Assembly: GCF_900105385.1 (NCBI RefSeq)
Contig: NZ_LT629772.1
Location: 310,001 to 374,000 of the forward strand
Origin: Microlunatus soli
Lineage (GTDB): Bacteria > Actinomycetota > Actinomycetes > Propionibacteriales > Propionibacteriaceae
Reading direction: 5' to 3'
Length of the DNA stretch: 64,000 nucleotides
Shown in pieces: positions 1-64,000 of the stretch (position 1 is the first letter of the stretch; each line of letters starts with the position of its first letter). The notes beneath the pieces are model-generated. The model saw only the letters and a list, made by a program, of their open reading frames with translations. It was not told the DNA's origin and ran no database searches. Made by a program: the position numbers and the translations under genes.

Positions 1-1
1 T

Positions 2-604
2 GATCAACACCGGCATTTGGCAGAGCTCGCGATCGCGGCGATCGGCCAGATCGACCCGGCGAAGTTCCGCCCCGACGCGACCTTGTATGTGCACATTGCA
101 CAGGAGACGTTGCGAGCCGGCCTCGGCGTGACCAGGGTCGAAGACATCGGCCCGATGATCTCCAGCCTGGTCGCCGACTGGCTCGGCCACTGCAACATCA
201 CCCTCAAACCCGTCATCGACCTCAACGTCGACATGACACCCTGCGATGCGTATGAGGTCCCGCGGGCGATGCGGGAACGGATGTTCCTCAAATACCCGAC
301 CAGCAGATTCCCCTTCTCCGGAGCCGACGGACGCCATCTCGATCTTGATCACACCATCCCCTACACGCCCGGACGACCGGCACAAACGAGAGAGGACAAC
401 CTCTGCCCCGACGGTCGGCGGGAACACAATGTGATCACCCACGGTCACTGGCGGCGGCGACAACCCGAGCCCGGAACCTTCCTGTTCCGGGCGCCGCGCG
501 ATGGCAGAGTGTTCCTGGTCGACCAGACCGGCAGCCACGACTTCGGTTGTGGACAATTCGCCCAACACATCTGGCACGCCGCCGCGCCCACAACCCGTAC
601 CTGA
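2..604 (+). CDS. HNH endonuclease, DUF222/13E12 type (C-terminal part)
   Basis: The reading frame is open to the left window edge, so this is the last ~200 residues of a longer protein; DUF222/13E12 proteins usually run 400-500 aa with an HNH nuclease domain at the C-terminus. The visible HNH core is LDLDHTIPY, then a glycine/proline-rich loop, then DNLCP, and the tail has the family ending FLVDQTGSH. The usual RRHHRxKTxGxW helix reads RREHNVITHGHW here, so the first of the paired histidines is Glu; activity may be reduced. The family is repetitive in actinobacterial genomes and its biological role is not settled. A strongly structured element begins 28 nt after the stop. Product class is confident; catalytic competence is not. 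Confidence 0.8.
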   Translation, partial: DQHRHLAELAIAAIGQIDPAKFRPDATLYVHIAQETLRAGLGVTRVEDIGPMISSLVADWLGHCNITLKPVIDLNVDMTPCDAYEVPRAMRERMFLKYPTSRFPFSGADGRHLDLDHTIPYTPGRPAQTREDNLCPDGRREHNVITHGHWRRRQPEPGTFLFRAPRDGRVFLVDQTGSHDFGCGQFAQHIWHAAAPTTRT

Positions 605-631
605 CTGTGGCTTGCCGCGTCGAGCAACTTT

Positions 632-791
632 AGCCTTGATCCGCCGATGTGCCGCGTAGCGAGCGGCACCAGACGGGTGCATCGGCGAGGTGCCGCCGCG
701 AGGGCGGTCTGGTTGACCGTTGAGCGGCGGCAACGCCGCCGCTGTGCCCGGATGGGGTCGCGCAGTAGCGGCACATCGGTGGATCGAGGCT
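632..791 (+). ncRNA. Candidate structured RNA element after the HNH gene
   Basis: Positions 632-655 pair with 768-791 over all 24 bases. The two non-Watson-Crick positions (637/786 and 643/780) are G-U wobbles only if the plus strand is transcribed; on the minus strand they would be A-C mismatches. Inside lie a 9-bp hairpin with an AAC loop (723-731/735-743), a 6-bp hairpin (692-697/703-708), a 5-bp hairpin (666-670/676-680) and two competing stems (649-655/663-669; 705-709/715-719). The element sits in the 3' UTR of the HNH gene and ends directly before TAGAAT, a likely -10 box for the next gene. It could be a structured RNA, a small non-autonomous mobile element with terminal inverted repeats, or an elaborate terminator. 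I do not recognise it as a known family. Confidence 0.5.
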
Positions 792-795
792 TAGA

Positions 796-1680
796 ATGAG
801 GTCACCTGTGACGATGGCGTCGAGGGATCCCGTTCGTTCTCTCAACCCCGGCGGTGATCAGATGCCTCCTTCGACCTCCGCAGGTCGACCTCGCGGTCAC
901 GAACGCGTCCAGTCGGTCCAATGGGTCACCGACCTGCTCCGGATGGAGGTGCTCCGCACCGGCAGCCGGGACGCGATCCCGAGCGAGGACACCTTGATCA
1001 AAAAGTTCGGGGTCAGTCGCGGAGTGATCCGCGAGGTCCTGCACCTCCTGCGAGAGCAGGGACTGATCGAGCGCGTCCGCGGCGCGGGCACCTTCGTCCT
1101 CGCACCAGGTCCGATCCTTCATCCGGTGGACGAGTCTCGCGATCTGGCTCAGGACGTCAACTCCGTCGCACCCCGGATCGCGATCCGTTGTCGGGCAGTC
1201 AGCCCACAGACATGTACCGCGTTCACTGCCGACAAGCTTGCGGTGCCGGTCGACTCCTCGGTGGTGATCATGGAATCGCTGACGACACTGGACGGTTATC
1301 CGGTGAGCGTACGCACCGCGTTTCTGCCGGCCGAACCGTTCAGCGTGATCCTGGATGACCCTCACATCGATCTCCACCGGTCGCCCTACGAACTGATCAG
1401 TCAGATCATCGGTCAACCGGTCGGAGACACCGACCTGGAGATCAGCTGCTCGAATGCCGACGCGTTGACCGCCGACCTGCTGCGGGTGCCGGTCGGTTTT
1501 GCGCTGCTGGACACCAGCCGGGTGCTGCGGGCGGTGGACGGGACGCCCCTCGAATTCAGTATCAGCCACGCTCGAGCCGACCATCTCGTCTTCACCCACG
1601 TGATGAAGTCATCGGCCGCGCCGGCCCGGGCGTCCTCCCCTGCCGGCGCGACCGTGCGTTACGGCGATCCGTCGATCTGA
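796..1680 (+). CDS. GntR-family regulator with UTRA effector domain
   Basis: The N-terminal half carries a GntR winged helix (roughly residues 33-95 from this start: IPSEDTLIKKFGVSRGVIRE, then a wing ending RGAGTFVL). The C-terminal half is a UTRA-like small-molecule domain (about 125-265) ending with the typical LEFSISHARAD strand. This marks the HutC-type branch of GntR. The start is uncertain: ATG 796 overlaps TAGAAT at 792-797, so a leaderless GTG at 808 or ATG at 814 is more plausible, and ATG 862 is also possible. The gene converges on the eight-gene amidase/ABC operon and is its most likely regulator, though it sits at the operon's far end and no operator was found. Confidence 0.85.
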   Translation: MRSPVTMASRDPVRSLNPGGDQMPPSTSAGRPRGHERVQSVQWVTDLLRMEVLRTGSRDAIPSEDTLIKKFGVSRGVIREVLHLLREQGLIERVRGAGTFVLAPGPILHPVDESRDLAQDVNSVAPRIAIRCRAVSPQTCTAFTADKLAVPVDSSVVIMESLTTLDGYPVSVRTAFLPAEPFSVILDDPHIDLHRSPYELISQIIGQPVGDTDLEISCSNADALTADLLRVPVGFALLDTSRVLRAVDGTPLEFSISHARADHLVFTHVMKSSAAPARASSPAGATVRYGDPSI

Positions 1681-1695
1681 TCGGCGGATCGCCGA
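1681..1695. terminator. Short palindrome between convergent genes
   Basis: TCGGCG-gat-CGCCGA is a perfect 6-bp stem with a 3-nt loop, directly after the GntR stop and 12 nt before the end of the convergent amidase gene. There is no T tract, so a shared weak or factor-dependent terminator is an inference. Confidence 0.4.
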
Positions 1696-1706
1696 GCGGT
1701 GGCTGC

Positions 1707-3179
1707 TCAGCCGACGAGCAACTGACCGGTCGGAGGTACCAGCAGGTGGTGATCGGTGATCTGCTGCAGAGCGTGCGCAACCCGTAGCACCGTCGCCTCG
1801 GCGAACGGCTTGCCGATCACCTGCATCGACAGCGGCAGGCCGGTCGAACTGAGCCCGACCGGCACGGCAACGGCAGGCAGGCCGGACAGGTTCCAGTGGC
1901 CGGTGTAACTCGGCTTGGCGAGCCGGCTGCTGGCGTCCATCTCGTCAGCTCGCTCGGCCGGTGTGGGCGCCGAGGGCGTGATGATCACGTCGTGATCACT
2001 GAGCAGCCGGGCGACCTGCGCGGACCAGTAGCTTCGGAACCGGCTTGCCTGCGCATAGTCGGCTGCGGTGTAGAACGCGCCGCGGGCCAGCGACGGCCGG
2101 GTGAAGCGGCCGTAGTCCTGCCAACGATGCACCAGGTTGTTGCGGTGATAGGCGTAGGCCTCGGCAACCAGGATCAGGTGATTGGCCTCCTTGGCCTCCG
2201 CCGCATGTTCCAGCACGACCTGCTCACTGCTGGCGCCCAGACCGACCAACTGGTCGACCGCGGTCAACACGGCTGCTCGCTGCTCCGGATCAAGATCATC
2301 ATGATCGAAGAAGTACGGCATCGGCAACGCGATCCGCAGCTCGTCCACTCCTGAGGAGATCAGTTCGGAGTAGGCCGGCACCGCGACGTGCGCTGCATTC
2401 GGATCGCCGCCGTCGTAGCCGGCCATCACCTCCAGCAGTAGCGCGCAGTCCATCGCGCTGCGAGCCATCGGTCCGACGCTGTCCAGGCTGAAACCGAGCG
2501 GGACGACGCCGTTCTTCGGGACTCGGCCGAAGGTCACCTTCAGTCCGGTGTGTCCGTTGACGGATGCGGGTCCGCGAACCGAGCCGCCGGTGTCGGTGCC
2601 GAGGCCGCCGAGGGCCAGTTGGGCCGCCGTTGCGACGCCGGTGCCCGAGCTCGATCCCGCCGGGGTGTGCGCGACGTTCCAGGGATTGCGCGGGATCGGG
2701 AAGCCGTTGTCCGGATCGGGCAGCCCGAGGGCGAATTCGCTGGTCGTCGACTTGCCGACGAACACGGCGCCGGCAGCGCGCAGGCGGGCGGTCACCGGCG
2801 CATCGGCGTCGTCGCCCCAGTCGGCGGCGAGCACCCGGCTGTTGGCCGTGGTGGGTGCACCCGTCATCGCGATGATGTCCTTGATCGCCAGCGGGATCCC
2901 CTGCAGTGGTCCATGATCGACGCCGGCGGCGAAGTCCGCATCCGCGGCAGCAGCCTGTTCCATGGCGGCCTCCTCGGTGATCACGACATAGGCACCGAGT
3001 GCGTCGTTCAGGGCGATCGCGCGGTCCAGGATGGCCCGCGTCAGATGGGAGGAGGTCAGCTCGCCCGAACGCAGCGCCGTGCCGGCATCGGCGATCGTCA
3101 AGCTGGTCGAGAAGGCGGGTCCGGCGGTGTTGTCGATCGTGCTGGTCAACTCCGTCGGCGGAGTCCGGGTGTCGGTCAT
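1707..3179 (-). CDS. Amidase-signature hydrolase (AtzE/GatA-like)
   Basis: A 490-aa amidase-signature enzyme hydrolysing a C-N amide bond with the Ser-cisSer-Lys triad. Lys is ~100 (PLAIKD), cis-Ser ~176 (AGSSSGT) and the nucleophilic Ser ~200 (GTDTGGSVRGPA). Length matches GatA, AtzE and related amidases. GAGGA upstream on the minus strand supports the ATG start. It is the last gene of the operon, 27 bp after a GatC/AtzG-like small protein. That pairing is known for AtzE-AtzG-type hydrolases and suggests a heterocomplex. Substrate cannot be read from sequence; the importer upstream argues for an imported amide, ureide or modified peptide. A GatA role is unlikely because no gatB/gatC is next to it. 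Confidence 0.88.
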   Translation of the reverse strand: MTDTRTPPTELTSTIDNTAGPAFSTSLTIADAGTALRSGELTSSHLTRAILDRAIALNDALGAYVVITEEAAMEQAAAADADFAAGVDHGPLQGIPLAIKDIIAMTGAPTTANSRVLAADWGDDADAPVTARLRAAGAVFVGKSTTSEFALGLPDPDNGFPIPRNPWNVAHTPAGSSSGTGVATAAQLALGGLGTDTGGSVRGPASVNGHTGLKVTFGRVPKNGVVPLGFSLDSVGPMARSAMDCALLLEVMAGYDGGDPNAAHVAVPAYSELISSGVDELRIALPMPYFFDHDDLDPEQRAAVLTAVDQLVGLGASSEQVVLEHAAEAKEANHLILVAEAYAYHRNNLVHRWQDYGRFTRPSLARGAFYTAADYAQASRFRSYWSAQVARLLSDHDVIITPSAPTPAERADEMDASSRLAKPSYTGHWNLSGLPAVAVPVGLSSTGLPLSMQVIGKPFAEATVLRVAHALQQITDHHLLVPPTGQLLVG

Positions 3180-3206
3180 GATGGGCAGTCCTCGTTTCGC
3201 GAACGG

Positions 3207-3404
3207 TCAGGAGTTGTAGTAGCCGGCGGGGTCGAACCGGGTCGCCGGCTCGACGAATTCCAGTTCGGGCAGATAGAGCGCGTCGGCCCCGGCACGGATC
3301 GTCGGATAGTCCTTGATCATCTGCGCCTTCTCCTCGGCGCTGACGCTCAGGTGCGCGGCGTCGAGCAGGCCGGTCACCTGCTGCTCACTGGTGCTGACAG
3401 TCAT
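3207..3404 (-). CDS. Small GatC/AtzG-like subunit of an amidase complex
   Basis: A 65-aa acidic helical protein with an N-terminal helix-forming region and the C-terminal motif LPELEFVEPATRFDP. This resembles the AtzG-like (DUF4089) partners of amidase-signature enzymes, where the small subunit embraces the large one as GatC embraces GatA. AAGGA lies about 7 nt before the ATG. It sits between the dppF-like gene (54 bp) and the amidase gene (27 bp), so co-expression with the amidase is likely. No catalytic residues are expected. Family assignment is from motif memory and length only, and is the main uncertainty. Confidence 0.65.
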   Translation of the reverse strand: MTVSTSEQQVTGLLDAAHLSVSAEEKAQMIKDYPTIRAGADALYLPELEFVEPATRFDPAGYYNS

Positions 3405-3458
3405 CAGATCTTCCTTTGCTATCGGAAATGGATGGGAGGTGCTGAAACGCCGCTGCGG

Positions 3459-4568
3459 TCAGCCGGAACGCACTTTGCCGACGGCCTCCTCGAGGGACTG
3501 CGGCGTTGCCTTGTCGTTGCTCGCCTGGGACGCATAGAGATGGCAGGCGACCTGATGCCCCGGTCGGGACTCGACCGGCTGCGGGCGGCGTTGCGCACAG
3601 ATGTCCATCGCAAACGGGCACCGGGTCCGGAAGCGGCAGCCGGTCGGCGGGTCGATCGGGCTGGGTAACTCGCCGTCGCCCTTCTCCCTCGCCTGCTGCA
3701 GGTCGAGTGGTTGCCGGCGACTGCTTCTGGTCGGGTCGAGTTCGGGGATCGAGGACAACAGCAGTTGGGTGTACGGATGCAGGGGCTCGGCGTAGAGCGC
3801 TGCGGCGGGCGCCTGTTCGACGGCTTGGCCGAGGTACATCACCAGGACGTCGTCACTGATGTACTCCACGACATTGAGGTCGTGGCTGATGAACACGTAG
3901 GTCAGCCCGTACTCGTCCTGCAGGTCGGTCAGCAGATTCAGCACCTGCGCCTGGATCGATTTGTCGAGCGCGGACACAGCCTCGTCAAGCACGATCAGGG
4001 ACGGTTTCACGGCCAGTGCACGGGCGATGTTGACCCGCTGCCGTTGGCCCCCGCTGAGCTGATGCGGGTAGCTGTTGGCATACGCCGGCGGCAGACCGAC
4101 ATCCTTGATCACCTCGGTCACCCGACGTTCGGTGTCCCTACGGGTCCAGCGCTGCACCCGTAACGGGAACGCGATCGAGTCGCCGATGGTGATCCGCGGG
4201 TTCAGCGCCGAGGACGGGTCCTGGAAGACCATCTGCATCCGGTTGCTCGCCTTCCGGTGCGGAGACGAGACCGCAACCTGTGCGCCGTCGAAGATCATCT
4301 CGCCGCCGGCAGCGCGGTGCAGCCCGACGATGACGCGGGCCAACGTGGACTTCCCGCAGCCGGACTCGCCGACCACGCCGAGAGTGCGGCCGGAGCGGAC
4401 CGTGAGGGACACCCCGTCGACGGCGGACAGTCTCGCCCGGCCGGTGTCCGCAGTGCGGACGGTGAACTCCTTGGACACCCCGAGCAGCTCCAGCAGGTTG
4501 TGCTCGTCGACCCGGCGGGCGCGGCGGTCGTCCGAGACCGTGTCGGTCGGGTGATTGCTGATCGTCAT
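3459..4568 (-). CDS. ABC transporter ATP-binding protein, OppF/DppF type
   Basis: A 369-aa ATPase of a peptide/nickel-type importer. Walker A GESGCGKST is at ~67-75, the Q-loop is in VFQDPSSALNP, the signature is LSGGQRQR and Walker B is LIVLDEA. The C-terminal oligopeptide-transporter extension contains the cysteine-rich GCRFRTRCP segment that often binds an iron-sulfur cluster in this family. The ATG at 4568 has GAGGAG upstream, whereas the longer in-frame opening lacks a site. It works with DppD, DppB, DppC and the binding protein encoded upstream in the same operon. Confidence 0.93.
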   Translation of the reverse strand: MTISNHPTDTVSDDRRARRVDEHNLLELLGVSKEFTVRTADTGRARLSAVDGVSLTVRSGRTLGVVGESGCGKSTLARVIVGLHRAAGGEMIFDGAQVAVSSPHRKASNRMQMVFQDPSSALNPRITIGDSIAFPLRVQRWTRRDTERRVTEVIKDVGLPPAYANSYPHQLSGGQRQRVNIARALAVKPSLIVLDEAVSALDKSIQAQVLNLLTDLQDEYGLTYVFISHDLNVVEYISDDVLVMYLGQAVEQAPAAALYAEPLHPYTQLLLSSIPELDPTRSSRRQPLDLQQAREKGDGELPSPIDPPTGCRFRTRCPFAMDICAQRRPQPVESRPGHQVACHLYASQASNDKATPQSLEEAVGKVRSG

Positions 4569-4582
4569 GATCAACTCCTCTC

Positions 4583-5569
4583 TCACAGTCGGCTGTCCAT
4601 GGCTTCCCGCAACGCATCGCTGGCCAGGTTGAAGGCCACCGAGGTGAGGAAGATCATGAAGCCGGGCAGGATGGCGACCAGCGGCGTGTCGTAGAGCGCG
4701 CCACGGAGGCTGTTCAGCATGTAGCCCCACTCCGGTGCCGGCGGTGCGGAGCCGAGACCGAGGAAGCTCAGACTGGCAGCGATGATCATCGCGACCCCGA
4801 CCAGGCCGGAGGCATACACGATGATGTCGTTCAACACGTTGGGCAGGATCTGGGTGCGGGCGATCCGGAACCGGCCGGCGCCACTCAGCCGGGCCGCCTC
4901 GATGAATTCGGCGGAGATCACCCGACGGGTCGCCGACTCGGCCACCCTGGCGACCGGCGGCACATAGACGATCGTGACGGCGATGATGGTGTTGGTCAGG
5001 CCGGGCCCGAGCGATGCGCCGACGGCAATGGCCAGCAGGATCGCCGGGAACGCGTACAGCATGTCCATCACCCGCATCAGCACGGTCTGCACGACGCCGC
5101 CGACCATTCCGGCGGTGACGCCGATCGTGGTCCCGATCACGGCCGCGGCAACGGTCGGCAGGAATCCGGCCAGTAGCGACAGCCGACCGCCGTAGAGGAT
5201 CCGGGCGACCATGTCCCGGCCCTGCTCGTCGGTGCCGAGCAGGTGGCCGGGCGAGCCGAAGCCGGCCAGGCGGTGACGCGGCACCCCGACCAGCGGATCG
5301 TACGGACTGAGCAGCGGCGCGAACACCGCACTGATGATCAACAGCAGCACGATGATCGCGGCCACCATGCCGGTTCGGTTCTCGGCGAACCGGCGTCCGG
5401 TCTCCCGCCAGAACGACTGGCCGGCGACACCGTCCTGCTCGGCGTTCCAGTCCGCACGCCGGGCCGCGGCAGTGCCCCGCTCGGCATCCGTCCGGCCGGA
5501 CCCGAAGTCGTCAGGCAGCAGCCTCGGCAGCGGGCGTTCGATGATCACATCGACGGTGCTGTCGGTCAT
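4583..5569 (-). CDS. ABC transporter permease, DppC/OppC type
   Basis: A 328-aa integral membrane permease. A cytoplasmic N-terminal stretch of ~70 residues precedes the first membrane helix (MVAAIIVLLLIISAVFAPLL). The segment LLGTDEQGRDMVARILYGGR is typical of DppC proteins. The EAA loop that contacts the ATPase is seen around EFIEAARLSGAGRFRIARTQ, with five to six hydrophobic helices in all. The ATG overlaps the dppB stop by 4 bp (ATGA), so the two are translationally coupled. The N-terminal extension is longer than in E. coli DppC but common in actinobacteria. Confidence 0.92.
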   Translation of the reverse strand: MTDSTVDVIIERPLPRLLPDDFGSGRTDAERGTAAARRADWNAEQDGVAGQSFWRETGRRFAENRTGMVAAIIVLLLIISAVFAPLLSPYDPLVGVPRHRLAGFGSPGHLLGTDEQGRDMVARILYGGRLSLLAGFLPTVAAAVIGTTIGVTAGMVGGVVQTVLMRVMDMLYAFPAILLAIAVGASLGPGLTNTIIAVTIVYVPPVARVAESATRRVISAEFIEAARLSGAGRFRIARTQILPNVLNDIIVYASGLVGVAMIIAASLSFLGLGSAPPAPEWGYMLNSLRGALYDTPLVAILPGFMIFLTSVAFNLASDALREAMDSRL

Positions 5570-6510
5570 GCCACTGCTCCCCTCACCCGGGGATCGATCG
5601 CCGCCTGGGCCAGATCGACCGCAAGGTTGATCAGGACGAAGGTGAGTGCGATCGTCAACGTGGCCCCTTGGACGACGATCAGGTCGCGGGAACTGATCGC
5701 GTTGAAGATCAGCAACCCCATGCCGGGCCAGCGGAAGATCGTCTCCACCAGCACCGAACCGCCGATCAGGGCTCCGATCTGTACACCGGACGTCGTGAGC
5801 ACCGGGGAGATCGCGTTGCGCAGCACGTGCCGACGGACCTCCCACTCGCTCAATCCCTTGGCCCGCAGGGTTTCGACAAAATCCTCGCCGAACACGTTGA
5901 CGATCGCCGCACGAGTGACCCGGGCGGTGATCGCCATCGTGATCAAGGAACCGGACAGCACCGGCAACACCAGACTGCGTAGTGCCACGGCAGGGCCGGC
6001 GTCGAAAGTGGCGCCACCGGACGGCAGCAGCCGCAGCCAGCTGGCGAAGATCGCCAGCAGCACGATCGCCAGGAAGAAGGACGGGATGCTCAGGCCGGAA
6101 AGGCTGACCACACCGACGACCCGGTCGGTCAGCTTGCCGCGCCGGGTGCCGGCGATGTAGCCGAGCAGCAACCCGAGCGCGATGCCGAAGACCGCCGATA
6201 CCAGCGCCAGCACCGCGGTGTTCCCCCAAGCCTGGGCGAGCAGATCGGTGACGTCGCGACGGCGGACCAGGGAATAGCCGAGATCGCCGTGCAGGGCTTG
6301 GACGAGCCAGTGCAGGTAGCGGATCGGCAGCGGCTGGTCCAGGCCGAGCCGCGCACGGATGGCCGCGCGTTCTGAGTCCGAGGAGTCTTCCGACAGCAGC
6401 TGCGACTCCTGGCTGCCGGGAAGCACCTGCATCAGGAGGAAGACGATGATCGAGACGCCGAGCAGGATCGGGATCGCCAGTCCGATCCGGCGCAGGATGA
6501 TGCGTATCAC
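5566..6510 (-). CDS. ABC transporter permease, DppB/OppB type
   Basis: A 314-aa permease with the DppB N-terminus (MIRIILRRIGLAIPILLGVS), a large extracytoplasmic loop after helix 1 containing RLGLDQPLPIRYLHWL and GDLGYS, and an EAA-type loop (EDFVETLRAKGLSEWEVRRH). It pairs with the DppC-like permease to form the membrane channel. The start lies 9 bp after the binding-protein stop and the end overlaps dppC by 4 bp, consistent with one polycistronic unit. Confidence 0.93.
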   Translation of the reverse strand: MIRIILRRIGLAIPILLGVSIIVFLLMQVLPGSQESQLLSEDSSDSERAAIRARLGLDQPLPIRYLHWLVQALHGDLGYSLVRRRDVTDLLAQAWGNTAVLALVSAVFGIALGLLLGYIAGTRRGKLTDRVVGVVSLSGLSIPSFFLAIVLLAIFASWLRLLPSGGATFDAGPAVALRSLVLPVLSGSLITMAITARVTRAAIVNVFGEDFVETLRAKGLSEWEVRRHVLRNAISPVLTTSGVQIGALIGGSVLVETIFRWPGMGLLIFNAISSRDLIVVQGATLTIALTFVLINLAVDLAQAAIDPRVRGAVA

Positions 6511-6519
6511 GGAGGTCTC

Positions 6520-8184
6520 CTATTCGACCGAGATCAGGGTGAAGTCGACCCACCAGGACTGGACCTGGACGTAGCCTGTGACGCCGGTGCTCATCACGCG
6601 CAGGTTCAGATCGTGCATCCAGAACAGGAACTCCGCCTGCTCGGTGGCCTCGCGCATCATGGCCTGCAGATAGCGGTTCTGATCGGCGACCTCGGGCTGC
6701 TTGATCGCCCGCCCGAGGGACCGGTCGACCGCGGCATCGTCCAGCCCGGTGGCGTTGGGTTGGCCGGCCGGTGTCCTGGACAGGAAGGTCGAGCTGTAGC
6801 CGGTCGGCATCATCCCCGCCGCCGGTGACGCCCAGAGGATGTCGATGTCCTTCCACTGGGGTGAATTGAGCCGCTCCAGGCCGATCGAGATGATCGTGGT
6901 CCACTCCAGTGGCATCAGCGCCAGGTCCACACCGATCGCGGCGAAGTCGGCCTGCAGCTTCTGCATCATGACGCTGGGGTACATGTTCCCCGAACCACCG
7001 GTCGGATAGGCCATGGTCAGCTGCAGTTCGCCCGGCCGGTGTCCGGAATCGGCGAGCAACTGCCGGGCCTTGGCGACGTCGTAGTCGAAGCCGACGCCCT
7101 CGGCGTAGGCGGGATGTCCCGGGTAGACGTACTGTCGGGCGGGATAACCGGTGTCGTTGATCAACGCGGCGGTACCGTCCCGGTCGATGGCATAGTTGAG
7201 CGCCTGCCGAAGCTTCAGGTTGCCCTTGAAGGGTTCCCGGAAGAGATTCAGCCGCGGCATGATCCCGTGCGGATACTTGCCCATGGTGATCACGAAGCCG
7301 TCGTTCTTCAGCATGCTCAGCGAGTCCGGGTCGGGCACCTCGGCCCAGTTGACCTCTCCGGACTGCAACATCGCCAGCCGCGACGCCGGCTCCGGCTGCG
7401 GATACAGAATGATCTTGCGCAGCTTGGCCGGTCCGGCCCAGTAGTCGGGGTTGCGGGTGAGCTCCATCACCTCACCGTCGACGTAGCGGGTCATGGTGAA
7501 CGGCCCGGTGCCGACGGCGTGCTGGTTGTAGTCCTCGTTGCCGACCCTTTTCACCACGGCCGGGCTCGGGAAATAGATGCTGGTCAGATCCCACAGCAGC
7601 AGCGCGTACGGCTGGGTGGTGGTGATCTGGAAGGTGTACCGGTCGACCTTCCGCCAGCTCTTCACATAGCGGAACAAGGCCGAAGCATTGGCCGCCGAGG
7701 TCTCGTCGTAGTAGGCGAAACTGTCGTCCTTGAGCCGATTGAACTGGAAGACCACTGCGTCAGCGTCGAACGGCTGGCCGTCGTGGAAGCGGACGTCGCG
7801 GCGCAGCGTGAAGGTCCAGAGTTGATCATTGTTCTCCCGGGTCCAGGAGCTGGCCAGGGACGGGTGCGGTGTCGGGATCGTCTTGTCCTGCTCGAGATTC
7901 AGCCGGGTCAGCCCGTCGTAGAGGTTGTTGCCGACGAACCGGTATCCCTCGTAGCCCTGGTTCGGCGGGGTGGACGGGAACGGGATGTTGCCAGCCGTCA
8001 TGGCGATCTTGAGTATCCCGGGCTCGTCCGCCGCGGCAGCTGTCGAGCCGACGCCGGGGCCGCAGCCGGTGGTTGCTGCTCCGACGGCAGGCAGTACGGC
8101 CAGCCCGGCGAGCGCGGATCGACGTCCGAACCGCGCCTGCGTCGTCCCGCGACCCGAATCCGTGAGCCGGTCGCCGCCCGTCAT
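6520..8184 (-). CDS. Substrate-binding lipoprotein, family 5 (peptide type)
   Basis: A 554-aa extracytoplasmic solute-binding protein of the peptide/nickel class. The N-terminus carries a twin-arginine-like stretch (FGRRSALAGL) and a lipobox ending ATTGC at ~40, predicting a Tat-exported lipoprotein. The mature part has the family hallmarks: LTRLNLEQDKTIPTPHPSLA, then LWTFTLRRDVRFHDGQPFDADAVVFQ (cited in parts), and later the pattern LRQALNYAIDRDG. The start overlaps the dppD stop by 4 bp. Being encoded between DppD and DppB is a slightly unusual order, but coupling leaves little doubt it serves this importer. Ligand unknown; neighbouring amidases suggest an amide-bearing compound. Confidence 0.92.
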   Translation of the reverse strand: MTGGDRLTDSGRGTTQARFGRRSALAGLAVLPAVGAATTGCGPGVGSTAAAADEPGILKIAMTAGNIPFPSTPPNQGYEGYRFVGNNLYDGLTRLNLEQDKTIPTPHPSLASSWTRENNDQLWTFTLRRDVRFHDGQPFDADAVVFQFNRLKDDSFAYYDETSAANASALFRYVKSWRKVDRYTFQITTTQPYALLLWDLTSIYFPSPAVVKRVGNEDYNQHAVGTGPFTMTRYVDGEVMELTRNPDYWAGPAKLRKIILYPQPEPASRLAMLQSGEVNWAEVPDPDSLSMLKNDGFVITMGKYPHGIMPRLNLFREPFKGNLKLRQALNYAIDRDGTAALINDTGYPARQYVYPGHPAYAEGVGFDYDVAKARQLLADSGHRPGELQLTMAYPTGGSGNMYPSVMMQKLQADFAAIGVDLALMPLEWTTIISIGLERLNSPQWKDIDILWASPAAGMMPTGYSSTFLSRTPAGQPNATGLDDAAVDRSLGRAIKQPEVADQNRYLQAMMREATEQAEFLFWMHDLNLRVMSTGVTGYVQVQSWWVDFTLISVE

Positions 8185-9212
8185 GCGGCACCGTCTGCCA
8201 ACAGACACCGGCTCCAGTGCTGCACCGTCCCGTTGATCGGTGCCGCCCCCTCCCAGCAGGCGCCGACGGCGTACCGACACCGCGGTGCGAACGCGCAGCC
8301 CGGTGGCAGCCGGGTCAGGCTGGGCGGTGTTCCGGGGATGGCCAGTGGTCGGTTCCCCTGACCGGCGCGGACATTAGCCTCGATCAACCCTTCGGTGTAC
8401 GGATGCCGCGGTCTGCTCAGCACGTCGACCGCACTGCCCTGCTCGACGAATCGACCGGCGTACATCACCGCGACGTCGTCAGCCAGTTCGGCGGCAACGC
8501 CGAGATCGTGGGTGACCACGATCATCGCCATCCCGATCTCGGCCTGGATCTCGCCGAAGAGCCGCATCATCTTTGCCTGGACGGTGACGTCCAGCGCGGT
8601 GGTCGGTTCGTCGGCAAGCAGTACCTGAGGTCGGCCGGCGATCGCCATCGCGATCACCACCCGTTGCCGCATACCTCCGGACAGCTCGTTGGGGTAGGCC
8701 TTCAGTCGGGTGGACGCCGACGGGATCTGCACCAACTCCAGTAGCTCCAGTGCCCGGCGGCGGGTCTGCTCGCGAGTCAGCTCGGGCTGTTGTTTGCCGA
8801 CCGTCTCGGTGAGTTGCCGGCCGATCGTGTAGACCGGATCCAGTGCGGTCAGCGGATCCTGGAACACCATGGCGATGTCGCGGCCCCGGATCCGGCGGCG
8901 CTGCTTGGCCGGCAGCGACAGCAGATCCTTGCCCTGCAAGGAGATCCGGCCGGTGATCGCCGTGCTCGGCGGATTGATCCCGATCAGCGAGCGGAGCATC
9001 GCACTCTTCCCGCTGCCGGACTCCCCGATCACCGCCAGCACACCGCGACGGGCGACGTCGAAGGAGATGCCGTTGACGGCGCGGACAGGTCCACGGCGGG
9101 TGCGGAACTCGGTGGTCAGATCGGTGACGGCGAGGACCGAGGATTCGGTCCGATCGGCGGTTGTCGGCTGATGATCATGGGTCGCGACGGTCGCGACCGA
9201 CGTAGCTGCCAT
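8181..9212 (-). CDS. ABC transporter ATP-binding protein, OppD/DppD type
   Basis: A 343-aa ATPase. Walker A is GESGSGKSA (the final Thr/Ser position is Ser-Ala, still compatible), the Q-loop segment is VFQDPLTALDP, the signature is LSGGMRQR, Walker B is VLLADEPTTALD and the H-loop His is in IVVTHD. The C-terminal extension contains GCAFAPRCRYA. GGAGG lies 5 nt upstream of the ATG at 9212. It is the second gene of the operon, 26 bp after the upstream amidase, and overlaps the next gene by 4 bp. Confidence 0.92.
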   Translation of the reverse strand: MAATSVATVATHDHQPTTADRTESSVLAVTDLTTEFRTRRGPVRAVNGISFDVARRGVLAVIGESGSGKSAMLRSLIGINPPSTAITGRISLQGKDLLSLPAKQRRRIRGRDIAMVFQDPLTALDPVYTIGRQLTETVGKQQPELTREQTRRRALELLELVQIPSASTRLKAYPNELSGGMRQRVVIAMAIAGRPQVLLADEPTTALDVTVQAKMMRLFGEIQAEIGMAMIVVTHDLGVAAELADDVAVMYAGRFVEQGSAVDVLSRPRHPYTEGLIEANVRAGQGNRPLAIPGTPPSLTRLPPGCAFAPRCRYAVGACWEGAAPINGTVQHWSRCLLADGAA

Positions 9213-9238
9213 GGCGTACCTCCGGTTGCAGGAGTCGA

Positions 9239-10795
9239 TCAACTGGCGACGGCGACGATGTCGTCGAAGTCGACGGCCTGTGCGTAGGCCTGACCGGCCC
9301 GGAGCAGCAGATCGTCGGCAAAGCGGGGCCCGACCAGCTGGACCCCGACGGGCAGGCCGTTCTGCTTTTCGCCGGGTACCGACAGCGCGGGATGGCCGGT
9401 GAAGTCGAACGGCTGGGTGTTCACGGTGGCGTCCCACATGGTCGCGCCGTGCAGGGCGAATTCCAGCGCCTCCAGGCGGTCCGGGATCGGTTCGAACGCG
9501 GGCGCCTGGGTCGGGGTGGTCGGCATGATCAACAGATCGACCTCGGCCAGTGCCCGATCGTAGGCACCGATGTAGGTCGGCCGGACATTCTGGGCACGGG
9601 CGTAGAGCCGGCCGCTGAAGTAGCGGCGGCTGTACTCGCCGGCCAGCAGGGTGAGCGCGCCGCGCGGGTCGAGCTGATCGTTGTGGTGTTGCCAGATCCG
9701 GGTGATCGCGCTGATCGTGTCCTCGGGATAGAAGGTTCGGGTGAAGGCTCCGAAGATGCCGGTGCCGCGGATCGCCAGCGCTGCTTCGGCGCTGAGTGCC
9801 TTCTGGGCCAGCGAGATCGTCTGATGCTCGGGGATCGAGATCTCGCTGATCTTGGCGCCCAGTCCGGCGAGCACCTCGACGGCGGCGTGCACCGATGCGC
9901 TGACCTGCGGGGTGGCCCGGGCGAATCCTTCGGTCAGGATGCCGATCCGCAGTCCCTCGACGCCGTCGTCCAGGTTGCTGGTCGCGTCGTAGACGTCGGG
10001 CACATCCTTGGTCTGCCGGGGGTCCAGGCCGTCATAGCCCGCAACCGCTTCGAGTGCCACTGCACAGTCAGCGACGGTCCGGGTCATCGGCCCGGTGTAG
10101 TCGATGCTCTGGTCGGAACCGAAGCTGATGCCGAAATGGGAAACCAGGCCGAAGGTGGGCTTCAGGCCGACGATCCCGGACCAGGATGCCGGGATCCTGA
10201 TCGAGCCGCCCTGGTCGCCGCCGTAGCTGATGTCGACCTCGCCGGCGGCCAGGGCGGCGGCTGACCCCGACGACGATCCACCGGTCAAGTGCTCGGTGTT
10301 GTGCGGATTGAGCGGTCGGCCGTAGTCGCCGTAGCCGCCGCCGAAGCCGAATCCGCCGGCCAGTCCGTTCATCACGTTCTTGCCGATGATCTCGGCACCC
10401 TGCTCCAGGGCCCGACTGACGATGGTGGCGTCGAAGTCGGCGATGTGGCCCTCCATCGCCGCGGCGCCGAAGGTGAGCGGCAGCCCGGCGACGGCGATGT
10501 GGTCCTTGTAGCCGACGGTTTTGCCGGCCAGCAGGCCGGTCGGCGCGCCGGGGATCGAGCACTTCCACATCCAGGCGCCGTAGGGATCCTCTGCGGCGGT
10601 CGGTCGATAGCCGACGTCCCGGTTGCCCGGGTAGCGGGGCGGCCGGCCGGCGCTGCGTTCGGTCAGGAACTCGTCGAAGTCGGCGATCATGATCGCCAAC
10701 TGGCGTTGGTAGACGGCGGCCTCATCGCTGGTCAGCGTGATGCCGAGACGCTCGGCCACCTCGCTGACGTCGGCCGCGGACGGAGTGCGATACAT
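9239..10795 (-). CDS. Broad-type amidase (nitrile-amidase-like)
   Basis: A 518-aa amidase-signature enzyme and first gene of the operon. The triad is Lys ~97 (GYKDHI), cis-Ser ~174 (TGGSSSGSA) and nucleophile Ser ~198 (GGDQGGSIRIPA). Length, the GGDQGGSIRIPASW motif and the C-terminal NTQPFDFTGHPALSVP resemble Rhodococcus-type amidases that act after nitrile hydratase on aliphatic and aromatic amides. AAGGA precedes the ATG at 10795. No nitrile hydratase genes lie nearby, so a role in amide catabolism fed by the importer is more likely than nitrile use. The sequence differs clearly from the operon's terminal amidase, so the two probably have different substrates. Confidence 0.88.
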   Translation of the reverse strand: MYRTPSAADVSEVAERLGITLTSDEAAVYQRQLAIMIADFDEFLTERSAGRPPRYPGNRDVGYRPTAAEDPYGAWMWKCSIPGAPTGLLAGKTVGYKDHIAVAGLPLTFGAAAMEGHIADFDATIVSRALEQGAEIIGKNVMNGLAGGFGFGGGYGDYGRPLNPHNTEHLTGGSSSGSAAALAAGEVDISYGGDQGGSIRIPASWSGIVGLKPTFGLVSHFGISFGSDQSIDYTGPMTRTVADCAVALEAVAGYDGLDPRQTKDVPDVYDATSNLDDGVEGLRIGILTEGFARATPQVSASVHAAVEVLAGLGAKISEISIPEHQTISLAQKALSAEAALAIRGTGIFGAFTRTFYPEDTISAITRIWQHHNDQLDPRGALTLLAGEYSRRYFSGRLYARAQNVRPTYIGAYDRALAEVDLLIMPTTPTQAPAFEPIPDRLEALEFALHGATMWDATVNTQPFDFTGHPALSVPGEKQNGLPVGVQLVGPRFADDLLLRAGQAYAQAVDFDDIVAVAS

Positions 10796-10977
10796 GGCAT
10801 CCTTCTTCGGGAGTTGGGATGCCCACACCTTGGCCAGGTCGTGTTACGTCCGCGACGCCGGCACGTTCTGACTGTGTTAAGCCGATTCCGCCCCGTGTCC
10901 AAGTCCCCGCTGGCCTGGCCAGATGTCGATCATGTTTCGGCGCTCCGCCGAGTCTCTGCCGTCGCCGGCAGCCAACG

Positions 10978-11054
10978 CCACACCCGCCGACCCGGCACTT
11001 CCTCCCCGACACGCCGGGCGTGTCGGGGAGGAAGTGCCGGGTCGGCGGGTGTGG
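10978..11054. repeat. 77-bp perfect hairpin after pruA
   Basis: Positions 10978-11014 and 11018-11054 are perfectly complementary over 37 bp around the 3-nt loop CGG. The hairpin starts 4 nt beyond the pruA stop, so it may end that transcript, but no T run follows on either strand. Such length and perfection is unusual for a terminator and fits a REP-like element or a stabilising or processed RNA. The rest of the 10796-11058 gap, which should hold the amidase-operon promoter, shows only a short CTGGCC-t-GGCCAG palindrome at 10911-10923. Confidence 0.75.
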
Positions 11055-11058
11055 GAGT

Positions 11059-12687
11059 TCAGCTCATGTGCGGGTAACGGTGGTCGGTCGGCGGTACCAG
11101 GGTCTCCTTGATCGCGCGCGGGCTGGCCCAGCGGATCAGGTTCCACATCGAGCCGGCCTTGTCGTTGGTACCGGAGGCTCGGGCTCCGCCGAAGGGCTGC
11201 TGGCCGACGATCGAACCGGTGGGCCGGTCGTTCACGTAGAAGTTGCCGGCGGCGAATCGGAGCCGCTGATGCGCCGACTCGACGGCAGCCCGGTCAGTGG
11301 CGAACACCGCTCCGGTCAGGGCGTACGGCGCCGAGGAGTCGACCAGGTCCAGGGTCTGCTCGTACTGATCATCGGGATAGACGTGGATGCCCAGGATCGG
11401 TCCGAAGTATTCGTCGCGGAAGATCTCGTGCTGCGGGTTGTCGGAGTTGATCAACGTCGGCGTCACGAACCAGCCCTGGCTATCATCGGCGGTCCCTCCG
11501 GTGAGCACGGTGGCATCGGTCCCGGCAGCAATCCGGTCGAACAGCTGATGGTGCTTGCGGAACGCGCGCTCGTCGATCACCGCCGAGGTGAAGTTGGCAA
11601 GATCACGAACGTCGCCCACCGGCAGCGCCGCGGTGGTGTCGATCAGCTCGTCCTTGATCTTGGTCCAGATGCTCTGCGGCAGGTAGGCCCGGGAGGCCGC
11701 CGAGCACTTCTGCCCCGAATACTCGAAGGCGCCGCGGACCAACGCCGTGACGATCGGCTCCGGATCGGCGCTGGGATGGGCGATCAGGAAATCCTTGCCG
11801 CCGGTCTCGCCGACGATCCGCGGATAGCCGTGATAGGCGTTGATGTTGGCCCCGACGGTCCCCCACAGATGCTGGAAGGTCCTGGTCGAGCCGGTGAAAT
11901 GGATACCGGCCAACCGCGGGTCGGCCAGTGCGACCGAAGACAGGTCGATGCCGTCGCCGGGCAGCATGTTGATCACACCCGGCGGCAGTCCGGCCGCCTC
12001 CAGCAGCCGCATCGTGAACTCGGCGGCGAACTGCTGGGTCGGGCTCGGCTTCCACACCACCACGTTGCCCATCAGGGCCGGCGCGGTCGGCAGGTTGCCG
12101 GCGATCGCGGTGAAGTTGAACGGAGTGATGGCGTAGACGAAGCCCTCCAGCGGCCGGTACTCCACCCGGTTCCAGACGCCGGGCACCGACAGTGGCTGCT
12201 CGGAGTAGATCTTCTGGGCGTAGGAGACGTTGAACCGCAGGAAGTCGATCAGCTCACACGCGGCGTCGATCTCGGCCTGTTGGATGGTCTTGCCCTGGCC
12301 GAGCATGGTGGCCGCGTTCAGGGTGTCCCGCCACGGTCCGGCGAGCAGGTCGGCGGCGCGCAGCATGATCGCCGCCCGTTCGTCGAACGGTGTCGCGGCC
12401 CACGCCGGTGCGGCCGCCAGCGCCGCATCGATCGCGGCCCGCGCGTCGTCGGTGCTGGCTGCGGCCGACCTACCGAGGACGTGATGGCGGTCCGACGGCA
12501 TCGTGACGTCGAACGACGCACCACCGGCCGGGCGCTGCTGGCCGCCGATGGTGGCCGTCAGCTCGATCGGCCCGGCTCCGGCCAGTTCCTTCAATCGCGC
12601 CTCCAGCGAGGCGCGTTCGGAGCTGCCCGGCGCGTAACCGAGCACCTTCTCGTTGACGGGTACGGGCACAGTCGTCGAAGCATCCAC
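11059..12687 (-). CDS. pruA: L-glutamate gamma-semialdehyde (P5C) dehydrogenase
   Basis: A 542-aa aldehyde dehydrogenase that oxidises glutamate semialdehyde to glutamate with NAD, the second step of proline breakdown. Catalytic Glu is in GETGGKDF and catalytic Cys in SGQKCSAASR. The whole sequence has the P5CDH pattern: GFVYAITPFNFTAIAGNL, IHFTGSTRTFQHLW, FGGARASGTNDKAGS. The GTG at 12687 has TAGTCT six nt upstream, so it may also be transcribed as a leaderless mRNA, although the LysR gene ends only 9 bp before it. No proline dehydrogenase gene is in the window, so the P5C source must be elsewhere. Confidence 0.93.
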   Translation of the reverse strand: MDASTTVPVPVNEKVLGYAPGSSERASLEARLKELAGAGPIELTATIGGQQRPAGGASFDVTMPSDRHHVLGRSAAASTDDARAAIDAALAAAPAWAATPFDERAAIMLRAADLLAGPWRDTLNAATMLGQGKTIQQAEIDAACELIDFLRFNVSYAQKIYSEQPLSVPGVWNRVEYRPLEGFVYAITPFNFTAIAGNLPTAPALMGNVVVWKPSPTQQFAAEFTMRLLEAAGLPPGVINMLPGDGIDLSSVALADPRLAGIHFTGSTRTFQHLWGTVGANINAYHGYPRIVGETGGKDFLIAHPSADPEPIVTALVRGAFEYSGQKCSAASRAYLPQSIWTKIKDELIDTTAALPVGDVRDLANFTSAVIDERAFRKHHQLFDRIAAGTDATVLTGGTADDSQGWFVTPTLINSDNPQHEIFRDEYFGPILGIHVYPDDQYEQTLDLVDSSAPYALTGAVFATDRAAVESAHQRLRFAAGNFYVNDRPTGSIVGQQPFGGARASGTNDKAGSMWNLIRWASPRAIKETLVPPTDHRYPHMS

Positions 12688-12696
12688 ATAGCGAGA

Positions 12697-13644
12697 CTAA
12701 CGCGGCACCAGCCGTCTGCCCAGCCGGGCACATTCGTCGATCACCGCGTGGTGGATCCGAGTCAGCGGCGATGCCGTCCGCCACCAGACCCGGACCTGAC
12801 GCTGACAGCCCTCGCCGACCACCCGACGGACCTGCAACTCGCCGGGCCCGGCGCTGGCCACAGCCAACCGATTGGTCACTCCGACGCCGAGCCCGGCCCG
12901 TACCAGGGTGAGCAGCGTCTGCGGCTGGTTGGTCTGCTGCGCAATCCGCGGTTCGATACCGGCCCGGGCGAAGGCGCGCTGGCTCTCGAAGGCTCCCGGC
13001 CGGCGCCGCTGTCCGAGCGGACCGCCGATCATGATCAGATCCCGGTCGGCCAGCTCGCCCAGCTCGATCTCGGCACCGCCGGCCAGCGGGTCGTCGGCCC
13101 GCAGCACGGCGACCAACGGCTCGGTCCACAACACCGCCGACGACAGCCGATCCGCGGCGACCGGCTCCGGCACACTCGGCCGGATCGCGAGGTCGACATC
13201 GCCTTCGGCCAGTGCCACCCCGAGTTCGAGCGTCGATCCTTCCCACAGCTCGATCTCCAGCTCCGGACTGGATGCGGCCAGGCCGGCCACCAACTCGCCG
13301 AAGATGGTCGCGGCCGCCGAGGGATACATCCCGATCACCAACCGGCCGGACAGCTGACCGGATTCGTCCAGCCCGGCCTGGGCCTCCAGCAGCGCATCCA
13401 CCGCCCGACGGGCGTAACCGACCAGCCGTTCGCCGGCCTCGGTCAGCGCGATCGGCTGCCGGGAGCGGTCGAACAGGGTGGTCCGGAACACCCGTTCCAG
13501 GTCGGCGATGTGGGTGCTGACCCGCGGCTGGGACAACTGCAGCGACTCGGCGGCGGCGGAGAAACTCCCGTACTGCGCGGCAGCCAGCAGACTGCGGAGT
13601 CTGTCGATGCGAAGTTGCGCGATCCGTTCGGGTAGCTGCTGCAT
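12697..13644 (-). CDS. LysR-family transcriptional regulator
   Basis: A 315-aa LysR protein. The N-terminal winged helix (about 10-70) contains LLAAAQYGSFSAAAESLQLS followed by QPRVSTHIADLE, and is followed by an effector-binding domain beginning near SGRLVIGMYP. GGAGG lies 7 nt before the ATG. Unusually for LysR genes it is co-oriented with, not divergent from, its neighbour pruA (9-bp gap). It may regulate pruA as part of one operon, or be autoregulated with pruA driven by its own -10. Confidence 0.9.
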   Translation of the reverse strand: MQQLPERIAQLRIDRLRSLLAAAQYGSFSAAAESLQLSQPRVSTHIADLERVFRTTLFDRSRQPIALTEAGERLVGYARRAVDALLEAQAGLDESGQLSGRLVIGMYPSAAATIFGELVAGLAASSPELEIELWEGSTLELGVALAEGDVDLAIRPSVPEPVAADRLSSAVLWTEPLVAVLRADDPLAGGAEIELGELADRDLIMIGGPLGQRRRPGAFESQRAFARAGIEPRIAQQTNQPQTLLTLVRAGLGVGVTNRLAVASAGPGELQVRRVVGEGCQRQVRVWWRTASPLTRIHHAVIDECARLGRRLVPR

Positions 13645-13722
13645 CGCCGACCTCCGTTGCTGCCGAGTCCCTCGGGGCACGACCCTAACGAATCCCGTAC
13701 CCGGCAGCTCGCCCGGCGATTG

Positions 13723-14220
13723 TCAGCGACAGAACTGGTCGACGTAGTCCGCCCCGAGGCCGTTCGCCGCGTAATGCTCGCGGCACAGGTCGATCTTGGT
13801 GAACGTGTCCTCGTAGCCGATCTGGTTGCCGTCGTCGTCGACGTAGATCATCGCGCCGCTGATGTTGAAGAAGGTGATCATCTCCGCACAGTCGTCGGGC
13901 ACCCGCAGGGTGTGGATCTCGCCCGGCGGCTCGTAGACGAAGCCGCCTTCCTCGGCGACCCAGTCGTGTTCGTCGTACTGCCATTTTCCCTTGATCACGT
14001 AGCCGACCACGAGGGACGGATGTCGATGCCGGGAGACGATCCCGGCACGGGTGACCTTCAGCAGGTTGCACCACTGACCGGTGATCCGGTTGAGCAGCAG
14101 AGGCCGGAAGAAGACGCCGTCGGCCTGCGGCACCCAGACCCGGTCGTCGTCGGGCATGGCGGCGACGGCGATCTCCGGTGGTACTTCGGCAGAGATCGCG
14201 ATGTTGGCTGTGGTCGGCAT
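13723..14220 (-). CDS. Cupin dioxygenase, 2,4'-dihydroxyacetophenone dioxygenase-like
   Basis: A 165-aa single-domain cupin. The metal-binding segment SRHRHPSLVVGYVIKG supplies the His pair, and VYEPPGEIHTL supplies the downstream His. The end (YVDQFCR) and overall length match the family of 2,4'-dihydroxyacetophenone dioxygenases, non-haem iron enzymes that cleave the C-C bond between a carbonyl and a hydroxymethyl carbon. AGGAG lies before the ATG. It is the last gene of a three-gene operon (MFS, SDR, cupin) with a 50-bp gap after the SDR. Substrate is unproven; many family members have unknown targets. Confidence 0.75.
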   Translation of the reverse strand: MPTTANIAISAEVPPEIAVAAMPDDDRVWVPQADGVFFRPLLLNRITGQWCNLLKVTRAGIVSRHRHPSLVVGYVIKGKWQYDEHDWVAEEGGFVYEPPGEIHTLRVPDDCAEMITFFNISGAMIYVDDDGNQIGYEDTFTKIDLCREHYAANGLGADYVDQFCR

Positions 14221-14270
14221 GTTCTCTCCTGATCTTGATCGGTCTGGTTGTTCGGTCGGTCTGCTCGTCG

Positions 14271-14999
14271 TCAGCCGGTGAGGAATCCGCCGTCGACGGT
14301 CAGGACGCTGCCGGTGACGAAGCTGGCCGCGGGGCTGGCCAGGAAGATGACCGCGGCCGCGACCTCGTCCGATTCGCCCCAGCGGCCCATCGGCGTTCGA
14401 GCGGTGATCATCTCGCCGGCCGCGGTGTGTCGGATCGCCCCGGTCAACGGGGTGCCGATCCAGCCGGGTGCGACGGCGTTCACCCTGATCCCTTGCTCGG
14501 CCCAGGCACCGGCCAGCGACTTGGTCAGCTGCGCGACGCCGCCCTTGCTGGCGGTGTAGGCGGGGATCCTCGGGCCGGAGATGAAGCTGTGCATCGACGC
14601 CGTGTTGATCACACATCCAGCCGCCGCGGCCAGCGCCTCCCGCGCCGCAACACAGGTCCGCATCGTGCCGGTCAGATTGACGTCCAGGACGTCGGCGAAG
14701 ACGTCGAGCTCGAACTCGGCGTCCCGGCGGATCACCCCGGCGCAGTTGACCAGGACGTCGATCCTGGGCCGGTCGGCGAACAGGGCGCCGACGGCATCGG
14801 AATCGGTGACGTCGAGCGCGTACGGGGTGACGCCGGGCCGAGCGTCCAACGGCTCGGCGAGCAGGCCCGCAGCGGTGACCGTGCCGCCGAGCTGGGCGAA
14901 CGCCTCGGCCACGGCGAGACCGATCCCGCTGGTGCCGCCGACGACCACGACCTCCCGGCCGGCGAACAGGTCGGGTCGGTAGCTGCTGATACCGTCCAT
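14271..14999 (-). CDS. Short-chain dehydrogenase/reductase (classical SDR)
   Basis: A 242-aa classical SDR. The Rossmann glycine motif GGTSGIG is at ~21-27 and NCAG is present. Catalytic Ser is in INTASMHS and the YxxxK pair is YTASKGG; PGWIGTPL follows, as usual. Probably oxidises a hydroxyl of a sugar-acid or aromatic alcohol using NAD(P). Its start is 2 bp after the transporter stop, so it is co-transcribed with the MFS and cupin genes in a catabolic operon. Confidence 0.9.
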   Translation of the reverse strand: MDGISSYRPDLFAGREVVVVGGTSGIGLAVAEAFAQLGGTVTAAGLLAEPLDARPGVTPYALDVTDSDAVGALFADRPRIDVLVNCAGVIRRDAEFELDVFADVLDVNLTGTMRTCVAAREALAAAAGCVINTASMHSFISGPRIPAYTASKGGVAQLTKSLAGAWAEQGIRVNAVAPGWIGTPLTGAIRHTAAGEMITARTPMGRWGESDEVAAAVIFLASPAASFVTGSVLTVDGGFLTG

Positions 15000-15001
15000 G
15001 A

Positions 15002-16348
15002 TCAATCCCTCGTCTCGTCCGCGTCGGTCGGGTCGACCCCGTTCAGCGCGACCGCAGGCAACGGCGGGATCGGCTTGCGCACACCCCAGGCATACAGACC
15101 GGCGGCCAACACCGCCACCACACTGGCGATCAGCAGGGCCAGCACGAACGATCCGCTGGCCCCGACGACAGCGCCGGTGACCAGGGGCGCGAACGCACCG
15201 CCGAAGTAGCCGCCGAAATTCTGCAGGCTGCCCAGCGAGGCAGTGGTGCGCTTGTCGGCCAACGTTGCCGCCATCACCCAGCCGCCGCTGCTGGCGATGT
15301 TGATGAACAACTGGACGCCGCAGATCGCCACCAGCGCCCAGCCGGTCGTCGGCGCCAGCGCGGTCGGGATCGAGCAGAGTCCGCCGACCAGCAGCCCGCC
15401 GACCACCGGAATCTTGCGGGCGGTCACCACCGGGACGCCGCGGCTGATCAGCGCATCGCCGACGATGCCGCCGAGCAGCTGACCGACGGTGCCGAACGCG
15501 TACGGCAGCACCAGCGCCCAACCGATCGCCGCGATGCTCAGCCCTCGTTCGGACTGCAGGTACTCCGGCAACCAGGTCAGGTACAGGTAGACCGAGTAGA
15601 TCACACCGGTGAAGCCACCGATCATCGCCCAACTGGTGCGGTGCCGCAGCAGCCACAACCACTCCTTGATGCTCCACGGCTGCCGCTCGTCGGTCGCTTC
15701 GGTCGTCACGCCGAGCGCCGCAAGCCCTTCCTGGTAAGCCGTCCTGGTCTCCGGGCTGCGGTAGAGGATCATCCACACCAGTCCGACCAGGATGCCGATC
15801 ACGCCGATCACGATGAACATCACTCGCCAGCCGTGCGCCAGCAGTAACCAGGTCAGGATCGGCGGCGCGATCGCCGGCCCGACGGTCGAGGCCGCAGTGG
15901 CGACGCCGAGCGGAACGCCTCGTCTGCCCGGCGGGAACCACTGGGAGACGATCTTGGCGTTGGCCGGGAAGGTCGGTGCTTCACCGACGCCGAGCAGCAC
16001 CCGGGCACCGACCAGTTGCCCGATCCCGTGCGAAAGCCCCGCGAGCACCTGCGCGGCCGACCACACGATCAGACCCATCCCGAGCACCATCCGTGCCCCG
16101 AGCCGGTCCAGCAACGGCCCGGCCGGCAGCTGGGCGAAGGCGTAGGCCCAGGAGAAGACGGAGAACACCAGCCCCATCTCAGTGCTGCTCAGGCCGAGTT
16201 CGGCACTGACGTCGTGGTTCGCGATCGACAGCGTCGACCGGTCGATGTAGTTGATCGTCCCGGCCAGCAGCAGCATGACCACGACGGCCACTCGGACCCG
16301 GTTGACCCGGGACGTCCGGGCCGTCGTGCTGGACGACGTGATCTGCAT
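15002..16348 (-). CDS. MFS transporter, ACS family (sugar acid/anion symporter)
   Basis: A 448-aa, 12-helix major facilitator. The start region MLLLAGTINYIDRSTLSIA and the loop GLVFSVFSWAYAFAQLPAG are signatures of the anion:cation symporter family that includes the glucarate, galactonate and hexuronate transporters. GVGEAPTFPANAKIVSQWFP further supports this. It is the first gene of the MFS-SDR-cupin operon and probably imports its substrate. It could cooperate with the distant KDG kinase and KDPG aldolase if the substrate is a sugar acid, but that is inference. Confidence 0.9.
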   Translation of the reverse strand: MQITSSSTTARTSRVNRVRVAVVVMLLLAGTINYIDRSTLSIANHDVSAELGLSSTEMGLVFSVFSWAYAFAQLPAGPLLDRLGARMVLGMGLIVWSAAQVLAGLSHGIGQLVGARVLLGVGEAPTFPANAKIVSQWFPPGRRGVPLGVATAASTVGPAIAPPILTWLLLAHGWRVMFIVIGVIGILVGLVWMILYRSPETRTAYQEGLAALGVTTEATDERQPWSIKEWLWLLRHRTSWAMIGGFTGVIYSVYLYLTWLPEYLQSERGLSIAAIGWALVLPYAFGTVGQLLGGIVGDALISRGVPVVTARKIPVVGGLLVGGLCSIPTALAPTTGWALVAICGVQLFINIASSGGWVMAATLADKRTTASLGSLQNFGGYFGGAFAPLVTGAVVGASGSFVLALLIASVVAVLAAGLYAWGVRKPIPPLPAVALNGVDPTDADETRD

Positions 16349-16506
16349 GACTCCCCTTCGAGTCGCTCCGACGAGCTGTTCGCTCGGAGGAACGCCTCAC
16401 CACACTAGGGAGGACAGAGCACGGCCGGAACCCGCCAAAACGCGATGCCCCGGATTTGCAGATCCGATAGGTCGCCGCCCGCGGTCGGGACCAGGAGCCA
16501 GCAGGC

Positions 16507-17355
16507 TCAGCCGGCCTTCTTCTTCGCCTTCGACGACCTCTTGGGCTCGGCGTCGGATTCGTCGTCCGCCGTGGCCTGTTCGCGCCGCTTCTTGGCTGCA
16601 TCGACCGAGGCCCGCAGCGCTGCGACCAGATCGACGACCTCGGCCTCCTGCGGTTCCTCCTCGGCGACCAGTTCGGTGCCGTCGAGCTTGGACTCGACCA
16701 GCGCCTCGACGGCCTCCCGATAGCTGTCGGCGTACTCCTCGGGTTTGAAGTCGCCGGCCAGGGCATCGATGAAGTTCTGCGCCATCGCCACCTCGGCGTC
16801 GGACACCGTGACGTCCTCGGCCGGCGCGGCGAAGCTGCCGTCGCGCAGCTCGTCCGGCCACAGCATGGTGTGCATCAGCAGCATGTTGTCCTTGGGCCGG
16901 ACCAGCGCCAACGACTCGCGCGACCGCAACGCCACCTTGACCAGCGCCGACCGGCCGCTCTTGACCAGCGCGTCGCGGAGCAGCACGTACGGCTTGGCGC
17001 CGGACCCCTCGGCCTCCAGGAAGTAGGTCTTGGCGAAGTAGGTCGGGTCGATCTCGTCCTCGCCGACGAACTGCACCACCTCGACGGCCTTGGTCGTCGC
17101 CAGCGGCAGGGTGGCGAAGTCCTCGGCCTCGAGGATCACCATCCGCCCGTCGGGCATCTCGTAGCCCTTGGCGATCTCGGCGTACGGGATCTCCTTGCCG
17201 CACTTCTCGCAGACCCTCTTGTACTTGATCCGACCGCCGTCCTCGGGGTGGACCTGGCGGAAACTGACGTCCTTTTCCTCGGTCGCCGAGAACAGTTTGA
17301 CCGGGATCGTGACCAGGCCGAACGAGATGGCGCCCTTCCAGATGGAGCGTGGCAT
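16507..17355 (-). CDS. ku: Non-homologous end-joining protein Ku
   Basis: A 282-aa bacterial Ku, the homodimeric ring that binds DNA double-strand ends and recruits LigD. The N-terminus MPRSIWKGAISFGLVTIPVK is diagnostic. The core shows CEKCGKEI, EMPDGRMVILEAEDF and PKDNMLLMHTMLWPDELR. The C-terminal lysine-rich tail (AKKRREQATADDES then KRSSKAKKKAG) is the basic extension known to bind DNA in actinobacterial Ku. No ligD gene is in the window. The 158-bp gap to the MFS gene contains only CGGAT-ttgcag-ATCCG near 16456. Confidence 0.96.
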   Translation of the reverse strand: MPRSIWKGAISFGLVTIPVKLFSATEEKDVSFRQVHPEDGGRIKYKRVCEKCGKEIPYAEIAKGYEMPDGRMVILEAEDFATLPLATTKAVEVVQFVGEDEIDPTYFAKTYFLEAEGSGAKPYVLLRDALVKSGRSALVKVALRSRESLALVRPKDNMLLMHTMLWPDELRDGSFAAPAEDVTVSDAEVAMAQNFIDALAGDFKPEEYADSYREAVEALVESKLDGTELVAEEEPQEAEVVDLVAALRASVDAAKKRREQATADDESDAEPKRSSKAKKKAG

Positions 17356-17412
17356 TCCCCCAGTCTGCCCTAGGCAAGGGACATTCTGCCCTGGTCCGCG
17401 GACATCAGCGGG

Positions 17413-17913
17413 TCACCAGGCCTCGTCCGGGGTGTGCCAGAGCAGCTCGTGGCTGTCGGTCAGCGCGGTCACCGCGGGCAGTTCCACCCAGCCGGCCAGT
17501 CCGGCGTCCGGCTGGGCCTGGATCGACTTCCGCGCCAGGCCGACCGCCTCGGCAGCGTCGTTGTCGTCGACGAAGACGGCCGTGACGTCGGCCCAGTCCA
17601 GGCCGCGGACCCCGACCGAGCCGTAGTCGGCGTCGTCGGCATGATCGCTGACCCCCGCGATCGGCACGTCGGCCGCGACCACCAGCCGACGGTCGTCGGC
17701 ACTGCGGGCGATCCCGGCGATCGAGGCGTACAGCTGCGCGGCGTAGTCGGCGTCCTCGCGTTCGTCGGTGCGGTAGCCGTGGGCGTTGATCAGCTGACCG
17801 GTGGCGGCATAGCCGATCAGTCGTTCGTCGGTCCGTCCGATCGACCGGACTGCCGTCGCGGTGTCACGGTCGAGCGGGATGAAGATCATCATCCGAGGTC
17901 GCTGTGGGCTCAT
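17413..17913 (-). CDS. Conserved hypothetical protein, DUF6912-like
   Basis: A 166-aa soluble protein with no signal peptide or membrane helix. It begins with a hydrophobic strand (MMIFIPLDRDTATAVRS), has an acidic middle (DEREDADYAAQLYASIAG) and a strand ending VTAVFVDDNDAAEAV. This looks like a small actinobacterial family I recall as DUF6912; function unknown. The ATG overlaps the stop of the upstream acyltransferase by 4 bp (ATGA), which fixes the start and implies co-translation. No catalytic motif is visible. Confidence 0.6.
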   Translation of the reverse strand: MSPQRPRMMIFIPLDRDTATAVRSIGRTDERLIGYAATGQLINAHGYRTDEREDADYAAQLYASIAGIARSADDRRLVVAADVPIAGVSDHADDADYGSVGVRGLDWADVTAVFVDDNDAAEAVGLARKSIQAQPDAGLAGWVELPAVTALTDSHELLWHTPDEAW

Positions 17914-19580
17914 GATCGCTGCTCGCTCTCGGTGCCGGTCCGCGCGCTGCCGGAGTCCTTGCCACTCGGGCCCGCCGTGCCCGACTCCTGCGCGGTTCCG
18001 CTCTTCTTGGCCGCCCCCTTCTTGGCCGTGATGTGCTTGGTCGCGGTCTTCTTGGCGGTCGTCTTCTTGGCCGCAGCCTTCTTGGCGGTCGCCTTCTTCG
18101 CCGCGCGGCGGGCGACCCGCTCCTTGGCTTCCGCGCTGGCTGCCCGGGTCGGCTGCCGCTCAGCCCTGGCTCGGACCGCGGTGTCGAGCAGGTCGTCCAG
18201 CTCGTCGGTGATGCACTGGGCGAGCACGTCCAGGTCGGCGAAAGCGTTCCGATCGGCGTTCAGACCGATGAACACCTTGCCGTTGTAGGAGGTGACACCG
18301 ATCGCCAGCAGGTGTCCGGCCGACAGCGGCACCACCGGGTAGCTCGCCGTCATCGGTGCCTGCCCGAGATAGACCGGCGACTGCGGACCGGGCGCGTTGG
18401 TGATCAACAGATCGTACGGCCGACGCAGCAGATCACCGGTCGCCCGGACGCCGAGCGCATGCAAGGTCGCCGGCGCGAAACCGGCGATGTCGGAGATCTC
18501 CCTGGCCGCGACCGCACGCCCGGATTCCTTGTGTGCTTGGGTTCCGTAGCCGACCTGGTGCAGTCGGATCAACGGATTCGGCTCTCCGATCGGCAACCGC
18601 ATCAGGTGGGGCTCGACCCGACTGCCCAACGACGTCTCCTCGCCGTCCTCGGTCACACTCATCGGCACCAGCGCGGTCACCGACGCGCCCGGGCCGACGC
18701 TCTCCCCGCGGGTCATCAGCCAGGACCGCAGCCCGCCGCTGATCATCGCCAACACGACGTCGTTGATGGTGTGATCATGTTCGGCCCGGACCGCCCGAAG
18801 ATCATCCAGATCGGCCGACTCCACCGCCACCCGACGCTGCTCCGACACCGAGCCCGCCAACGGCGTCCGATTCGGTGCTCGGGTCCCGCGCAAGGCGTCC
18901 GCGGCAAGATCACCGATCGGGCCGCCGAAGCCGACGGCTTCGCTGACCGCCACTGCGACCCCGAACGCGTCGGTCAACGCATGCTGCACGTTGCTGACCG
19001 TACGGCCCGGGTCCCGCAATCCCTCGGTGACTGCACCGGCGACCAGCTCCACCGGTCCCGGCGCCGGCAACGGATGCCAACTCTCCTCCGCAGCGACGGT
19101 GTCGTCGGGTGCGTTGTCCAGCAACACCTGAACCAGGTCGACGGTGTCCACTCCGTCCACCACGCACTGGTGGGTCTTGGCGACCAGGGCGAAACGATCA
19201 TGTTCCAGGCCCTCGACCAGGTACAGCTCCCACAGCGGTCGGGAGCGGTCCATCCGGCGGGACAGCACCCGACCGGCGAACTCCCGCAACTGTTGCCGGT
19301 TGCCCGGCCGCGGCAGTGCCGACCGGCGGACGTGGAAGGTCAGGTCGAAGTCGGCGTCGTCCACCCACACCGGGTCGGCCAGCCGGCCCGGAACGCCCAG
19401 GATCCGCTGCCGGTATCGCGGCACGTAGCGGATCCGATCACGGATCAGACCGATCAGCCGCTCGTAGTCGAATCCGTCGGGGCCGGCGTCGAAGACATCG
19501 ACGGTGCCGACGGTGGCCGGCGTCCGTGCGGTGTCCAGGGCCAGGGTGGTCTGTTCCAGCGCTGTCAACCGATCCGGCAT
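17910..19580 (-). CDS. WS/DGAT-family O-acyltransferase with lysine/alanine-rich tail
   Basis: A 556-aa wax-ester synthase/diacylglycerol acyltransferase homologue, expected to use acyl-CoA to make triacylglycerol or wax esters at the membrane. The start MPDRLTALEQTTLAL and the C-terminal half (LLITNAPGPQSPVYLGQAP) are typical. The HHxxxDG active-site motif reads THQCVVDG at ~136-143, so the second histidine, usually taken as the base, is Gln. The last ~75 residues are unusual: repeated AKK/TAKK units like histone H1 tails, then an acidic Ser/Gly stretch. The tail could bind nucleic acid, polyphosphate or acidic lipid. Activity should be treated as unproven. Confidence 0.85.
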   Translation of the reverse strand: MPDRLTALEQTTLALDTARTPATVGTVDVFDAGPDGFDYERLIGLIRDRIRYVPRYRQRILGVPGRLADPVWVDDADFDLTFHVRRSALPRPGNRQQLREFAGRVLSRRMDRSRPLWELYLVEGLEHDRFALVAKTHQCVVDGVDTVDLVQVLLDNAPDDTVAAEESWHPLPAPGPVELVAGAVTEGLRDPGRTVSNVQHALTDAFGVAVAVSEAVGFGGPIGDLAADALRGTRAPNRTPLAGSVSEQRRVAVESADLDDLRAVRAEHDHTINDVVLAMISGGLRSWLMTRGESVGPGASVTALVPMSVTEDGEETSLGSRVEPHLMRLPIGEPNPLIRLHQVGYGTQAHKESGRAVAAREISDIAGFAPATLHALGVRATGDLLRRPYDLLITNAPGPQSPVYLGQAPMTASYPVVPLSAGHLLAIGVTSYNGKVFIGLNADRNAFADLDVLAQCITDELDDLLDTAVRARAERQPTRAASAEAKERVARRAAKKATAKKAAAKKTTAKKTATKHITAKKGAAKKSGTAQESGTAGPSGKDSGSARTGTESEQRS

Positions 19581-19649
19581 CGCACTCCTCGGGGGTACCT
19601 GCTCCGAGGGCTCAGACTACTCGGCGCTCGGTGGCCCGTTCAGCATGGA

Positions 19650-20345
19650 TCAGTTCGGACGATCCAGACTCCGCTCAGCCGCCGCCGACCGGTGTGCCTC
19701 CGGCTGCTCGGACCTGTCGGCTCGCGTCCGCTGACGCCGCCGGACCGCCCGGATCACCCACACCACGATGGCGGCGAGCACCGCGACGACGACGATCTTG
19801 GAGAAGATGCCGACCCCGTCCTCGACCAGATGCCACCGCGACCCGAGCAGGTAGCCCGCGGACACCAGCAGCGTGTTCCAGACGCCGCTGCCCAGCGCGG
19901 TGAGGGCGACGAACCGCGGCAACGACATCCGTTCCAATCCGGCAGGGATGGAGATCAGGCTCCGCACGATCGGCACCAGTCGTCCGATCAGCACCGCCTT
20001 CGGTCCGTGCCGGGTGAACCACCGCTCGGCGAGATCGACATCGTCGAGCTTGATCAACGGCAGCCGGTCCACCAATCGACGGAGGCGGTCCCTGCCGAGG
20101 GCTGCACCGATCCCGTACAGCACCAGGGCCCCGACCACCGAACCGACCGTGGTCCAGATCAGCACCTGCCAGAGCACAAGCCTTCCTTGTGCGGCGGTGA
20201 ACCCGGCCAGCGGCAGGATGACTTCGCTCGGCAGCGGCGGGAAGACGTTCTCCAGCGCGATCGCCAGGCCGGCGCCGGGCGCGCCGAGTGCTTCCATCAT
20301 GCCGATCGCCCAGTCGGTGATCGTGGTCAACAGGTTGTCGATCAT
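19650..20345 (-). CDS. DedA-family membrane protein (SNARE-associated/VTT)
   Basis: A 231-aa multi-pass protein. The early segment ENVFPPLPSEVILPLAGF carries the DedA proline/glutamate motif, followed by a G-rich helix (GSVVGALVLYGIG) and the conserved basic segment GRLVPIVRSLISIPAGL. DedA proteins are implicated in lipid-carrier flipping and membrane homeostasis. A C-terminal basic tail (RRRQRTRADRS) lies in the cytoplasm. The start ATG at 20345 follows TACTCT by 7 nt, suggesting a leaderless transcript. It sits behind the WS/DGAT gene in opposite order of reading, separated by 69 bp, so it is upstream of that operon only by position. Confidence 0.9.
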   Translation of the reverse strand: MIDNLLTTITDWAIGMMEALGAPGAGLAIALENVFPPLPSEVILPLAGFTAAQGRLVLWQVLIWTTVGSVVGALVLYGIGAALGRDRLRRLVDRLPLIKLDDVDLAERWFTRHGPKAVLIGRLVPIVRSLISIPAGLERMSLPRFVALTALGSGVWNTLLVSAGYLLGSRWHLVEDGVGIFSKIVVVAVLAAIVVWVIRAVRRRQRTRADRSEQPEAHRSAAAERSLDRPN

Positions 20346-20475
20346 GACGTCGAGAGTATGAGCACCCGACAGTCGCACGGGATGAGTCGACCCGCAGGAC
20401 CGGCGCCGTTCATCCGCAATGAAGAGTGCGGAAAACCGCAATCCGCTGCTCGGCGTGGGCACGTACGCTGGCCGG

Positions 20476-21639
20476 GTGCGTCCTCCGTTCGACCGCCTGC
20501 TCTCGATGGCCCGACCGGTCGTCGGCGTCGGGCTCGGCGCGGTGAGCTGGCCGGTTGATCTGGTCGCCGCGATCGTCACCGCAGTGCTCCGCGGAGGCCG
20601 GATGCCACTGCTGGTCAGCGGCTGGCAGTGCCGACGGGTGCAGCGGTGGATCGGCTTCGGACAGGCCGCACCGCCCGCGCCGACGAGCGTGCCACGGTCG
20701 GTCGGCTATCTCCTCACCCGGGTCCCGATCGGGCTGCTGGCGGCGGTGGTGCTCGGGCTGCTGCTCTACGGCTGCTGGGCGGTGGTCGCGGTGCTCGGGT
20801 CCTGGCTGTTCGACCTCCACCTCCCGGTCGCGGACAGCGTCGCCACCGTCCCGGTCCGGAGCATGACGGTCGCCGCCTTGGTCCCGGTCGGCCTGATCCT
20901 GCTCTTTCTCGACCTGACCGGGATCGCCGGGGTGGCCGCACTCGACCGACTCGCGGCCGAGCACTGGTTCCGGCCGACCCGCAGCGAACTGCTGCAACGT
21001 CGGGTCGAAGAGCTCACGGTGAGCCGCCACGACCTGATCCGGGCACTGGATTCCGAACGGTCCCGGATCGAACGCGATCTGCACGACGGCATCCAGCAAC
21101 GCGTGGTGGCGCTCGGACTGCTGGTCGGCCGGGCCCGCCGACAACTGGAGCCGCAGCAGGCCGGCTCCGCACTGCTCGAGCAGGCACAGCGGGAGGCGGC
21201 CGACCTGCTGGACGACCTGCGCGATGTCGCCTGGCGGGTCAGCCCGGCGACCCTGGAATCGGAGGGGCTGGCCGCGGCGTTGCACCGGCTCGCCGAGCAA
21301 GCCGGAACCCCGGTGACCGTGCACTGGGCGGCGCCGACCCGGCTGCCGGCCGCCGTCGAGAGCTGCGTCTTCCACCTCGTCTCCGAGGCCCTGACCAACG
21401 TCGCGCGGCATGCCCGGGCGACCCGGACCGACGTCCGGCTCGACGGCCCGACCGGTACGGCGTCGGACCGCCGGCTCTCGGTCCGGGTCACCGACGACGG
21501 AGTCGGCGGGGCCGTACCACGTCCGGGACACGGTCTGGCCGGTCTGACCGGCCGCGTCGAAGCGGCCGGCGGCACCCTGTCGATCAGCAGCCCACCGTCC
21601 GGGCCGACCCGGTTGGAGGCCGTCCTGCCATGCACGTGA
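20476..21639 (+). CDS. Sensor histidine kinase, NarL-partner type (HisKA_3)
   Basis: A ~387-aa membrane histidine kinase. Two hydrophobic helices lie in the N-terminal half (VPIGLLAAVVLGLLLYGCW and MTVAALVPVGLILLFLDL). The dimerisation/phosphoacceptor helix reads ERDLHDGIQQR with the His at ~203. The HATPase domain has the N-box SEALTNVARHA and ends GHGLAGLTGRVEAAGG. The start at GTG 20476 is preferred because TACGCT sits six nt upstream (leaderless); an in-frame ATG at 20419 would add 19 residues. It overlaps the response-regulator gene by 10 bp. The signal is unknown, as there is no large extracellular domain. Confidence 0.9.
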   Translation: MRPPFDRLLSMARPVVGVGLGAVSWPVDLVAAIVTAVLRGGRMPLLVSGWQCRRVQRWIGFGQAAPPAPTSVPRSVGYLLTRVPIGLLAAVVLGLLLYGCWAVVAVLGSWLFDLHLPVADSVATVPVRSMTVAALVPVGLILLFLDLTGIAGVAALDRLAAEHWFRPTRSELLQRRVEELTVSRHDLIRALDSERSRIERDLHDGIQQRVVALGLLVGRARRQLEPQQAGSALLEQAQREAADLLDDLRDVAWRVSPATLESEGLAAALHRLAEQAGTPVTVHWAAPTRLPAAVESCVFHLVSEALTNVARHARATRTDVRLDGPTGTASDRRLSVRVTDDGVGGAVPRPGHGLAGLTGRVEAAGGTLSISSPPSGPTRLEAVLPCT

Positions 21640-22271
21640 TGATCGCCGAGGATGCCGCGTTGCTGCGGGAGGGCGTCCGCGCCCTGCTCGCCGACGAAGG
21701 CCACCAGGTGCTGGCCGCCGTCCCCGACGCCGACCAACTGCTGGCGCGGATGGCGGTCGAGCAGCCCGAGCTGGCGATCATCGACGTCCGGATGCCGCCG
21801 ACCCACACCGACGAGGGGATCCGTGCCGCGTTGGAGATCCGGCGGCGCTGGCCGCAGGTCGGGATCATCGTGCTGTCCCAGTACGTGGAGACCGAGTTCA
21901 CCGGTCGGCTGATGGCCGACGGTCGGGCGGTCGGCTACCTGTTGAAGGACCGGGTGATGGGCGTCGCGGAGTTCCTGGACGCCCTGGACCGGGTGCAGCG
22001 CGGTGGCGTGGTGCTGGATCCGGAAGTGGTCCGGAAACTGTTCCGCGAGACCTCGCACACCGACCCGTTGAGTCGGCTGACCGCTCGCGAGCACCAGGTG
22101 CTGGAGCAGATGGCGAACGGCCGCACCAATGCCGGGATCGCCGGCACGCTGTACATCTCGGCGTCAGCCGTGGAGAAACACAGCAACGCGATCTTCGACA
22201 AGCTCGAGCTGCCGGCGGGCGGCGGCTACAGCAGGCGGGTGCTCGCGGTGTTGCGCTACCTCAGCTCATGA
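21630..22271 (+). CDS. Response regulator, NarL/LuxR family
   Basis: A 213-aa two-domain regulator. The receiver domain begins MHVMIAEDAALLREG with phospho-acceptor Asp ~52 (LAIIDVRMPP) and Lys in YLLKDRV. The C-terminal LuxR-type helix-turn-helix reads LTAREHQVLEQMANGRTNAG (up to Gly), then the recognition helix with SAVEKHSNAIFDKL. The start is inside the kinase gene (10-bp overlap), giving coupled expression. It is most likely phosphorylated by the preceding kinase. Targets are not visible; the SDR gene is convergent with it. Confidence 0.93.
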   Translation: MHVMIAEDAALLREGVRALLADEGHQVLAAVPDADQLLARMAVEQPELAIIDVRMPPTHTDEGIRAALEIRRRWPQVGIIVLSQYVETEFTGRLMADGRAVGYLLKDRVMGVAEFLDALDRVQRGGVVLDPEVVRKLFRETSHTDPLSRLTAREHQVLEQMANGRTNAGIAGTLYISASAVEKHSNAIFDKLELPAGGGYSRRVLAVLRYLSS

Positions 22272-22285
22272 TCACCGACCGATGA

Positions 22286-22969
22286 TCATGATCGGGGACG
22301 AGCGCGGGGGCGGACCACGACATCGGTCAGCACGGCGTCGTCGGGAAGCAGCAGCGCCTGGATGATCAGATCGGCGACGGTCGACGGCCGCAGGTAGTCC
22401 TCGGCGACGAACTCGCCCTGCTCGATCGCCCGGAGCTCACGTTGCATGTCGGTCGCGGTGCGGCTCGGGAAGATCGACGTCACCCGCAGCCGTGGTTCCT
22501 CGGCCCGCAGAGCTTCGGCGTAGCCCCGCAAGGCGTATTTGCTGGTTCCGTACGCCGACAGTGGCGGTCCGGCGCTGAGTCCGGACGTCGAATTCACCAG
22601 GACGACGGTGCCGGCCGCATGCCGCAGCTGCGGCAGCAGGCAGCGCACCAGTTCTGCACCGGCCAGCACATTGACGTCGAAGATCGCCTGCATGTCCGCG
22701 GGACTGTTCTCCGCCAGCAGCGTCCGGCCGATGATCCCTGCGCTGTGCACCAGCCCGTCCAGGCGGTCGATCGACCTCGTCAGATCGCTCGTCGCGGCCG
22801 GCAGTGATCCCGGTTCGGCAAGATCGGCGTGCACGCTGCCGGCAAGATCAAGATCATCGGCGGTCGAGCCGGGTCGCAACACGCCGTACACCTGGTGGCC
22901 GTCGGCGATCAGCCGCTCTGCCACCAGCCGGCCGATGCCGCGCCGCACTCCCGTGATCACAAACTTCAT
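22286..22969 (-). CDS. SDR-family oxidoreductase
   Basis: A 227-aa short-chain dehydrogenase. The cofactor motif is variant, ITGVRRGIGR, near the N-terminus; HSAG replaces NNAG. The catalytic Ser is in VNSTSGLS and the YxxxK pair is YGTSKYALRGY. This resembles sepiapterin-reductase-like or uncharacterised SDRs acting with NADP. The ATG at 22969 follows TACGCT by six nt, consistent with a leaderless monocistronic transcript. It converges on the response regulator with a 14-bp gap. Confidence 0.85.
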   Translation of the reverse strand: MKFVITGVRRGIGRLVAERLIADGHQVYGVLRPGSTADDLDLAGSVHADLAEPGSLPAATSDLTRSIDRLDGLVHSAGIIGRTLLAENSPADMQAIFDVNVLAGAELVRCLLPQLRHAAGTVVLVNSTSGLSAGPPLSAYGTSKYALRGYAEALRAEEPRLRVTSIFPSRTATDMQRELRAIEQGEFVAEDYLRPSTVADLIIQALLLPDDAVLTDVVVRPRARPRS

Positions 22970-23088
22970 GGCGTCAGCGTAGCCAGTGAAACGGCGCCTG
23001 CCGGTCGTGCCCTTCTCCCAAGTAATCACAGCAGGCGGCGCGGATCAAGATCTGTTCTGTGCTCGTTGATCTTGGTAGAACTGGGGCC

Positions 23089-23664
23089 ATGCCGACCTCT
23101 GCTGACGCCGCGTCCGATGCCGATCTCGTCCGGCTGCACCCCCGGTTGATCGTGGTCAGTGGGCAGCCCGGTTCGGGGAAGACGACGCTCGCGCACCGGC
23201 TGGCCGAGGCGATCGGCTGTCCCGCGATCTGCCGGGACGAGATCAAGGAGGGGATGGTGCACGCGTACGGCCCTGGTTTCGCTGCCGCGACCTCCGACCC
23301 GTTGACGATGCGGACCTTCCCGCTCTTCTTCGACTGCGTACGGCTGCTGCTGGCCGGCGGTGTCACCGTCGTCGCCGAGGCCGCCTTCCAACACCGGCTG
23401 TGGGTGCAAGGGCTCACCCCGCTGCTGGAGTTGGCCGAGGAGGTCCGGGTGATCCGCTGCCGGACGGGTGAGGAGGTGCTGCTGCACCGGCGAAGCAGCC
23501 GGCTGGCCGAGGTGGCGACCCGCAGCGCGCACGCCGACACCGAGGCGATGCGGGTGAACCCCGACTGGGACGCGATCCATCTGGACGTTCCGACCCTCGA
23601 CGTCGACACCACCGACGGCTACCAGCCCGCGCTCGACGCGATCGTCGACTTCGCCAACGGCTGA
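23089..23664 (+). CDS. P-loop kinase-like ATPase (AAA_33 type)
   Basis: A ~191-aa small-molecule kinase-like protein. Walker A is VVSGQPGSGKTTLAHRLAEA, followed by a conserved DEIKEGM segment that resembles the acceptor region of gluconate-kinase/chloramphenicol-phosphotransferase-like enzymes. A hydrophobic strand GVTVVAEAAF marks Walker B, and there is a basic lid (HRRSSRLAEVATR). The start ATG 23089 is supported by TAGAAC seven nt upstream; a GTG at 23059 would add 10 residues. It stands alone between two opposite or unrelated genes. Substrate unknown. Confidence 0.75.
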   Translation: MPTSADAASDADLVRLHPRLIVVSGQPGSGKTTLAHRLAEAIGCPAICRDEIKEGMVHAYGPGFAAATSDPLTMRTFPLFFDCVRLLLAGGVTVVAEAAFQHRLWVQGLTPLLELAEEVRVIRCRTGEEVLLHRRSSRLAEVATRSAHADTEAMRVNPDWDAIHLDVPTLDVDTTDGYQPALDAIVDFANG

Positions 23665-23777
23665 CGGCAGCAGCAGGTCGGCGCAGGACGCGTGTGATGC
23701 CACTGTTCCGAATCCGATCGGTATCTGTGATCGAAACTGTTCGGCCGCGGTGCCCCGGAATGGCAGGATGATGATCC

Positions 23778-24284
23778 ATGACCGATACCACCGGAAGTCG
23801 CAGCATCGACGCCACGGTGCCGGTCGGCGGCGCGTCCGAGCTGGACAACGACCTGATCACCCTGGCCGGACTGCTGTTCGAGGCCGAATCCGCCCTCGAA
23901 CAGCGGGTCGCTGCGACGTTGCGGGCCCGGGTCGGCATCGCACCGGAGGCGTTCGAGGCCTTGCTGCGGTTGTCGCGGAGCCCGCAGGGACGGTTACGGA
24001 TGTCGGAGCTCAGTCGACGGATGTCGATCACCAACGGCGGCACCACGCGGCTGATGGAGCGCCTGGAACGCGACGACCTGGTGCAGCGGACGCCCAGCAC
24101 GACCGACCGACGGGTGGTCTATGCCGTCGTCACCGACAAGGGGCGTAGCGAACTGGACCGTGCCATCGGACCGCATCTGGAGGATCTGGTGGAGATCTTC
24201 ACCCAGCGTCTCAGCCCGGCCGACGTCGCCGATCTCGAACGCGGTCTGCGGGCCCTGCGTGATGCCCTGATCGACGGGGACTGA
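23778..24284 (+). CDS. MarR-family transcriptional regulator
   Basis: A 168-aa winged-helix regulator. The core reads LRMSELSRRMSITNGGTTRL for the recognition helix, followed by the wing DRRVVYAVVTDKGR. N- and C-terminal helices form the dimer interface. CAGGAT eight nt before the ATG may be the -10 of a leaderless transcript. A 9-10-bp unit (GGGGACTGAC) occurs about three times across the stop codon (24275-24303). No enzyme or pump is divergent from it, so its target is unclear; the MarR-like palindromes at 26316 and 56781 are candidates. Confidence 0.9.
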   Translation: MTDTTGSRSIDATVPVGGASELDNDLITLAGLLFEAESALEQRVAATLRARVGIAPEAFEALLRLSRSPQGRLRMSELSRRMSITNGGTTRLMERLERDDLVQRTPSTTDRRVVYAVVTDKGRSELDRAIGPHLEDLVEIFTQRLSPADVADLERGLRALRDALIDGD

Positions 24285-24360
24285 CGGGACTGACGGGGAC
24301 TGATCAAACTGTCCTGATCAACGCCGGGCGGCCGCGTCGGTCCGCTAGTGACGCGCGACA

Positions 24361-25287
24361 CTAGATCGGCCGGTAGAGCCGGACGTCGTCGTAGGTGCGT
24401 TGGTGATCATGGAGCCCGTTGGGGAATCGTGCCCACTCGATGAATCCCAGTCCACGATAGGCATCCTCGGCGTGAGTGCCACCGCGCACCGACAGCTCCA
24501 GTGAATCGGCCTGCCACCTGGTGCCGGCGTAGTCGGCACAGTGTTCGACCAGCCGCCGAGCCAGCCCGCTGCCGCGATGGCGGGCGGCGATCACGAATCC
24601 CTCGATCTCGGCGCGCTGCCGCTGCATCCGGTGTGGATGTCGGGTCAGGGTGCAGGTCGCGATCGCACCGTCGGTCGGATCGACCGCGACGAATCCGACC
24701 CGGTCGGTCTCCTCGGCCGGATCGAACCAGCTCTTGATCATCTCCACCGGGGTTGCGCTGTAGCAGTGCCGGTGCAGTGCATCCGCGTCGTCGACGGTGC
24801 CGACCCGGATGACCGGCCGAGGTGCGGTGTCGATGATCATCAGCGGACCCTCGTCGGCCGTCGGCGGTTCGAAATGGTCGTAGTAGCTCGCCGCCAGTTC
24901 GTCGGTCAGTCGGATGGCGTCGGAATGATCATTGGCCCGCCGCCGGACGCGTTCCAGCGCGACGGCACGGGGCGTCCTGAGATAGATCGTCTCGGGTGTG
25001 ATGCCGGTCGGTTCGATCAGCCGGCGATAGTCGTCGCGCATCGCCCTGGACCAGAAGGAGAAGTCCAGGACGACGTCGACATCGTCCTCGATCAGGTGCA
25101 TCAGCCGACCGCGCAGCTCGGCCTCGATCTCGTCCCGGACGGCGGGTTCGAGCGGGTGGCTGTCGATGCCGCGCCGCCACGCCTCGTCGTCGAAGGAGAG
25201 CCGGACGAACCCGTCGCGTTCCAGGGCGTGGGCGTGGGTCGACTTGCCCGAACCGGCGGGCCCACAGGTGAACACGACACGACTCAT
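24361..25287 (-). CDS. Fusion of a P-loop kinase and a GNAT acetyltransferase
   Basis: A 308-aa two-domain protein. Residues ~1-160 form a P-loop kinase (Walker A TCGPAGSGKSTHAH, then SFDDEAWRRG, Walker-B-like VDVVLDFSFWS, basic lid RVRRRAND). Residues ~165-308 form a GNAT domain (VIRVGTVDDADALHRHCY; acetyl-CoA loop RHRGSGLARRLVEHC; end GLGFIEWARF). Kinases of this shape phosphorylate small molecules or RNA; GNATs acylate amines. One polypeptide may modify the same antibiotic- or metabolite-like substrate at two positions, but nothing shows which. TACCGT lies six nt before the ATG. Downstream, 25365-25384 holds a 10-bp unit (AATCTTCGAT) twice in tandem. Confidence 0.8.
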   Translation of the reverse strand: MSRVVFTCGPAGSGKSTHAHALERDGFVRLSFDDEAWRRGIDSHPLEPAVRDEIEAELRGRLMHLIEDDVDVVLDFSFWSRAMRDDYRRLIEPTGITPETIYLRTPRAVALERVRRRANDHSDAIRLTDELAASYYDHFEPPTADEGPLMIIDTAPRPVIRVGTVDDADALHRHCYSATPVEMIKSWFDPAEETDRVGFVAVDPTDGAIATCTLTRHPHRMQRQRAEIEGFVIAARHRGSGLARRLVEHCADYAGTRWQADSLELSVRGGTHAEDAYRGLGFIEWARFPNGLHDHQRTYDDVRLYRPI

Positions 25288-25402
25288 GGACGCACGGTAT
25301 CGGCGGCTCCGCGGCACCGTCCATCGAGATTCCTGCCCGCGCAGTCATGGCTGCTGCAACCAGGAATCTTCGATAATCTTCGATGTCGACACGGATCGTG
25401 CG

Positions 25403-26284
25403 TCAGGCGACCTGGAACGACGTCCGGGCCAGGCCCATCCAATAACCGTCGATCACCGGCGTGACCTCGGTGCCGGCGTCGGCCGCCGCGCCGAGGGTGA
25501 TGAACATCGGAATGAAATGATCAACCGTCGGATGGGCGTACGGCATCCCCGGCGCTGCGGACCGATAGCGGCACAGCTCTTCGACGTCACCGTTGCCCAA
25601 CGCCTCGGTCGCCCAGTGATCGAAATCGGTGGACCACTGCGGAACGGTTGCGCCGCTGACACTCTCCCGGGTCAGGAACGGCAGGCCGTGGGTCATGAAC
25701 CCGGAACCGATCACCAGGACCCCGTGGTCGCGAAGTGCGCGCAGCCGACCGCCCAGCTCCAGCAAGGCGGCCGGATCGCCGGTGGGCAGGCTGAGTTGCA
25801 GGACCGGGATGTCGGCGTTGGGGTACATCACCTTGAGCGGCACCCAGGCGCCATGGTCGAGGCCGCGATCGAGGTGCTCGTGCGGACGTTGGTCGTCGGG
25901 CAGCACCGAGCGGACCAAAGAGGCCAGCTCGGAGGCATCGGGCGTCTCGTACCGCAGGGTGTAGTAGCGGTCGGCGAAGCCACCGAAGTCGTAGACCAAC
26001 GGGGCCGCCGGTCGAGGGCTGGACAACGCGAGCGGGGCGGACTCCCAGTGCGCGGAGACGATCAGGATGGCCCGCGGCTGCGGCAGCCGTTGGGCCCAGC
26101 CGAACAGCTGGTCCATCCACTCCGCGTCGTCCAGCAGCGGCGGCGCGCCATGACTGATGAAGAGAGCGGGCATCCGCCCCGATGCGGGCTCCCACGGGGT
26201 CCGCAGTCGGGCCGCCCGGCGGGCCTCACCGACGAACGCGTCGAACGCGCCGGCCGGGGCGCCGGGGTCGAAGATCGACGGCAT
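25403..26284 (-). CDS. Class III extradiol dioxygenase, 4,5-DOPA dioxygenase (YgiD) family
   Basis: A 293-aa metal-dependent ring-cleavage dioxygenase. Metal/active-site histidines are visible in PALFISHGAPP, IVSAHWES, LDHGAWVPL and PTVDHFIP. Length and order match the YgiD/LigB-like 4,5-DOPA dioxygenases acting on catechols. AGGAGG ends 6 nt before ATG 26284 and abuts a GTG at 26290, so spacing selects the ATG. An inverted repeat at 26316-26339, just upstream, is a likely operator. In many bacteria these genes are physically linked to DoxX or pirin; neither is here. Confidence 0.88.
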   Translation of the reverse strand: MPSIFDPGAPAGAFDAFVGEARRAARLRTPWEPASGRMPALFISHGAPPLLDDAEWMDQLFGWAQRLPQPRAILIVSAHWESAPLALSSPRPAAPLVYDFGGFADRYYTLRYETPDASELASLVRSVLPDDQRPHEHLDRGLDHGAWVPLKVMYPNADIPVLQLSLPTGDPAALLELGGRLRALRDHGVLVIGSGFMTHGLPFLTRESVSGATVPQWSTDFDHWATEALGNGDVEELCRYRSAAPGMPYAHPTVDHFIPMFITLGAAADAGTEVTPVIDGYWMGLARTSFQVA

Positions 26285-26315
26285 ACGCACCCTCCTGCTG
26301 TCGACGACACCACCA

Positions 26316-26339
26316 AAATACTTGACTGATCAGGTATTT
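26316..26339 (-). promoter_or_regulatory. Inverted repeat upstream of the dioxygenase gene
   Basis: AAATACTTGA-CTGA-TCAGGTATTT has 9 of 10 complementary pairs and sits 31 bp before the start codon in an otherwise GC-rich region. The shape (TACTTGA half-sites) suggests a MarR- or HxlR-type operator. No such regulator is adjacent; the MarR gene at 23778 is the nearest candidate. Confidence 0.55.
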
Positions 26340-26410
26340 CAACGTCGGTTCGTCTCAGCTATTCCCGCACCGGGTCGCCAGCAGCTCGAGGGAGCCGATC
26401 CGGGACAGGA

Positions 26411-27175
26411 TCAGACCTTGCGACCGAACAGCAGCCGCCACGGCATCAGCGCCGATTCCAGCTGCACCGACAGGGTCATCTTGGACTGACCCTCGGCCCG
26501 TTCCTCGAAGTGGATCGGCGTCTCGGCGATCCGGATCCCGTTGCGGACGGTGCGGTAGTTCATCTCCACCTGGAAGGCGTAGCCGTTGCTGCGGATGGTC
26601 TCGACGTCGATCCGACGCAACGTGGCGGCGCGCCAGGCCTTGAAACCGGCCGTGGCGTCCTTGACGTGCAGCCGCAGGATCGTGTTGACGTAGACGTTGG
26701 CGAAGGCCGACAGCAGCCGCCGATACCAGGCCCACTCCCCTGCAGCCGAGCCACCGGCCACGTATCGCGAGCCGAGGACGACGCCGACGTCGGGTTGCCT
26801 GGCCAGGATCTGCAGCATCTCGGGAATGACCTCGGTCGGATGGGACAGGTCGGCATCCATCTGCAGCACGACGTCCGCCCCGTCGGCCAGCGCCCGGCTG
26901 ATGCCCGCAACATAGGCCCGGCCCAGACCGTCCTTTTCGGTCCGATGCAGGACGGCCACCCGATCCCCCGACGTCGCGGCGAGTTCGTCGGCGACCTCGC
27001 CGGTACCGTCGGGCGAGTTGTCGTCGACGACCAGCAACTGCAGATTGGGGATCTTGAGGTCGGCCAGTTGCCGGGCCAGGATCGGCAGATTGTCCCGCTC
27101 GTTGAAGGTCGGGCTGACGACCACCACGCGCGGCGCGGTCGGCTGGCTGGGTTGAGACTCGGGCGGGACGGTCAA
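26411..27175 (-). CDS. Polyprenol monophosphomannose synthase-like GT2 glycosyltransferase
   Basis: A 254-aa GT2-family enzyme. The N-terminal strand VVVVSPTFNERDNL and VVDDNSPDGTGEVADELA bind the nucleotide sugar. The DxD-type metal site is QMDADLSHP, followed by VLGSRYVAGG and the acceptor segment TAGFKAWR. This is the catalytic domain of Ppm1/DPM1, which transfers mannose from GDP-mannose to polyprenyl phosphate for lipoglycans and protein O-mannosylation. It lacks the acyltransferase half fused in mycobacterial Ppm1. The C-terminal FGRKV tail is short and no transmembrane anchor is seen. Other members are glucosyl-type, so substrate is likely rather than certain. Confidence 0.85.
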   Translation of the reverse strand: MTVPPESQPSQPTAPRVVVVSPTFNERDNLPILARQLADLKIPNLQLLVVDDNSPDGTGEVADELAATSGDRVAVLHRTEKDGLGRAYVAGISRALADGADVVLQMDADLSHPTEVIPEMLQILARQPDVGVVLGSRYVAGGSAAGEWAWYRRLLSAFANVYVNTILRLHVKDATAGFKAWRAATLRRIDVETIRSNGYAFQVEMNYRTVRNGIRIAETPIHFEERAEGQSKMTLSVQLESALMPWRLLFGRKV

Positions 27176-27250
27176 GCTGCACTTCTCCTGGTCAGCGGAT
27201 CACGGGACAGGACCCACGTACGGACACAACAGGGCCCAATTCTGCACGAA

Positions 27251-27259
27251 TTGTCCACA
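27251..27259 (+). promoter_or_regulatory. Isolated DnaA-box-like site
   Basis: TTGTCCACA matches the actinobacterial DnaA-box consensus and overlaps the palindrome CAATTC-tgcac-GAATTG (27237-27252, approximate) in the divergent 247-bp gap between the Ppm-like and DUF6459 genes. A single box is not an origin. It may be a regulatory or titration site, or chance. Confidence 0.3.
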
Positions 27260-27422
27260 GATCTGCGGGGCGATCCCCTCTCGGCACGATTTGTGTCGGT
27301 GCGCGGTGGCAGCATCAGCGATGACCACCGCCGGCACATCCGTCCGGTGCAGAAGGTACCGGCCAGCGTTCCGGCAGGGGTTCGGGCAGGGTCGGGGACG
27401 GCGGTTCGGGCGAGGAGGGTCG

Positions 27423-28163
27423 ATGCCGATTCCAGCGAAGGACGACGCCGAGCGGGTGCACGGCAGGAGTGCCGCGATCGCCTTCCGACGGGCACCACGC
27501 GCCGGACCGGTGGCCAGCGGCTGGCCGACCGGGACCGACGACAGACTGACCGTGCGGATCGGCCAGCACCAACCGCCGCTGCCCTGGGGTGAGGACGAGG
27601 TCGCCGTTGGTACGCGACCCGGTCAGCCACCGGGCCCGGACAGCGGCCAACACCCGGCGCCGCGGTCCACGGCTCCGGCGGACGGTCCTACGCGGAGCAG
27701 CTTCGGCGCCGTGCGGATCCTCCGGTTCGGCGCGAGCTGGCCGACCCCGACCGGCCAGCGGTCCGGACTCACGCCACCGCCACCGGACCCGGCCGGGTGG
27801 AGCATCCGGCTCGCCGACGCGTTGCTGGAGGCGGTGGCCGGGCTCCGTCCGATCGGCCAGCTCGATCGCTGGCTGGCGCCGACCGCGATGGCGCAGCTGG
27901 CTCGTCGGGTCCGGCGGCGGACGGTCGGCGACCGTGCCGCGCTGCGCGCCGTGCACCTGCAGCGCAACACCGCCAGTCGTACCGAGGTGGTCGTGGTCTT
28001 CGACTGGCCCGACCGGACGGCGGCCTTGGCGTTCCGGCTCGACGCCTTCGGCGGCCGCTGGTTGTGCACAACCCTGGAGCTCGCCGCGCTGCGGCGTCCG
28101 AAACACCTCGGCAAGCGTGCCGACGTCAGCCGTCGAGCAGCATCCAGGTCTTCCCCGGCTTGA
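27423..28163 (+). CDS. DUF6459 (Rv3235-like) protein
   Basis: A 246-aa protein with a proline/basic-rich, probably disordered first half. The conserved C-terminal domain (from ~120) reads RLADALLEAVAGLRPIGQLD, then RWLAPTAMAQLARR and the final FGGRWLCTTLELA. This matches the Rv3235 family found near secA in actinobacteria; I believe it is DUF6459. Function is unknown. GAGGAGG lies ~4 nt before ATG 27423. The 3' end overlaps the convergent DUF3048 gene by 38 bp. Confidence 0.75.
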   Translation: MPIPAKDDAERVHGRSAAIAFRRAPRAGPVASGWPTGTDDRLTVRIGQHQPPLPWGEDEVAVGTRPGQPPGPDSGQHPAPRSTAPADGPTRSSFGAVRILRFGASWPTPTGQRSGLTPPPPDPAGWSIRLADALLEAVAGLRPIGQLDRWLAPTAMAQLARRVRRRTVGDRAALRAVHLQRNTASRTEVVVVFDWPDRTAALAFRLDAFGGRWLCTTLELAALRRPKHLGKRADVSRRAASRSSPA

Positions 28164-29133
28164 GCGCGATGTCCTTGCCGTGGCTGTCCTTGAGCGTCAT
28201 CGGTCCGTTCAGCTTGGAACGCTTCCAGGTGCCGGTCAACTGCTTGCCCTGGGAGTAGACCGTCACCTTGCCTGACCCGACCGTCTCGGCGACGTTGGAC
28301 AGGTCGGATGTTGTCTGGGTGTCCTTGTGGGACTTGACCTTCAGCCGGACGATGTTGTCGGTCAGCACCGGCTTGTGGTCATCGCCGTCGGTGTTCCGCT
28401 GCCCGTTCCAGCTGGTCCGATAGCGGCCGCCGCGGTAGTCGAAGCCGAAGGTGTCGACACCGATCGGGACCTTCACCGACGGCGCCTTGGCCGCCGACTT
28501 CCACTGCGGTCCGGAGCCGAAGGTGTAGCCGATCGGCTTGGCCTTGCCGATGTCGGGCAGCTTGGCGACGTTGTCCAGATGCACGATCACGTTGTGCGGC
28601 GCGGACCGGGAGTTGTCCCGGGTCTCGCGCGGAATCGGCCGCAGGTACGGGCTGTGTCGCAGCTGCTTGAGCACCTTGCGGTTGGCGCCGGAGAACACCA
28701 GGCCGGGCTTGCCGAACATCGGCAGCAGTTGGACATCGGTATTGCGGGCGCTGCGCACCGGGCCGACCCGGCGCGGGAAGTTGCTGTGGTAGATCGCGAC
28801 CATTCGGGTCAGGTCAGCCTCGACCCGCTCCACGACGACGATGTCGGCCTTGTAAATGCCCACCTGCGGGCGCGCCGCAGCCACGTTGTCGATCTTGGCT
28901 GCGATCACCACGTTGCTGCTCTTCTTGCCCCCGGTGATCGGGTCGTAGGCCGCCGCCTTGGACGGACTGGGCTTGGGGGTCGGCGACGGCGTCGCGGACG
29001 CACTGGTCGCCGTCGGAGTCGGTTTCGGTCGGGGTTGCCGATCGGCGTCCTTGTCTCCGCTGCACGCCGTGGTCCCGATCGACAACGCGATCGCGAGCCC
29101 CAGGGCGGCAACACGCAGCCTCTGTCCTCTCAC
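28126..29133 (-). CDS. DUF3048 (YerB-like) lipoprotein
   Basis: A 335-aa exported lipoprotein. From the GTG at 29133 the signal is RLRVAALGLAIALSIGTTAC with a lipobox TTAC. A Pro/Ser/Thr linker (PTPTATSASATPSPTPKPSP) follows, then the DUF3048 domain with VVVERVEADLTRMVAIYHSN, SARNTDVQLLPMFGKPGLVF and a C-terminal half ending KPGKTWMLLDG. Function is unknown; Bacillus YerB-type proteins are surface lipoproteins. TAGAGT sits seven nt before the GTG, so the start chosen here is leaderless. The 5' end diverges from rpmG across a Zur-like site. Confidence 0.85.
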   Translation of the reverse strand: MRGQRLRVAALGLAIALSIGTTACSGDKDADRQPRPKPTPTATSASATPSPTPKPSPSKAAAYDPITGGKKSSNVVIAAKIDNVAAARPQVGIYKADIVVVERVEADLTRMVAIYHSNFPRRVGPVRSARNTDVQLLPMFGKPGLVFSGANRKVLKQLRHSPYLRPIPRETRDNSRSAPHNVIVHLDNVAKLPDIGKAKPIGYTFGSGPQWKSAAKAPSVKVPIGVDTFGFDYRGGRYRTSWNGQRNTDGDDHKPVLTDNIVRLKVKSHKDTQTTSDLSNVAETVGSGKVTVYSQGKQLTGTWKRSKLNGPMTLKDSHGKDIALKPGKTWMLLDG

Positions 29134-29207
29134 GCCGGAAACTCTACGGTCCAGCCCTCCGCGACGGCACGCCGACACCCGTTCGTCGGGAATAAGCAGC
29201 ATTCGTC

Positions 29208-29229
29208 TAGCGATAACCATTATCGTTAA
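29208..29229. promoter_or_regulatory. Zur-box-like palindrome before rpmG
   Basis: The core CGATAA-CCA-TTATCG (29211-29225) is a perfect palindrome within an AT-rich island, 40 bp before the cysteine-free L33 gene and 75 bp before the DUF3048 start. Zur sites in actinobacteria share the TGATAATGATTATCA-like pattern. A zur gene lies 700 bp downstream, and a second similar site precedes the CobW-like gene, which supports the call. Confidence 0.65.
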
Positions 29230-29267
29230 GGGCGCCAGAGATGGCCTGACATCAGGAGGTACACGCC

Positions 29268-29435
29268 ATGGCAGGACGGAACGCGGTGCGATCGGTGGTC
29301 AGGCTCCGCTCGACCGCAGGCACCGGCTTCAGCTATCTGACGATGAAGAACCGCCGCAACGATCCGGACCGGCTCGTGCTGCGCAAGTACGACCCACACA
29401 TCCGGCAGCACGTCGATTTCCGAGAAGACCGCTAG
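29268..29435 (+). CDS. rpmG: 50S ribosomal protein L33, cysteine-free (zinc-independent) form
   Basis: A 55-aa L33 homologue: [20 protein letters not shown], then [20 protein letters not shown] and [13 protein letters not shown]. It contains no cysteine, so it lacks the CxxC zinc ribbon of the housekeeping L33. Such C-minus paralogues replace the zinc-containing protein in zinc-starved cells, releasing zinc. AGGAGG is 7 nt before the ATG. A Zur-like palindrome upstream and the zur gene nearby fit the expected derepression under zinc shortage. A HU gene follows after 131 bp that hold no recognised feature. Confidence 0.93.
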
Positions 29436-29566
29436 CCCACTAGGGAAGTACTGGTCTATTCAGGAGTGCAGCGCGGGCCGCAGCAGCCCGAACAGATCAG
29501 TGGTTCCCTGGCGTTGAGCCGACGAGCACGCCGCTGACCGAACAGATCAGACACCGAAGGAGCACC

Positions 29567-29839
29567 ATGAATCGCACCGAACTGAACAACGCCATCGCCG
29601 CCGAGACCGGGGTCGATCGCGACACCGTGAGCGCCGTGCTGGATGCGTTGGACGCCCAACTGGTTGCAGCAGCCGCAGCCGGCGGCGAGGTCCGCTGGCC
29701 CGGCCTGCTCACCCTCGACGTGACCGAGCGGCCGAGCCGCACCGGTCGCAATCCGCGCACCGGTGAGCAGATGGAGATCCCGGCCGGCAAGTCGGTACGG
29801 CTGCGCCCGGGAACCCGATTGAAGTCCGCCGCGCGCTGA
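29567..29839 (+). CDS. HU-family DNA-binding protein
   Basis: A 90-aa histone-like protein. The start MNRTELNNAIAAETGVDRDT and the DNA-binding arm with GRNPRTGEQMEIPAGKSVRL are diagnostic for HU/IHF. It lacks the long lysine-rich tail of mycobacterial HupB. AAGGAG lies before the ATG. Its location between the L33 and zur genes suggests it may be part of the zinc-responsive locus, but no Zur site is directly upstream. Confidence 0.93.
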   Translation: MNRTELNNAIAAETGVDRDTVSAVLDALDAQLVAAAAAGGEVRWPGLLTLDVTERPSRTGRNPRTGEQMEIPAGKSVRLRPGTRLKSAAR

Positions 29840-29852
29840 GGGTGGCGTGCCC

Positions 29853-29874
29853 GGCTCGCCCGGAAGGGCGAGCC
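29853..29874. terminator. Hairpin between convergent HU and zur genes
   Basis: GGCTCGCCC-ggaa-GGGCGAGCC is a perfect 9-bp stem with a tetraloop in the 64-bp gap, 13 nt after the HU stop. No T run, but its position suits a bidirectional terminator. Confidence 0.7.
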
Positions 29875-29903
29875 CGGTGCCGCGCCCCGGGCGATGATGT
29901 CGG

Positions 29904-30308
29904 TCAGGACGGTTCGGTCTTGAGCTGTCGCCGGCAGTCCGGGCAGCGGCCGAAGATCTCGATGGTGTGACTGATCAAGGTGAACCGCTTGCGCCGGGCG
30001 ACCGACTCGACCCAGTCGTCATGCTCGGCGATCTCGATCGTCCGGCCGCAGTCGACGCAGACCAGGTGATGGTGGTGTTCGTCGCCGCAGTGCCGGAACA
30101 GCTGCTCGGTGCCGTTCATCTGAATGGTGTCGGCAGCACCCGAGGACACCAGATCGTTGAGGTTGCGGTAGACGGTGGCGAGCCCGACCGGGTTTCCGTC
30201 GGCGCGTAGCCGGGCATGCAGATCCTGGGCACTGACGAAGTCCTTGGCCTCGACCAGCGCGGCCTCGATCAGGGCACGCTGTGCAGTGTTGCGTCGCCGG
30301 GTCGACAT
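29904..30308 (-). CDS. zur: Fur-family zinc uptake regulator Zur
   Basis: A 134-aa Fur-family repressor. The winged helix contains VGLATVYRNLNDLVSSG. The metal-binding half has RHCGDEHHHHLVC, CVDC and CPDC; the two CxxC pairs form the structural zinc site and the His/Cys cluster the regulatory site. Family context (C-minus L33, CobW-like protein, two boxes) favours Zur over Fur. It represses targets when zinc is sufficient. It overlaps no neighbour; the phosphatase gene ends 51 bp upstream and may be co-transcribed. Confidence 0.9.
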   Translation of the reverse strand: MSTRRRNTAQRALIEAALVEAKDFVSAQDLHARLRADGNPVGLATVYRNLNDLVSSGAADTIQMNGTEQLFRHCGDEHHHHLVCVDCGRTIEIAEHDDWVESVARRKRFTLISHTIEIFGRCPDCRRQLKTEPS

Positions 30309-30359
30309 CCTTCCACCTCCGGCGCCAGCGTAGCGCGAGACAATCGGGCGGTCGGAACC

Positions 30360-30920
30360 TCACCACCGATTCGGCAGCGGCCCGTCGATCGGTGGCACCT
30401 CGATCAACTCCGGGAACCGCAGCGCGGCCCAGTAGTCGCCGGCCGACGCCGCCGGGACGACACCGATCGCCATCAGCCAGCTGGTGATGATCATGCCGTG
30501 TGAGGCGACGACGACCTGATCGCCGTCGATCGCCTCGAGCCCGGCGGCGAACCGTGCGGCCGCCTCGGACCGGCTCTCCCAGCCGAGGTGACGCTCATCG
30601 GGGCGCCCTTCGATCCAGGCCCGCCGTCGATCGGCGACAGCATCATCGAACGGCTCACCCGGACGGAGCACCTCACCGAATCGGGAATCGATGATCAGCT
30701 CGGCGGCGTCGACACCGGCGGCGATGGACAGGGTCCGCACCGCCTTGCGCTCGGCACTGGACGCGAGCACCGCGCCGAGCGGAATCCGACCGATGAGTGC
30801 TTCGGCTGCTCGGCAGCCGGCATCACTCAGTGGCCATTCACTCGGCGCGACATCCCCCGACGCGACCGGTGCTGCATGCCGGATCAAGATCACCGTACGG
30901 GGTGTCACCGGAGAGCGCAT
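30360..30920 (-). CDS. Histidine phosphatase (phosphoglycerate-mutase-like)
   Basis: A 186-aa branch-1 histidine phosphatase. The phospho-acceptor motif is LIRHA instead of RHG, seen in many family members. The second catalytic His is in VVASHGMII and the acid region is around SSAERKAVRTL. Substrate is unknown. TACGGT seven nt before the ATG suggests its own leaderless promoter, although it also lies only 19 bp after the CobW-like gene and could be read through from the Zur-controlled promoter. Confidence 0.85.
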   Translation of the reverse strand: MRSPVTPRTVILIRHAAPVASGDVAPSEWPLSDAGCRAAEALIGRIPLGAVLASSAERKAVRTLSIAAGVDAAELIIDSRFGEVLRPGEPFDDAVADRRRAWIEGRPDERHLGWESRSEAAARFAAGLEAIDGDQVVVASHGMIITSWLMAIGVVPAASAGDYWAALRFPELIEVPPIDGPLPNRW

Positions 30921-30939
30921 GGTCCGGACCGTACCGGAG

Positions 30940-32067
30940 TCAGCCGATCATCCGGACGCCCAGCCAGGGATCCATCCCGTCGTCGACCCGTGCCCACCGC
31001 TCGGCGCCGCCGACGTATTCGGCGTCGGTCAACAGCGCTCGGTCGAAGGCGGCCCGGACGACGGCCGGATCTCCGCCGGCGCCGGTGATCACCAGCCGGG
31101 TCTGTTGCGGTCCGGGCCATTCGCCGGCCGGGCCGACGCTGAGCTGCCCGCCGGCGCCGTCCCAGACGCACCGCAGTTCGGGCCGGGTGGGCAGCCAGAA
31201 GTGCCCCCGGCCACGCAGCGGACCGGCGCCGAGCGCGGGGAGTTCGGACCGCAGTCGGTCCGGGGAGAACGGCCGATCCGAGAGCAACTCGATGGTCCAG
31301 ATCCCGTCCGAGTCTGCGGCGTCGGTCGCTGGTCCGGGTTCGACAGCGGCCGTCCGGCAGCCGTCGGTCGCGGTGCGGAAATGATCATGGGACTCCACAT
31401 CCAGCAGGTCGGCACCAGACAGACTGTGCAGCTGGCACCTCGATGCTGTCTCCCGCGCCAGATGATCAAGGATGGCGGCCTGCCGTGTCGACAGCGGCGC
31501 GCCGAAGACCACGGCATCGGCGTACTCGATCTGGTGGGCCACGACCTCACCGACCGCTCGGCGATCGGTAGCCCCCTGGGCGATGCCACGTTCGTCGAGC
31601 AGGTCGTCGCCGAAGAGATCGGATTCGACCGTCGCCGCATCGATGGCGACGAGCACGCCGCCGATCCGCAGCCGATCGCCGTCGGCCGCTTCGATCAGGT
31701 CGGGCACGATCGTCGCCGGTTCGGTCGTCGGCGGCAATGCCAGCACGATCGGCCTGCCGTGGGCGGACCACTCCCGCAGGCTGCGGATCACCACGTCCCG
31801 CAGGCTGCAGTGCGCGCAGCCGTGTTCCATCGGGATCAAGGTGTCTTCGACGATCCCGGTCAGGTCATGGATCCGACGGCGGATCAGTCCTCGGTGGTTC
31901 AGCAGATCGAAGCTGAGCTGGACGCCCCGGTCCAGATCGACCAACACGCTGCCGGCAGCGGCAACACGTTGCGTTTCGGTCAGTGCGCAGATCGTCACCA
32001 CCGGTGTCGACCCGTCGTTGCGGTCGTTGCGCTCGTCGTCGGTGAGCGGGTTGTCGTCCATCGGCAT
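30940..32067 (-). CDS. CobW/COG0523-like protein without a recognisable P-loop
   Basis: A 375-aa member of the CobW/ZNG1 group placed in zinc-starvation loci. The metal-binding CxxC is in EHGCAHCSLRD, equivalent to the GCxxC motif of COG0523 GTPases. The C-terminal CobW_C-like part is from ~260 (LSDRPFSPDRLRSELPAL, GRGHFWLPTRPE). The N-terminus begins TPVVTICALTETQRVAAAG and shows no GxxGxGKT Walker A, so GTP hydrolysis is doubtful. GGAGGG lies 4 nt before ATG 32067, and a Zur-like box lies 37 bp upstream. Expected role: zinc allocation or storage in starved cells. Confidence 0.8.
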   Translation of the reverse strand: MPMDDNPLTDDERNDRNDGSTPVVTICALTETQRVAAAGSVLVDLDRGVQLSFDLLNHRGLIRRRIHDLTGIVEDTLIPMEHGCAHCSLRDVVIRSLREWSAHGRPIVLALPPTTEPATIVPDLIEAADGDRLRIGGVLVAIDAATVESDLFGDDLLDERGIAQGATDRRAVGEVVAHQIEYADAVVFGAPLSTRQAAILDHLARETASRCQLHSLSGADLLDVESHDHFRTATDGCRTAAVEPGPATDAADSDGIWTIELLSDRPFSPDRLRSELPALGAGPLRGRGHFWLPTRPELRCVWDGAGGQLSVGPAGEWPGPQQTRLVITGAGGDPAVVRAAFDRALLTDAEYVGGAERWARVDDGMDPWLGVRMIG

Positions 32068-32103
32068 GGGCCCTCCGGTCCTTCGGTTCGGCAAACCGTA
32101 TCG

Positions 32104-32120
32104 ATAATCGTTCTCATTAT
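32104..32120. promoter_or_regulatory. Zur-box-like site before the CobW-like gene
   Basis: ATAAT-CGTTCTC-ATTAT is an AT-rich inverted repeat in GC-rich surroundings. Read on the minus strand it includes AATGAGAACGATTAT, close to Zur/Fur-type boxes. It lies 37 bp before the CobW-like start codon on that strand and pairs functionally with the 29208 site. Confidence 0.6.
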
Positions 32121-32241
32121 GTGGTGAGGCCATTATGCACGGCGACACAGCCGACGTGAAGATCGGTGACCCGATTCGGGCGCCCGGCGGCAAGGCCGTT
32201 TGCTTGATCGGCAAGGTCGCGGGGTGTCAGGATTGGTTGCC

Positions 32242-32832
32242 ATGAGCGAGGTACAGCTGAGGCAGGTAGGAGCGCGGATCCGGGCCGCCCGCAAGGAACG
32301 CGGGATGACTCTCGAGCAGCTGGCGCGGGCGGCGCAGATGTCGACCAGCACGCTGTCCCGGTTGGAGAGCGGCAAACGGCAGGCCAATCTGGAGCTGCTG
32401 CTGCCGCTGACCCGGGAGCTGCGGATCGGTCTGGATGATCTTGTGGCCCGCGAGGTCCCCGATCCGCGGATCCAGGAACGGTCCTACCGCAGCAACGGGC
32501 TGACCATCAGGCCGCTCGCGCCGCCGAATGCGCCGGTGCACACGTTCAAGATCAGTTATCCGTCACGCCGACGACTGCCCGAGCGCCGGACGCATGACGG
32601 CTACGAGTGGGTGTACGTGCTCAGCGGCCGGTTGCGGCTGCTGCTGGGTGAGCACGATCTCGCCCTGGAGGCAGGGGAGGCGGCCGAGTTCGACACCCGA
32701 GTACCGCATGCGATGACCTCGGCCGGCGACGAACCGGCCGAGGTGATCAGCATCTTCAACGAGTCCGGGGCGAGTATCCACACCCGCGCCCGGGCTCGTC
32801 GCAAAACCGAGGACTCGTCGGAAGTCCGATGA
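32242..32832 (+). CDS. XRE-cupin transcriptional regulator
   Basis: A ~196-aa regulator. The N-terminal XRE helix-turn-helix (about 5-62) reads VGARIRAARKERGMTLEQLA then MSTSTLSRLESGKRQ. The C-terminal cupin domain shows HDGYEWVYVLSGRLRLLLGE and a final DTRVPHAMTSAG. This architecture senses a small molecule through the cupin. ATG 32242 is chosen as it starts just before the conserved HTH, with CAGGAT eight nt upstream; the longer TTG-type start at 32200 lacks support. Neighbouring genes offer no obvious target. Confidence 0.88.
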   Translation: MSEVQLRQVGARIRAARKERGMTLEQLARAAQMSTSTLSRLESGKRQANLELLLPLTRELRIGLDDLVAREVPDPRIQERSYRSNGLTIRPLAPPNAPVHTFKISYPSRRRLPERRTHDGYEWVYVLSGRLRLLLGEHDLALEAGEAAEFDTRVPHAMTSAGDEPAEVISIFNESGASIHTRARARRKTEDSSEVR

Positions 32833-32857
32833 TCAGGTACCCCGATGATCAGGAACC
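32826..32857. repeat. 16-bp unit twice in tandem at a gene end
   Basis: CCGATGATCAGGTACC is followed directly by CCGATGATCAGGAACC (one mismatch), spanning the TGA of the XRE-cupin gene. A comparable 16-bp duplication is found at 62408. Confidence 0.7.
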
Positions 32858-32875
32858 GGAGCGGCCATCGGCGTT

Positions 32876-33916
32876 TCAGCCGATGGAGATCGCCGAACGG
32901 GTCGACGCCGATTCGACGGCCGCGTAGGTCAGCGCCAGGCTGCCGAGATTGTTGCGCCCGGAATTCTCCGGCTGACGCCCCTCGGCGATCGATCGGGCGA
33001 ACTCGGTGAGGCTGCCGGCCCGGTCCGTCCGCTGGACGGTCGGCAGTTCGACCTGACGAACCTCGTCGCCGGTCCGGATCTCGACCTTGTCGGCCTGCCA
33101 GCCGTCCTTGCCGTCACCGCGACTGGTCCATTCCACGCTTCCCTCGGCGAAGTCCATCCGCCACTCGCCCGCCCACGGGGTGGGGGTGCCGTGGCTGACC
33201 CAACTCCCCCGGTAGCTGGCGGTGACGTCGCCGAAGTCGATCAATGCCACGCCCTCGGACGGACCGCTGAACAGCGACCAGTCCGGATCCCAGGTCCGGC
33301 AGGTGATCTGCGCGGCGTCGCGGCCCAGCACCGTACGGAACAGGTCGAAGTGATGGATCGACATGTCCACCAGCAGCGGCTCGTCCAGGAAGTGATGCGG
33401 ACCTCGCCGACCGTCGCTGCCGGAGAACCGGCGGAAGTCGAGTTCGACGGCATGCAGATCCCCCAGCTCGCCGGCAGCGACGATCTGCTGGACCGCTCGC
33501 ACTGCCGGGAAGAACCGGTAGTTCTGGCTGACCGCGAGGGTCAGCCCCTTACTGTCGGCCAACTCCACCAGTTCGGTGGCCTCCTCGACCGACGGCGCGA
33601 ACGGCTTCTCCGTCATCACGTGCTTGCCGGCCAGCAGTGCGGCCCGGATCGCCGGCACGTGACCGACCAGGCTGGCGGTGACCAGCACGGCATCCGGGTC
33701 GACGGCCTCGATCGCCTCCTCGGCGGTGCTGAAGCAGCGGTCCGGATCGGCGACCCCGGCCTTGACCGCCGCCTCCCGGGACTGCTCGGAGACGTCGGCG
33801 CTGCCGACCAGCTCGACCTCACTGACCTGCGGGATCATCTCCGCGGCCCAGTTGCGACCGAATCCGCCGAGACCGACCTGCACGATGCGAAGTGCTGAGC
33901 CTGTCGAAGTACGCAT
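32876..33916 (-). CDS. Gfo/Idh/MocA-family oxidoreductase
   Basis: A 346-aa NAD(P)-dependent dehydrogenase, probably acting on a sugar or inositol. The Rossmann motif is VQVGLGGFGRNW. The EKP motif is in HVMTEKPFAPS, and the catalytic region has VDMSIHHFDLFR. Start ATG 33916 follows AAGGG by ~8 nt; a TTG at 33955 is possible. The first codons contain CTGAGCCTGTCGAAG, an oligomer I recall as a widespread actinobacterial intergenic repeat, so the true start could be further in at the conserved LRIVQ. It lies 74 bp downstream of secA on the same strand but is not part of the usual secA neighbourhood. Confidence 0.88.
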   Translation of the reverse strand: MRTSTGSALRIVQVGLGGFGRNWAAEMIPQVSEVELVGSADVSEQSREAAVKAGVADPDRCFSTAEEAIEAVDPDAVLVTASLVGHVPAIRAALLAGKHVMTEKPFAPSVEEATELVELADSKGLTLAVSQNYRFFPAVRAVQQIVAAGELGDLHAVELDFRRFSGSDGRRGPHHFLDEPLLVDMSIHHFDLFRTVLGRDAAQITCRTWDPDWSLFSGPSEGVALIDFGDVTASYRGSWVSHGTPTPWAGEWRMDFAEGSVEWTSRGDGKDGWQADKVEIRTGDEVRQVELPTVQRTDRAGSLTEFARSIAEGRQPENSGRNNLGSLALTYAAVESASTRSAISIG

Positions 33917-33990
33917 CACTGCCACCCTTATCCGTTCATCATCGAGACGTTTCAAACCCGCCTATCGTGGCAGATCTCGATGTCGGTGGC

Positions 33991-36948
<2,958 letters not shown>

Positions 36949-37032
36949 GAGTTTGCTCTTCTTCCCTGCTCGGCGGTCTTCAGTCCATCGTTCATGCTAG
37001 ACGACGGGCGGGCAGCATCCCATGCCCAGCGC

Positions 37033-37815
37033 TCAGGCGGGCTGGAGGGACCTCGCGACTCGGAGCAACTCGGTCCGGCTGAGCAGCCGATCCTGTTCGT
37101 TGCAGTTGCCGCTGTTGCCGAGCTCGACCCGGCGATGGTCGACCTGCCAGACGTAACTCCAGCCAGCCGGGTCATCGGTCGGCCCGTCCCGATACACCTG
37201 CGCGGTCGCCGTGCCGATCCGCGCCGTCCCGACCTTGGCTCGCCCGGACGTTCTGCCGGCCGGGACCGGACCGATTTCCACGGTCAGAAAGCCTCGCGTC
37301 GCGCGGCACTCACCGTCGGGAGCGGCCGCGTTCGCGTCGAAGCGGCTCGTCACCCACGTACTGGTGACAACCCGGCCGCGCGGAGACGTCGGCCCCGCCC
37401 AGGACTCCGCCTTCTCGTTCACCCCGCCGAATCCGGCCGGCACCGGAGCGGGAGTCAGCAGGTGTGCCCCGTCGAACGGCACATACTCGCGTCCCGACGA
37501 CCAGACGGTGCGCTCACCGATCGGGCGGGCGAGCCGGGCCGCGACGGTTCGAGGAATGCCCACATCGGTGCAAGAAACGTTCATCTTCCGCTCGACGAGC
37601 ACTTTGGCGTCGATCCGGCTACCTTTCTCGGTCACTGCAAGACGTGCCCGACCGTCGCAGGCGCCGCCGATATAGCTCACCACCAGACCCTGGTGGTCCG
37701 GGTCCGTTCGCATTCCCTCGATCTCTGCCGGGCTCACTGGTTCCGATGTCGTCGGCATGCACCCGATCGAGGTACACAGCAGCAGCGCCGACACCGCAAC
37801 GAATCGTCGCCCCAT
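37033..37815 (-). CDS. Hypothetical lipoprotein
   Basis: A 260-aa protein with a signal peptide FVAVSALLLCTSIGC and lipobox SIGC, predicting a membrane-anchored lipoprotein. The mature part has two cysteine pairs (GGACDG and VSCTD; GECRA and GNCNEQ) and a tryptophan-rich end (GWSYVWQVDHRRVELG). No family is recognised. GGGAGGGAG lies before ATG 37815. It precedes no obvious partner; secA starts 84 bp downstream on the same strand, without visible coupling. Confidence 0.75.
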   Translation of the reverse strand: MGRRFVAVSALLLCTSIGCMPTTSEPVSPAEIEGMRTDPDHQGLVVSYIGGACDGRARLAVTEKGSRIDAKVLVERKMNVSCTDVGIPRTVAARLARPIGERTVWSSGREYVPFDGAHLLTPAPVPAGFGGVNEKAESWAGPTSPRGRVVTSTWVTSRFDANAAAPDGECRATRGFLTVEIGPVPAGRTSGRAKVGTARIGTATAQVYRDGPTDDPAGWSYVWQVDHRRVELGNSGNCNEQDRLLSRTELLRVARSLQPA

Positions 37816-37942
37816 CGTCGCTCCCTCCCGTGACACTCCCGCTCATCGTGTCGCGACGCCGGACGCCGCAGGCGCGGTTGGTGCGATCGCGACCCATTCT
37901 TGATCTCACCGGGCCGCGACGGACTCACCGAACACGCCCTCG

Positions 37943-38710
37943 CTACGGCCGCCGGGTCACCAGGCTGGTGCACATCAGCCGTGGCCGGTCCAGCGCGTTG
38001 GGCGCTATCGCGTGGAAGCAGTCGGAGTGCATCAGGAACACGTCACCGGCCCGGCCGGTCACCTCGACCACTTCGACTGTCACGTCGTGGATCGGTTCCG
38101 GATGCTTCAGGAAGCTGTCCTCGCGCTCGGCGGGAGTCGACTGCTCATCGGGAGCCCAGAGATCGGCGAGCCAGGGATGCGCGGTCGCGAGAGCAGCTCG
38201 TACGGCGCGGGGCCTGGGTTCCTGCGAACGGCCGACCGCCGCGACCAGCCGGTGTGAGCCGGTGAGCACCAGGGTCCCGCCGCCGTGCGGCCGTACGTCA
38301 TCGAGCAGCGCGAACACCTGCACGGCACGCGGGTCGGTCCCGTCGGGCGGTACGTAGTCGAAGTGCCAACTGTCGCCCGGGACCGTCCAGGCGGTCGCCT
38401 GCGGAAAGGTGATCAGCAGCCGGCCGCGCTCACGACGCTGCCGGTCCGCCGGTCCGAGGAGTGCGGCCACCGCATCGGCGACGGGCGCGGACCAGATGCC
38501 GTCCAGGCCACCGGACCGGGTCAGCGGCTGGAACCCTGTCGGTCGGTCGACTCCCCAGGTCGTCCGATCGTGTCGCTGGATGCCTCGGTGCTCGGCCAGG
38601 AACGACCAGACGGCGTCGCCCATCCGGCCGCTGTCGGTGGCCGGGATCGCCGCCGGGAGCTTGACGAGCCCGCGCAGGTCGAACGTCTGCCGTTGCTCGG
38701 CGGTCAGCAT
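37943..38710 (-). CDS. Phytanoyl-CoA dioxygenase (PhyH)-family oxygenase
   Basis: A 255-aa Fe(II)/2-oxoglutarate oxygenase. The HxD pair is in DSWHFDYVPPDG, the distal His in VFLMHSDCFHAIAPN, and the 2-oxoglutarate-binding Arg is probably in LDRPRLMCTS. The strand VQVFALLDDVRPHGGGTLVL is typical. Members hydroxylate fatty acyl chains, ectoine or secondary metabolites; the substrate here is not indicated. CACAAT six nt before the ATG suggests a leaderless transcript. Confidence 0.82.
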   Translation of the reverse strand: MLTAEQRQTFDLRGLVKLPAAIPATDSGRMGDAVWSFLAEHRGIQRHDRTTWGVDRPTGFQPLTRSGGLDGIWSAPVADAVAALLGPADRQRRERGRLLITFPQATAWTVPGDSWHFDYVPPDGTDPRAVQVFALLDDVRPHGGGTLVLTGSHRLVAAVGRSQEPRPRAVRAALATAHPWLADLWAPDEQSTPAEREDSFLKHPEPIHDVTVEVVEVTGRAGDVFLMHSDCFHAIAPNALDRPRLMCTSLVTRRP

Positions 38711-38815
38711 GGCGGCATTGTGCCCAGGACGGTACGGTCCCGTCGATTGAATTGGGCGCCGATTGAATCGAACGCCGACCGGATCGGGCAGGCCGCACGG
38801 CGGGCTGGGTCGCCG

Positions 38816-39193
38816 TCAGATCATCCGCCCGACGGCCTCCGCGAGACCGGTGGCAACGGCGTACCCGAGTACACCGCAGGCCAGCGGGAGCAGCAGCGCG
38901 GCCGCCCAGTGCCACGACGGTTCGATCCTGGCCAGGCAGCGGACGGAGACGACGATGCCGACCGCGACGCAGCCGGCGAACACGAGGCCGGTGGGCAGCA
39001 CCAGCACCATCCCACGCCCCTCGGCGCACGCACCGGTGCACGGGTGAGCGGCGGTCGCCACCGCGAGGGAGTGTCGCAGGAAGCGGACCGCCGTGACGCA
39101 GCCGGCGACGATAGCGAGCAGGATCGCCAGCACGTCCCAGCCGCCCGCCGATCGTCGGACTGGGGGCTGCGGATGGAGGTCCATCTCCCCCAT
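38816..39193 (-). CDS. Small membrane protein, unknown
   Basis: A 125-aa protein with three predicted membrane helices: WDVLAILLAIVAGCVTAVRF, GMVLVLPTGLVFAGCVAVGI and WAAALLLPLACGVLGYAVAT. One loop holds a cysteine pair (HPCTGACAEG). A short charged N-terminus and a C-terminal GRMI complete it. Not recognised. No strong ribosome site is seen, so the start (ATG 39193 or 39184) is uncertain. The gene stands alone between PhyH and a region without clear genes. Confidence 0.5.
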   Translation of the reverse strand: MGEMDLHPQPPVRRSAGGWDVLAILLAIVAGCVTAVRFLRHSLAVATAAHPCTGACAEGRGMVLVLPTGLVFAGCVAVGIVVSVRCLARIEPSWHWAAALLLPLACGVLGYAVATGLAEAVGRMI

Positions 39194-39210
39194 TGTCGAT
39201 CCCGGCCGGG

Positions 39211-39477
39211 TCAGGGGGCACTCTGCCAGCCAGCCACCGGCCGGCCGAGGTGCTCCCATCCAGGGAAACGTCCTGCCGCGTAGCCCAATCGTTCATCGGT
39301 TCCGGAGAGAGGATCCCGGCATATCGCGATCTCATTCCCGTCCAGAACGACGCTCTGAGCGGGCAGGCTCGACCTGCCGTCCGTTGACATCGCGAATTGC
39401 ATGGTTCCGTGCACCGAGCTGTGAGCGGCGGGGGACGCTGCCCGATAGCCGTTGCAGGATGCGAGGCGAACGGGCAT
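39211..39477 (-). CDS. Doubtful small hypothetical ORF
   Basis: An 88-aa open frame starting MPVRLASCNGYRAASPAAHS and ending GRFPGWEHLGRPVAGWQSAP. Segments such as SVVLDGNEIAICRDPLSGTD look protein-like, but there is no ribosome site and no family match that I recognise. It occupies most of the 463-bp gap 39194-39656, whose base composition is less GC-biased than neighbouring genes. It may be a decayed or recently acquired gene, or not coding. Confidence 0.25.
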   Translation of the reverse strand: MPVRLASCNGYRAASPAAHSSVHGTMQFAMSTDGRSSLPAQSVVLDGNEIAICRDPLSGTDERLGYAAGRFPGWEHLGRPVAGWQSAP

Positions 39478-39488
39478 GGTCGCCAAGT

Positions 39489-39541
39489 TGACCGAGAGAG
39501 CTGCTGTGATCCGCCCCGCCTGGCAGCAATCCTCTCGGTCA
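39489..39541. repeat. Inverted repeat in the 39.2-39.7 kb gap
   Basis: TGACCGAGAG (39489-39498) and CTCTCGGTCA (39532-39541) are exact inverted copies with a 33-nt spacer. Could be an operator pair, a hairpin or a relic end of an element. No gene is placed clearly enough to decide. Confidence 0.35.
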
Positions 39542-39656
39542 GGTTTGCCAGGTGCCGACGTCCTGGCCGACCTCGCCCGATCGGTCAATCTACGCCGCTG
39601 GCGATCTGTCGATCGATGGCCCATCACGACTGCCCGTCGACGCGCCCCACCGGGAT

Positions 39657-40973
39657 TCACGCCGACAACGGGGCAGCTCGGACGTGATCGGACAGTTCGG
39701 CCGACAGGTCGCCGCGGGCTTCGACATCGATGTCGGAGAGCTCCAGCCACTGGGCCAGCAGCGCGAGCTCGGCAGCGAGTTCGGGCGCAACCGTGGCCGG
39801 GTCGGCAGTGTCCTCGATCCAGGCCGACCGGACCCGCAGCACGCCGGCAGCCCGGTCGGCCTTCAGGTCGACCCGGGCGACGAACCGTTCTCCGAGCAGG
39901 AACGGGTAGACGTAATAGCCGTGTACCCGCTTCGGTTCGGGGACGTAGATCTCGATCCGGTAGAAGAAGTCGAACAGGGCCTCGAGTCGACGGCGTTCGA
40001 ACATCACCGAGTCGAACGGGCTGATCAGCGCCCGGGCCTCGATTCTGCGGGGCTGCTTCGCCTGATGCCACAGATAACCCGGCTGTTTCCAGCCCTGCAC
40101 GGTGACCGGGATCAGCTCGCCGGTCGTGACCAGCTCCTGGACTGCCGGCAGCGTCCGCTCCTGACTGGTCCGGAAGTAGTCGCGCAGATCGGGCTCGGTG
40201 GCCACGCCGAGCGCGGCGGCGGCGCGGCGGACCAGGGTCAGCATCGCTTCCGGTTCGGTCGGCGTCGCGGTCGCTGTCGCGGCTGCGGGCAGTACCCGGT
40301 CGGGCAGGTCGTAGAGCCGCTCGAACTGACCGTTGCGCCGGGCCGCGGTGATCCGGCCGGTGACGAACAGGTGTTCGCAGGCGGTCTTCACATCCGACCA
40401 GTTCCACCCCCAGTTCTCGCGCTGCCGCGGACCGGCGTGATCGGCCAGCTCCGCGGCGGCCCGGGCGTCGATGCCGCGGGCTCCGATCGGTCCGTGGTCG
40501 ATCACCTGCTGCTGCACCCAGTCGATCAACTCCGGCCGGTCGCGGGCGATCCGGGCCATCGAGCCCCACATCTCCCGCGCCGACCAGGACTCCATCCGAT
40601 GCCGCAGTGCCGGCTCGAGGGTCACGTCGATCATGCTCGCGGCGTGGCCCCAGTACTCGAACAGCCGCCGCGGGGCCTTGCCCGCCGCCCGATCCAGCAG
40701 ACCTGGGTCGTAGGGACCGAGTCGGCTGTACAGCGGCAGGTAATGCGCCCGGGCGACGATGTTGATGGTGTCGATCTGGAACTGCCCGAGCCGGTCGATG
40801 ACGGCTTGGACGTCGCGCATCGTCGGCCGGTGATCGGGGCGTTGCCCACCTGCACCAGAACCGCGGCGGCCGCCGAATCCTTGCGCGGCGAGCGCGATCC
40901 GGCGGGCCTGGGCAGTCGACAGTCGGCGCGCGGTCGGTGGGTGCGGAGGAGTCTGCGGAGCGTGCTTGGCCAC
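39657..40973 (-). CDS. Crosslink-repair DNA glycosylase, YcaQ family
   Basis: A 438-aa winged-helix protein of the YcaQ/AlkX family (HTH_42). These enzymes unhook interstrand DNA crosslinks. The catalytic QxD motif is in GQFQIDTINIVARAHYLPLY at ~66-68. Also typical are LFEYWGHAASM and the C-terminal ALISPFDSVMFERRR and RVHGYYVYPFLLGER. GTG 40973 follows TAGGGT by six nt, consistent with leaderless translation. A proline/basic-rich N-terminal stretch of ~18 residues precedes the domain. Confidence 0.87.
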   Translation of the reverse strand: MAKHAPQTPPHPPTARRLSTAQARRIALAAQGFGGRRGSGAGGQRPDHRPTMRDVQAVIDRLGQFQIDTINIVARAHYLPLYSRLGPYDPGLLDRAAGKAPRRLFEYWGHAASMIDVTLEPALRHRMESWSAREMWGSMARIARDRPELIDWVQQQVIDHGPIGARGIDARAAAELADHAGPRQRENWGWNWSDVKTACEHLFVTGRITAARRNGQFERLYDLPDRVLPAAATATATPTEPEAMLTLVRRAAAALGVATEPDLRDYFRTSQERTLPAVQELVTTGELIPVTVQGWKQPGYLWHQAKQPRRIEARALISPFDSVMFERRRLEALFDFFYRIEIYVPEPKRVHGYYVYPFLLGERFVARVDLKADRAAGVLRVRSAWIEDTADPATVAPELAAELALLAQWLELSDIDVEARGDLSAELSDHVRAAPLSA

Positions 40974-41025
40974 GTCCCGACCCTAGAGGGCAGGTCGGAC
41001 AATGCCCGTACGTCGTCCCTGATCG

Positions 41026-42033
41026 TCAGTCGATGCGCTTGACGAAGACGCCGATCGTGGAGTGAACCGCGAAGCCGAACGCCTCGTTGATGGCGATCAT
41101 CCACCGGTTGGTCTCGGCGTTGCCGGTCTGCAGGTACCGCTTGTCCGGGGCCAGGTCGCGGAGCAGCCGGTAGCCGGCGACCTTGACCGACATGCCCAGC
41201 CGATGCCCGCGATGAGCGCGGTCGACCACCGTTGCCCATTGGTCGACCGATTCCTCATCCGGATCGGAGATCACACAACTGCTCAGCGCCGCGACCGATC
41301 CGTCCGGGGCGATCGCCAGTGCCGAGACCCGACGCCGGCCGGAAGCGTTGATCTCCGCATCCTGTTCGGCCAGCAGTTCGGGTGTCCGGCGGCGAGCCTC
41401 GACCTCGAGGTCACCGTGCGGGGCGTCCAGCACCAGCCGGTTGTTGACGTCGCAGTAGCCCTGCGCCCACTGCTGTGGAACCGGGCCGTCGAAGGTGACC
41501 AATCGATAGCCCGTACGGTGCGGCCGCGCTTCGGCGTCCAACTCATCCAACAGTCCGTCGTCGATCGGCAGCGGCAGGCGGCGTTCGACCTCGTTGTAGG
41601 TCCACCGGTAGCCGTGCCGTTCGGCGAAGCCACGGTTGCGCTCGACCCGGTCGCCCTGCAGCGCAAACTCCGCGGTCAACTCGGTGCGCCCTTGTTCGGC
41701 CATCCGTTGCTCCCCCGTCGCGAGCAGGGCCGTCCCGACGCCGTTGCCGGTGTGCTCGGGCAGCACGTGCACCGCCACCCAGGCCGATCGCAGGTTGTCC
41801 GTCGTCGAGCCGATCGTCATCACCGCGCCGACCGGCCCGGCGACTTCGTCTACTTCGGCGACCGAGACCTGGAAGGACATCCCGGCCGAGGGCCCGCGCA
41901 CCGATGCTGCCGTCTCGGCGTAGGAATACACCCGCGCATCAGGATTGCCGTCCCGCTCGGCGCGCCGGTAGATGTCGTAGTAGGCACGCACCTCGGCGTC
42001 GTCGGTCGTGTTCAGGTCCCGGATCCGCACCAT
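41026..42033 (-). CDS. Tandem GNAT N-acetyltransferase
   Basis: A ~335-aa protein with two GNAT folds. The first (about 1-160) has the acetyl-CoA region VHVLPEHTGNGVGTALLATG. The second (about 180-335) has DRAHRGHRLGMSVKVAGYRL and the end NEAFGFAVHSTIG. Such double GNATs resemble Eis-like or mycothiol-synthase-like architectures, but no specific substrate is indicated. ATG 42033 is preferred: CACGAT inside the palindrome GGCACGATCGTGCC lies seven nt before it. ATG 42054 would add 7 residues. Confidence 0.82.
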   Translation of the reverse strand: MVRIRDLNTTDDAEVRAYYDIYRRAERDGNPDARVYSYAETAASVRGPSAGMSFQVSVAEVDEVAGPVGAVMTIGSTTDNLRSAWVAVHVLPEHTGNGVGTALLATGEQRMAEQGRTELTAEFALQGDRVERNRGFAERHGYRWTYNEVERRLPLPIDDGLLDELDAEARPHRTGYRLVTFDGPVPQQWAQGYCDVNNRLVLDAPHGDLEVEARRRTPELLAEQDAEINASGRRRVSALAIAPDGSVAALSSCVISDPDEESVDQWATVVDRAHRGHRLGMSVKVAGYRLLRDLAPDKRYLQTGNAETNRWMIAINEAFGFAVHSTIGVFVKRID

Positions 42034-42075
42034 GGGCACGATCGTGCCAGCCATCGAGTCGGCCGGCCCACCGAT

Positions 42076-42122
42076 TATCCGGGCCGATCCGACTATCCGG
42101 GCCCGATCCGATTTATCCGGGC
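42076..42122. repeat. Three degenerate tandem copies upstream of the GNAT gene
   Basis: TATCCGGGC recurs at 42076, 42094 and 42114, each flanked by GATCCGA-like sequence, giving an 18-20-bp unit. Only three imperfect copies, in the 100-bp gap between the GNAT start and the first tiny gene. Confidence 0.6.
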
Positions 42123-42135
42123 ACTGATCCGAGGG

Positions 42136-42285
42136 TCAGTCCTCCGGTCGCGGTGTCGCCTTCGCCAGTGCCTTGATCCGCTCCGACGGCTGCGGCGCCA
42201 GACCCTTGCGGGCGCGCTCGACGAGCAGTTGCGCGGCACGGACCTGCGCCCATGTCGGCGCCGACTCCGTCACGTGCGTCGCCAT
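42136..42285 (-). CDS. 49-aa small protein, unknown
   Basis: The predicted peptide starts MATHVTESAPTWAQVRAAQL and continues as an amphipathic, arginine- and alanine-rich helix (LVERARKGLAPQPSERIKAL) to an acidic end. GGAGG lies about 8 nt before the ATG, which is the best evidence that it is translated. It follows the 63-aa gene by 31 bp on the same strand. No homologue is recognised. Size and pairing would suit a toxin-antitoxin pair or a small regulator-binding peptide, but neither is shown. Confidence 0.5.
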   Translation of the reverse strand: MATHVTESAPTWAQVRAAQLLVERARKGLAPQPSERIKALAKATPRPED

Positions 42286-42316
42286 GGCAACCACCTCCGC
42301 TTCTCGACACCTCCAG

Positions 42317-42508
42317 TTACGACGACAACCCTCCGACGATCTCGTCAACGGGCGGCCGGGTGACCGCGATCAGCACACCGTTCACGATCGGTTGGTCCTC
42401 GGGTTGCAACAGCTCGGAGTCGGCCAGCGATTCCAGCACCACGATGCCGAGCCGGGCGGATCTGCCCTCACTGATCACGAGCTCGGCACTCCACCGCAGC
42501 ATCCGCAT
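42317..42508 (-). CDS. 63-aa small protein, unknown
   Basis: The predicted protein begins MRMLRWSAELVISEGRSARL and continues IVVLESLADSELLQPEDQPI to VDEIVGGLSS. It is mixed hydrophobic/acidic and probably a small alpha/beta fold. GGAG lies 5 nt before the ATG at 42508. A longer start near 42616 is possible but would add a basic, low-complexity stretch. It is first of a two-gene unit with the 49-aa gene and lies 130 bp after a tiny membrane-protein gene on the same strand. Function unknown. Confidence 0.5.
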   Translation of the reverse strand: MRMLRWSAELVISEGRSARLGIVVLESLADSELLQPEDQPIVNGVLIAVTRPPVDEIVGGLSS

Positions 42509-42638
42509 GGTCTCCTCGCGATGCCGCCAGACGTCGGGGTGTCTCCTCTTTGTTCGGGTGGGAGCGAGCAGGTGCGCGGTCGAGTGCCTCGGCGTGGCCG
42601 GTGAGGGAGGCATATCGGGATATGTCGACCGAGTCCGG

Positions 42639-42800
42639 CTACGGCGAGGTGCCGACCGCGTGCCGCGCAGCCCGCACGAACAAAGAGACACACCCCAGCT
42701 CCAGCGCACTGCGCCGGGTGAGCAGGTGCCCGACCAATGCACCGATGGCAGCGAGGATCGGCGTCGCCACCGCAAGAACCACCGCGCCCCACGTCGGCAT
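42639..42800 (-). CDS. 53-aa putative single-pass membrane protein
   Basis: Translation from ATG 42800 gives MPTWGAVVLAVATPILAAIG, ALVGHLLTRRSALELGCVSL and FVRAARHAVGTSP before TAG. Residues ~5-27 form a membrane helix, followed by a short basic region and a second mildly hydrophobic stretch. No clear ribosome site, so coding is plausible but not certain. CATATC-gg-GATATG (42611-42624) lies just downstream on this strand, before the 63-aa gene, and could be a regulatory palindrome. Confidence 0.4.
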   Translation of the reverse strand: MPTWGAVVLAVATPILAAIGALVGHLLTRRSALELGCVSLFVRAARHAVGTSP

Positions 42801-42944
42801 CAGTCCGCGCTCAGCCCGGTGCGTCGATCGCCCCTCATACGGGCGATCCTGTCAGAGTCCTCCGACAGTGGACCAGACGTTCCGACGCCCGCGGACCCGG
42901 CTGACGCTCTACGCTGCGATGCACCGGCACTGGAGGGAGCAGGC

Positions 42945-43787
42945 ATGTTCAGCATCGGCGAGTTCGCTTCGATCAATCGGGTGACGGTCCGGCTGCTGCA
43001 TCACTACGACCGGATCGGGCTGCTCGCGCCGGCTCGGGTCGATCCGTCCTCGGGGTATCGCTGGTATGCACCGGACCAGAGCCGGCAGCTGAACCGGATC
43101 CTGGAACTGCGCGACTTCGGGCTCCGGCTGGACGACGTCGCCGCGATCGTCGGCGGCGAGCTGCCGGCGTCGGCGGAGTCCGACCTGTTGGCGGCCGCGC
43201 GGTCGACGCTGGCCCGGCAGGTCGAGCAGGACACCGTACGGCTGCAGCGGCTGGACGCCTTCCTGGCCGCTCAGGCCGGCGAGCCGACCGCACCGGTGGT
43301 GGCGGCCTCGGTGATCTCGGTGCCGCCGGTGACCGTCGGCTACCTGACGGCTCCGGCTGCCGGCTGGGGCAGCGTCAACATCTCGCCCGTGATCGGCCCG
43401 CTCTTCGCCGAGCTGGCCGGGCGGCTGAGCGACGCCGGGCGGACCGGTTTCGGCCCGGCGATCGCCAGCTATCGAGCAACCGAGCGCGAACAGGACGGGA
43501 TCGTCGTCACTGCTGCTTACATCCTCGACTCCGGCGAACCGGCCGCGGCCGAAGGCCCGGACCCGGGCTACAAGCTGGCCGTGTTCCCCGCGCTGGACCG
43601 GGTCGCCACGGTCACTCACCACGGATCGGTGGCGACCATCGACCAGACCTGGCACGGGCTGCTCGGTTGGGTCGAGGCGCACGACCTCCATCCGAGCGGG
43701 GTCTGCCGGGAGGTGTACCACTCCCCTCCCGACGTTCCGCAGGACGGCTGGGTCACCGATCTGCAGCAACCGGTCGCGGCGGACTGA
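42945..43787 (+). CDS. MerR-family regulator with GyrI-like effector domain
   Basis: A 280-aa regulator. The MerR winged helix starts MFSIGEFASINRVTVRLLHH and has GYRWYAPDQSRQLNRILELR. A coiled linker helix (about 90-125) is followed by a GyrI-like/effector-binding domain (about 140-280), as in BmrR-like multidrug sensors. GGAGGGAG lies ~7 nt before the ATG. No efflux gene is adjacent. A strong hairpin follows the stop. Confidence 0.88.
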   Translation: MFSIGEFASINRVTVRLLHHYDRIGLLAPARVDPSSGYRWYAPDQSRQLNRILELRDFGLRLDDVAAIVGGELPASAESDLLAAARSTLARQVEQDTVRLQRLDAFLAAQAGEPTAPVVAASVISVPPVTVGYLTAPAAGWGSVNISPVIGPLFAELAGRLSDAGRTGFGPAIASYRATEREQDGIVVTAAYILDSGEPAAAEGPDPGYKLAVFPALDRVATVTHHGSVATIDQTWHGLLGWVEAHDLHPSGVCREVYHSPPDVPQDGWVTDLQQPVAAD

Positions 43788-43790
43788 TCG

Positions 43791-43831
43791 CGATGTTGAT
43801 CATGGACCAACAGGTCCCATGATCAACATCG
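43791..43831. terminator. GATC-rich hairpin between convergent merR-like and hpf genes
   Basis: Positions 43791-43805 and 43817-43831 are perfect inverted copies over 15 bp (CGATGTTGATCATGG and its complement), with inner GACC/GGTC pairs near the loop. It lies 4 nt after the MerR stop and 41 bp before the hpf end, fitting a bidirectional terminator. Confidence 0.7.
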
Positions 43832-43871
43832 GATCATGATCAACAACGCGTCAACGCGCGACCGGTGCCGG

Positions 43872-44510
43872 TCACGCGTGGACGAGCGCCTCGACATTCT
43901 CCAATCGGATCACGCCGTAGTCGTAACCACGGCGGCGGTAGACGACGCTGGGCGCCTGCGCCTCCTTGTCGATGAAGAGGAAGAAATCGTGGCCGACCAG
44001 TTCCATCGCGTCCAGCGCCTCACCCAAGGTCATCGGCGCGGCATGGTGCACCTTCTGACGCACCACCAGCGGGCCGTCACCCTGGACCTCCATCCCGGCG
44101 ACGTTGTGCACATCGTCCTTCTCCGGGCTCGAGCCGTTGGTCGACGGCTCGTCGACCGGCCAGCGCGCCGAGGCCTCGGCCAACGAGCGCGGCTTGTGCG
44201 ATCCGCGATGGACCCTGCGTCGGTCAGCCGCCTTGCGCAGCTGGGACATCAGCTTCTCCAACGCGAGATCGAACGCGGCAGACTTGTGTTCGGCTGCAGC
44301 CTCGGCCCGGACCACCGGACCCTTGCCGTGCAGCGTGATCTCGACCTTGCTGCCATGATCAAGTTGTCGTCGGTTGCGTTCGGCGGACACCTCCACATCG
44401 ACCCGGATCACCCGGTCGTTGAGCTTCTCCAGCTTGGTGATCTTGTCCTCGACGTAGTCCCGGAACTCATCGGGCAACGTGCAGTGCCGGCTCTTGACGA
44501 CAACGTCCAT
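43872..44510 (-). CDS. hpf: Ribosome hibernation-promoting factor, long form
   Basis: A 212-aa long-type Hpf that dimerises 70S ribosomes into inactive 100S particles. The N-terminal S30AE domain begins MDVVVKSRHCTLPDEFRDYV, with a basic helix KLMSQLRKAADRRRVHRG. The C-terminal dimerisation domain has VVRQKVHHAAPMTLGEALDA and FLFIDKEAQAPSVVYRRRGY. GGAGG lies 6 nt before the ATG. It belongs to the comF-hpf-secA synteny, now interrupted on both sides. Confidence 0.95.
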   Translation of the reverse strand: MDVVVKSRHCTLPDEFRDYVEDKITKLEKLNDRVIRVDVEVSAERNRRQLDHGSKVEITLHGKGPVVRAEAAAEHKSAAFDLALEKLMSQLRKAADRRRVHRGSHKPRSLAEASARWPVDEPSTNGSSPEKDDVHNVAGMEVQGDGPLVVRQKVHHAAPMTLGEALDAMELVGHDFFLFIDKEAQAPSVVYRRRGYDYGVIRLENVEALVHA

Positions 44511-44603
44511 GTCAATCCTCCAACAGTAGGTGTCCCGCGCAGCGCGGGGCCGGGGTCAACCGGGAGACAACAGACCGCGAACGCCCTCTGGGACCGGGAA
44601 CGC

Positions 44604-44638
44604 AAAAGGCCGCACGCTCTCGTCGGAGCGGGCGGCCT
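44604..44638 (-). terminator. Rho-independent terminator of the TetR gene
   Basis: AGGCCGC...GCGGCCT encloses CGCTC...GAGCG. On the minus strand the stem is followed by TTTT, 60 bp beyond the TetR stop, so it ends that transcript before hpf. Confidence 0.8.
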
Positions 44639-44697
44639 GGACCCGGTGCACCACGTGCATCGCGATCGTTGATGGCGACGTTCACCATAACCAGACG

Positions 44698-45534
44698 TTA
44701 GCCCTCATCAGGCCGAAATTCCAGGGTTTGCCGGTGCCGGGAGCCCGCATCGTCGATCATCACCTGCAACCCGTCCAGCAGTCGAGACAGCCCGAAGCGG
44801 TAGCTGCCGAGCGGGTCGTAGGCCGCGGCCTGCGCATCGCCTGCGGCAGTCCCGACCCGGACCGCCAGCGGGAACTCCGCGGCGGTGATCCGCGCGGCTG
44901 CGGCCGCGGCACCGGCCGACCACCATTGCTCGCTGGTCTCCGGCTCCCGGGCGGCCGCGGTCAGATCGACGGCGATCCCGCGGACGTGGTTGAGCAGCTG
45001 CCAGACGGCGAGGTCCATCTCGAGGTCGGTCAGCCCCAGCCGGTCGAAGACGCCGAGCTCGGCGTCGTACTTGGCGGTACTGGAGGGGCCGAGGACGGGT
45101 CGGACGTTCGGCCGCTCGACCAGCCACGGGTGCCGCCGGATCCAATCCAGATTGGCGTCGCAGAGGGTCCCCGCGGCGCGCCGCCAGCCACGTCGGGGGT
45201 CGGCCGGTCGTCGGCTGCGCGGTCCGTAGGGGAAACCGCGCAGTCGCCCGTCGAAGAACTCGGCGGCCGCCTGATCGATCATCAGCTCGACGAGTTGATC
45301 AAGATCGGCGACGTAGGTGTAGAGCCCCATCCGGGCCAGTCCGAGCCGGGCCGTCAGGCCACGGACGGTCAGCCCGGCGATGCCGTCGGCGTCGGCGATC
45401 GCGATGCCGGCGGCGACCACGTCGTCCAGCTCGCGACCGGGACGCGGGCCACGGCGACGGGGTTGCTGCTCACGATGGCGCCAGAGCAGCCGGGCGGTGT
45501 GCTCGGCGCGTTCGACGGCCGGTTCCTGCTCCAT
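44698..45534 (-). CDS. TetR-family repressor (TetR_C type)
   Basis: A 278-aa regulator. The N-terminal helix-turn-helix (about 35-85) has GIAGLTVRGLTARLGLARMG then LYTYVADLDQLVELM. The long C-terminal ligand domain resembles the TetR_C_1 (tetracycline-type) group, with WRRAAGTLCDANLDWIRRHP. GGGAGG lies before the ATG. It is divergent from the VOC and MFS genes, and two operator-like palindromes lie in the 110-bp intergenic region. It most likely represses that pair and itself. Confidence 0.9.
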   Translation of the reverse strand: MEQEPAVERAEHTARLLWRHREQQPRRRGPRPGRELDDVVAAGIAIADADGIAGLTVRGLTARLGLARMGLYTYVADLDQLVELMIDQAAAEFFDGRLRGFPYGPRSRRPADPRRGWRRAAGTLCDANLDWIRRHPWLVERPNVRPVLGPSSTAKYDAELGVFDRLGLTDLEMDLAVWQLLNHVRGIAVDLTAAAREPETSEQWWSAGAAAAAARITAAEFPLAVRVGTAAGDAQAAAYDPLGSYRFGLSRLLDGLQVMIDDAGSRHRQTLEFRPDEG

Positions 45535-45569
45535 CCGAATCCTCCCGGAAGTTTCTCGTCCCGATCACT

Positions 45570-45629
45570 TGATTATCACCGGACAGCGTCCATACTTACC
45601 ACTGCCACATCAATACCGGACACTGTCCG
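45570..45629. promoter_or_regulatory. Divergent promoter with two TetR-type operators
   Basis: GGACAGCGTCC (45582-45592) and GGACACTGTCC (45619-45629) are two related palindromes with centres 37 bp apart. TTGATT (45570-45575) and TACTTA (45594-45599), spaced 18 nt, form a plausible rightward promoter. The first operator lies between -35 and -10, the second downstream of the -10, which suits repression by the adjacent TetR protein. Confidence 0.6.
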
Positions 45630-45644
45630 CAGTAAGGAGCGCAG

Positions 45645-46034
45645 ATGCAGATCGACACCTACACCGTCTCGCTGAACGTCGCCGACCCGAAGGCCTCGGC
45701 CGACTTCATCGTCGAGCACTTCGGTTTCCGTCGGTTGATGGAGATCGACGAGCTGGTCTCGGTCGGACACGGCGACGTGCCGTTCACGATCGTGTTCCTG
45801 CAACAGGGCTTGGCGTCGTTCAAGCCGGCCAGTCAGGCCGGTGTCGCGAACGGGCTGCTGCTGGCCTTCAGCGTCGGCGACGTCGACGCCGCCTACCAGG
45901 AGATCACCGCCGCCGGCGCTCCGGTGGTGACGCCGATCGAGACCGAGCCCTGGGGCGAGCGGTACTTCCAGATCGAGGATCCGAACGGTCTCATCCTGCA
46001 GGCCGTCGGCTGGGTGGAACAGCCCGCAGGGTAG
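45645..46034 (+). CDS. VOC-family (glyoxalase/bleomycin-resistance-like) protein
   Basis: A 129-aa VOC protein with two beta-alpha-beta-beta-beta units: TYTVSLNVADPKASADFIVE and VGDVDAAYQEITAAGAPVVT, with RYFQIEDPNGLILQAVGW supplying the second metal ligand Glu region. These bind or modify small molecules, often giving resistance. AAGGAG lies 7 nt before the ATG. First gene after the TetR-controlled promoter; the MFS pump follows after 54 bp. Confidence 0.88.
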   Translation: MQIDTYTVSLNVADPKASADFIVEHFGFRRLMEIDELVSVGHGDVPFTIVFLQQGLASFKPASQAGVANGLLLAFSVGDVDAAYQEITAAGAPVVTPIETEPWGERYFQIEDPNGLILQAVGWVEQPAG

Positions 46035-46088
46035 CTTTCTGCAGTCACCTCCGACGAGGAGAACAAGACCAGCAGAGCAAGGAGCGGC

Positions 46089-47510
46089 GTGAGCTCGACC
46101 ACGGACACCGGGCTGAACCGTCCTTTGGCGATCTTGGCCGCCGTCACCTTCTTCATGGAGAACCTGGACGGCACGATCATCGCCACCGCAGCACCGGCGA
46201 TGGCGACCGACCTCGGGACCCAGCCGGTCGCCATCAACGCGGCGATGACCAGTTATCTGGTGACGGTGGCGGTCGGCATCCCGGTGTCCGGCTGGTTGAC
46301 CGACCGGCTCGGCGGCCGGCGGGTCTTCATGATGGCCATCGTGTTGTTCACGCTGACCTCCGGTCTGTGCGCGGTCAGCACCAGCCTGCCGATGCTCTGC
46401 GCGTTCCGGATCCTGCAGGGACTGGGCGGGGCGATGATGGTGCCGGTCGGCCGGCTTGTCGTGTTGCGCAACACCGAGAAGAAGGATCTGCTGGCGGCGA
46501 CCGCGTACCTCACCTGGCCGGCCCTGTTGGCACCGGTGATCGCACCGACCCTGGGCGGCTGGCTGGCCAGCTTCGCCTCCTGGCACTGGATCTTCTTGAT
46601 CAACTTGCCGATCGGCGCGGCCTGCCTGGTCGCCGCCTGGCGTTTGGTGCACGATCGGCCGCGGGACCGGATGCCCGGCCTGGACTGGATCGGTTTCCTG
46701 CTGTGCGGCGGCAGCCTCGCCGCGCTGCTGCTCGGGATGGAGTCGATCGGCGGTGCCGGAGCGGACCGCACCGACTGGCCGGTCGCGATCGGCTTGTTGG
46801 CGCTGGCCGTCGTCCTCGGCATCCTCTGCCTGACCGGGATGCGACGCCGACAGCATCCGCTGCTCAACCTCGGCGCGCTGCGGATCCGCACCTTCCGGGT
46901 GGTCAATGCCAGCGGGATGGTCTATCGGATGGTGATCTCGGCGGCACCGTTCCTGCTGCCGTTGATGTTCCAGATCGGCTACGGCTGGAGCGCGGCCCGG
47001 GCCGGACTGCTGGTGATGGCACTGTTCGCCGGCAACGTGTTGATCAAGCCCGCTACGTCGCCGCTGATCCGACGCTTCGGCTTCCGTACGGTGATCGTCG
47101 GCAGTTGCATCGGCGGAGCGCTGGTGTTCGCCGGCTGTGCACTGCTCACCGCCGAGTCGCCGGTCTGGCTGATCGTCGTCCTGCTGTTCCTGAGTGGTGT
47201 CTTCCGTTCGGTCGGCTTCAGCGGCTACAACTCGTTGCAGTTCGCCGACATCGACCGCGACGAGATGGCCGACGCCAACACCCTGTCCTCGACGATCGCC
47301 CAGATCGCCGCCGGTCTCGGCGTCGCGGTCGGCGCGCTGTCCTTGCGTCTGGCCGACGGCATCCTGTACGCGGCGCACGCCACTGCGGACCCGCAGGCCG
47401 GTTTCCAGATCGCCTTCGGGCTGCTGGCGGTGATCATGCTCTACCCGGCGCTGGACGGGGTCATCGGACTGCACCGCCAGGCCGGCAGTGAGGTCGCCGC
47501 CGGTCGTTGA
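46089..47510 (+). CDS. MFS efflux transporter, DHA2 (EmrB/QacA) family
   Basis: A 473-aa drug:proton antiporter. ENLDGTIIATAAPAMATDLG is the DHA2 motif D1. The loop GWLTDRLGGRRVFM is motif A, and PTLGGWLASFASWHWIFLIN is motif C. About 14 helices are expected but the length suggests 12-14. GTG 46089 has AAGGAG 6 nt upstream. With the VOC protein and TetR it forms an inducible resistance-like module. Confidence 0.92.
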   Translation: MSSTTDTGLNRPLAILAAVTFFMENLDGTIIATAAPAMATDLGTQPVAINAAMTSYLVTVAVGIPVSGWLTDRLGGRRVFMMAIVLFTLTSGLCAVSTSLPMLCAFRILQGLGGAMMVPVGRLVVLRNTEKKDLLAATAYLTWPALLAPVIAPTLGGWLASFASWHWIFLINLPIGAACLVAAWRLVHDRPRDRMPGLDWIGFLLCGGSLAALLLGMESIGGAGADRTDWPVAIGLLALAVVLGILCLTGMRRRQHPLLNLGALRIRTFRVVNASGMVYRMVISAAPFLLPLMFQIGYGWSAARAGLLVMALFAGNVLIKPATSPLIRRFGFRTVIVGSCIGGALVFAGCALLTAESPVWLIVVLLFLSGVFRSVGFSGYNSLQFADIDRDEMADANTLSSTIAQIAAGLGVAVGALSLRLADGILYAAHATADPQAGFQIAFGLLAVIMLYPALDGVIGLHRQAGSEVAAGR

Positions 47511-47942
47511 TCAGACCACGGCCGTCAGCTCGCCGAGCACCGAGGTCCAGCCCTGCCGATAGTTGTCGGTCGGTCCGGCCGACGTCCATGGTCCGGTGTG
47601 TTCGAGTCGGATCAGGGTGCCGTCGGCGTCCGGGACGAAGCCGACATCGACCAGCTCCTCCTCGCCCACGACCTCGTCCGATCCGCCGGCGCCGTCGACC
47701 CAGGTCCAGCTGAACCGCAACTGCGTCATCGGGGCGACCAGCAGGTACTCGCCGCGGACGACGATCCGCTGCGCTGCGGCCGCGATCCGATAGCGCCCGC
47801 CGACCCGGAGGTCGACCTCGATCGTGGGCGTCCAACCGGGCCACCACCAGCGGCGCAGCCCGGACTCGGTCGTCCAGGCGTCCCACACCTGTTCCACCGC
47901 CGCCGCGAACCGATGCTCGAGGCGCAACGCGTATGGATTCAT
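47511..47942 (-). CDS. SRPBCC (AHSA1/START-like) domain protein
   Basis: A 143-aa single-domain protein. The start LRLEHRFAAAVEQVWDAWTT, the GGRYRIAA strand, the LRFSWTWVD segment and TLIRLEHTGPW are standard AHSA1 features. Binds a hydrophobic ligand in a helix-grip fold; role unknown. Its ATG overlaps the ArsR stop (TGATG), so the two are translated together, a very common pairing. Confidence 0.9.
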   Translation of the reverse strand: MNPYALRLEHRFAAAVEQVWDAWTTESGLRRWWWPGWTPTIEVDLRVGGRYRIAAAAQRIVVRGEYLLVAPMTQLRFSWTWVDGAGGSDEVVGEEELVDVGFVPDADGTLIRLEHTGPWTSAGPTDNYRQGWTSVLGELTAVV

Positions 47943-48280
47943 CAGTGTCCCTTCGTCGCAGTGTCGAGCGCCGATTCCAGCGTGGCGAAGCTGTTGCGCC
48001 AGAAGCTGGTCCGGGTGCGGATCCAGTCAGCCAGGACATCCATCCGCTCCGGCTGCAGTCGATGGATGACGACGCGGCCCTGTTTGGTCGATGCGATCAA
48101 CCCGACCCGTTGCAGCACCGCCAGCTGCTTCTGGACTGCCGGCAGCCCGATCCCGGCGGACGCCGCCAGCTCCGTACTGGTGGCCGGCCCGGACCGGAGC
48201 CGATCGATGATCAACAACCGGCTGTCCGCGGCCAACGCGCCGGCAAGCTGCCGGATCTCCTCGAGCGAATACTTCGCCAT
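47942..48280 (-). CDS. ArsR-family regulator
   Basis: A 112-aa winged-helix repressor: LAGALAADSRLLIIDRLRSG, then ATSTELAASAGIGLPAVQKQ and the wing HRLQPERMDVLADW. No metal-binding cysteine cluster is seen, so it belongs to the group that partners SRPBCC genes. TATACT lies seven nt before the ATG, implying leaderless transcription. A 24-bp near-perfect palindrome overlaps the -10 and the start codon and is the likely autoregulatory operator. Confidence 0.9.
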   Translation of the reverse strand: MAKYSLEEIRQLAGALAADSRLLIIDRLRSGPATSTELAASAGIGLPAVQKQLAVLQRVGLIASTKQGRVVIHRLQPERMDVLADWIRTRTSFWRNSFATLESALDTATKGH

Positions 48281-48292
48281 ATGGTGAAGTAT
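48269..48292 (-). promoter_or_regulatory. Palindromic operator over the arsR -10 and start codon
   Basis: ATACTTC...GAAGTAT surrounds a central CCATATGG; 11 of 12 base pairs are symmetric. It covers the -10 (TATACT on the minus strand, 48289-48294 edge) and the ATG at 48278-48280, so bound repressor would block a leaderless start directly. Confidence 0.7.
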
Positions 48293-48343
48293 ATCTCATC
48301 GTCGGTCCGCCGGCGGGTGATCACGACCGGACGGCCGGAACGC

Positions 48344-49024
48344 TCAGCGGCGGTGGATGTCGTTCAGGTGACTGCGCAGCTCGACGCCGAACTCGTCGGC
48401 ATCGCCGGCGGCGATCAATTCCACCAGGCGGTGGTGTTGATCAAGGATGAGCTGTTGCTTGTCGGGGCCGTCGTGATCGGCGGCGCCACGACGTACCGAG
48501 TCCCCCGCCATCCGCCGCTGGCGATCACGCAGCCCGGTGTAGAAGTCGATCAACAGGCCGTTGCCGGCCGCTCGGACGATGGCGGTGTGCAGGTCGGCGT
48601 CGGCGTCGATGAAACCGGTCAGGTCATGATCAACCGCGGCGCGCTGGCGTTCGATGATCATTTTCAATTCGGCAACGAGCGGACCGACCCGGGACGGCTC
48701 GTCGGTGATCACCGAGACCGCGTGCGTCTCGATCAAGACCCGGGCTTGCAGCACTTCGTCGGCTTCCTCGGGCTTGACCGGGATGATCGCCGCACCGCGC
48801 TTGGGATAGAGCTTCATCCACCCCTCGGCCTGCAGCCGGAGGAAGGCCTCCCGGACCGGTGTGCGACTCATCGCCAGCAGCTCGGCGACCTCGCCCTCGC
48901 TGATCAACTCGCCACCGGCGAGCTCGCCGGACAGGATCCGTTCCTTGACGTCGGAGTAGGCGCGCTCGGATGCCGAGCCGGTTTCACCCGGCGGCTCGGT
49001 CGCGGACTGCGGGATACCGACCAC
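48344..49024 (-). CDS. GntR-family regulator, FCD type
   Basis: A 226-aa regulator. The winged helix reads GGELISEGEVAELLAMSRTP then VREAFLRLQAEGWMKLYPKR. The all-helical FCD domain follows, with metal-type residues in EVLQARVLIETHAVS, DLHTAIVRAAGN and QQLILDQHHRLVELIAAGD. FCD regulators sense organic or amino acids. It starts 9 bp after the MFS stop, so both are one operon; a TGTA-N11-TACA site at the operon promoter is a possible binding site. Confidence 0.9.
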   Translation of the reverse strand: MVGIPQSATEPPGETGSASERAYSDVKERILSGELAGGELISEGEVAELLAMSRTPVREAFLRLQAEGWMKLYPKRGAAIIPVKPEEADEVLQARVLIETHAVSVITDEPSRVGPLVAELKMIIERQRAAVDHDLTGFIDADADLHTAIVRAAGNGLLIDFYTGLRDRQRRMAGDSVRRGAADHDGPDKQQLILDQHHRLVELIAAGDADEFGVELRSHLNDIHRR

Positions 49025-49033
49025 AGGACGAGC

Positions 49034-50311
49034 CTATCGACCCGGCTGCTGCGCGCTGACACCCCGCGCCGTACGGCTCCCGATCAACACCACCAGCAGG
49101 GCGATCAGACCGATGCCGGCACCGATGTCGAACAGCACCGGATAGCCGACCAGCGGACTGAGCGCGGCCAACACGGCCGGCACGCAGAAGCCGAGATAGG
49201 ACAGGGCGTAGTAGACCGCGGTCAACCCGGCCAGGTCGTCGGGACCGGCGATCCGTTGCACCTCCTGCAGGCCGGAGCTCAACAACATGCCGTACCCCGT
49301 ACCGAGGACGACGGCGGCGATCAAGGAACCGATCGCCGCGCCGGTGATCAGTGCGGTACTCCCGACCAACAGGCCGGCGATGCCGATCGCCAGCCCGAGC
49401 ACGATCGCACGGGTCGCGTCGGCAGCGCCGAGGCGCCGACCGAGCGGCTGCACCGCGATCCCACAACCCAACGCCAGCAGGCAATGCAGCCCGGACCAGG
49501 CGGTGTCAGCCGCGGTCCAACCGCCGGTCAGCGTCGGCAGGATCGCGTACGCACTGCCGGCGAAACCGAAGATCCACGGCGCCATCGGCAGCACGACGAG
49601 CAGGAACCGTCGCTGCCGGGCCGCCGGCACCCGGAGATCGTCGATCAGCCGGCGACGCGGACGGGTGTCGGCGGTGTCGGTGCCCCGACTCGTGGAGCGG
49701 TTGGTCGGCCGGGTCTCCGGCGCGCCGATCACCGCAACCGTTGCCGCCAGCGCGATCACGATGTGCAGCAGGTAGGCCAGCGCAGTCGGCCAGGGTGCGT
49801 ACTGTGCCAGCGCCGCCGCCGCGGCGGCGCCGACCGCGAAGCCGGCAGACAGGGCCGTCGAGGACCGCGAGGCCCCGCGGCCGATGCCGGCCGGATCGAG
49901 CATGCTGAGTTCCTTGATCCAGCTCGAGCCGACCGCCATCCCGAGTCCGAGCGCGACCCCGGACAGCAGCCGGCCGGCGAAGAGAACCGGTTCGGCACTG
50001 GCCCCGACCGCGAGCAACGCACTCCCTGCAGCGGCGATCAGCGGCGCGGGGTACATCAGGGGCCGGCGGCCGTACCGGTCCGACAACGGTCCACCGAGCA
50101 GCAGCGCCGGGATGATGCCGATCACGTACGCCGCCAACAGCACCGTGACCGCCTGGCTGGAGAAGCCGGAATGCTGGCGGTACATCGTCAACAGCGGCGT
50201 GAACTGATTGCCTCCCCATGCGACGGCGAACAACGCCGCCGCGACCCCTCCCCATCGAACCGTTCGTCCGGCGCGTTCCGGGTCCGCGCGTGCCTCGACG
50301 AGTTGTTGCAT
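49034..50311 (-). CDS. MFS transporter (sugar/drug type)
   Basis: A 425-aa, 12-helix transporter. The first helix has VAAALFAVAWGGNQFTPLLT, and the cytoplasmic loop after helix 2 is GGPLSDRYGRRPLMYPAPL (motif A). A charged central loop (PTNRSTSRGTDTADTRPRRR) splits the halves. Substrate unknown; co-transcription with an FCD regulator suggests a small organic acid or drug. ATG 50311 follows TATGAT by six nt (leaderless). Confidence 0.88.
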   Translation of the reverse strand: MQQLVEARADPERAGRTVRWGGVAAALFAVAWGGNQFTPLLTMYRQHSGFSSQAVTVLLAAYVIGIIPALLLGGPLSDRYGRRPLMYPAPLIAAAGSALLAVGASAEPVLFAGRLLSGVALGLGMAVGSSWIKELSMLDPAGIGRGASRSSTALSAGFAVGAAAAAALAQYAPWPTALAYLLHIVIALAATVAVIGAPETRPTNRSTSRGTDTADTRPRRRLIDDLRVPAARQRRFLLVVLPMAPWIFGFAGSAYAILPTLTGGWTAADTAWSGLHCLLALGCGIAVQPLGRRLGAADATRAIVLGLAIGIAGLLVGSTALITGAAIGSLIAAVVLGTGYGMLLSSGLQEVQRIAGPDDLAGLTAVYYALSYLGFCVPAVLAALSPLVGYPVLFDIGAGIGLIALLVVLIGSRTARGVSAQQPGR

Positions 50312-50329
50312 GTACACATCATAGATACA
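50311..50329 (-). promoter_or_regulatory. Promoter/operator of the MFS-gntR operon
   Basis: TATGAT on the minus strand (50318-50323) lies six nt before the ATG. It is embedded in TGTA-N11-TACA (50311-50329), a spacing that could be bound by the GntR protein of the same operon. The remaining gap to 50447 contains only GATATATC near 50432. Confidence 0.45.
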
Positions 50330-50446
50330 AGTCGCGTGCAAGGCTGTGGCGGATCCGGCTTCCGAACTCGGCGCGCGGATCCGACGAGGTTACGCACCTT
50401 CTGAGGGTGCTGGAACGTGCGCAAGCTTGATATATCGCGGTTGTGG

Positions 50447-51400
50447 TCAGGTGAGGGAGGCGGACCAGGCGGTGACATCGGCGAGGGAGGCATTCGCACC
50501 GGCCAGGACCAGGGCCAAGTGGGCGTTCGGACCGACGCGGTCGGCGACGACACGGGCGGCGGGCAGCAGACTGCCGTCGGCGGGTTCGACCCAGACCCCG
50601 GCACGCTCGGCGGCCTGGACCGTCCCGGCGACCGCGTCGGCATCGGACACCAGCACGATCTCCTCCACCAGGGCGGCGACGTGCCGGTAGGTCAGGTCCG
50701 AGACCTGCGGCGCACTGAGTGTGGTGATCACCGAGTCGAGGTCGGTGGTCACCGGTCCGCCGGCCGCCAGCGCGTCGGTCATCGCTCGGGCACCCGTCGG
50801 CTCGACGCCCCAGATCCGGGCGTTCGGTAGCTGGGCGCGGACCGCGGTCGCAATCCCGGCGATCAGTCCCCCGCCGCCGACGCTGACCAGCACGTCGGTC
50901 AGTTCGGCGGCATCGGCGGCCAGCTCCAGTCCGACCGTTCCCTGCCCGGCGATCACCACCGGGTCGTCGAACGGATGCAGCAGGGTCGCCCCCTCGGCCT
51001 GCAGCTCCTCGACCAGTTCGAAAGCCCGCGGCATGCCTTCGGTCAGCTGCACCGACGCCCCGGTCGCACGGGACCGCTCGATCGAGTCCCGAGAGGCGGT
51101 GCGCGGCATCACCACGGTGGCCCGGACCCCCAGCAGTTGCGCCATCGTCGCCACCGCAATGCCGTGGTTGCCGCCGCTGACGGCGACCACCCCGGCGGCC
51201 CGCTCCTGCTCGCTCAGCGCCAGCAGCTTGGCGGTCGCTCCGCGAGCCTTGAACGAGCCGGTCCGCTGCAGCGATTCGATCTTGATCGTCGTCGGCACCC
51301 CGATCAGCTCGGACAGCCCAGGGCTGGCGATCGTCGGCGTACGGAGCAGGTAGGGCGAGATCGCCGCGGCGGCGTTCTCGATCTCGGTGAAGGTGATCAT
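50447..51400 (-). CDS. PLP-dependent threonine/serine dehydratase-like enzyme
   Basis: A 317-aa fold-type II PLP enzyme. The PLP lysine is in RTGSFKARGA, the substrate loop is SGGNHG and the phosphate loop is SVGGGGLIAG. It lacks the ACT regulatory domain of biosynthetic IlvA, so it is of the catabolic or serine-racemase-like type. The C-terminal half ends HLALVLAGANASLADV. ATG 51400 overlaps the comF stop by 1 bp (TGATG), implying co-translation with comF, which is not part of the usual synteny. Confidence 0.88.
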   Translation of the reverse strand: MITFTEIENAAAAISPYLLRTPTIASPGLSELIGVPTTIKIESLQRTGSFKARGATAKLLALSEQERAAGVVAVSGGNHGIAVATMAQLLGVRATVVMPRTASRDSIERSRATGASVQLTEGMPRAFELVEELQAEGATLLHPFDDPVVIAGQGTVGLELAADAAELTDVLVSVGGGGLIAGIATAVRAQLPNARIWGVEPTGARAMTDALAAGGPVTTDLDSVITTLSAPQVSDLTYRHVAALVEEIVLVSDADAVAGTVQAAERAGVWVEPADGSLLPAARVVADRVGPNAHLALVLAGANASLADVTAWSASLT

Positions 51401-52158
51401 CAACCCCGATCTAACACCCGACCACCCGACGGCCGGACGGCACGGTCGTCGGACGGGTGCCGCCGCTGGGTGGCGGCCACCACCGCGGCGCCGAGCACCG
51501 ACAGGCCGGCGGCACGTACGGCGCGGCAGGCTTCGGTCAGACTCGACCCGGTGGTCACCAGATCGTCGACCAGGATCAGCTGCGCACCGACCGGCAGTCG
51601 GGGCAGGCCGCGCCGCAGGCCATAACCGCCGGCCAGGTTGCGGCGGCGTTCGGATTCGGTCAGCTCGGACTGGTCGGCGAGTCTGCGTACCGGACGGAGC
51701 ATCTTGATCATCGTCAGCGGCCGGTCATGATCACGCCGAAGGCGTAGCACAGCCGAGCCGGCGATCGCGGCCGTGGCATCGCGGCCACGACGGCGTACGG
51801 CAGCAGCAGTCGACGGCACCGGCACCAGCACCAACGGCGCGCCGTCAACGGCAGTCCGCATGATCAATTCTTCGACCGCCGTGGCCAGCCTGTCGGCCAG
51901 CGGCGCGGTCAACAACCAGGCCTGGCGTTCCTTGTGCGCCGGGATCACCGCGTGCAACAGATCGTCGTACGGGCCGCCGCTGTAGGTGGTCGGGAAACCG
52001 CTCGGGCACGGCGTCGGCACCGCGCGGTGCGGTGCCGGCTCGGCCAGCCGGACCCGGCACGCGGTACAGAGTCCGAAGCCCGGGGCTTGACACCCCGGAC
52101 AGACCGCGCCGAGCAACAACTCGGCGGTCACGTCCACCGCCCGCCGGATCCACCACAC
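51400..52158 (-). CDS. comF: ComF-family phosphoribosyltransferase-like protein
   Basis: A 252-aa ComF homologue. The N-terminal zinc finger has CPGC and CTAC. The phosphoribosyltransferase domain ends with the PRPP motif LILVDDLVTTGSSLTEACR, preceded by RRNLAGGYGLRR. Related proteins act in natural competence; the role in actinobacteria is unclear. CATAGT lies six nt before GTG 52158. Its place after lpqB matches mycobacterial synteny. Confidence 0.9.
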   Translation of the reverse strand: MWWIRRAVDVTAELLLGAVCPGCQAPGFGLCTACRVRLAEPAPHRAVPTPCPSGFPTTYSGGPYDDLLHAVIPAHKERQAWLLTAPLADRLATAVEELIMRTAVDGAPLVLVPVPSTAAAVRRRGRDATAAIAGSAVLRLRRDHDRPLTMIKMLRPVRRLADQSELTESERRRNLAGGYGLRRGLPRLPVGAQLILVDDLVTTGSSLTEACRAVRAAGLSVLGAAVVAATQRRHPSDDRAVRPSGGRVLDRG

Positions 52159-52200
52159 CCCGTCACTATGCGCCCAGCACCACAGCCGCTGCCGATCTGC

Positions 52201-52209
52201 TGTGGATAA
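52201..52209 (-). promoter_or_regulatory. DnaA-box match
   Basis: TTATCCACA on the minus strand, between comF and lpqB, is a perfect match to the bacterial DnaA box. Isolated, so significance is uncertain. Confidence 0.3.
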
Positions 52210-52246
52210 CCTCAGGCCCGGGCGGCGGCGACGGCACCACCGAGGA

Positions 52247-54019
52247 TCACCCCGCGTAGGCCGGACTGGACAGCTTGTCGGTCAGCGAATACCACTCGTC
52301 GCCACTGCGGTAGGCCCAGACCTTCTTGCCCTTCCCACCGACCGCGGCCTGGAACGATCCCTTGTTGTCGACCCGAGTGGCCAGCGAACTGGCACCCCAC
52401 CCGTCGCTGGCACCGACCCGTTCGAACTGGGATCCGTCGATCTCCACCCGATAGGGCTCGTAGGTGCCACCGGTGGTCGACGCACCCAAGATCAACAACT
52501 GGGTCGTCGAGGTCCAACCGAGGTCGGCGATCCGCTTGACCTGCGCCGACGCGGCATCGGACAGCGAGATGAAGCGGAGGTTGCCCATCGTCACCCGGTC
52601 GCCGCGGATGATCGGAGCCACCGCGAGCATCTCGTTGTCGCCGCTCTTGCCGACGATGGCCATCCGCGACCCGTCCGGAGAGATCTGGAACGAGGTGACC
52701 TGGACCCGTCCGAGCCAGGATGCGTCGACCGAGGTGTCGGCCTTGTTGTCCTGATACATGGTGATCTTCTGTTTGCCCGGCTTGCCGCTGACCGACCACA
52801 ACTCACCGAATCGGGTGTACTCGGGCCGCAGCAGGCCGCTCTGCTCCGACAGGGTCCGCGGCTCCGACTCCGACATCAGCTGGGTGATCAACTTCTTCCG
52901 ATCGTCGGTCACCGCGGCCAGCGTCCGACCGTCGGTCGACAGCGCCAGCGAGTCGATGTCGTATCCGGGACGCCCGAGCCGGCCCGGCACCGGAGCGATC
53001 TTGGCGCCGTCGCCCGCGACGGTGACCGCGGCACCGTCCCGGACCCCGACCATGGTGCTGCTGGAGTCCGGGATCGGGGCGTAATCGGATCCGTAGCTGA
53101 CCGGCACGTACGCGTTCTGACCGTCGCCGGAGTCGTCGGGCACCCGCAGCCGGGTGCCGTTCACACTGATCTGGAAGCCCTTCAGGTCCTCGCCGACCTG
53201 ACGCAGCGTCCAGGCCAATTGGGCCGCCAACCATTTGCGTTGCTGATCACTCAGCGACTCGACCGACGGACTGAGCGAGATCTGCGCCAGACCGCCGGTC
53301 ACCGGTACGGCGTTGCCGATCAACGAGGTCCGCACCGGGATCCCGGTGCTCACCGCCGGCTGCAACGCCGTCGTCGGCCCCCGCAGCAGTGCGGTCACCA
53401 GCCCGGTCTCGGTCTGACCCTCGGTCGGGAGATAGATCGGATCCGGGATCAGGGTGTGGAACTGCGGATCGAAGAAGTAGAGGTTGTAGGACTTGTACTG
53501 ACCGATGAACGAGGTGTCGCTGACCATCAGCCCGTCCGGCGGATTGCTGATCCGCCATTGACCGTCGTCGTTCTTCTGGATCTGGAAATCCTGAATCTGC
53601 GGGCCGGAGGTGGCGTTGTACGAACCGTCCGGTCCGACCTGGCCGATCCGGGTCATCGAGAGCACGATGTTGTTGTCCGCGCTGTTGTACTCGGGGTTGG
53701 AGAACACGGTGATCTTGTCCTCCGGACGCCAGCCCTGCTGCGCTTCCTCGGTGAGGAACTGCCGGGCGGTGGAGTACTTGGGCTGGTACTGGCTCATCGC
53801 CAGCAGGAAGCCGTCGACGATCACCCGGGGCGAGGCGTCCTTCACCGGCGGCTTGGGGACGATCTCGGATTTCTGTTGCGAGATCCGGCCACCGGGCCCT
53901 GCCTTCTCCACCCGTCCCGAGGTCGGCACCGAGACACAGCCGGTGATCGTCAGCGCCGCGACCAGCAACCAGATGATCATGATCGCGCGCCGACCGCGGA
54001 TGATCGCCGTGGTCCTCAT
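52247..54019 (-). CDS. lpqB: Lipoprotein LpqB
   Basis: A 590-aa exported lipoprotein. The signal peptide is followed by lipobox ITGC with Cys at ~28. A GerMN domain lies at about 190-320 (LLRGPTTALQPAVSTGIPVR), followed by a beta-propeller-like C-terminal half with Asp-box-type repeats (VDSLALSTDGRTLAAV-like segments). In mycobacteria and streptomycetes LpqB interacts with MtrB and tunes MtrA activity. The ATG overlaps the mtrB stop by 4 bp. Confidence 0.95.
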   Translation of the reverse strand: MRTTAIIRGRRAIMIIWLLVAALTITGCVSVPTSGRVEKAGPGGRISQQKSEIVPKPPVKDASPRVIVDGFLLAMSQYQPKYSTARQFLTEEAQQGWRPEDKITVFSNPEYNSADNNIVLSMTRIGQVGPDGSYNATSGPQIQDFQIQKNDDGQWRISNPPDGLMVSDTSFIGQYKSYNLYFFDPQFHTLIPDPIYLPTEGQTETGLVTALLRGPTTALQPAVSTGIPVRTSLIGNAVPVTGGLAQISLSPSVESLSDQQRKWLAAQLAWTLRQVGEDLKGFQISVNGTRLRVPDDSGDGQNAYVPVSYGSDYAPIPDSSSTMVGVRDGAAVTVAGDGAKIAPVPGRLGRPGYDIDSLALSTDGRTLAAVTDDRKKLITQLMSESEPRTLSEQSGLLRPEYTRFGELWSVSGKPGKQKITMYQDNKADTSVDASWLGRVQVTSFQISPDGSRMAIVGKSGDNEMLAVAPIIRGDRVTMGNLRFISLSDAASAQVKRIADLGWTSTTQLLILGASTTGGTYEPYRVEIDGSQFERVGASDGWGASSLATRVDNKGSFQAAVGGKGKKVWAYRSGDEWYSLTDKLSSPAYAG

Positions 54020-55854
54020 CGCAGCTCCTCTCCGCGAGTCTGTTCGATCGGAGTCGGTCGGCCCGTCCCGTCCCGGGATCGATCCGAGTCAGGTACGAGG
54101 CCGGCACCGACCCCGGCGGTGTTCCTGGCCTCGTCATCGGCAGGGTCCGGCTCGGGTTCGCTCGGTGACGGCATCGGCAGCGGCGAGATCAGATCGCGCG
54201 GCACCAGCGGCAGCGGTGACTGCTGCAGGATGGCCCCGGCCTGACGCGGCAGGGTGACCCGGAACTGGGCACCGCGGCCGGGCCGTCCCCAGGCGTTGAG
54301 CCAGCCGCCGTGCAGCCGGGTGTCCTCCATCGAGATCGACAACCCCAACCCGGTCCCGCCGATCCGACGCTCCCGGGACGGGTCGGCCCGCCAGAAGCGG
54401 TGGAACACCTGTTTGGCCTGTGCTGCTTCGAATCCGACGCCGTGGTCGCGGACGGCGATGGCGACCGCGTCGTCGTCGCCGGCCAGGTGGATGTCGATCG
54501 GTCGGTGCTCGCCGTGCTCGATCGCGTTGACCACCAGATTGCGCAGCACACGTTCGATCCGGCGGCTGTCGAGCTCGGCCGTGATCGGTCCCGACGAGTG
54601 CACCCGGATCTCGGTGTTGGTCGAGGCCGACAACGAGGCGATGCCGCCCAGCACCCGGTCCACCAATTCGTTCAGATCGGTCGGTGCCGGCGTCAGCACC
54701 GCAGCGCCGGCGTCGAAGCGGGAGATCTCCAACAGGTCGCTGAGCAACGATTCGAAACGGTCGAGTTCGACCTGCAGCAGTTCGGCGGAGCGGGCGGCCA
54801 ACGGATCGAAGTCCTCGCGCGCCTCGTACAGCATCTCGGCGGCCATCCGGACCGTCGTCAGCGGTGTCCGCAATTCGTGCGAGACGTCGGTGACGAAGCG
54901 TTGCTGGACCCGGGACAGTTCTTCCAACTGGGTGATCTGCTTCTGCAGCTCGGAGGCCATGTAGTTCATCGAGATCGCCAACCGGGCAAGGTCATCCTTG
55001 CCCTTGACGGTCATCCGATCCTCCAGATTGCCCGAGGCCAATCGCTCGGCAGCACGCCGGGCGGCACGGATCGGCGAGACCACCTGCCGGCTGACCATCC
55101 CGGCGATGAAGGTGAGCAGGAAGACCAGCACCGCACCGGTGATCAACACCGCCTGCTGCAGCGCACGCAGGGTGTCGGCCTCCTGCTCCATCCGGAAGAT
55201 GATGTAGACCTGATAGCTGGGGACGCCGCCGACCGACAGCGTGGTCCCGAAGGCCAGGCCCGGCACATCCGGACCGCCGGTCGTGTGCACCGTGGTCGGC
55301 GCCTTCCACAGCGGCGGGTCGGCCCCCTTGCTGGCCCGGACCTGATCGCGCAGGTTCTGCGGCACGCTGCTCTCCACCACATTGCCCGACTTCTGGGTGC
55401 CGATCTGGGACTCGAGGATCACGTAGTAGGTGCTGGAGTTCGCGCTGCTGTTCCGATCGGAGATGTCGGTGAGGATGCCTTCCAGCAGTTCGTTCGGGCC
55501 GGTGTCGGAGTCGACGTTCAGCGCGTCCAGGCGTGACTGTGCGGTCCGCGCCGCCTGCTGCGCCTGGCCGGTCGCTGCCCGGCTCTTGGCGTCCAGCACA
55601 CCGATCGCGGCCTGTTGCATCAGCAGCACACCACCGAGCACCATCACCACCACCGAAGCGATGAATGTGGTGGCCACCACTCGCAGCGGCAGCGACTGCT
55701 GCCACGCGTCGACGGGCAACCGCCACCAGCGCCGGGACGGTCGGTCCGGTTCACCGCCTGCCGAGGCCGTTGCGGTGAGCGCCGGGCCGGTCACCACCGA
55801 ACCGGTGACCGGAACGTCGGCCACGGGGTCGGCTCGGGTGTTGGCCTCACTCAC
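54016..55854 (-). CDS. mtrB: Two-component sensor kinase MtrB
   Basis: A 612-aa membrane kinase. Helix 1 is at ~60-79 (TTFIASVVVMVLGGVLLMQQ), an extracellular sensor domain runs to ~240, helix 2 is around LITGAVLVFLLTFIAGMVSR, then HAMP. The phospho-acceptor is H326 in DVSHELRTPLT. The ATPase has NAIEHGE and GTGLGLSIS. The cytosolic tail after the ATPase is long and proline-rich. It phosphorylates MtrA and controls cell-wall and cell-cycle genes. It follows mtrA by 15 bp. Confidence 0.96.
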   Translation of the reverse strand: MSEANTRADPVADVPVTGSVVTGPALTATASAGGEPDRPSRRWWRLPVDAWQQSLPLRVVATTFIASVVVMVLGGVLLMQQAAIGVLDAKSRAATGQAQQAARTAQSRLDALNVDSDTGPNELLEGILTDISDRNSSANSSTYYVILESQIGTQKSGNVVESSVPQNLRDQVRASKGADPPLWKAPTTVHTTGGPDVPGLAFGTTLSVGGVPSYQVYIIFRMEQEADTLRALQQAVLITGAVLVFLLTFIAGMVSRQVVSPIRAARRAAERLASGNLEDRMTVKGKDDLARLAISMNYMASELQKQITQLEELSRVQQRFVTDVSHELRTPLTTVRMAAEMLYEAREDFDPLAARSAELLQVELDRFESLLSDLLEISRFDAGAAVLTPAPTDLNELVDRVLGGIASLSASTNTEIRVHSSGPITAELDSRRIERVLRNLVVNAIEHGEHRPIDIHLAGDDDAVAIAVRDHGVGFEAAQAKQVFHRFWRADPSRERRIGGTGLGLSISMEDTRLHGGWLNAWGRPGRGAQFRVTLPRQAGAILQQSPLPLVPRDLISPLPMPSPSEPEPDPADDEARNTAGVGAGLVPDSDRSRDGTGRPTPIEQTRGEELR

Positions 55855-55869
55855 GGGCGTGTACTGCCT

Positions 55870-56646
55870 TCATCGTGCGGCAGGCGTTTCTCCGGCCTTG
55901 TACCCGATCCCCCGGACGGTGATGACGATCTCGGGATGTTCCGGATCCTTCTCGACCTTGGACCGCAGCCGCTGGACATGGACATTGACCAGACGGGTGT
56001 CCGCGGCATGCCGATAGCCCCAGACCTGTTCCAGCAGCACCTCGCGGCTGAAGACCTGCCACGGCCGACGGGCCAACGCGAGCAGCAGATCGAACTCCAG
56101 CGGCGTCAGCTGGATCGGCTGGCCGTCCCGCTTGACCGAATGACCGTCGACACTGATCACCAGGTCACCGATCCGGAGCGTCTCCAGATCGCTGTCCTCC
56201 GGTGTCCGGCGGAGCCGGGTCCGGATCCGGGCAAGCAGTTCCTTGGCCTTGAAGGGCTTGGCGACATAGTCGTCGGCTCCGGCCTCCAGGCCGCTCACGA
56301 CGTCGATCGTGTCCGACTTCGCCGTGAGCATGATGATCGGGACACCGGACTCGGCCCGCAACTCCTTGCAGACATCGACTCCATCGCGGCCCGGGAGCAT
56401 CAGGTCCAGCAGCACCAGGTCGGGTCGGGAGTCGTGGAAGGCCCCCAGGGCCTTGTCGCCGTGCGCACACCAGATCGGCTCGAAGCCTTCGTTGCGCAGG
56501 ACCAGGGACAGCATCTCGGCCAGGGCGGCGTCGTCATCGACCACCAGCACCCTGCTCCGTCCACGCGCGTTGTCACGCGCATCGGCCACGGCAGCTCCCG
56601 TTGTGGCCGGCGTTGCCCCCGGATCCGGATTGGCGGTTTCCGACAC
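55870..56646 (-). CDS. mtrA: Response regulator MtrA
   Basis: A 258-aa OmpR-family regulator. The receiver begins RSRVLVVDDDAALAEMLSLV, with acceptor Asp in LVLLDLMLPGRDG and Lys in YVAKPF. The winged helix ends RLVNVHVQRLRSKVEKDPEH. Compared with mycobacterial MtrA the N-terminus has ~30 extra residues (Pro/Thr/Ala-rich). GTG 56646 is supported by GGAGGGAG upstream; a start nearer MADARDNARG is possible. Likely essential, controlling division and cell-wall hydrolase genes. Confidence 0.95.
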   Translation of the reverse strand: MSETANPDPGATPATTGAAVADARDNARGRSRVLVVDDDAALAEMLSLVLRNEGFEPIWCAHGDKALGAFHDSRPDLVLLDLMLPGRDGVDVCKELRAESGVPIIMLTAKSDTIDVVSGLEAGADDYVAKPFKAKELLARIRTRLRRTPEDSDLETLRIGDLVISVDGHSVKRDGQPIQLTPLEFDLLLALARRPWQVFSREVLLEQVWGYRHAADTRLVNVHVQRLRSKVEKDPEHPEIVITVRGIGYKAGETPAAR

Positions 56647-56780
56647 CCCGAACTCCCTCCTGTCGTGGCCGGCCGGCGAGACGCCGAACCGGACCACGTG
56701 GTCCGAACGCATTCATCCTAGACGAGGCACCCCACCCGACCGCGCAACCGCACGCCGACCGGCAGGCCGCTGTCGAGTTG

Positions 56781-56804
56781 ATGTATCTTGATGTCAAGAT
56801 ACAT
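56781..56804. promoter_or_regulatory. Perfect 24-bp palindrome at the tam promoter
   Basis: ATGTATCTTGA-TG-TCAAGATACAT has 11 perfectly paired bases each side. TTGATG (56778-56783) and TACATC (56800-56805), spaced 16 nt, would be -35 and -10, so a bound protein would block both. The half-site matches MarR-type operators; TamR of streptomycetes is known to regulate tam genes. Confidence 0.7.
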
Positions 56805-56821
56805 CGCGAGGAAGGACCGGT

Positions 56822-57619
56822 ATGCCGACCTGGGACCCGACCCATTACCTGCAGTACGCCGACCAACGAGGCCGACCGTTCTTCGAACTCGTCGATCGGG
56901 TGGCCGCGGTCGACCCGCGTTCGGTGGTCGACCTCGGCTGCGGTCCCGGCGAGCAGACCGCGACCCTGACCCGGCGCTGGCCGCAGGCAGCGGTGCACGG
57001 CATCGACTCCTCCCCCGAGATGATCGACTCCGCCCGGCAGCACGCCGGCCCCCGGCTGCGGTTCACCGTCGGTGACCTTCGCGACTTCGACCCGGCCACG
57101 ATCGGCGACGAACACGCGGCCGAGCATGGCGTCGACGTGATCATCAGCAACGCGACACTGCAGTGGGTCGACCAGCACCGTACGGTGTTGCCGGGGCTGG
57201 TCGCGGCGCTGCGACCCGGCGGCTGGCTGGCGTTCCAGGTGCCCGGCAATCAGAACGAGCCCAGTCACACCTTGCTGCATCGGTTGGGGCAGGACCCGCG
57301 GTTCGCGGCCTACTGCGGCGGGATCGACCGGCGGGTGATGCCGCCGGCGGCGACCTACCTGTCCGATCTGTCCGCGCTGGGTTGTGCGGTGGACGCCTGG
57401 GAGACCACCTATCTGCATCTGCTGGCCGGCGAGGACGCGGTCTTCAACTGGGTCTCCGGTACCGGTGCCCGGCCCTATCTGCAGGCGTTGCCCGACGACC
57501 TGCGCCGGGACTTCGTCGCCGACTACAAGGAACTGCTGCGGGAGGCGTATCCGGTTCACGACTATGGCACGGTGTTGCCGTTCCGGCGGATCTTCGCTGT
57601 GGCCCACAAGCCGGCGTGA
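56822..57619 (+). CDS. tam: Trans-aconitate 2-methyltransferase
   Basis: A 265-aa SAM-dependent methyltransferase. Motif I is VVDLGCGPGEQTATL. The Tam pattern is clear: MPTWDPTHYLQYADQRGRPF, ISNATLQWVDQH, LAFQVPGNQNEPSHTLLH and the end VLPFRRIFAVAHK. It methylates trans-aconitate, removing an aconitase inhibitor. GAGGAAGGA lies 6-12 nt before the ATG. The MarR-like regulator expected to control it is not adjacent. Confidence 0.92.
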   Translation: MPTWDPTHYLQYADQRGRPFFELVDRVAAVDPRSVVDLGCGPGEQTATLTRRWPQAAVHGIDSSPEMIDSARQHAGPRLRFTVGDLRDFDPATIGDEHAAEHGVDVIISNATLQWVDQHRTVLPGLVAALRPGGWLAFQVPGNQNEPSHTLLHRLGQDPRFAAYCGGIDRRVMPPAATYLSDLSALGCAVDAWETTYLHLLAGEDAVFNWVSGTGARPYLQALPDDLRRDFVADYKELLREAYPVHDYGTVLPFRRIFAVAHKPA

Positions 57620-57644
57620 GCAGTACCCGTGACAGGATCGTCCG

Positions 57645-58295
57645 GTGACTGTCGACTGGTTCGAACCGAAGGTGCTGACCGACCCCGGACTGCCGGGCGA
57701 AGAGCCCCGGCTCCGGCTGGAGCCGCTGACCACCGATCACGCCGAGGCGTTCCTGGCCGCGGCGAATGATCATGCCGATGAGGTCTTCGCCCACCTGTCG
57801 CACCGACCGCCGCAGGACGTGGCCGGCGCGACGGCGATCATCGAGCGGCTGAACGCCCCGGCCGACCAGATCCCGTACGCGCAGATCATCGTCGAGACCG
57901 GCGAGTTCGCCGGAACCACGTCGTTCTACGAGGTCAACCCGGCTCTGCGGGCGCTCGCGATCGGCCACACCTGGATCGGCTACCGCTGGTGGCGGAGCTG
58001 GCTGAATTCCACCTCCAAGCTGACCATGCTGACCCGGGCCTTCGACGGGCTGGGAGCCGAGCGGGTGGTCTGGCACACCGACATCCGCAACACCCGGTCC
58101 CAGCAGGCGATCCAGCGACTCGGGGCTCAACACGAGGGCGTCTTCCGGCATCACCGGATCCGTCCCGACGGCAGCTGGCGGGACACCGTCCAGTTCGCCA
58201 TGATCGCCGAGGAGTGGCCGGCTGCCGAGGCAGCCCTGCAAGCGGCTCTGCGTCGGCGCGCGGCGCCGCTCAACGACCACGGTCAGGACCGCTGA
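57645..58295 (+). CDS. GNAT acetyltransferase, RimJ/RimL-like
   Basis: A 216-aa GNAT of the ribosomal-protein acetyltransferase shape. It has an extended start EEPRLRLEPLTTDHAEAFLA, the IGYRWWRSWLNSTSKLTML segment, VVWHTDIRNTRSQQAIQRLG for acetyl-CoA binding, and the end WRDTVQFAMIAEEW. Substrate unknown. GTG start; CAGGAT sits six nt upstream. The next GNAT gene overlaps by 1 bp (TGATG). Confidence 0.87.
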   Translation: MTVDWFEPKVLTDPGLPGEEPRLRLEPLTTDHAEAFLAAANDHADEVFAHLSHRPPQDVAGATAIIERLNAPADQIPYAQIIVETGEFAGTTSFYEVNPALRALAIGHTWIGYRWWRSWLNSTSKLTMLTRAFDGLGAERVVWHTDIRNTRSQQAIQRLGAQHEGVFRHHRIRPDGSWRDTVQFAMIAEEWPAAEAALQAALRRRAAPLNDHGQDR

Positions 58296-58597
58296 TGACA
58301 CTGGAGTTCGACCGGGACGCTGCGCACAACTGCTACCTCGCCCGATCGGGCACCGAGGTCGTCGGACGGATCGACGTCCAGCTGCGCCGGACCGAGCCGC
58401 CGTCGCGGGATCGGATCGTCTTCCTGCACACCGAGACCGACCCGGCACACCAGGGTCGAGGAATCGCCGGCCGGCTCACCCGGTTCGCCCTCGACGACGT
58501 TCGTGAACATGGGCTGCTGCTGGTCCCGGCCTGCAGCTACACCCAGCGGTTCCTGGTCGAACACAGCGAGTACGCCGACCTGCTCGCGGAGGCGTGA
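58295..58597 (+). CDS. Small GNAT-like acetyltransferase (YjdJ/COG2388 type)
   Basis: A 100-aa minimal GNAT. It has HTETDPAHQGRGIAGRLTRF for acetyl-CoA binding and the family end LVPACSYTQRFLVEHSEYAD. Human NATD1 and bacterial YjdJ share this short form. Its start overlaps the preceding GNAT stop, so the pair is coupled. Substrate unknown. Confidence 0.88.
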   Translation: MTLEFDRDAAHNCYLARSGTEVVGRIDVQLRRTEPPSRDRIVFLHTETDPAHQGRGIAGRLTRFALDDVREHGLLLVPACSYTQRFLVEHSEYADLLAEA

Positions 58598-58703
58598 TTC
58601 CGCTCACCGCTCGCCCGTTCGGCGCCCCGGCAGCAACGATCCCGCATCGATACCCCGCGCCGATCCGTGGTCTGCCCCACCCGCCGGATAACAATGGGCA
58701 ATC

Positions 58704-60725
58704 GTGACCTCTCGATCGCCTCGCTCCGACCGACCATTCCGTCAGCCACGAAACCGCCATCGGCGAACACTCGGCCTGGTGCTGGTGCCGGTGCTGGTCA
58801 CCGGCCTCGGGGCCTGTAGCGGGAAGGTGCCACTGCCCGGGAAGTCCGAGGATGTCGAGGGCGCCAAGAAGGCGACCACGGCGCTGGCTGCGGCACTGAC
58901 CAAGCAGGACCTCTCCTCGGTCGCTTTCACCGCCGCCACCCCCAACGCCGCCAAGGATTTCAGCACACTGGTCGACCCGCTGGACAATGCGAAACTGAGG
59001 GCGACCGCCACCGGCGAACCGACCGTGGACGACGATCACGCCACCAGCAAGATCACCATGACCTGGCGGCTGCCCGGCGCCAGCAAACCGTGGACCTATA
59101 CCGTCACCGCTGATTTCGACAAGCCGAGCGACGCCTGGCAGACGGTCTGGAAACCGTCGCTGGTTCAACCGGACCTGAAGCCCGGCGGCAAGCTCGCGCT
59201 GTCTCGGGAACAGCCCGAACGCGGCAAGATCCTGGACGGCAAGGGTACGGCGCTGATGAAGGAACGAGCCGTGCAACGGATCGGGATCGACAAGTCCCGG
59301 GTCTCGGCTGCGATGGCCGCCAAGTCCGCCGCGTCGCTGGCCAAGCTGCTCGACATCGACGCCGCCGACTACGCCAAGCTGGTCAAGAGCGCCGGCGACA
59401 AGGCCTTCGTCCAGGCGATCGTCTACCGCAGCAACGATCCGGAGCTGCCGAGCGAGTCCAAGATCACCGCGATCGACGGTGCCGTCGCCCTCGATGATCA
59501 AGCCGTCCTCGGCCCGACGAAGACCTTTGCCGCCCCGATCCTGGGCACCGTCGGTGAAGCCACCAAGGAGATCGTCGACAAGTCCGACGGTGAGGTCGCC
59601 GCCGGTGACCAGGTCGGTCTCAGCGGTCTCGAATCGCGCTACGACGAGCAGTTGCGCGGACGACCGGCCGTGTCGGTCAGCGTGGTGCCGCCGCAGTCCG
59701 CTTCCCCGTCGGCCTCTCCCTCGGCGGGCTCGTCGCCGACGCCGGGCGCCTCGGCCAGCCCGGAGGCCACCCACACCACCCGCGTCTTCCACGAGGCGGC
59801 CAAGCCCGGCAAGGATCTCAAGATCAGTCTGGACAGCACGCTGCAGAAAGCGGCCGAGTCCGCGATCGCCCAGGAGAAGTCGGCGACCTCGTTGGTCGCC
59901 ATCCGTCCGTCCACCGGCGAGATCGTCGCGGCAGCCAACGGCGAGGCCTCCGACGGGCAGAATCTCGCGACCTACGGTCAGTATCCGCCCGGCTCGACGT
60001 TCAAGATCATCGACGCGCTCGCCCTGATCCGCAAGGGGATCAAGCCGACCGACACGATGAGTTGTCCGAAGACGATCACCGTCGACGGCCGCAAGTTCGA
60101 GAACTACGACGACTATCCGGCCTCCAAGATCGGGTCGGTCGATTTCCGGACGGCATTCGCCAACTCCTGCAACACCGCATTCATCGGCCAGCGCAACAAG
60201 GTCGATTCCGATGATCTTTCGGCCGCCGCCGCCTCACTCGGGTTCGGTACGGACTACGACGTCGGCTTCCCCGCCTACTTCGGGTCGATCCCGAAGCCCG
60301 AATCGGACACCGAGCGTGGTGCGGAGATGATCGGTCAGGGCCGCGTGCAGGCCTCGCCGATGGCAATGGCGACGGTCGTCGCTTCGGTACAGGCCGGCAA
60401 GACGGTGCTGCCGCGGATGGTGGACGGCACCGCGGCGAAGTCGAAGGCCGAACCGTTGACCGCCTCCGAGGTCAAGCAGTTGCGCGAACTGATGCATGCG
60501 GTGGTGACCGACGGGTCGGGTGCGATGCTGACTTCGTTGGAGCCGCCGCAGATCATCGCCAAGACCGGCACCGCCGAGTACGGCGACGAGACGCCGCCGA
60601 AGACCCACGCCTGGATGGTCGCCGGCCAGGACGATCTTGCCGTTGCCGTCTTCGTCGACGAAGGAGACAGCGGCTCCGGAGTCGCCGGTCCGCTGCTGAA
60701 GTCCTTCCTGCAGCAGGCCAAGTGA
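58704..60725 (+). CDS. Class B penicillin-binding protein (lipoprotein transpeptidase)
   Basis: A 673-aa PBP resembling PbpA/Pbp-lipo of actinobacteria. The signal peptide ends with the lipobox GLGACSG. A MecA_N/NTF2-like domain (about 50-150) and a PBP dimer domain (about 160-330) are followed by a Ser/Pro/Ala linker (SASPSASPSAGSSPTPGASA), then the transpeptidase with SxxK at ~431 (GSTFK), SxN at ~488 (SCN) and KTG at ~620. It crosslinks peptidoglycan outside the membrane. GTG 58704 follows TAACAAT by ~7 nt. No ftsW/rodA partner is adjacent. Confidence 0.93.
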   Translation: MTSRSPRSDRPFRQPRNRHRRTLGLVLVPVLVTGLGACSGKVPLPGKSEDVEGAKKATTALAAALTKQDLSSVAFTAATPNAAKDFSTLVDPLDNAKLRATATGEPTVDDDHATSKITMTWRLPGASKPWTYTVTADFDKPSDAWQTVWKPSLVQPDLKPGGKLALSREQPERGKILDGKGTALMKERAVQRIGIDKSRVSAAMAAKSAASLAKLLDIDAADYAKLVKSAGDKAFVQAIVYRSNDPELPSESKITAIDGAVALDDQAVLGPTKTFAAPILGTVGEATKEIVDKSDGEVAAGDQVGLSGLESRYDEQLRGRPAVSVSVVPPQSASPSASPSAGSSPTPGASASPEATHTTRVFHEAAKPGKDLKISLDSTLQKAAESAIAQEKSATSLVAIRPSTGEIVAAANGEASDGQNLATYGQYPPGSTFKIIDALALIRKGIKPTDTMSCPKTITVDGRKFENYDDYPASKIGSVDFRTAFANSCNTAFIGQRNKVDSDDLSAAAASLGFGTDYDVGFPAYFGSIPKPESDTERGAEMIGQGRVQASPMAMATVVASVQAGKTVLPRMVDGTAAKSKAEPLTASEVKQLRELMHAVVTDGSGAMLTSLEPPQIIAKTGTAEYGDETPPKTHAWMVAGQDDLAVAVFVDEGDSGSGVAGPLLKSFLQQAK

Positions 60726-60775
60726 TCCGCCGGGTGGCCGAGAGCCGATCCGACAGCACCTGACAGGATGTCCGG

Positions 60776-61744
60776 GTGACGAGTTTCGACGTGGTGACCT
60801 TCGGCGAGCCGATGACCCTTTTCCTGGCGGCGGGCGACGTCCCGCTGATCTCGGCGGACAACTTCGAGGTCGAGGTGGCCGGCGCGGAGAGCAATCTCGC
60901 GACCGGACTGGCCCGGCTCGGTCATCGGGTCAGCTTCTTCGGCCGGGTCGGCGCCGACACCTTCGGGATGCGGATCCGGAACGAGTTGCGCGCCGAGGGC
61001 ATCGACGTCGGGCAGTTGGTCGACGACCCGGAGCTGCCGACCGGACTGCTGATCCGGGACAATCCGAGCGGTCGACCGATCACCGTCGAATACCGCCGCA
61101 GCGGCACCGCGGCCGCCGCGATGTCCCCCGAGTCGCTGCCGACCGCGATGATCACCGATACCCGCCTGCTGCACGTCACCGGGATCACCGCCGCTCTGTC
61201 GGAGTCGTCGCTGGCCGCGACCGAACGGGCCATGATCATCGCCGCGGAGGCGGGCGTGACCGTGTCGCTGGATCCCAACATCCGGCTGCGGCTGGCCGAT
61301 CCGGATCGTTGGCAGGTGATCATCAAGCAGCTGGCCCAACATGCCAAGATCATCTTCACCGGTCGGGACGAGGCCGAGGTGATCTCCCCTGGCGTCGATC
61401 CGGTGACCTGGTACGGCGATCACGGCGCCGAGATCGTGATCGTCAAGGACGGCGGCAACGGTTCCTCCGAACATCAGCTCGGCACCGGACGTACGGTGCA
61501 CGGCGGTGTCCGACCGGTGCCGCTGGTCGATCCGATCGGTGCCGGTGACGGATTCAACGCCGGCTGGATCTCCAGCTGGCTGGACGGTGCCGGCGAGCTC
61601 ACCGAAGCCGATGCCGAGCGTCGTCTGCTGACCGCCGCCACCGTCGCGTCGATGGTGGTCAGTGCCCGCGGCGACCGCACCGGGCTGCCGACCCGCGCCA
61701 TGCTGGACCAGGTGCTGGCCAGCGGCGCCGACGTGATCCGCTGA
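60776..61744 (+). CDS. kdgK: PfkB-family sugar kinase, likely 2-dehydro-3-deoxygluconokinase
   Basis: A 322-aa ribokinase-like enzyme. It has the signature GGAESNLATGLARLGHRVSF-like substrate region (GAESNLATGLARLGHRVSFF) and the catalytic GAGDGF motif in VDPIGAGDGFNAGW. FDVVTFGEPMTLF opens the chain as in KDG kinases. The aldolase gene 31 bp downstream makes KDG to KDPG the probable reaction. Preceded by CAGGAT six nt before the GTG. Confidence 0.88.
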   Translation: MTSFDVVTFGEPMTLFLAAGDVPLISADNFEVEVAGAESNLATGLARLGHRVSFFGRVGADTFGMRIRNELRAEGIDVGQLVDDPELPTGLLIRDNPSGRPITVEYRRSGTAAAAMSPESLPTAMITDTRLLHVTGITAALSESSLAATERAMIIAAEAGVTVSLDPNIRLRLADPDRWQVIIKQLAQHAKIIFTGRDEAEVISPGVDPVTWYGDHGAEIVIVKDGGNGSSEHQLGTGRTVHGGVRPVPLVDPIGAGDGFNAGWISSWLDGAGELTEADAERRLLTAATVASMVVSARGDRTGLPTRAMLDQVLASGADVIR

Positions 61745-61775
61745 GCCTCGTGTCACTAGGAGAGTGGTGTTGATC

Positions 61776-62393
61776 ATGAATCCCGCCGAGACCGTCCGGC
61801 TGGTCACCGATTCCGGCGTGGTCGGCATCGTCCGGTCCGACAGCGCCGAGCGCGCCGTCGAGCTGGCCCGGCAGATCTGGGCGGCCGGTGTGCCGGCCGT
61901 CGAGGTCGCCCTCACCACACCCAACGGACTGGACGCCATCGCCGAACTGGCCGCCGACGTCCCCTCGGGCTGTCTGCTCGGTGCCGGCACCGTGCTGGAC
62001 GCGGCCACCGCTCGGTCGGCGGTGTCGGCCGGGGCACGATTGCTGGTCACGCCGACACTGGCCGAGGACGTGATCGAGACCGCCGGACGCTACGGCGCCG
62101 CGACAGTGATCGGGACGGCGACACCGACCGAGATGCTGCGCGCCCAGACCTTGGGTGCCGATCTGGTCAAGGTGTTCCCGGCGAGCCAGTGGACTCCGAA
62201 GACGCTGTCCGATGTGCTGCAGGCGCTGCCCCAACTGCGGTGTGTCCCGACCGGCGGTGTGTCGGCTGCCGACGCGGCCGACTGGATCGGAGCCGGAGCG
62301 GTCGCCGTCGGCATCGGGTCGGCCCTGACCAAGGGCCCCGATCCGGCCGCGGCGGTGGCCGCCCTGTTGTCCGCGGTCCGATCGGCTCGGTAG
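61776..62393 (+). CDS. eda: KDPG/KHG aldolase
   Basis: A ~205-aa bifunctional 2-keto-3-deoxy-6-phosphogluconate aldolase. The Schiff-base Lys is in DLVKVFPAS and the catalytic Glu in VEVALTTPNG. GAGTVL and CVPTGGVSAAD are the remaining family motifs. It splits KDPG into pyruvate and glyceraldehyde-3-phosphate. Start is uncertain: AGGAGA at 61758-61763 is 12 nt from ATG 61776 but 6 nt from an in-frame TTG (61770). Forms a two-gene operon with the kinase. Confidence 0.9.
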   Translation: MNPAETVRLVTDSGVVGIVRSDSAERAVELARQIWAAGVPAVEVALTTPNGLDAIAELAADVPSGCLLGAGTVLDAATARSAVSAGARLLVTPTLAEDVIETAGRYGAATVIGTATPTEMLRAQTLGADLVKVFPASQWTPKTLSDVLQALPQLRCVPTGGVSAADAADWIGAGAVAVGIGSALTKGPDPAAAVAALLSAVRSAR

Positions 62394-62407
62394 CCGTTAC
62401 TCTCTCG

Positions 62408-62439
62408 CCAGCCCGTTCCTGGCCCAGCCCGTTCCCGGC
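62408..62439. repeat. 16-bp unit twice in tandem after the aldolase gene
   Basis: CCAGCCCGTTCCTGGC is followed by CCAGCCCGTTCCCGGC, in the 70-bp gap between the convergent aldolase and hydratase genes. Not recognised as a known element. Confidence 0.7.
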
Positions 62440-62463
62440 GACAGCCGCGCATCGAGCAGCCGG

Positions 62464-63276
62464 TCAGCGCGGTGCGGCGGGTTGCAGCAGGCAGCGCAGC
62501 TCCGGAAGATCACCGAACCTGATCACCGCCGACTGACCGGCGGCGGCCACGTGCACACCGGTGACCGCTCCGGTGGCGAAGTAGGTACCGCCGGGCACCG
62601 AGCGCCCGCGCCGCCCGAGGATCGTCAAGGTCTGCGCCAGCGACGTGTGGATGCCGCCGGGGACGGCGGCGCCGGTGGCATCGCCGACCCGCCGACCGTC
62701 GATCTCGGTGCTGACCGCGATCGTCGCCGGTTCTGTGCCGGCGGGGATCTCCGGACCGATGACCAGTCCGGCGTTGTTGCCGAAGTCCGAGGCGGTGACC
62801 GCCGGACCGAGATCGTTGATCGTCTTCAGCGGGCTGCTGGCGATCTCGATCCCGGCGAAGATCGTCTGCGGCAGTGCTGCCGCATCGTCGGCGGTCCAGG
62901 TCGCGGGCTCGGCCGCCGCATCGAGCCTGATCACGAACTCGGCCTCGACGGCGGCGAACCCATCGGCGTAGACCGGCATCGACACCGGATCGGCACCGCT
63001 GGGGGCAACGGAGTCCGCCCAGATCGGGCCGATCAACCGTTCGTCGCCGCCCGGGGTCCGCCGATCCGGGGCAATCAATCCGGCCTTCCATCCCGCCGGC
63101 CCGTCGACGTTCGATCCCTCACCCGGCGCCTTCTCATCCAGCCACAACGTGATCGCAGCATCCTGGATCGCGTAGGCCTGCTCAAGATCGACCGGCAGCG
63201 GACCCGGATAGTCCGGCAGGCCGGCAGCGCTGCGGCGAGCTTCGACGAACGCACGGGCAGGCAGGGTGATGTCCAC
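62464..63276 (-). CDS. 2-keto-4-pentenoate hydratase-like (FAH superfamily)
   Basis: A 270-aa hydratase/decarboxylase. The start ARAFVEARRSAAGLPDYPGP, the EAEFVIRL motif with a metal Glu, AGIEIASS, and SDFGNNAGLVIGPE are features of the MhpD/HpaH group acting in catechol meta-cleavage. C-terminal GRSVPGGTYFATGAVTGVHV is also typical. The dioxygenase at 25403 is far away. Could instead act on a sugar-acid-derived 2-oxo compound, given the neighbouring KDG genes. Confidence 0.88.
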   Translation of the reverse strand: MDITLPARAFVEARRSAAGLPDYPGPLPVDLEQAYAIQDAAITLWLDEKAPGEGSNVDGPAGWKAGLIAPDRRTPGGDERLIGPIWADSVAPSGADPVSMPVYADGFAAVEAEFVIRLDAAAEPATWTADDAAALPQTIFAGIEIASSPLKTINDLGPAVTASDFGNNAGLVIGPEIPAGTEPATIAVSTEIDGRRVGDATGAAVPGGIHTSLAQTLTILGRRGRSVPGGTYFATGAVTGVHVAAAGQSAVIRFGDLPELRCLLQPAAPR

Positions 63277-63381
63277 GCCCGTACCCTATCGACGATGTCG
63301 ATCGACTGATCATTGCGGCGTCGCGGACGGTGCCCGGAGCACCGCCGGTCGAGGGAGTGGCCAACCGGGTGCGGACCAAGA

Positions 63382-64000
63382 TCATCCGGCTCGAACTGCC
63401 GCGTCGACGGATCGTCGGGCGGAGTCTGGTTCGTCGCCGAACCCGATTGCCAGCCGATACATCATGTCGTTCAGCAGGTCGATGACGTGTTCTTCGGGCA
63501 AGGTGCCCGACAGCGCCAGGGTGCTGGCGCCGTGGCAGGCCGCCCAGATCTCCCCGGCCCAGCCGGCGCTCCGCGACGGGTCCGCGTCGGGGAAGGCGCC
63601 CTGGTCGATGCAGCGGCGTACCTGTCCGGTCAGCAGGTCGAAGACCTCTTGCCCGGCGTCGTCGCCCGGCGGCGGTCGATGGTTGAACATTGCCCGGTAC
63701 AGCTCCGGTGCGGCCAGGGCCGTCCGGAGGTAGACGGCGCCGGCGGCCACCAACGTTGCGACCGGGTCGGGATGTGCCGCCATCGATCGCAGGGCTGCCA
63801 CCAGGCGACCGAACCCCTCGCGGCGAACCTCGGCGTGCAGGTCGCTCATGCTGCCGAAGTGGGTGTAGATCCTCATCGTCGATGTTCCGACCTCCGCCGC
63901 CAGCCGACGGGTGGTCAGTCCGGCGGGTCCGTGCTCGGCAAGCAGCCGAGCAGCCGCCTCGATCAAGGCGTTCCGGACGGCCGGGTCGGCGGCGCGAGGA
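63382..64000 (-). CDS. TetR-family regulator (cut by window edge)
   Basis: The frame is open to the right edge, so the N-terminus is incomplete by a few residues to a few tens. The visible helix-turn-helix reads ALIEAAARLLAEHGPAGLTT then RRLAAEVGTSTMRIYTHFGS. The ligand-binding C-terminal half resembles TetR_C_33-like regulators. It lies 105 bp upstream of the hydratase gene on the same strand. That gap shows no clear operator. Confidence 0.85.
   Translation of the reverse strand, partial: PRAADPAVRNALIEAAARLLAEHGPAGLTTRRLAAEVGTSTMRIYTHFGSMSDLHAEVRREGFGRLVAALRSMAAHPDPVATLVAAGAVYLRTALAAPELYRAMFNHRPPPGDDAGQEVFDLLTGQVRRCIDQGAFPDADPSRSAGWAGEIWAACHGASTLALSGTLPEEHVIDLLNDMMYRLAIGFGDEPDSARRSVDAAVRAG

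Follow-up and report, generated by a model that had tools for sequence, protein, structure and literature searches.

Immediately downstream of a gene that had been read as an HNH nuclease of the DUF222/13E12 type, the window (the whole 64,000-nucleotide stretch of Microlunatus soli DNA analysed here) contains a long hairpin. An earlier note, made from the letters of the sequence, had described this hairpin as a candidate for a strand-specific structured RNA that might travel with, or be recognised by, this nuclease family. The locus therefore raises the question of what this structure is, and whether it belongs to the gene beside it.

Extent and fold of the element at the window locus

The element was found to occupy exactly positions 634–789 of the window (156 bp) and to form a very stable hairpin, which is better on the plus strand. 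Folded as plus-strand RNA, positions 625–800 reached -126.8 kcal/mol, and as minus-strand RNA -101.3 kcal/mol (z -11.5 and -9.1, respectively, each against 200 shuffles). Shuffles of this interval gave mean energies of -76.8 (plus) vs -64.8 (minus), and the stability gap between the two strands is partly a matter of base composition. Both sequence and fold bear out the description of a 24-bp closing helix with two non-Watson–Crick pairs, each of them G-U on the plus strand. The hairpin placed at 632–791 is real, but these bounds take in two duplication bases per side, because the element is flanked by 5-bp duplications. Where several perfect hairpins had been proposed, the minimum-energy fold is a single long irregular hairpin. 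The supposed -10 box at the end of the element, TAGAAT at 792–797, overlaps the right duplication, and a consensus scan of 560–860 found no sigma-70-like promoter. A scan of the same interval for intrinsic terminators was also negative, a T-run terminator being absent at the window copy. The parts of the element, with the base counts of the corresponding columns in an alignment of 100 copies, are as follows.

629..633, no strand: left target-site duplication TTTAG, one base different from the right copy (from the sequence)
634..655, plus: left terminal inverted repeat, the 5' arm of the outer stem; its first 15 bp are of IS1380 type (CCTTGATCCGCCGAT)
656..767, plus: conserved core of 112 nt, a predicted structured RNA (from covariation), kept where outer stems differ
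656..663, plus: internal-loop strand GUAGCGAG, holding the GA of a tandem-GA type loop; columns 23–30, with G23 in 99/100, G28 in 99/100 and A29 in 100/100 copies
687..688, plus: AA side of the AA/AAC internal loop, GA in the window copy; columns 54–55, with A in 90/100 and 92/100 copies
700..702, plus: GAN side of the apical tandem-GA type loop; columns 67–69, G 99/100, A 95/100
722..723, plus: GA facing 700–702; columns 89–90, G 96/100, A 100/100
732..734, plus: AAC side of the AA/AAC internal loop; columns 99–101, A 91/100, A 90/100, C 99/100
762..764, plus: GYA facing 661–662; columns 129–131, G 90/100, C 65/100 or T 33/100, A 89/100
768..789, plus: right terminal inverted repeat, the 3' arm of the outer stem
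790..794, no strand: right target-site duplication CTTAG, matching the left copy in 4/5 bases (from the sequence)

Dispersal, mobility and gene neighbourhood

A DNA search of the organism's own genome (6.73 Mb) returned 42 matches, 21 of which align in the element orientation over more than 100 bases; the others are partial matches or arise because the palindrome also matches on the reverse strand. The element was also present in 5 of the 39 other genomes examined. The 100 aligned copies are 155–159 nt long (157 nt in 57 and 156 nt in 27). A covariance model built from 29 copies matched in 95/293 genomes of the order, representing 13/37 genera, in 50/394 genomes of the class (34 of these outside the window's order) and in 10/396 genomes of the phylum (7 of these outside the class); between 7 and 10 candidates were scored per genome, so copy numbers are lower bounds. 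Among the matches listed from a pattern scan of named genomes were Nocardioides, Pimelobacter, Propionibacterium, Pseudonocardia, Streptomyces, Stackebrandtia, Prauserella and others. No match was found in a plasmid collection, nor in viral contigs with a pattern that detects 48/100 known copies.

Membership of a known Rfam family, HEARO or other, was rejected because the window and 20 loci gave 0 matches at the gathering threshold; the best match was weak (E 0.17, 20.5 of 55 bits). A coding function was likewise rejected, as the 100 copies showed no codon periodicity, with no codon position more variable, and their lengths vary from 155 to 159. In 87/100 copies, frame 1 of the minus strand has no stop from one end of the element to the other; open frames are common in DNA as GC-rich as this.

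Aberrant forms were also observed. Locus L009 (G000:C1:994608-994832) holds a full copy with the start of a second directly after it, apparently a tandem insertion with one duplication in common. In the organism's own genome, loci L027-L031 and L035 carry internally deleted forms of 53–91 bp with intact ends, one of them with an exact TTCAG duplication, and these forms may still be mobile without the core. Variants of 206–238 bp with extra core sequence between intact ends were seen at L147-L150 (genome G294), and a further diverged copy (L023:4824-4978, 47 bits) lies about 1.6 kb from the main copy at L023.

Exact 5-bp target duplications flank 42/100 aligned copies, compared with a mean of 9.0 and a maximum of 18 in 2000 shuffled pairings. 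CTNAG accounts for 35 of these 42; TAATA, TGTTA, TTCAA and CTAAA are among the others. The joined flanks of 8 insertions were searched in the sister genomes G287 and G222, and 6 sister sites were read. Exact empty sites were found for 3 of the 8 insertions: the sister sites of L091 and L098 were without the element and without one 5-bp target copy, and that of L096 was without the element and one 4-bp CTAG. The sister site of L085 also had no element, yet fell 11 bp short of the two flanks together; in 1 of the 4 element-free sites the difference thus exceeds one target copy. At the sister site of L084 (L375, G222), an internally deleted copy stands where G287 has the full length, and the core has been lost in place. 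Judged by flank spacing, L095 and L101 were occupied in both sister genomes, and the flanks of L087 lie about 640 bp apart in the sister genome. The features by which a MITE is recognised were thus all found, namely gene-free multicopy dispersal, terminal inverted repeats, target duplication, empty orthologous sites and an autonomous relative with the same ends, a 1649-bp IS1380 element in genome G292. The window element is securely one copy of a non-autonomous transposon (MITE).

Gene positions were taken from a simple gene caller for 125 copies, of which 118 were intergenic and 7 lay inside a called frame. In the 107 copies with a callable neighbour, the gene end within 6 nt of the element edge was a 3' end in 64 and a 5' end in 6. 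Convergent gene pairs outnumbered divergent ones (30 vs 15, p 0.036), and there was no orientation bias to neighbouring genes (++ 23, -- 32, p 0.28). Ordinary read-through would therefore transcribe the minus strand as often, and a regulator of the upstream gene was rejected because of the unbiased orientation.

Two explanations would tie the element to its gene surroundings. Adjacency at the window locus had suggested that the DUF222 HNH protein might have the element as its RNA partner, in the way that IscB has HEARO. The full neighbouring ORF (573 codons) scored 23.3 bits against Pfam DUF222, just below the 24.4 cut-off, and no HNH model reached E 0.001 against it. A homologue of this ORF was present at 0/27 other own-genome loci (tblastn, ~3 kb flanks), and among fetched loci of at least 900 bases the sole tblastn hits were the locus itself and L070 (34% identity). 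The proposal of an RNA travelling with DUF222/13E12 HNH genes was therefore rejected; the structure forms a MITE body, the gene appears to lie beside it by chance, and, with the missing Rfam match also counting against it, an HNH partner RNA has practically no likelihood of being right. An element useful to the host at 3' ends, for example one selected behind genes as a terminator or mRNA stabiliser, would account for the excess of 3' ends at the element edge and of convergent pairs. However, CTNAG and CTAG hold stop codons, which the duplication can restore, so that the position at gene ends may need no more than target choice and the purging of harmful insertions. The unbiased orientation, the lack of a T-run terminator at the window copy, and the patchy presence with empty sites also argue against this explanation, which we consider quite unlikely.

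Ends of the element and the IS1380 family

The end motif CCYNNATCCACCGAT was searched in 8 genomes to pair MITE ends. Among the pairs listed, one in G292 spans 1649 bp and encodes a 464-aa protein, which matched the NCBIfam IS1380 model (NF033539) with 289.5 bits (cut-off 180) and Pfam DDE_Tnp_1_4 with 104.6 bits. By eye, this insertion sequence and the MITE have only their 15-bp ends in common; the G292 copy sits in a palindrome and is without an exact duplication. In 30 IS1380 loci, G292 included, an end scan that favoured CC ends and equal flanks found MITE-type ends at 19 and an exact 5-bp duplication at 16, which was CTNAG at 13. The other 11 loci had neither MITE-type ends nor an exact duplication, several of them being short or at contig ends. 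A variant end, CCTCGATCCGTGGACG, occurs at the IS1380 locus L185 and in a MITE subfamily (L022, L023). IS1380-type ends were present on both sides of 89/100 MITE copies of the order set, the window copy included. Because ends and duplications agree, we infer that an IS1380 transposase is the mover of the MITE. Genome content argues against this mover, as there was no association between the MITE and the transposase: 17 genomes have both, with ~20 expected from 95 and 62 of 293 (Fisher p 0.36). The window's own genome gave no match to an IS1380 transposase, and six loci with MITE-end pairs at other spacings, including L152 with ends 4.7 kb apart, gave no significant transposase match by tblastn. 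In G292, another palindromic repeat (GGCAGGACCCCCGG...) was observed near or around several MITE copies and the IS1380 element (L143-L146, L108, L109).

The remaining 11/100 copies of the order set fall below the threshold for IS1380-type ends, and some are clearly different: L090 and L096 have the ends GGAATCGCTGATCG with CTAG on both sides, L050 and L125 have GGTTCCGCCAGTAGG, and L034 has GGAGNNTGCTGAACAAT. Among copies from other orders, only 1/19 (L196) carries IS1380-type ends, and CTAG stands at both edges of 9/25 copies listed for the class, 6 of these 25 being from the window's own order. The core loops are still recognisable in copies with different ends and in other classes. In other lineages, the elements have probably changed their ends to fit other transposases. 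A partner of the CTAG-type elements, which would be an insertion sequence with GGGTGTGTCTCC-like ends and CTAG duplications, was not found: of 20 regions around end motifs, by eye, 16 were MITE or shortened MITE copies, and 4 (L230, L231, L233, L237) were lone end motifs. At L018:3060-3215 and L049:1501-1656, a same-site insertion was seen in two species, with outer stems that are different yet compensated, and the L049 stem partly repeats the flank ATGCAAGATTA, as expected from template switching.

Strand asymmetry of the RNA fold and its meaning

Compensatory changes in homologues had been suggested as the check on the RNA candidate, and they were found. In 99 distinct copies, the 60-pair fold had 94.5% standard pairs, with change on both sides in 52/60 pairs (36.8 in shuffles, sd 2.6) and a covariation score of 0.463; shuffles scored 0.178 and slid versions no more than 0.084. 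Covariation in the outer stems is also expected from matched ends by themselves, so a strand test was run. Mutation can turn a G-C pair into G·U or into A·C; in DNA both should be equivalent, and minus-strand RNA would prefer A·C. The wobbles were counted on 57 pairs predicted from the minus strand, a choice that favours A·C. The results showed G·U 337 vs A·C 55, with G·U commoner in 42 pair columns vs 7 (p 3.6e-7), the copies being related and the column counts thus non-independent events. In core pairs predicted on both strands, the counts were G·U 242 vs A·C 36. The plus strand was more stable in 99/100 copies of the order, 19/19 of the class and 7/7 of the phylum, and its excess went beyond shuffled composition in 98/100, 19/19 and 7/7, respectively. 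Unpaired positions at GA 28-29, AA 54-55, GA 67-68 and 89-90, and AAC 99-101 are 90–100% conserved, and in our reading two of the core loops have a tandem-GA look. With 52/60 pairs covarying and wobbles favouring plus-strand RNA, selection of the fold as plus-strand RNA appears well supported, and in this respect the earlier reading as a candidate strand-specific structured RNA was upheld by strong covariation among homologues and by the wobble asymmetry. In the outer stem, matched ends or template-switch repair could explain the covariation without RNA selection.

An ordinary MITE, in which the RNA has no function, the hairpin is a by-product of matched ends, and its pairing is maintained by transposase matching together with template-switch repair of quasipalindromes, would agree with the IS1380 match of the ends, the lack of orientation bias, and the common insertion at L018 and L049 with its compensated stems and repeated flank. 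Both causes are strand-blind, however, whereas the core pairs show the G·U excess; the GA, AA, GA, GA and AAC loop bases are conserved, though repair would erase loops; and the core loops persist when the ends differ. This explanation is therefore unlikely. Strand specificity and conserved unpaired bases would also fit a hairpin of single-stranded DNA of which one strand is recognised by, for instance, an HUH/Y1 enzyme, the situation in REP/RAYT and IS200/IS605 elements; G·T pairs are tolerated in DNA too. Against it stand the 4-5-bp target duplications and DDE-type ends, which to our knowledge are not products of Y1 enzymes. In its favour, GTAG-tagged REPs often give flanking ORFs their TAG stop, according to the part of the source consulted (PMC3733652). 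Overall, such a DNA hairpin seems very improbable.

The explanation that we prefer, and hold to be probable, is a 156-bp MITE moved in trans by IS1380-family transposases, with a body that is a selected plus-strand hairpin RNA. The computed support covers dispersal, ends, target duplications, empty sites, covariation and strand asymmetry. The MITE, with no recognisable gene of its own, would be recognised in trans by IS1380-family transposases at its ~15-bp CC(T/C)NNATCC... ends, and transposition would duplicate a 5-bp CTNAG-type target, often at the stop codon of a gene. The body is predicted to encode a conserved hairpin RNA selected as plus-strand RNA, for which read-through or an element-derived transcript is our best guess as the source. 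A conserved actinobacterial RNA-binding protein or ribonuclease may bind the tandem-GA and AA/AAC loops, again as a best guess. With orientation unbiased, the RNA is less likely to serve the gene next to it than to act in trans or at the level of the element itself; our guess is that it acts in trans or on the spread or tolerance of the element, and not on the adjacent gene.

The omega RNA of HEARO/IscB is a structured RNA carried by a mobile element. The IS110 bridge RNA (PMC11208160) is another. The MITE differs from both in having no attached nuclease or recombinase gene, no Rfam match and a DDE-type duplication. It resembles the IS1380 family in its CC(T/C)NNATCC ends and 5-bp CTNAG duplication and differs in lacking a transposase gene. 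RUP, a MITE moved by IS630-Spn1, is similarly short and gene-free, with IS-type inverted repeats and target duplication, in the available part of PMC2229807; unlike RUP, the window MITE is GC-rich with IS1380-type ends, and its body is a strand-asymmetric covarying RNA fold that is recognisable across the phylum despite changed ends. ERIC, Correia/NEMIS, CIR and QMITE are dispersed repeats whose transcripts form long stem-loops, and phylogenetically conserved properties have been described for CIR RNA structures (passages of PMC10969869 and PMC2229807); these passages make no mention of strand-specific covariation or of one RNA core with several kinds of ends. GTAG-tagged REPs are, in the part of PMC3733652 consulted, palindromic and often at stop codons, like the MITE, which is much longer and has target duplications and IS1380-type ends. 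No description of the element was found among the papers listed, judged by title and start of abstract, which does not establish its absence from print.

A broader possibility, which we put forward tentatively, is a mobile RNA of Actinomycetota, in which one selected fold is the cargo of miniature transposons, the ends swap, and the RNA acts in trans via a conserved partner protein. If so, the RNA core, constant in fold and strand, would define the family, and not the ends (IS1380-type with 5-bp CTNAG, others with 4-bp CTAG). Since changes on both sides of a pair arise from matched ends alone, covariation in palindromic repeats calls for the wobble-strand test. The element's sequence, the covariance model and the large set of natural variants provide tools to seek the RNA, its binding partner and the transposase in laboratory actinobacteria. 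Bacterial MITEs are usually seen as passive relatives of insertion sequences; if the strand-specific RNA covariation of the body outlasts changes of ends across the phylum, it would follow that what is selected in a transposon can be a non-coding RNA.
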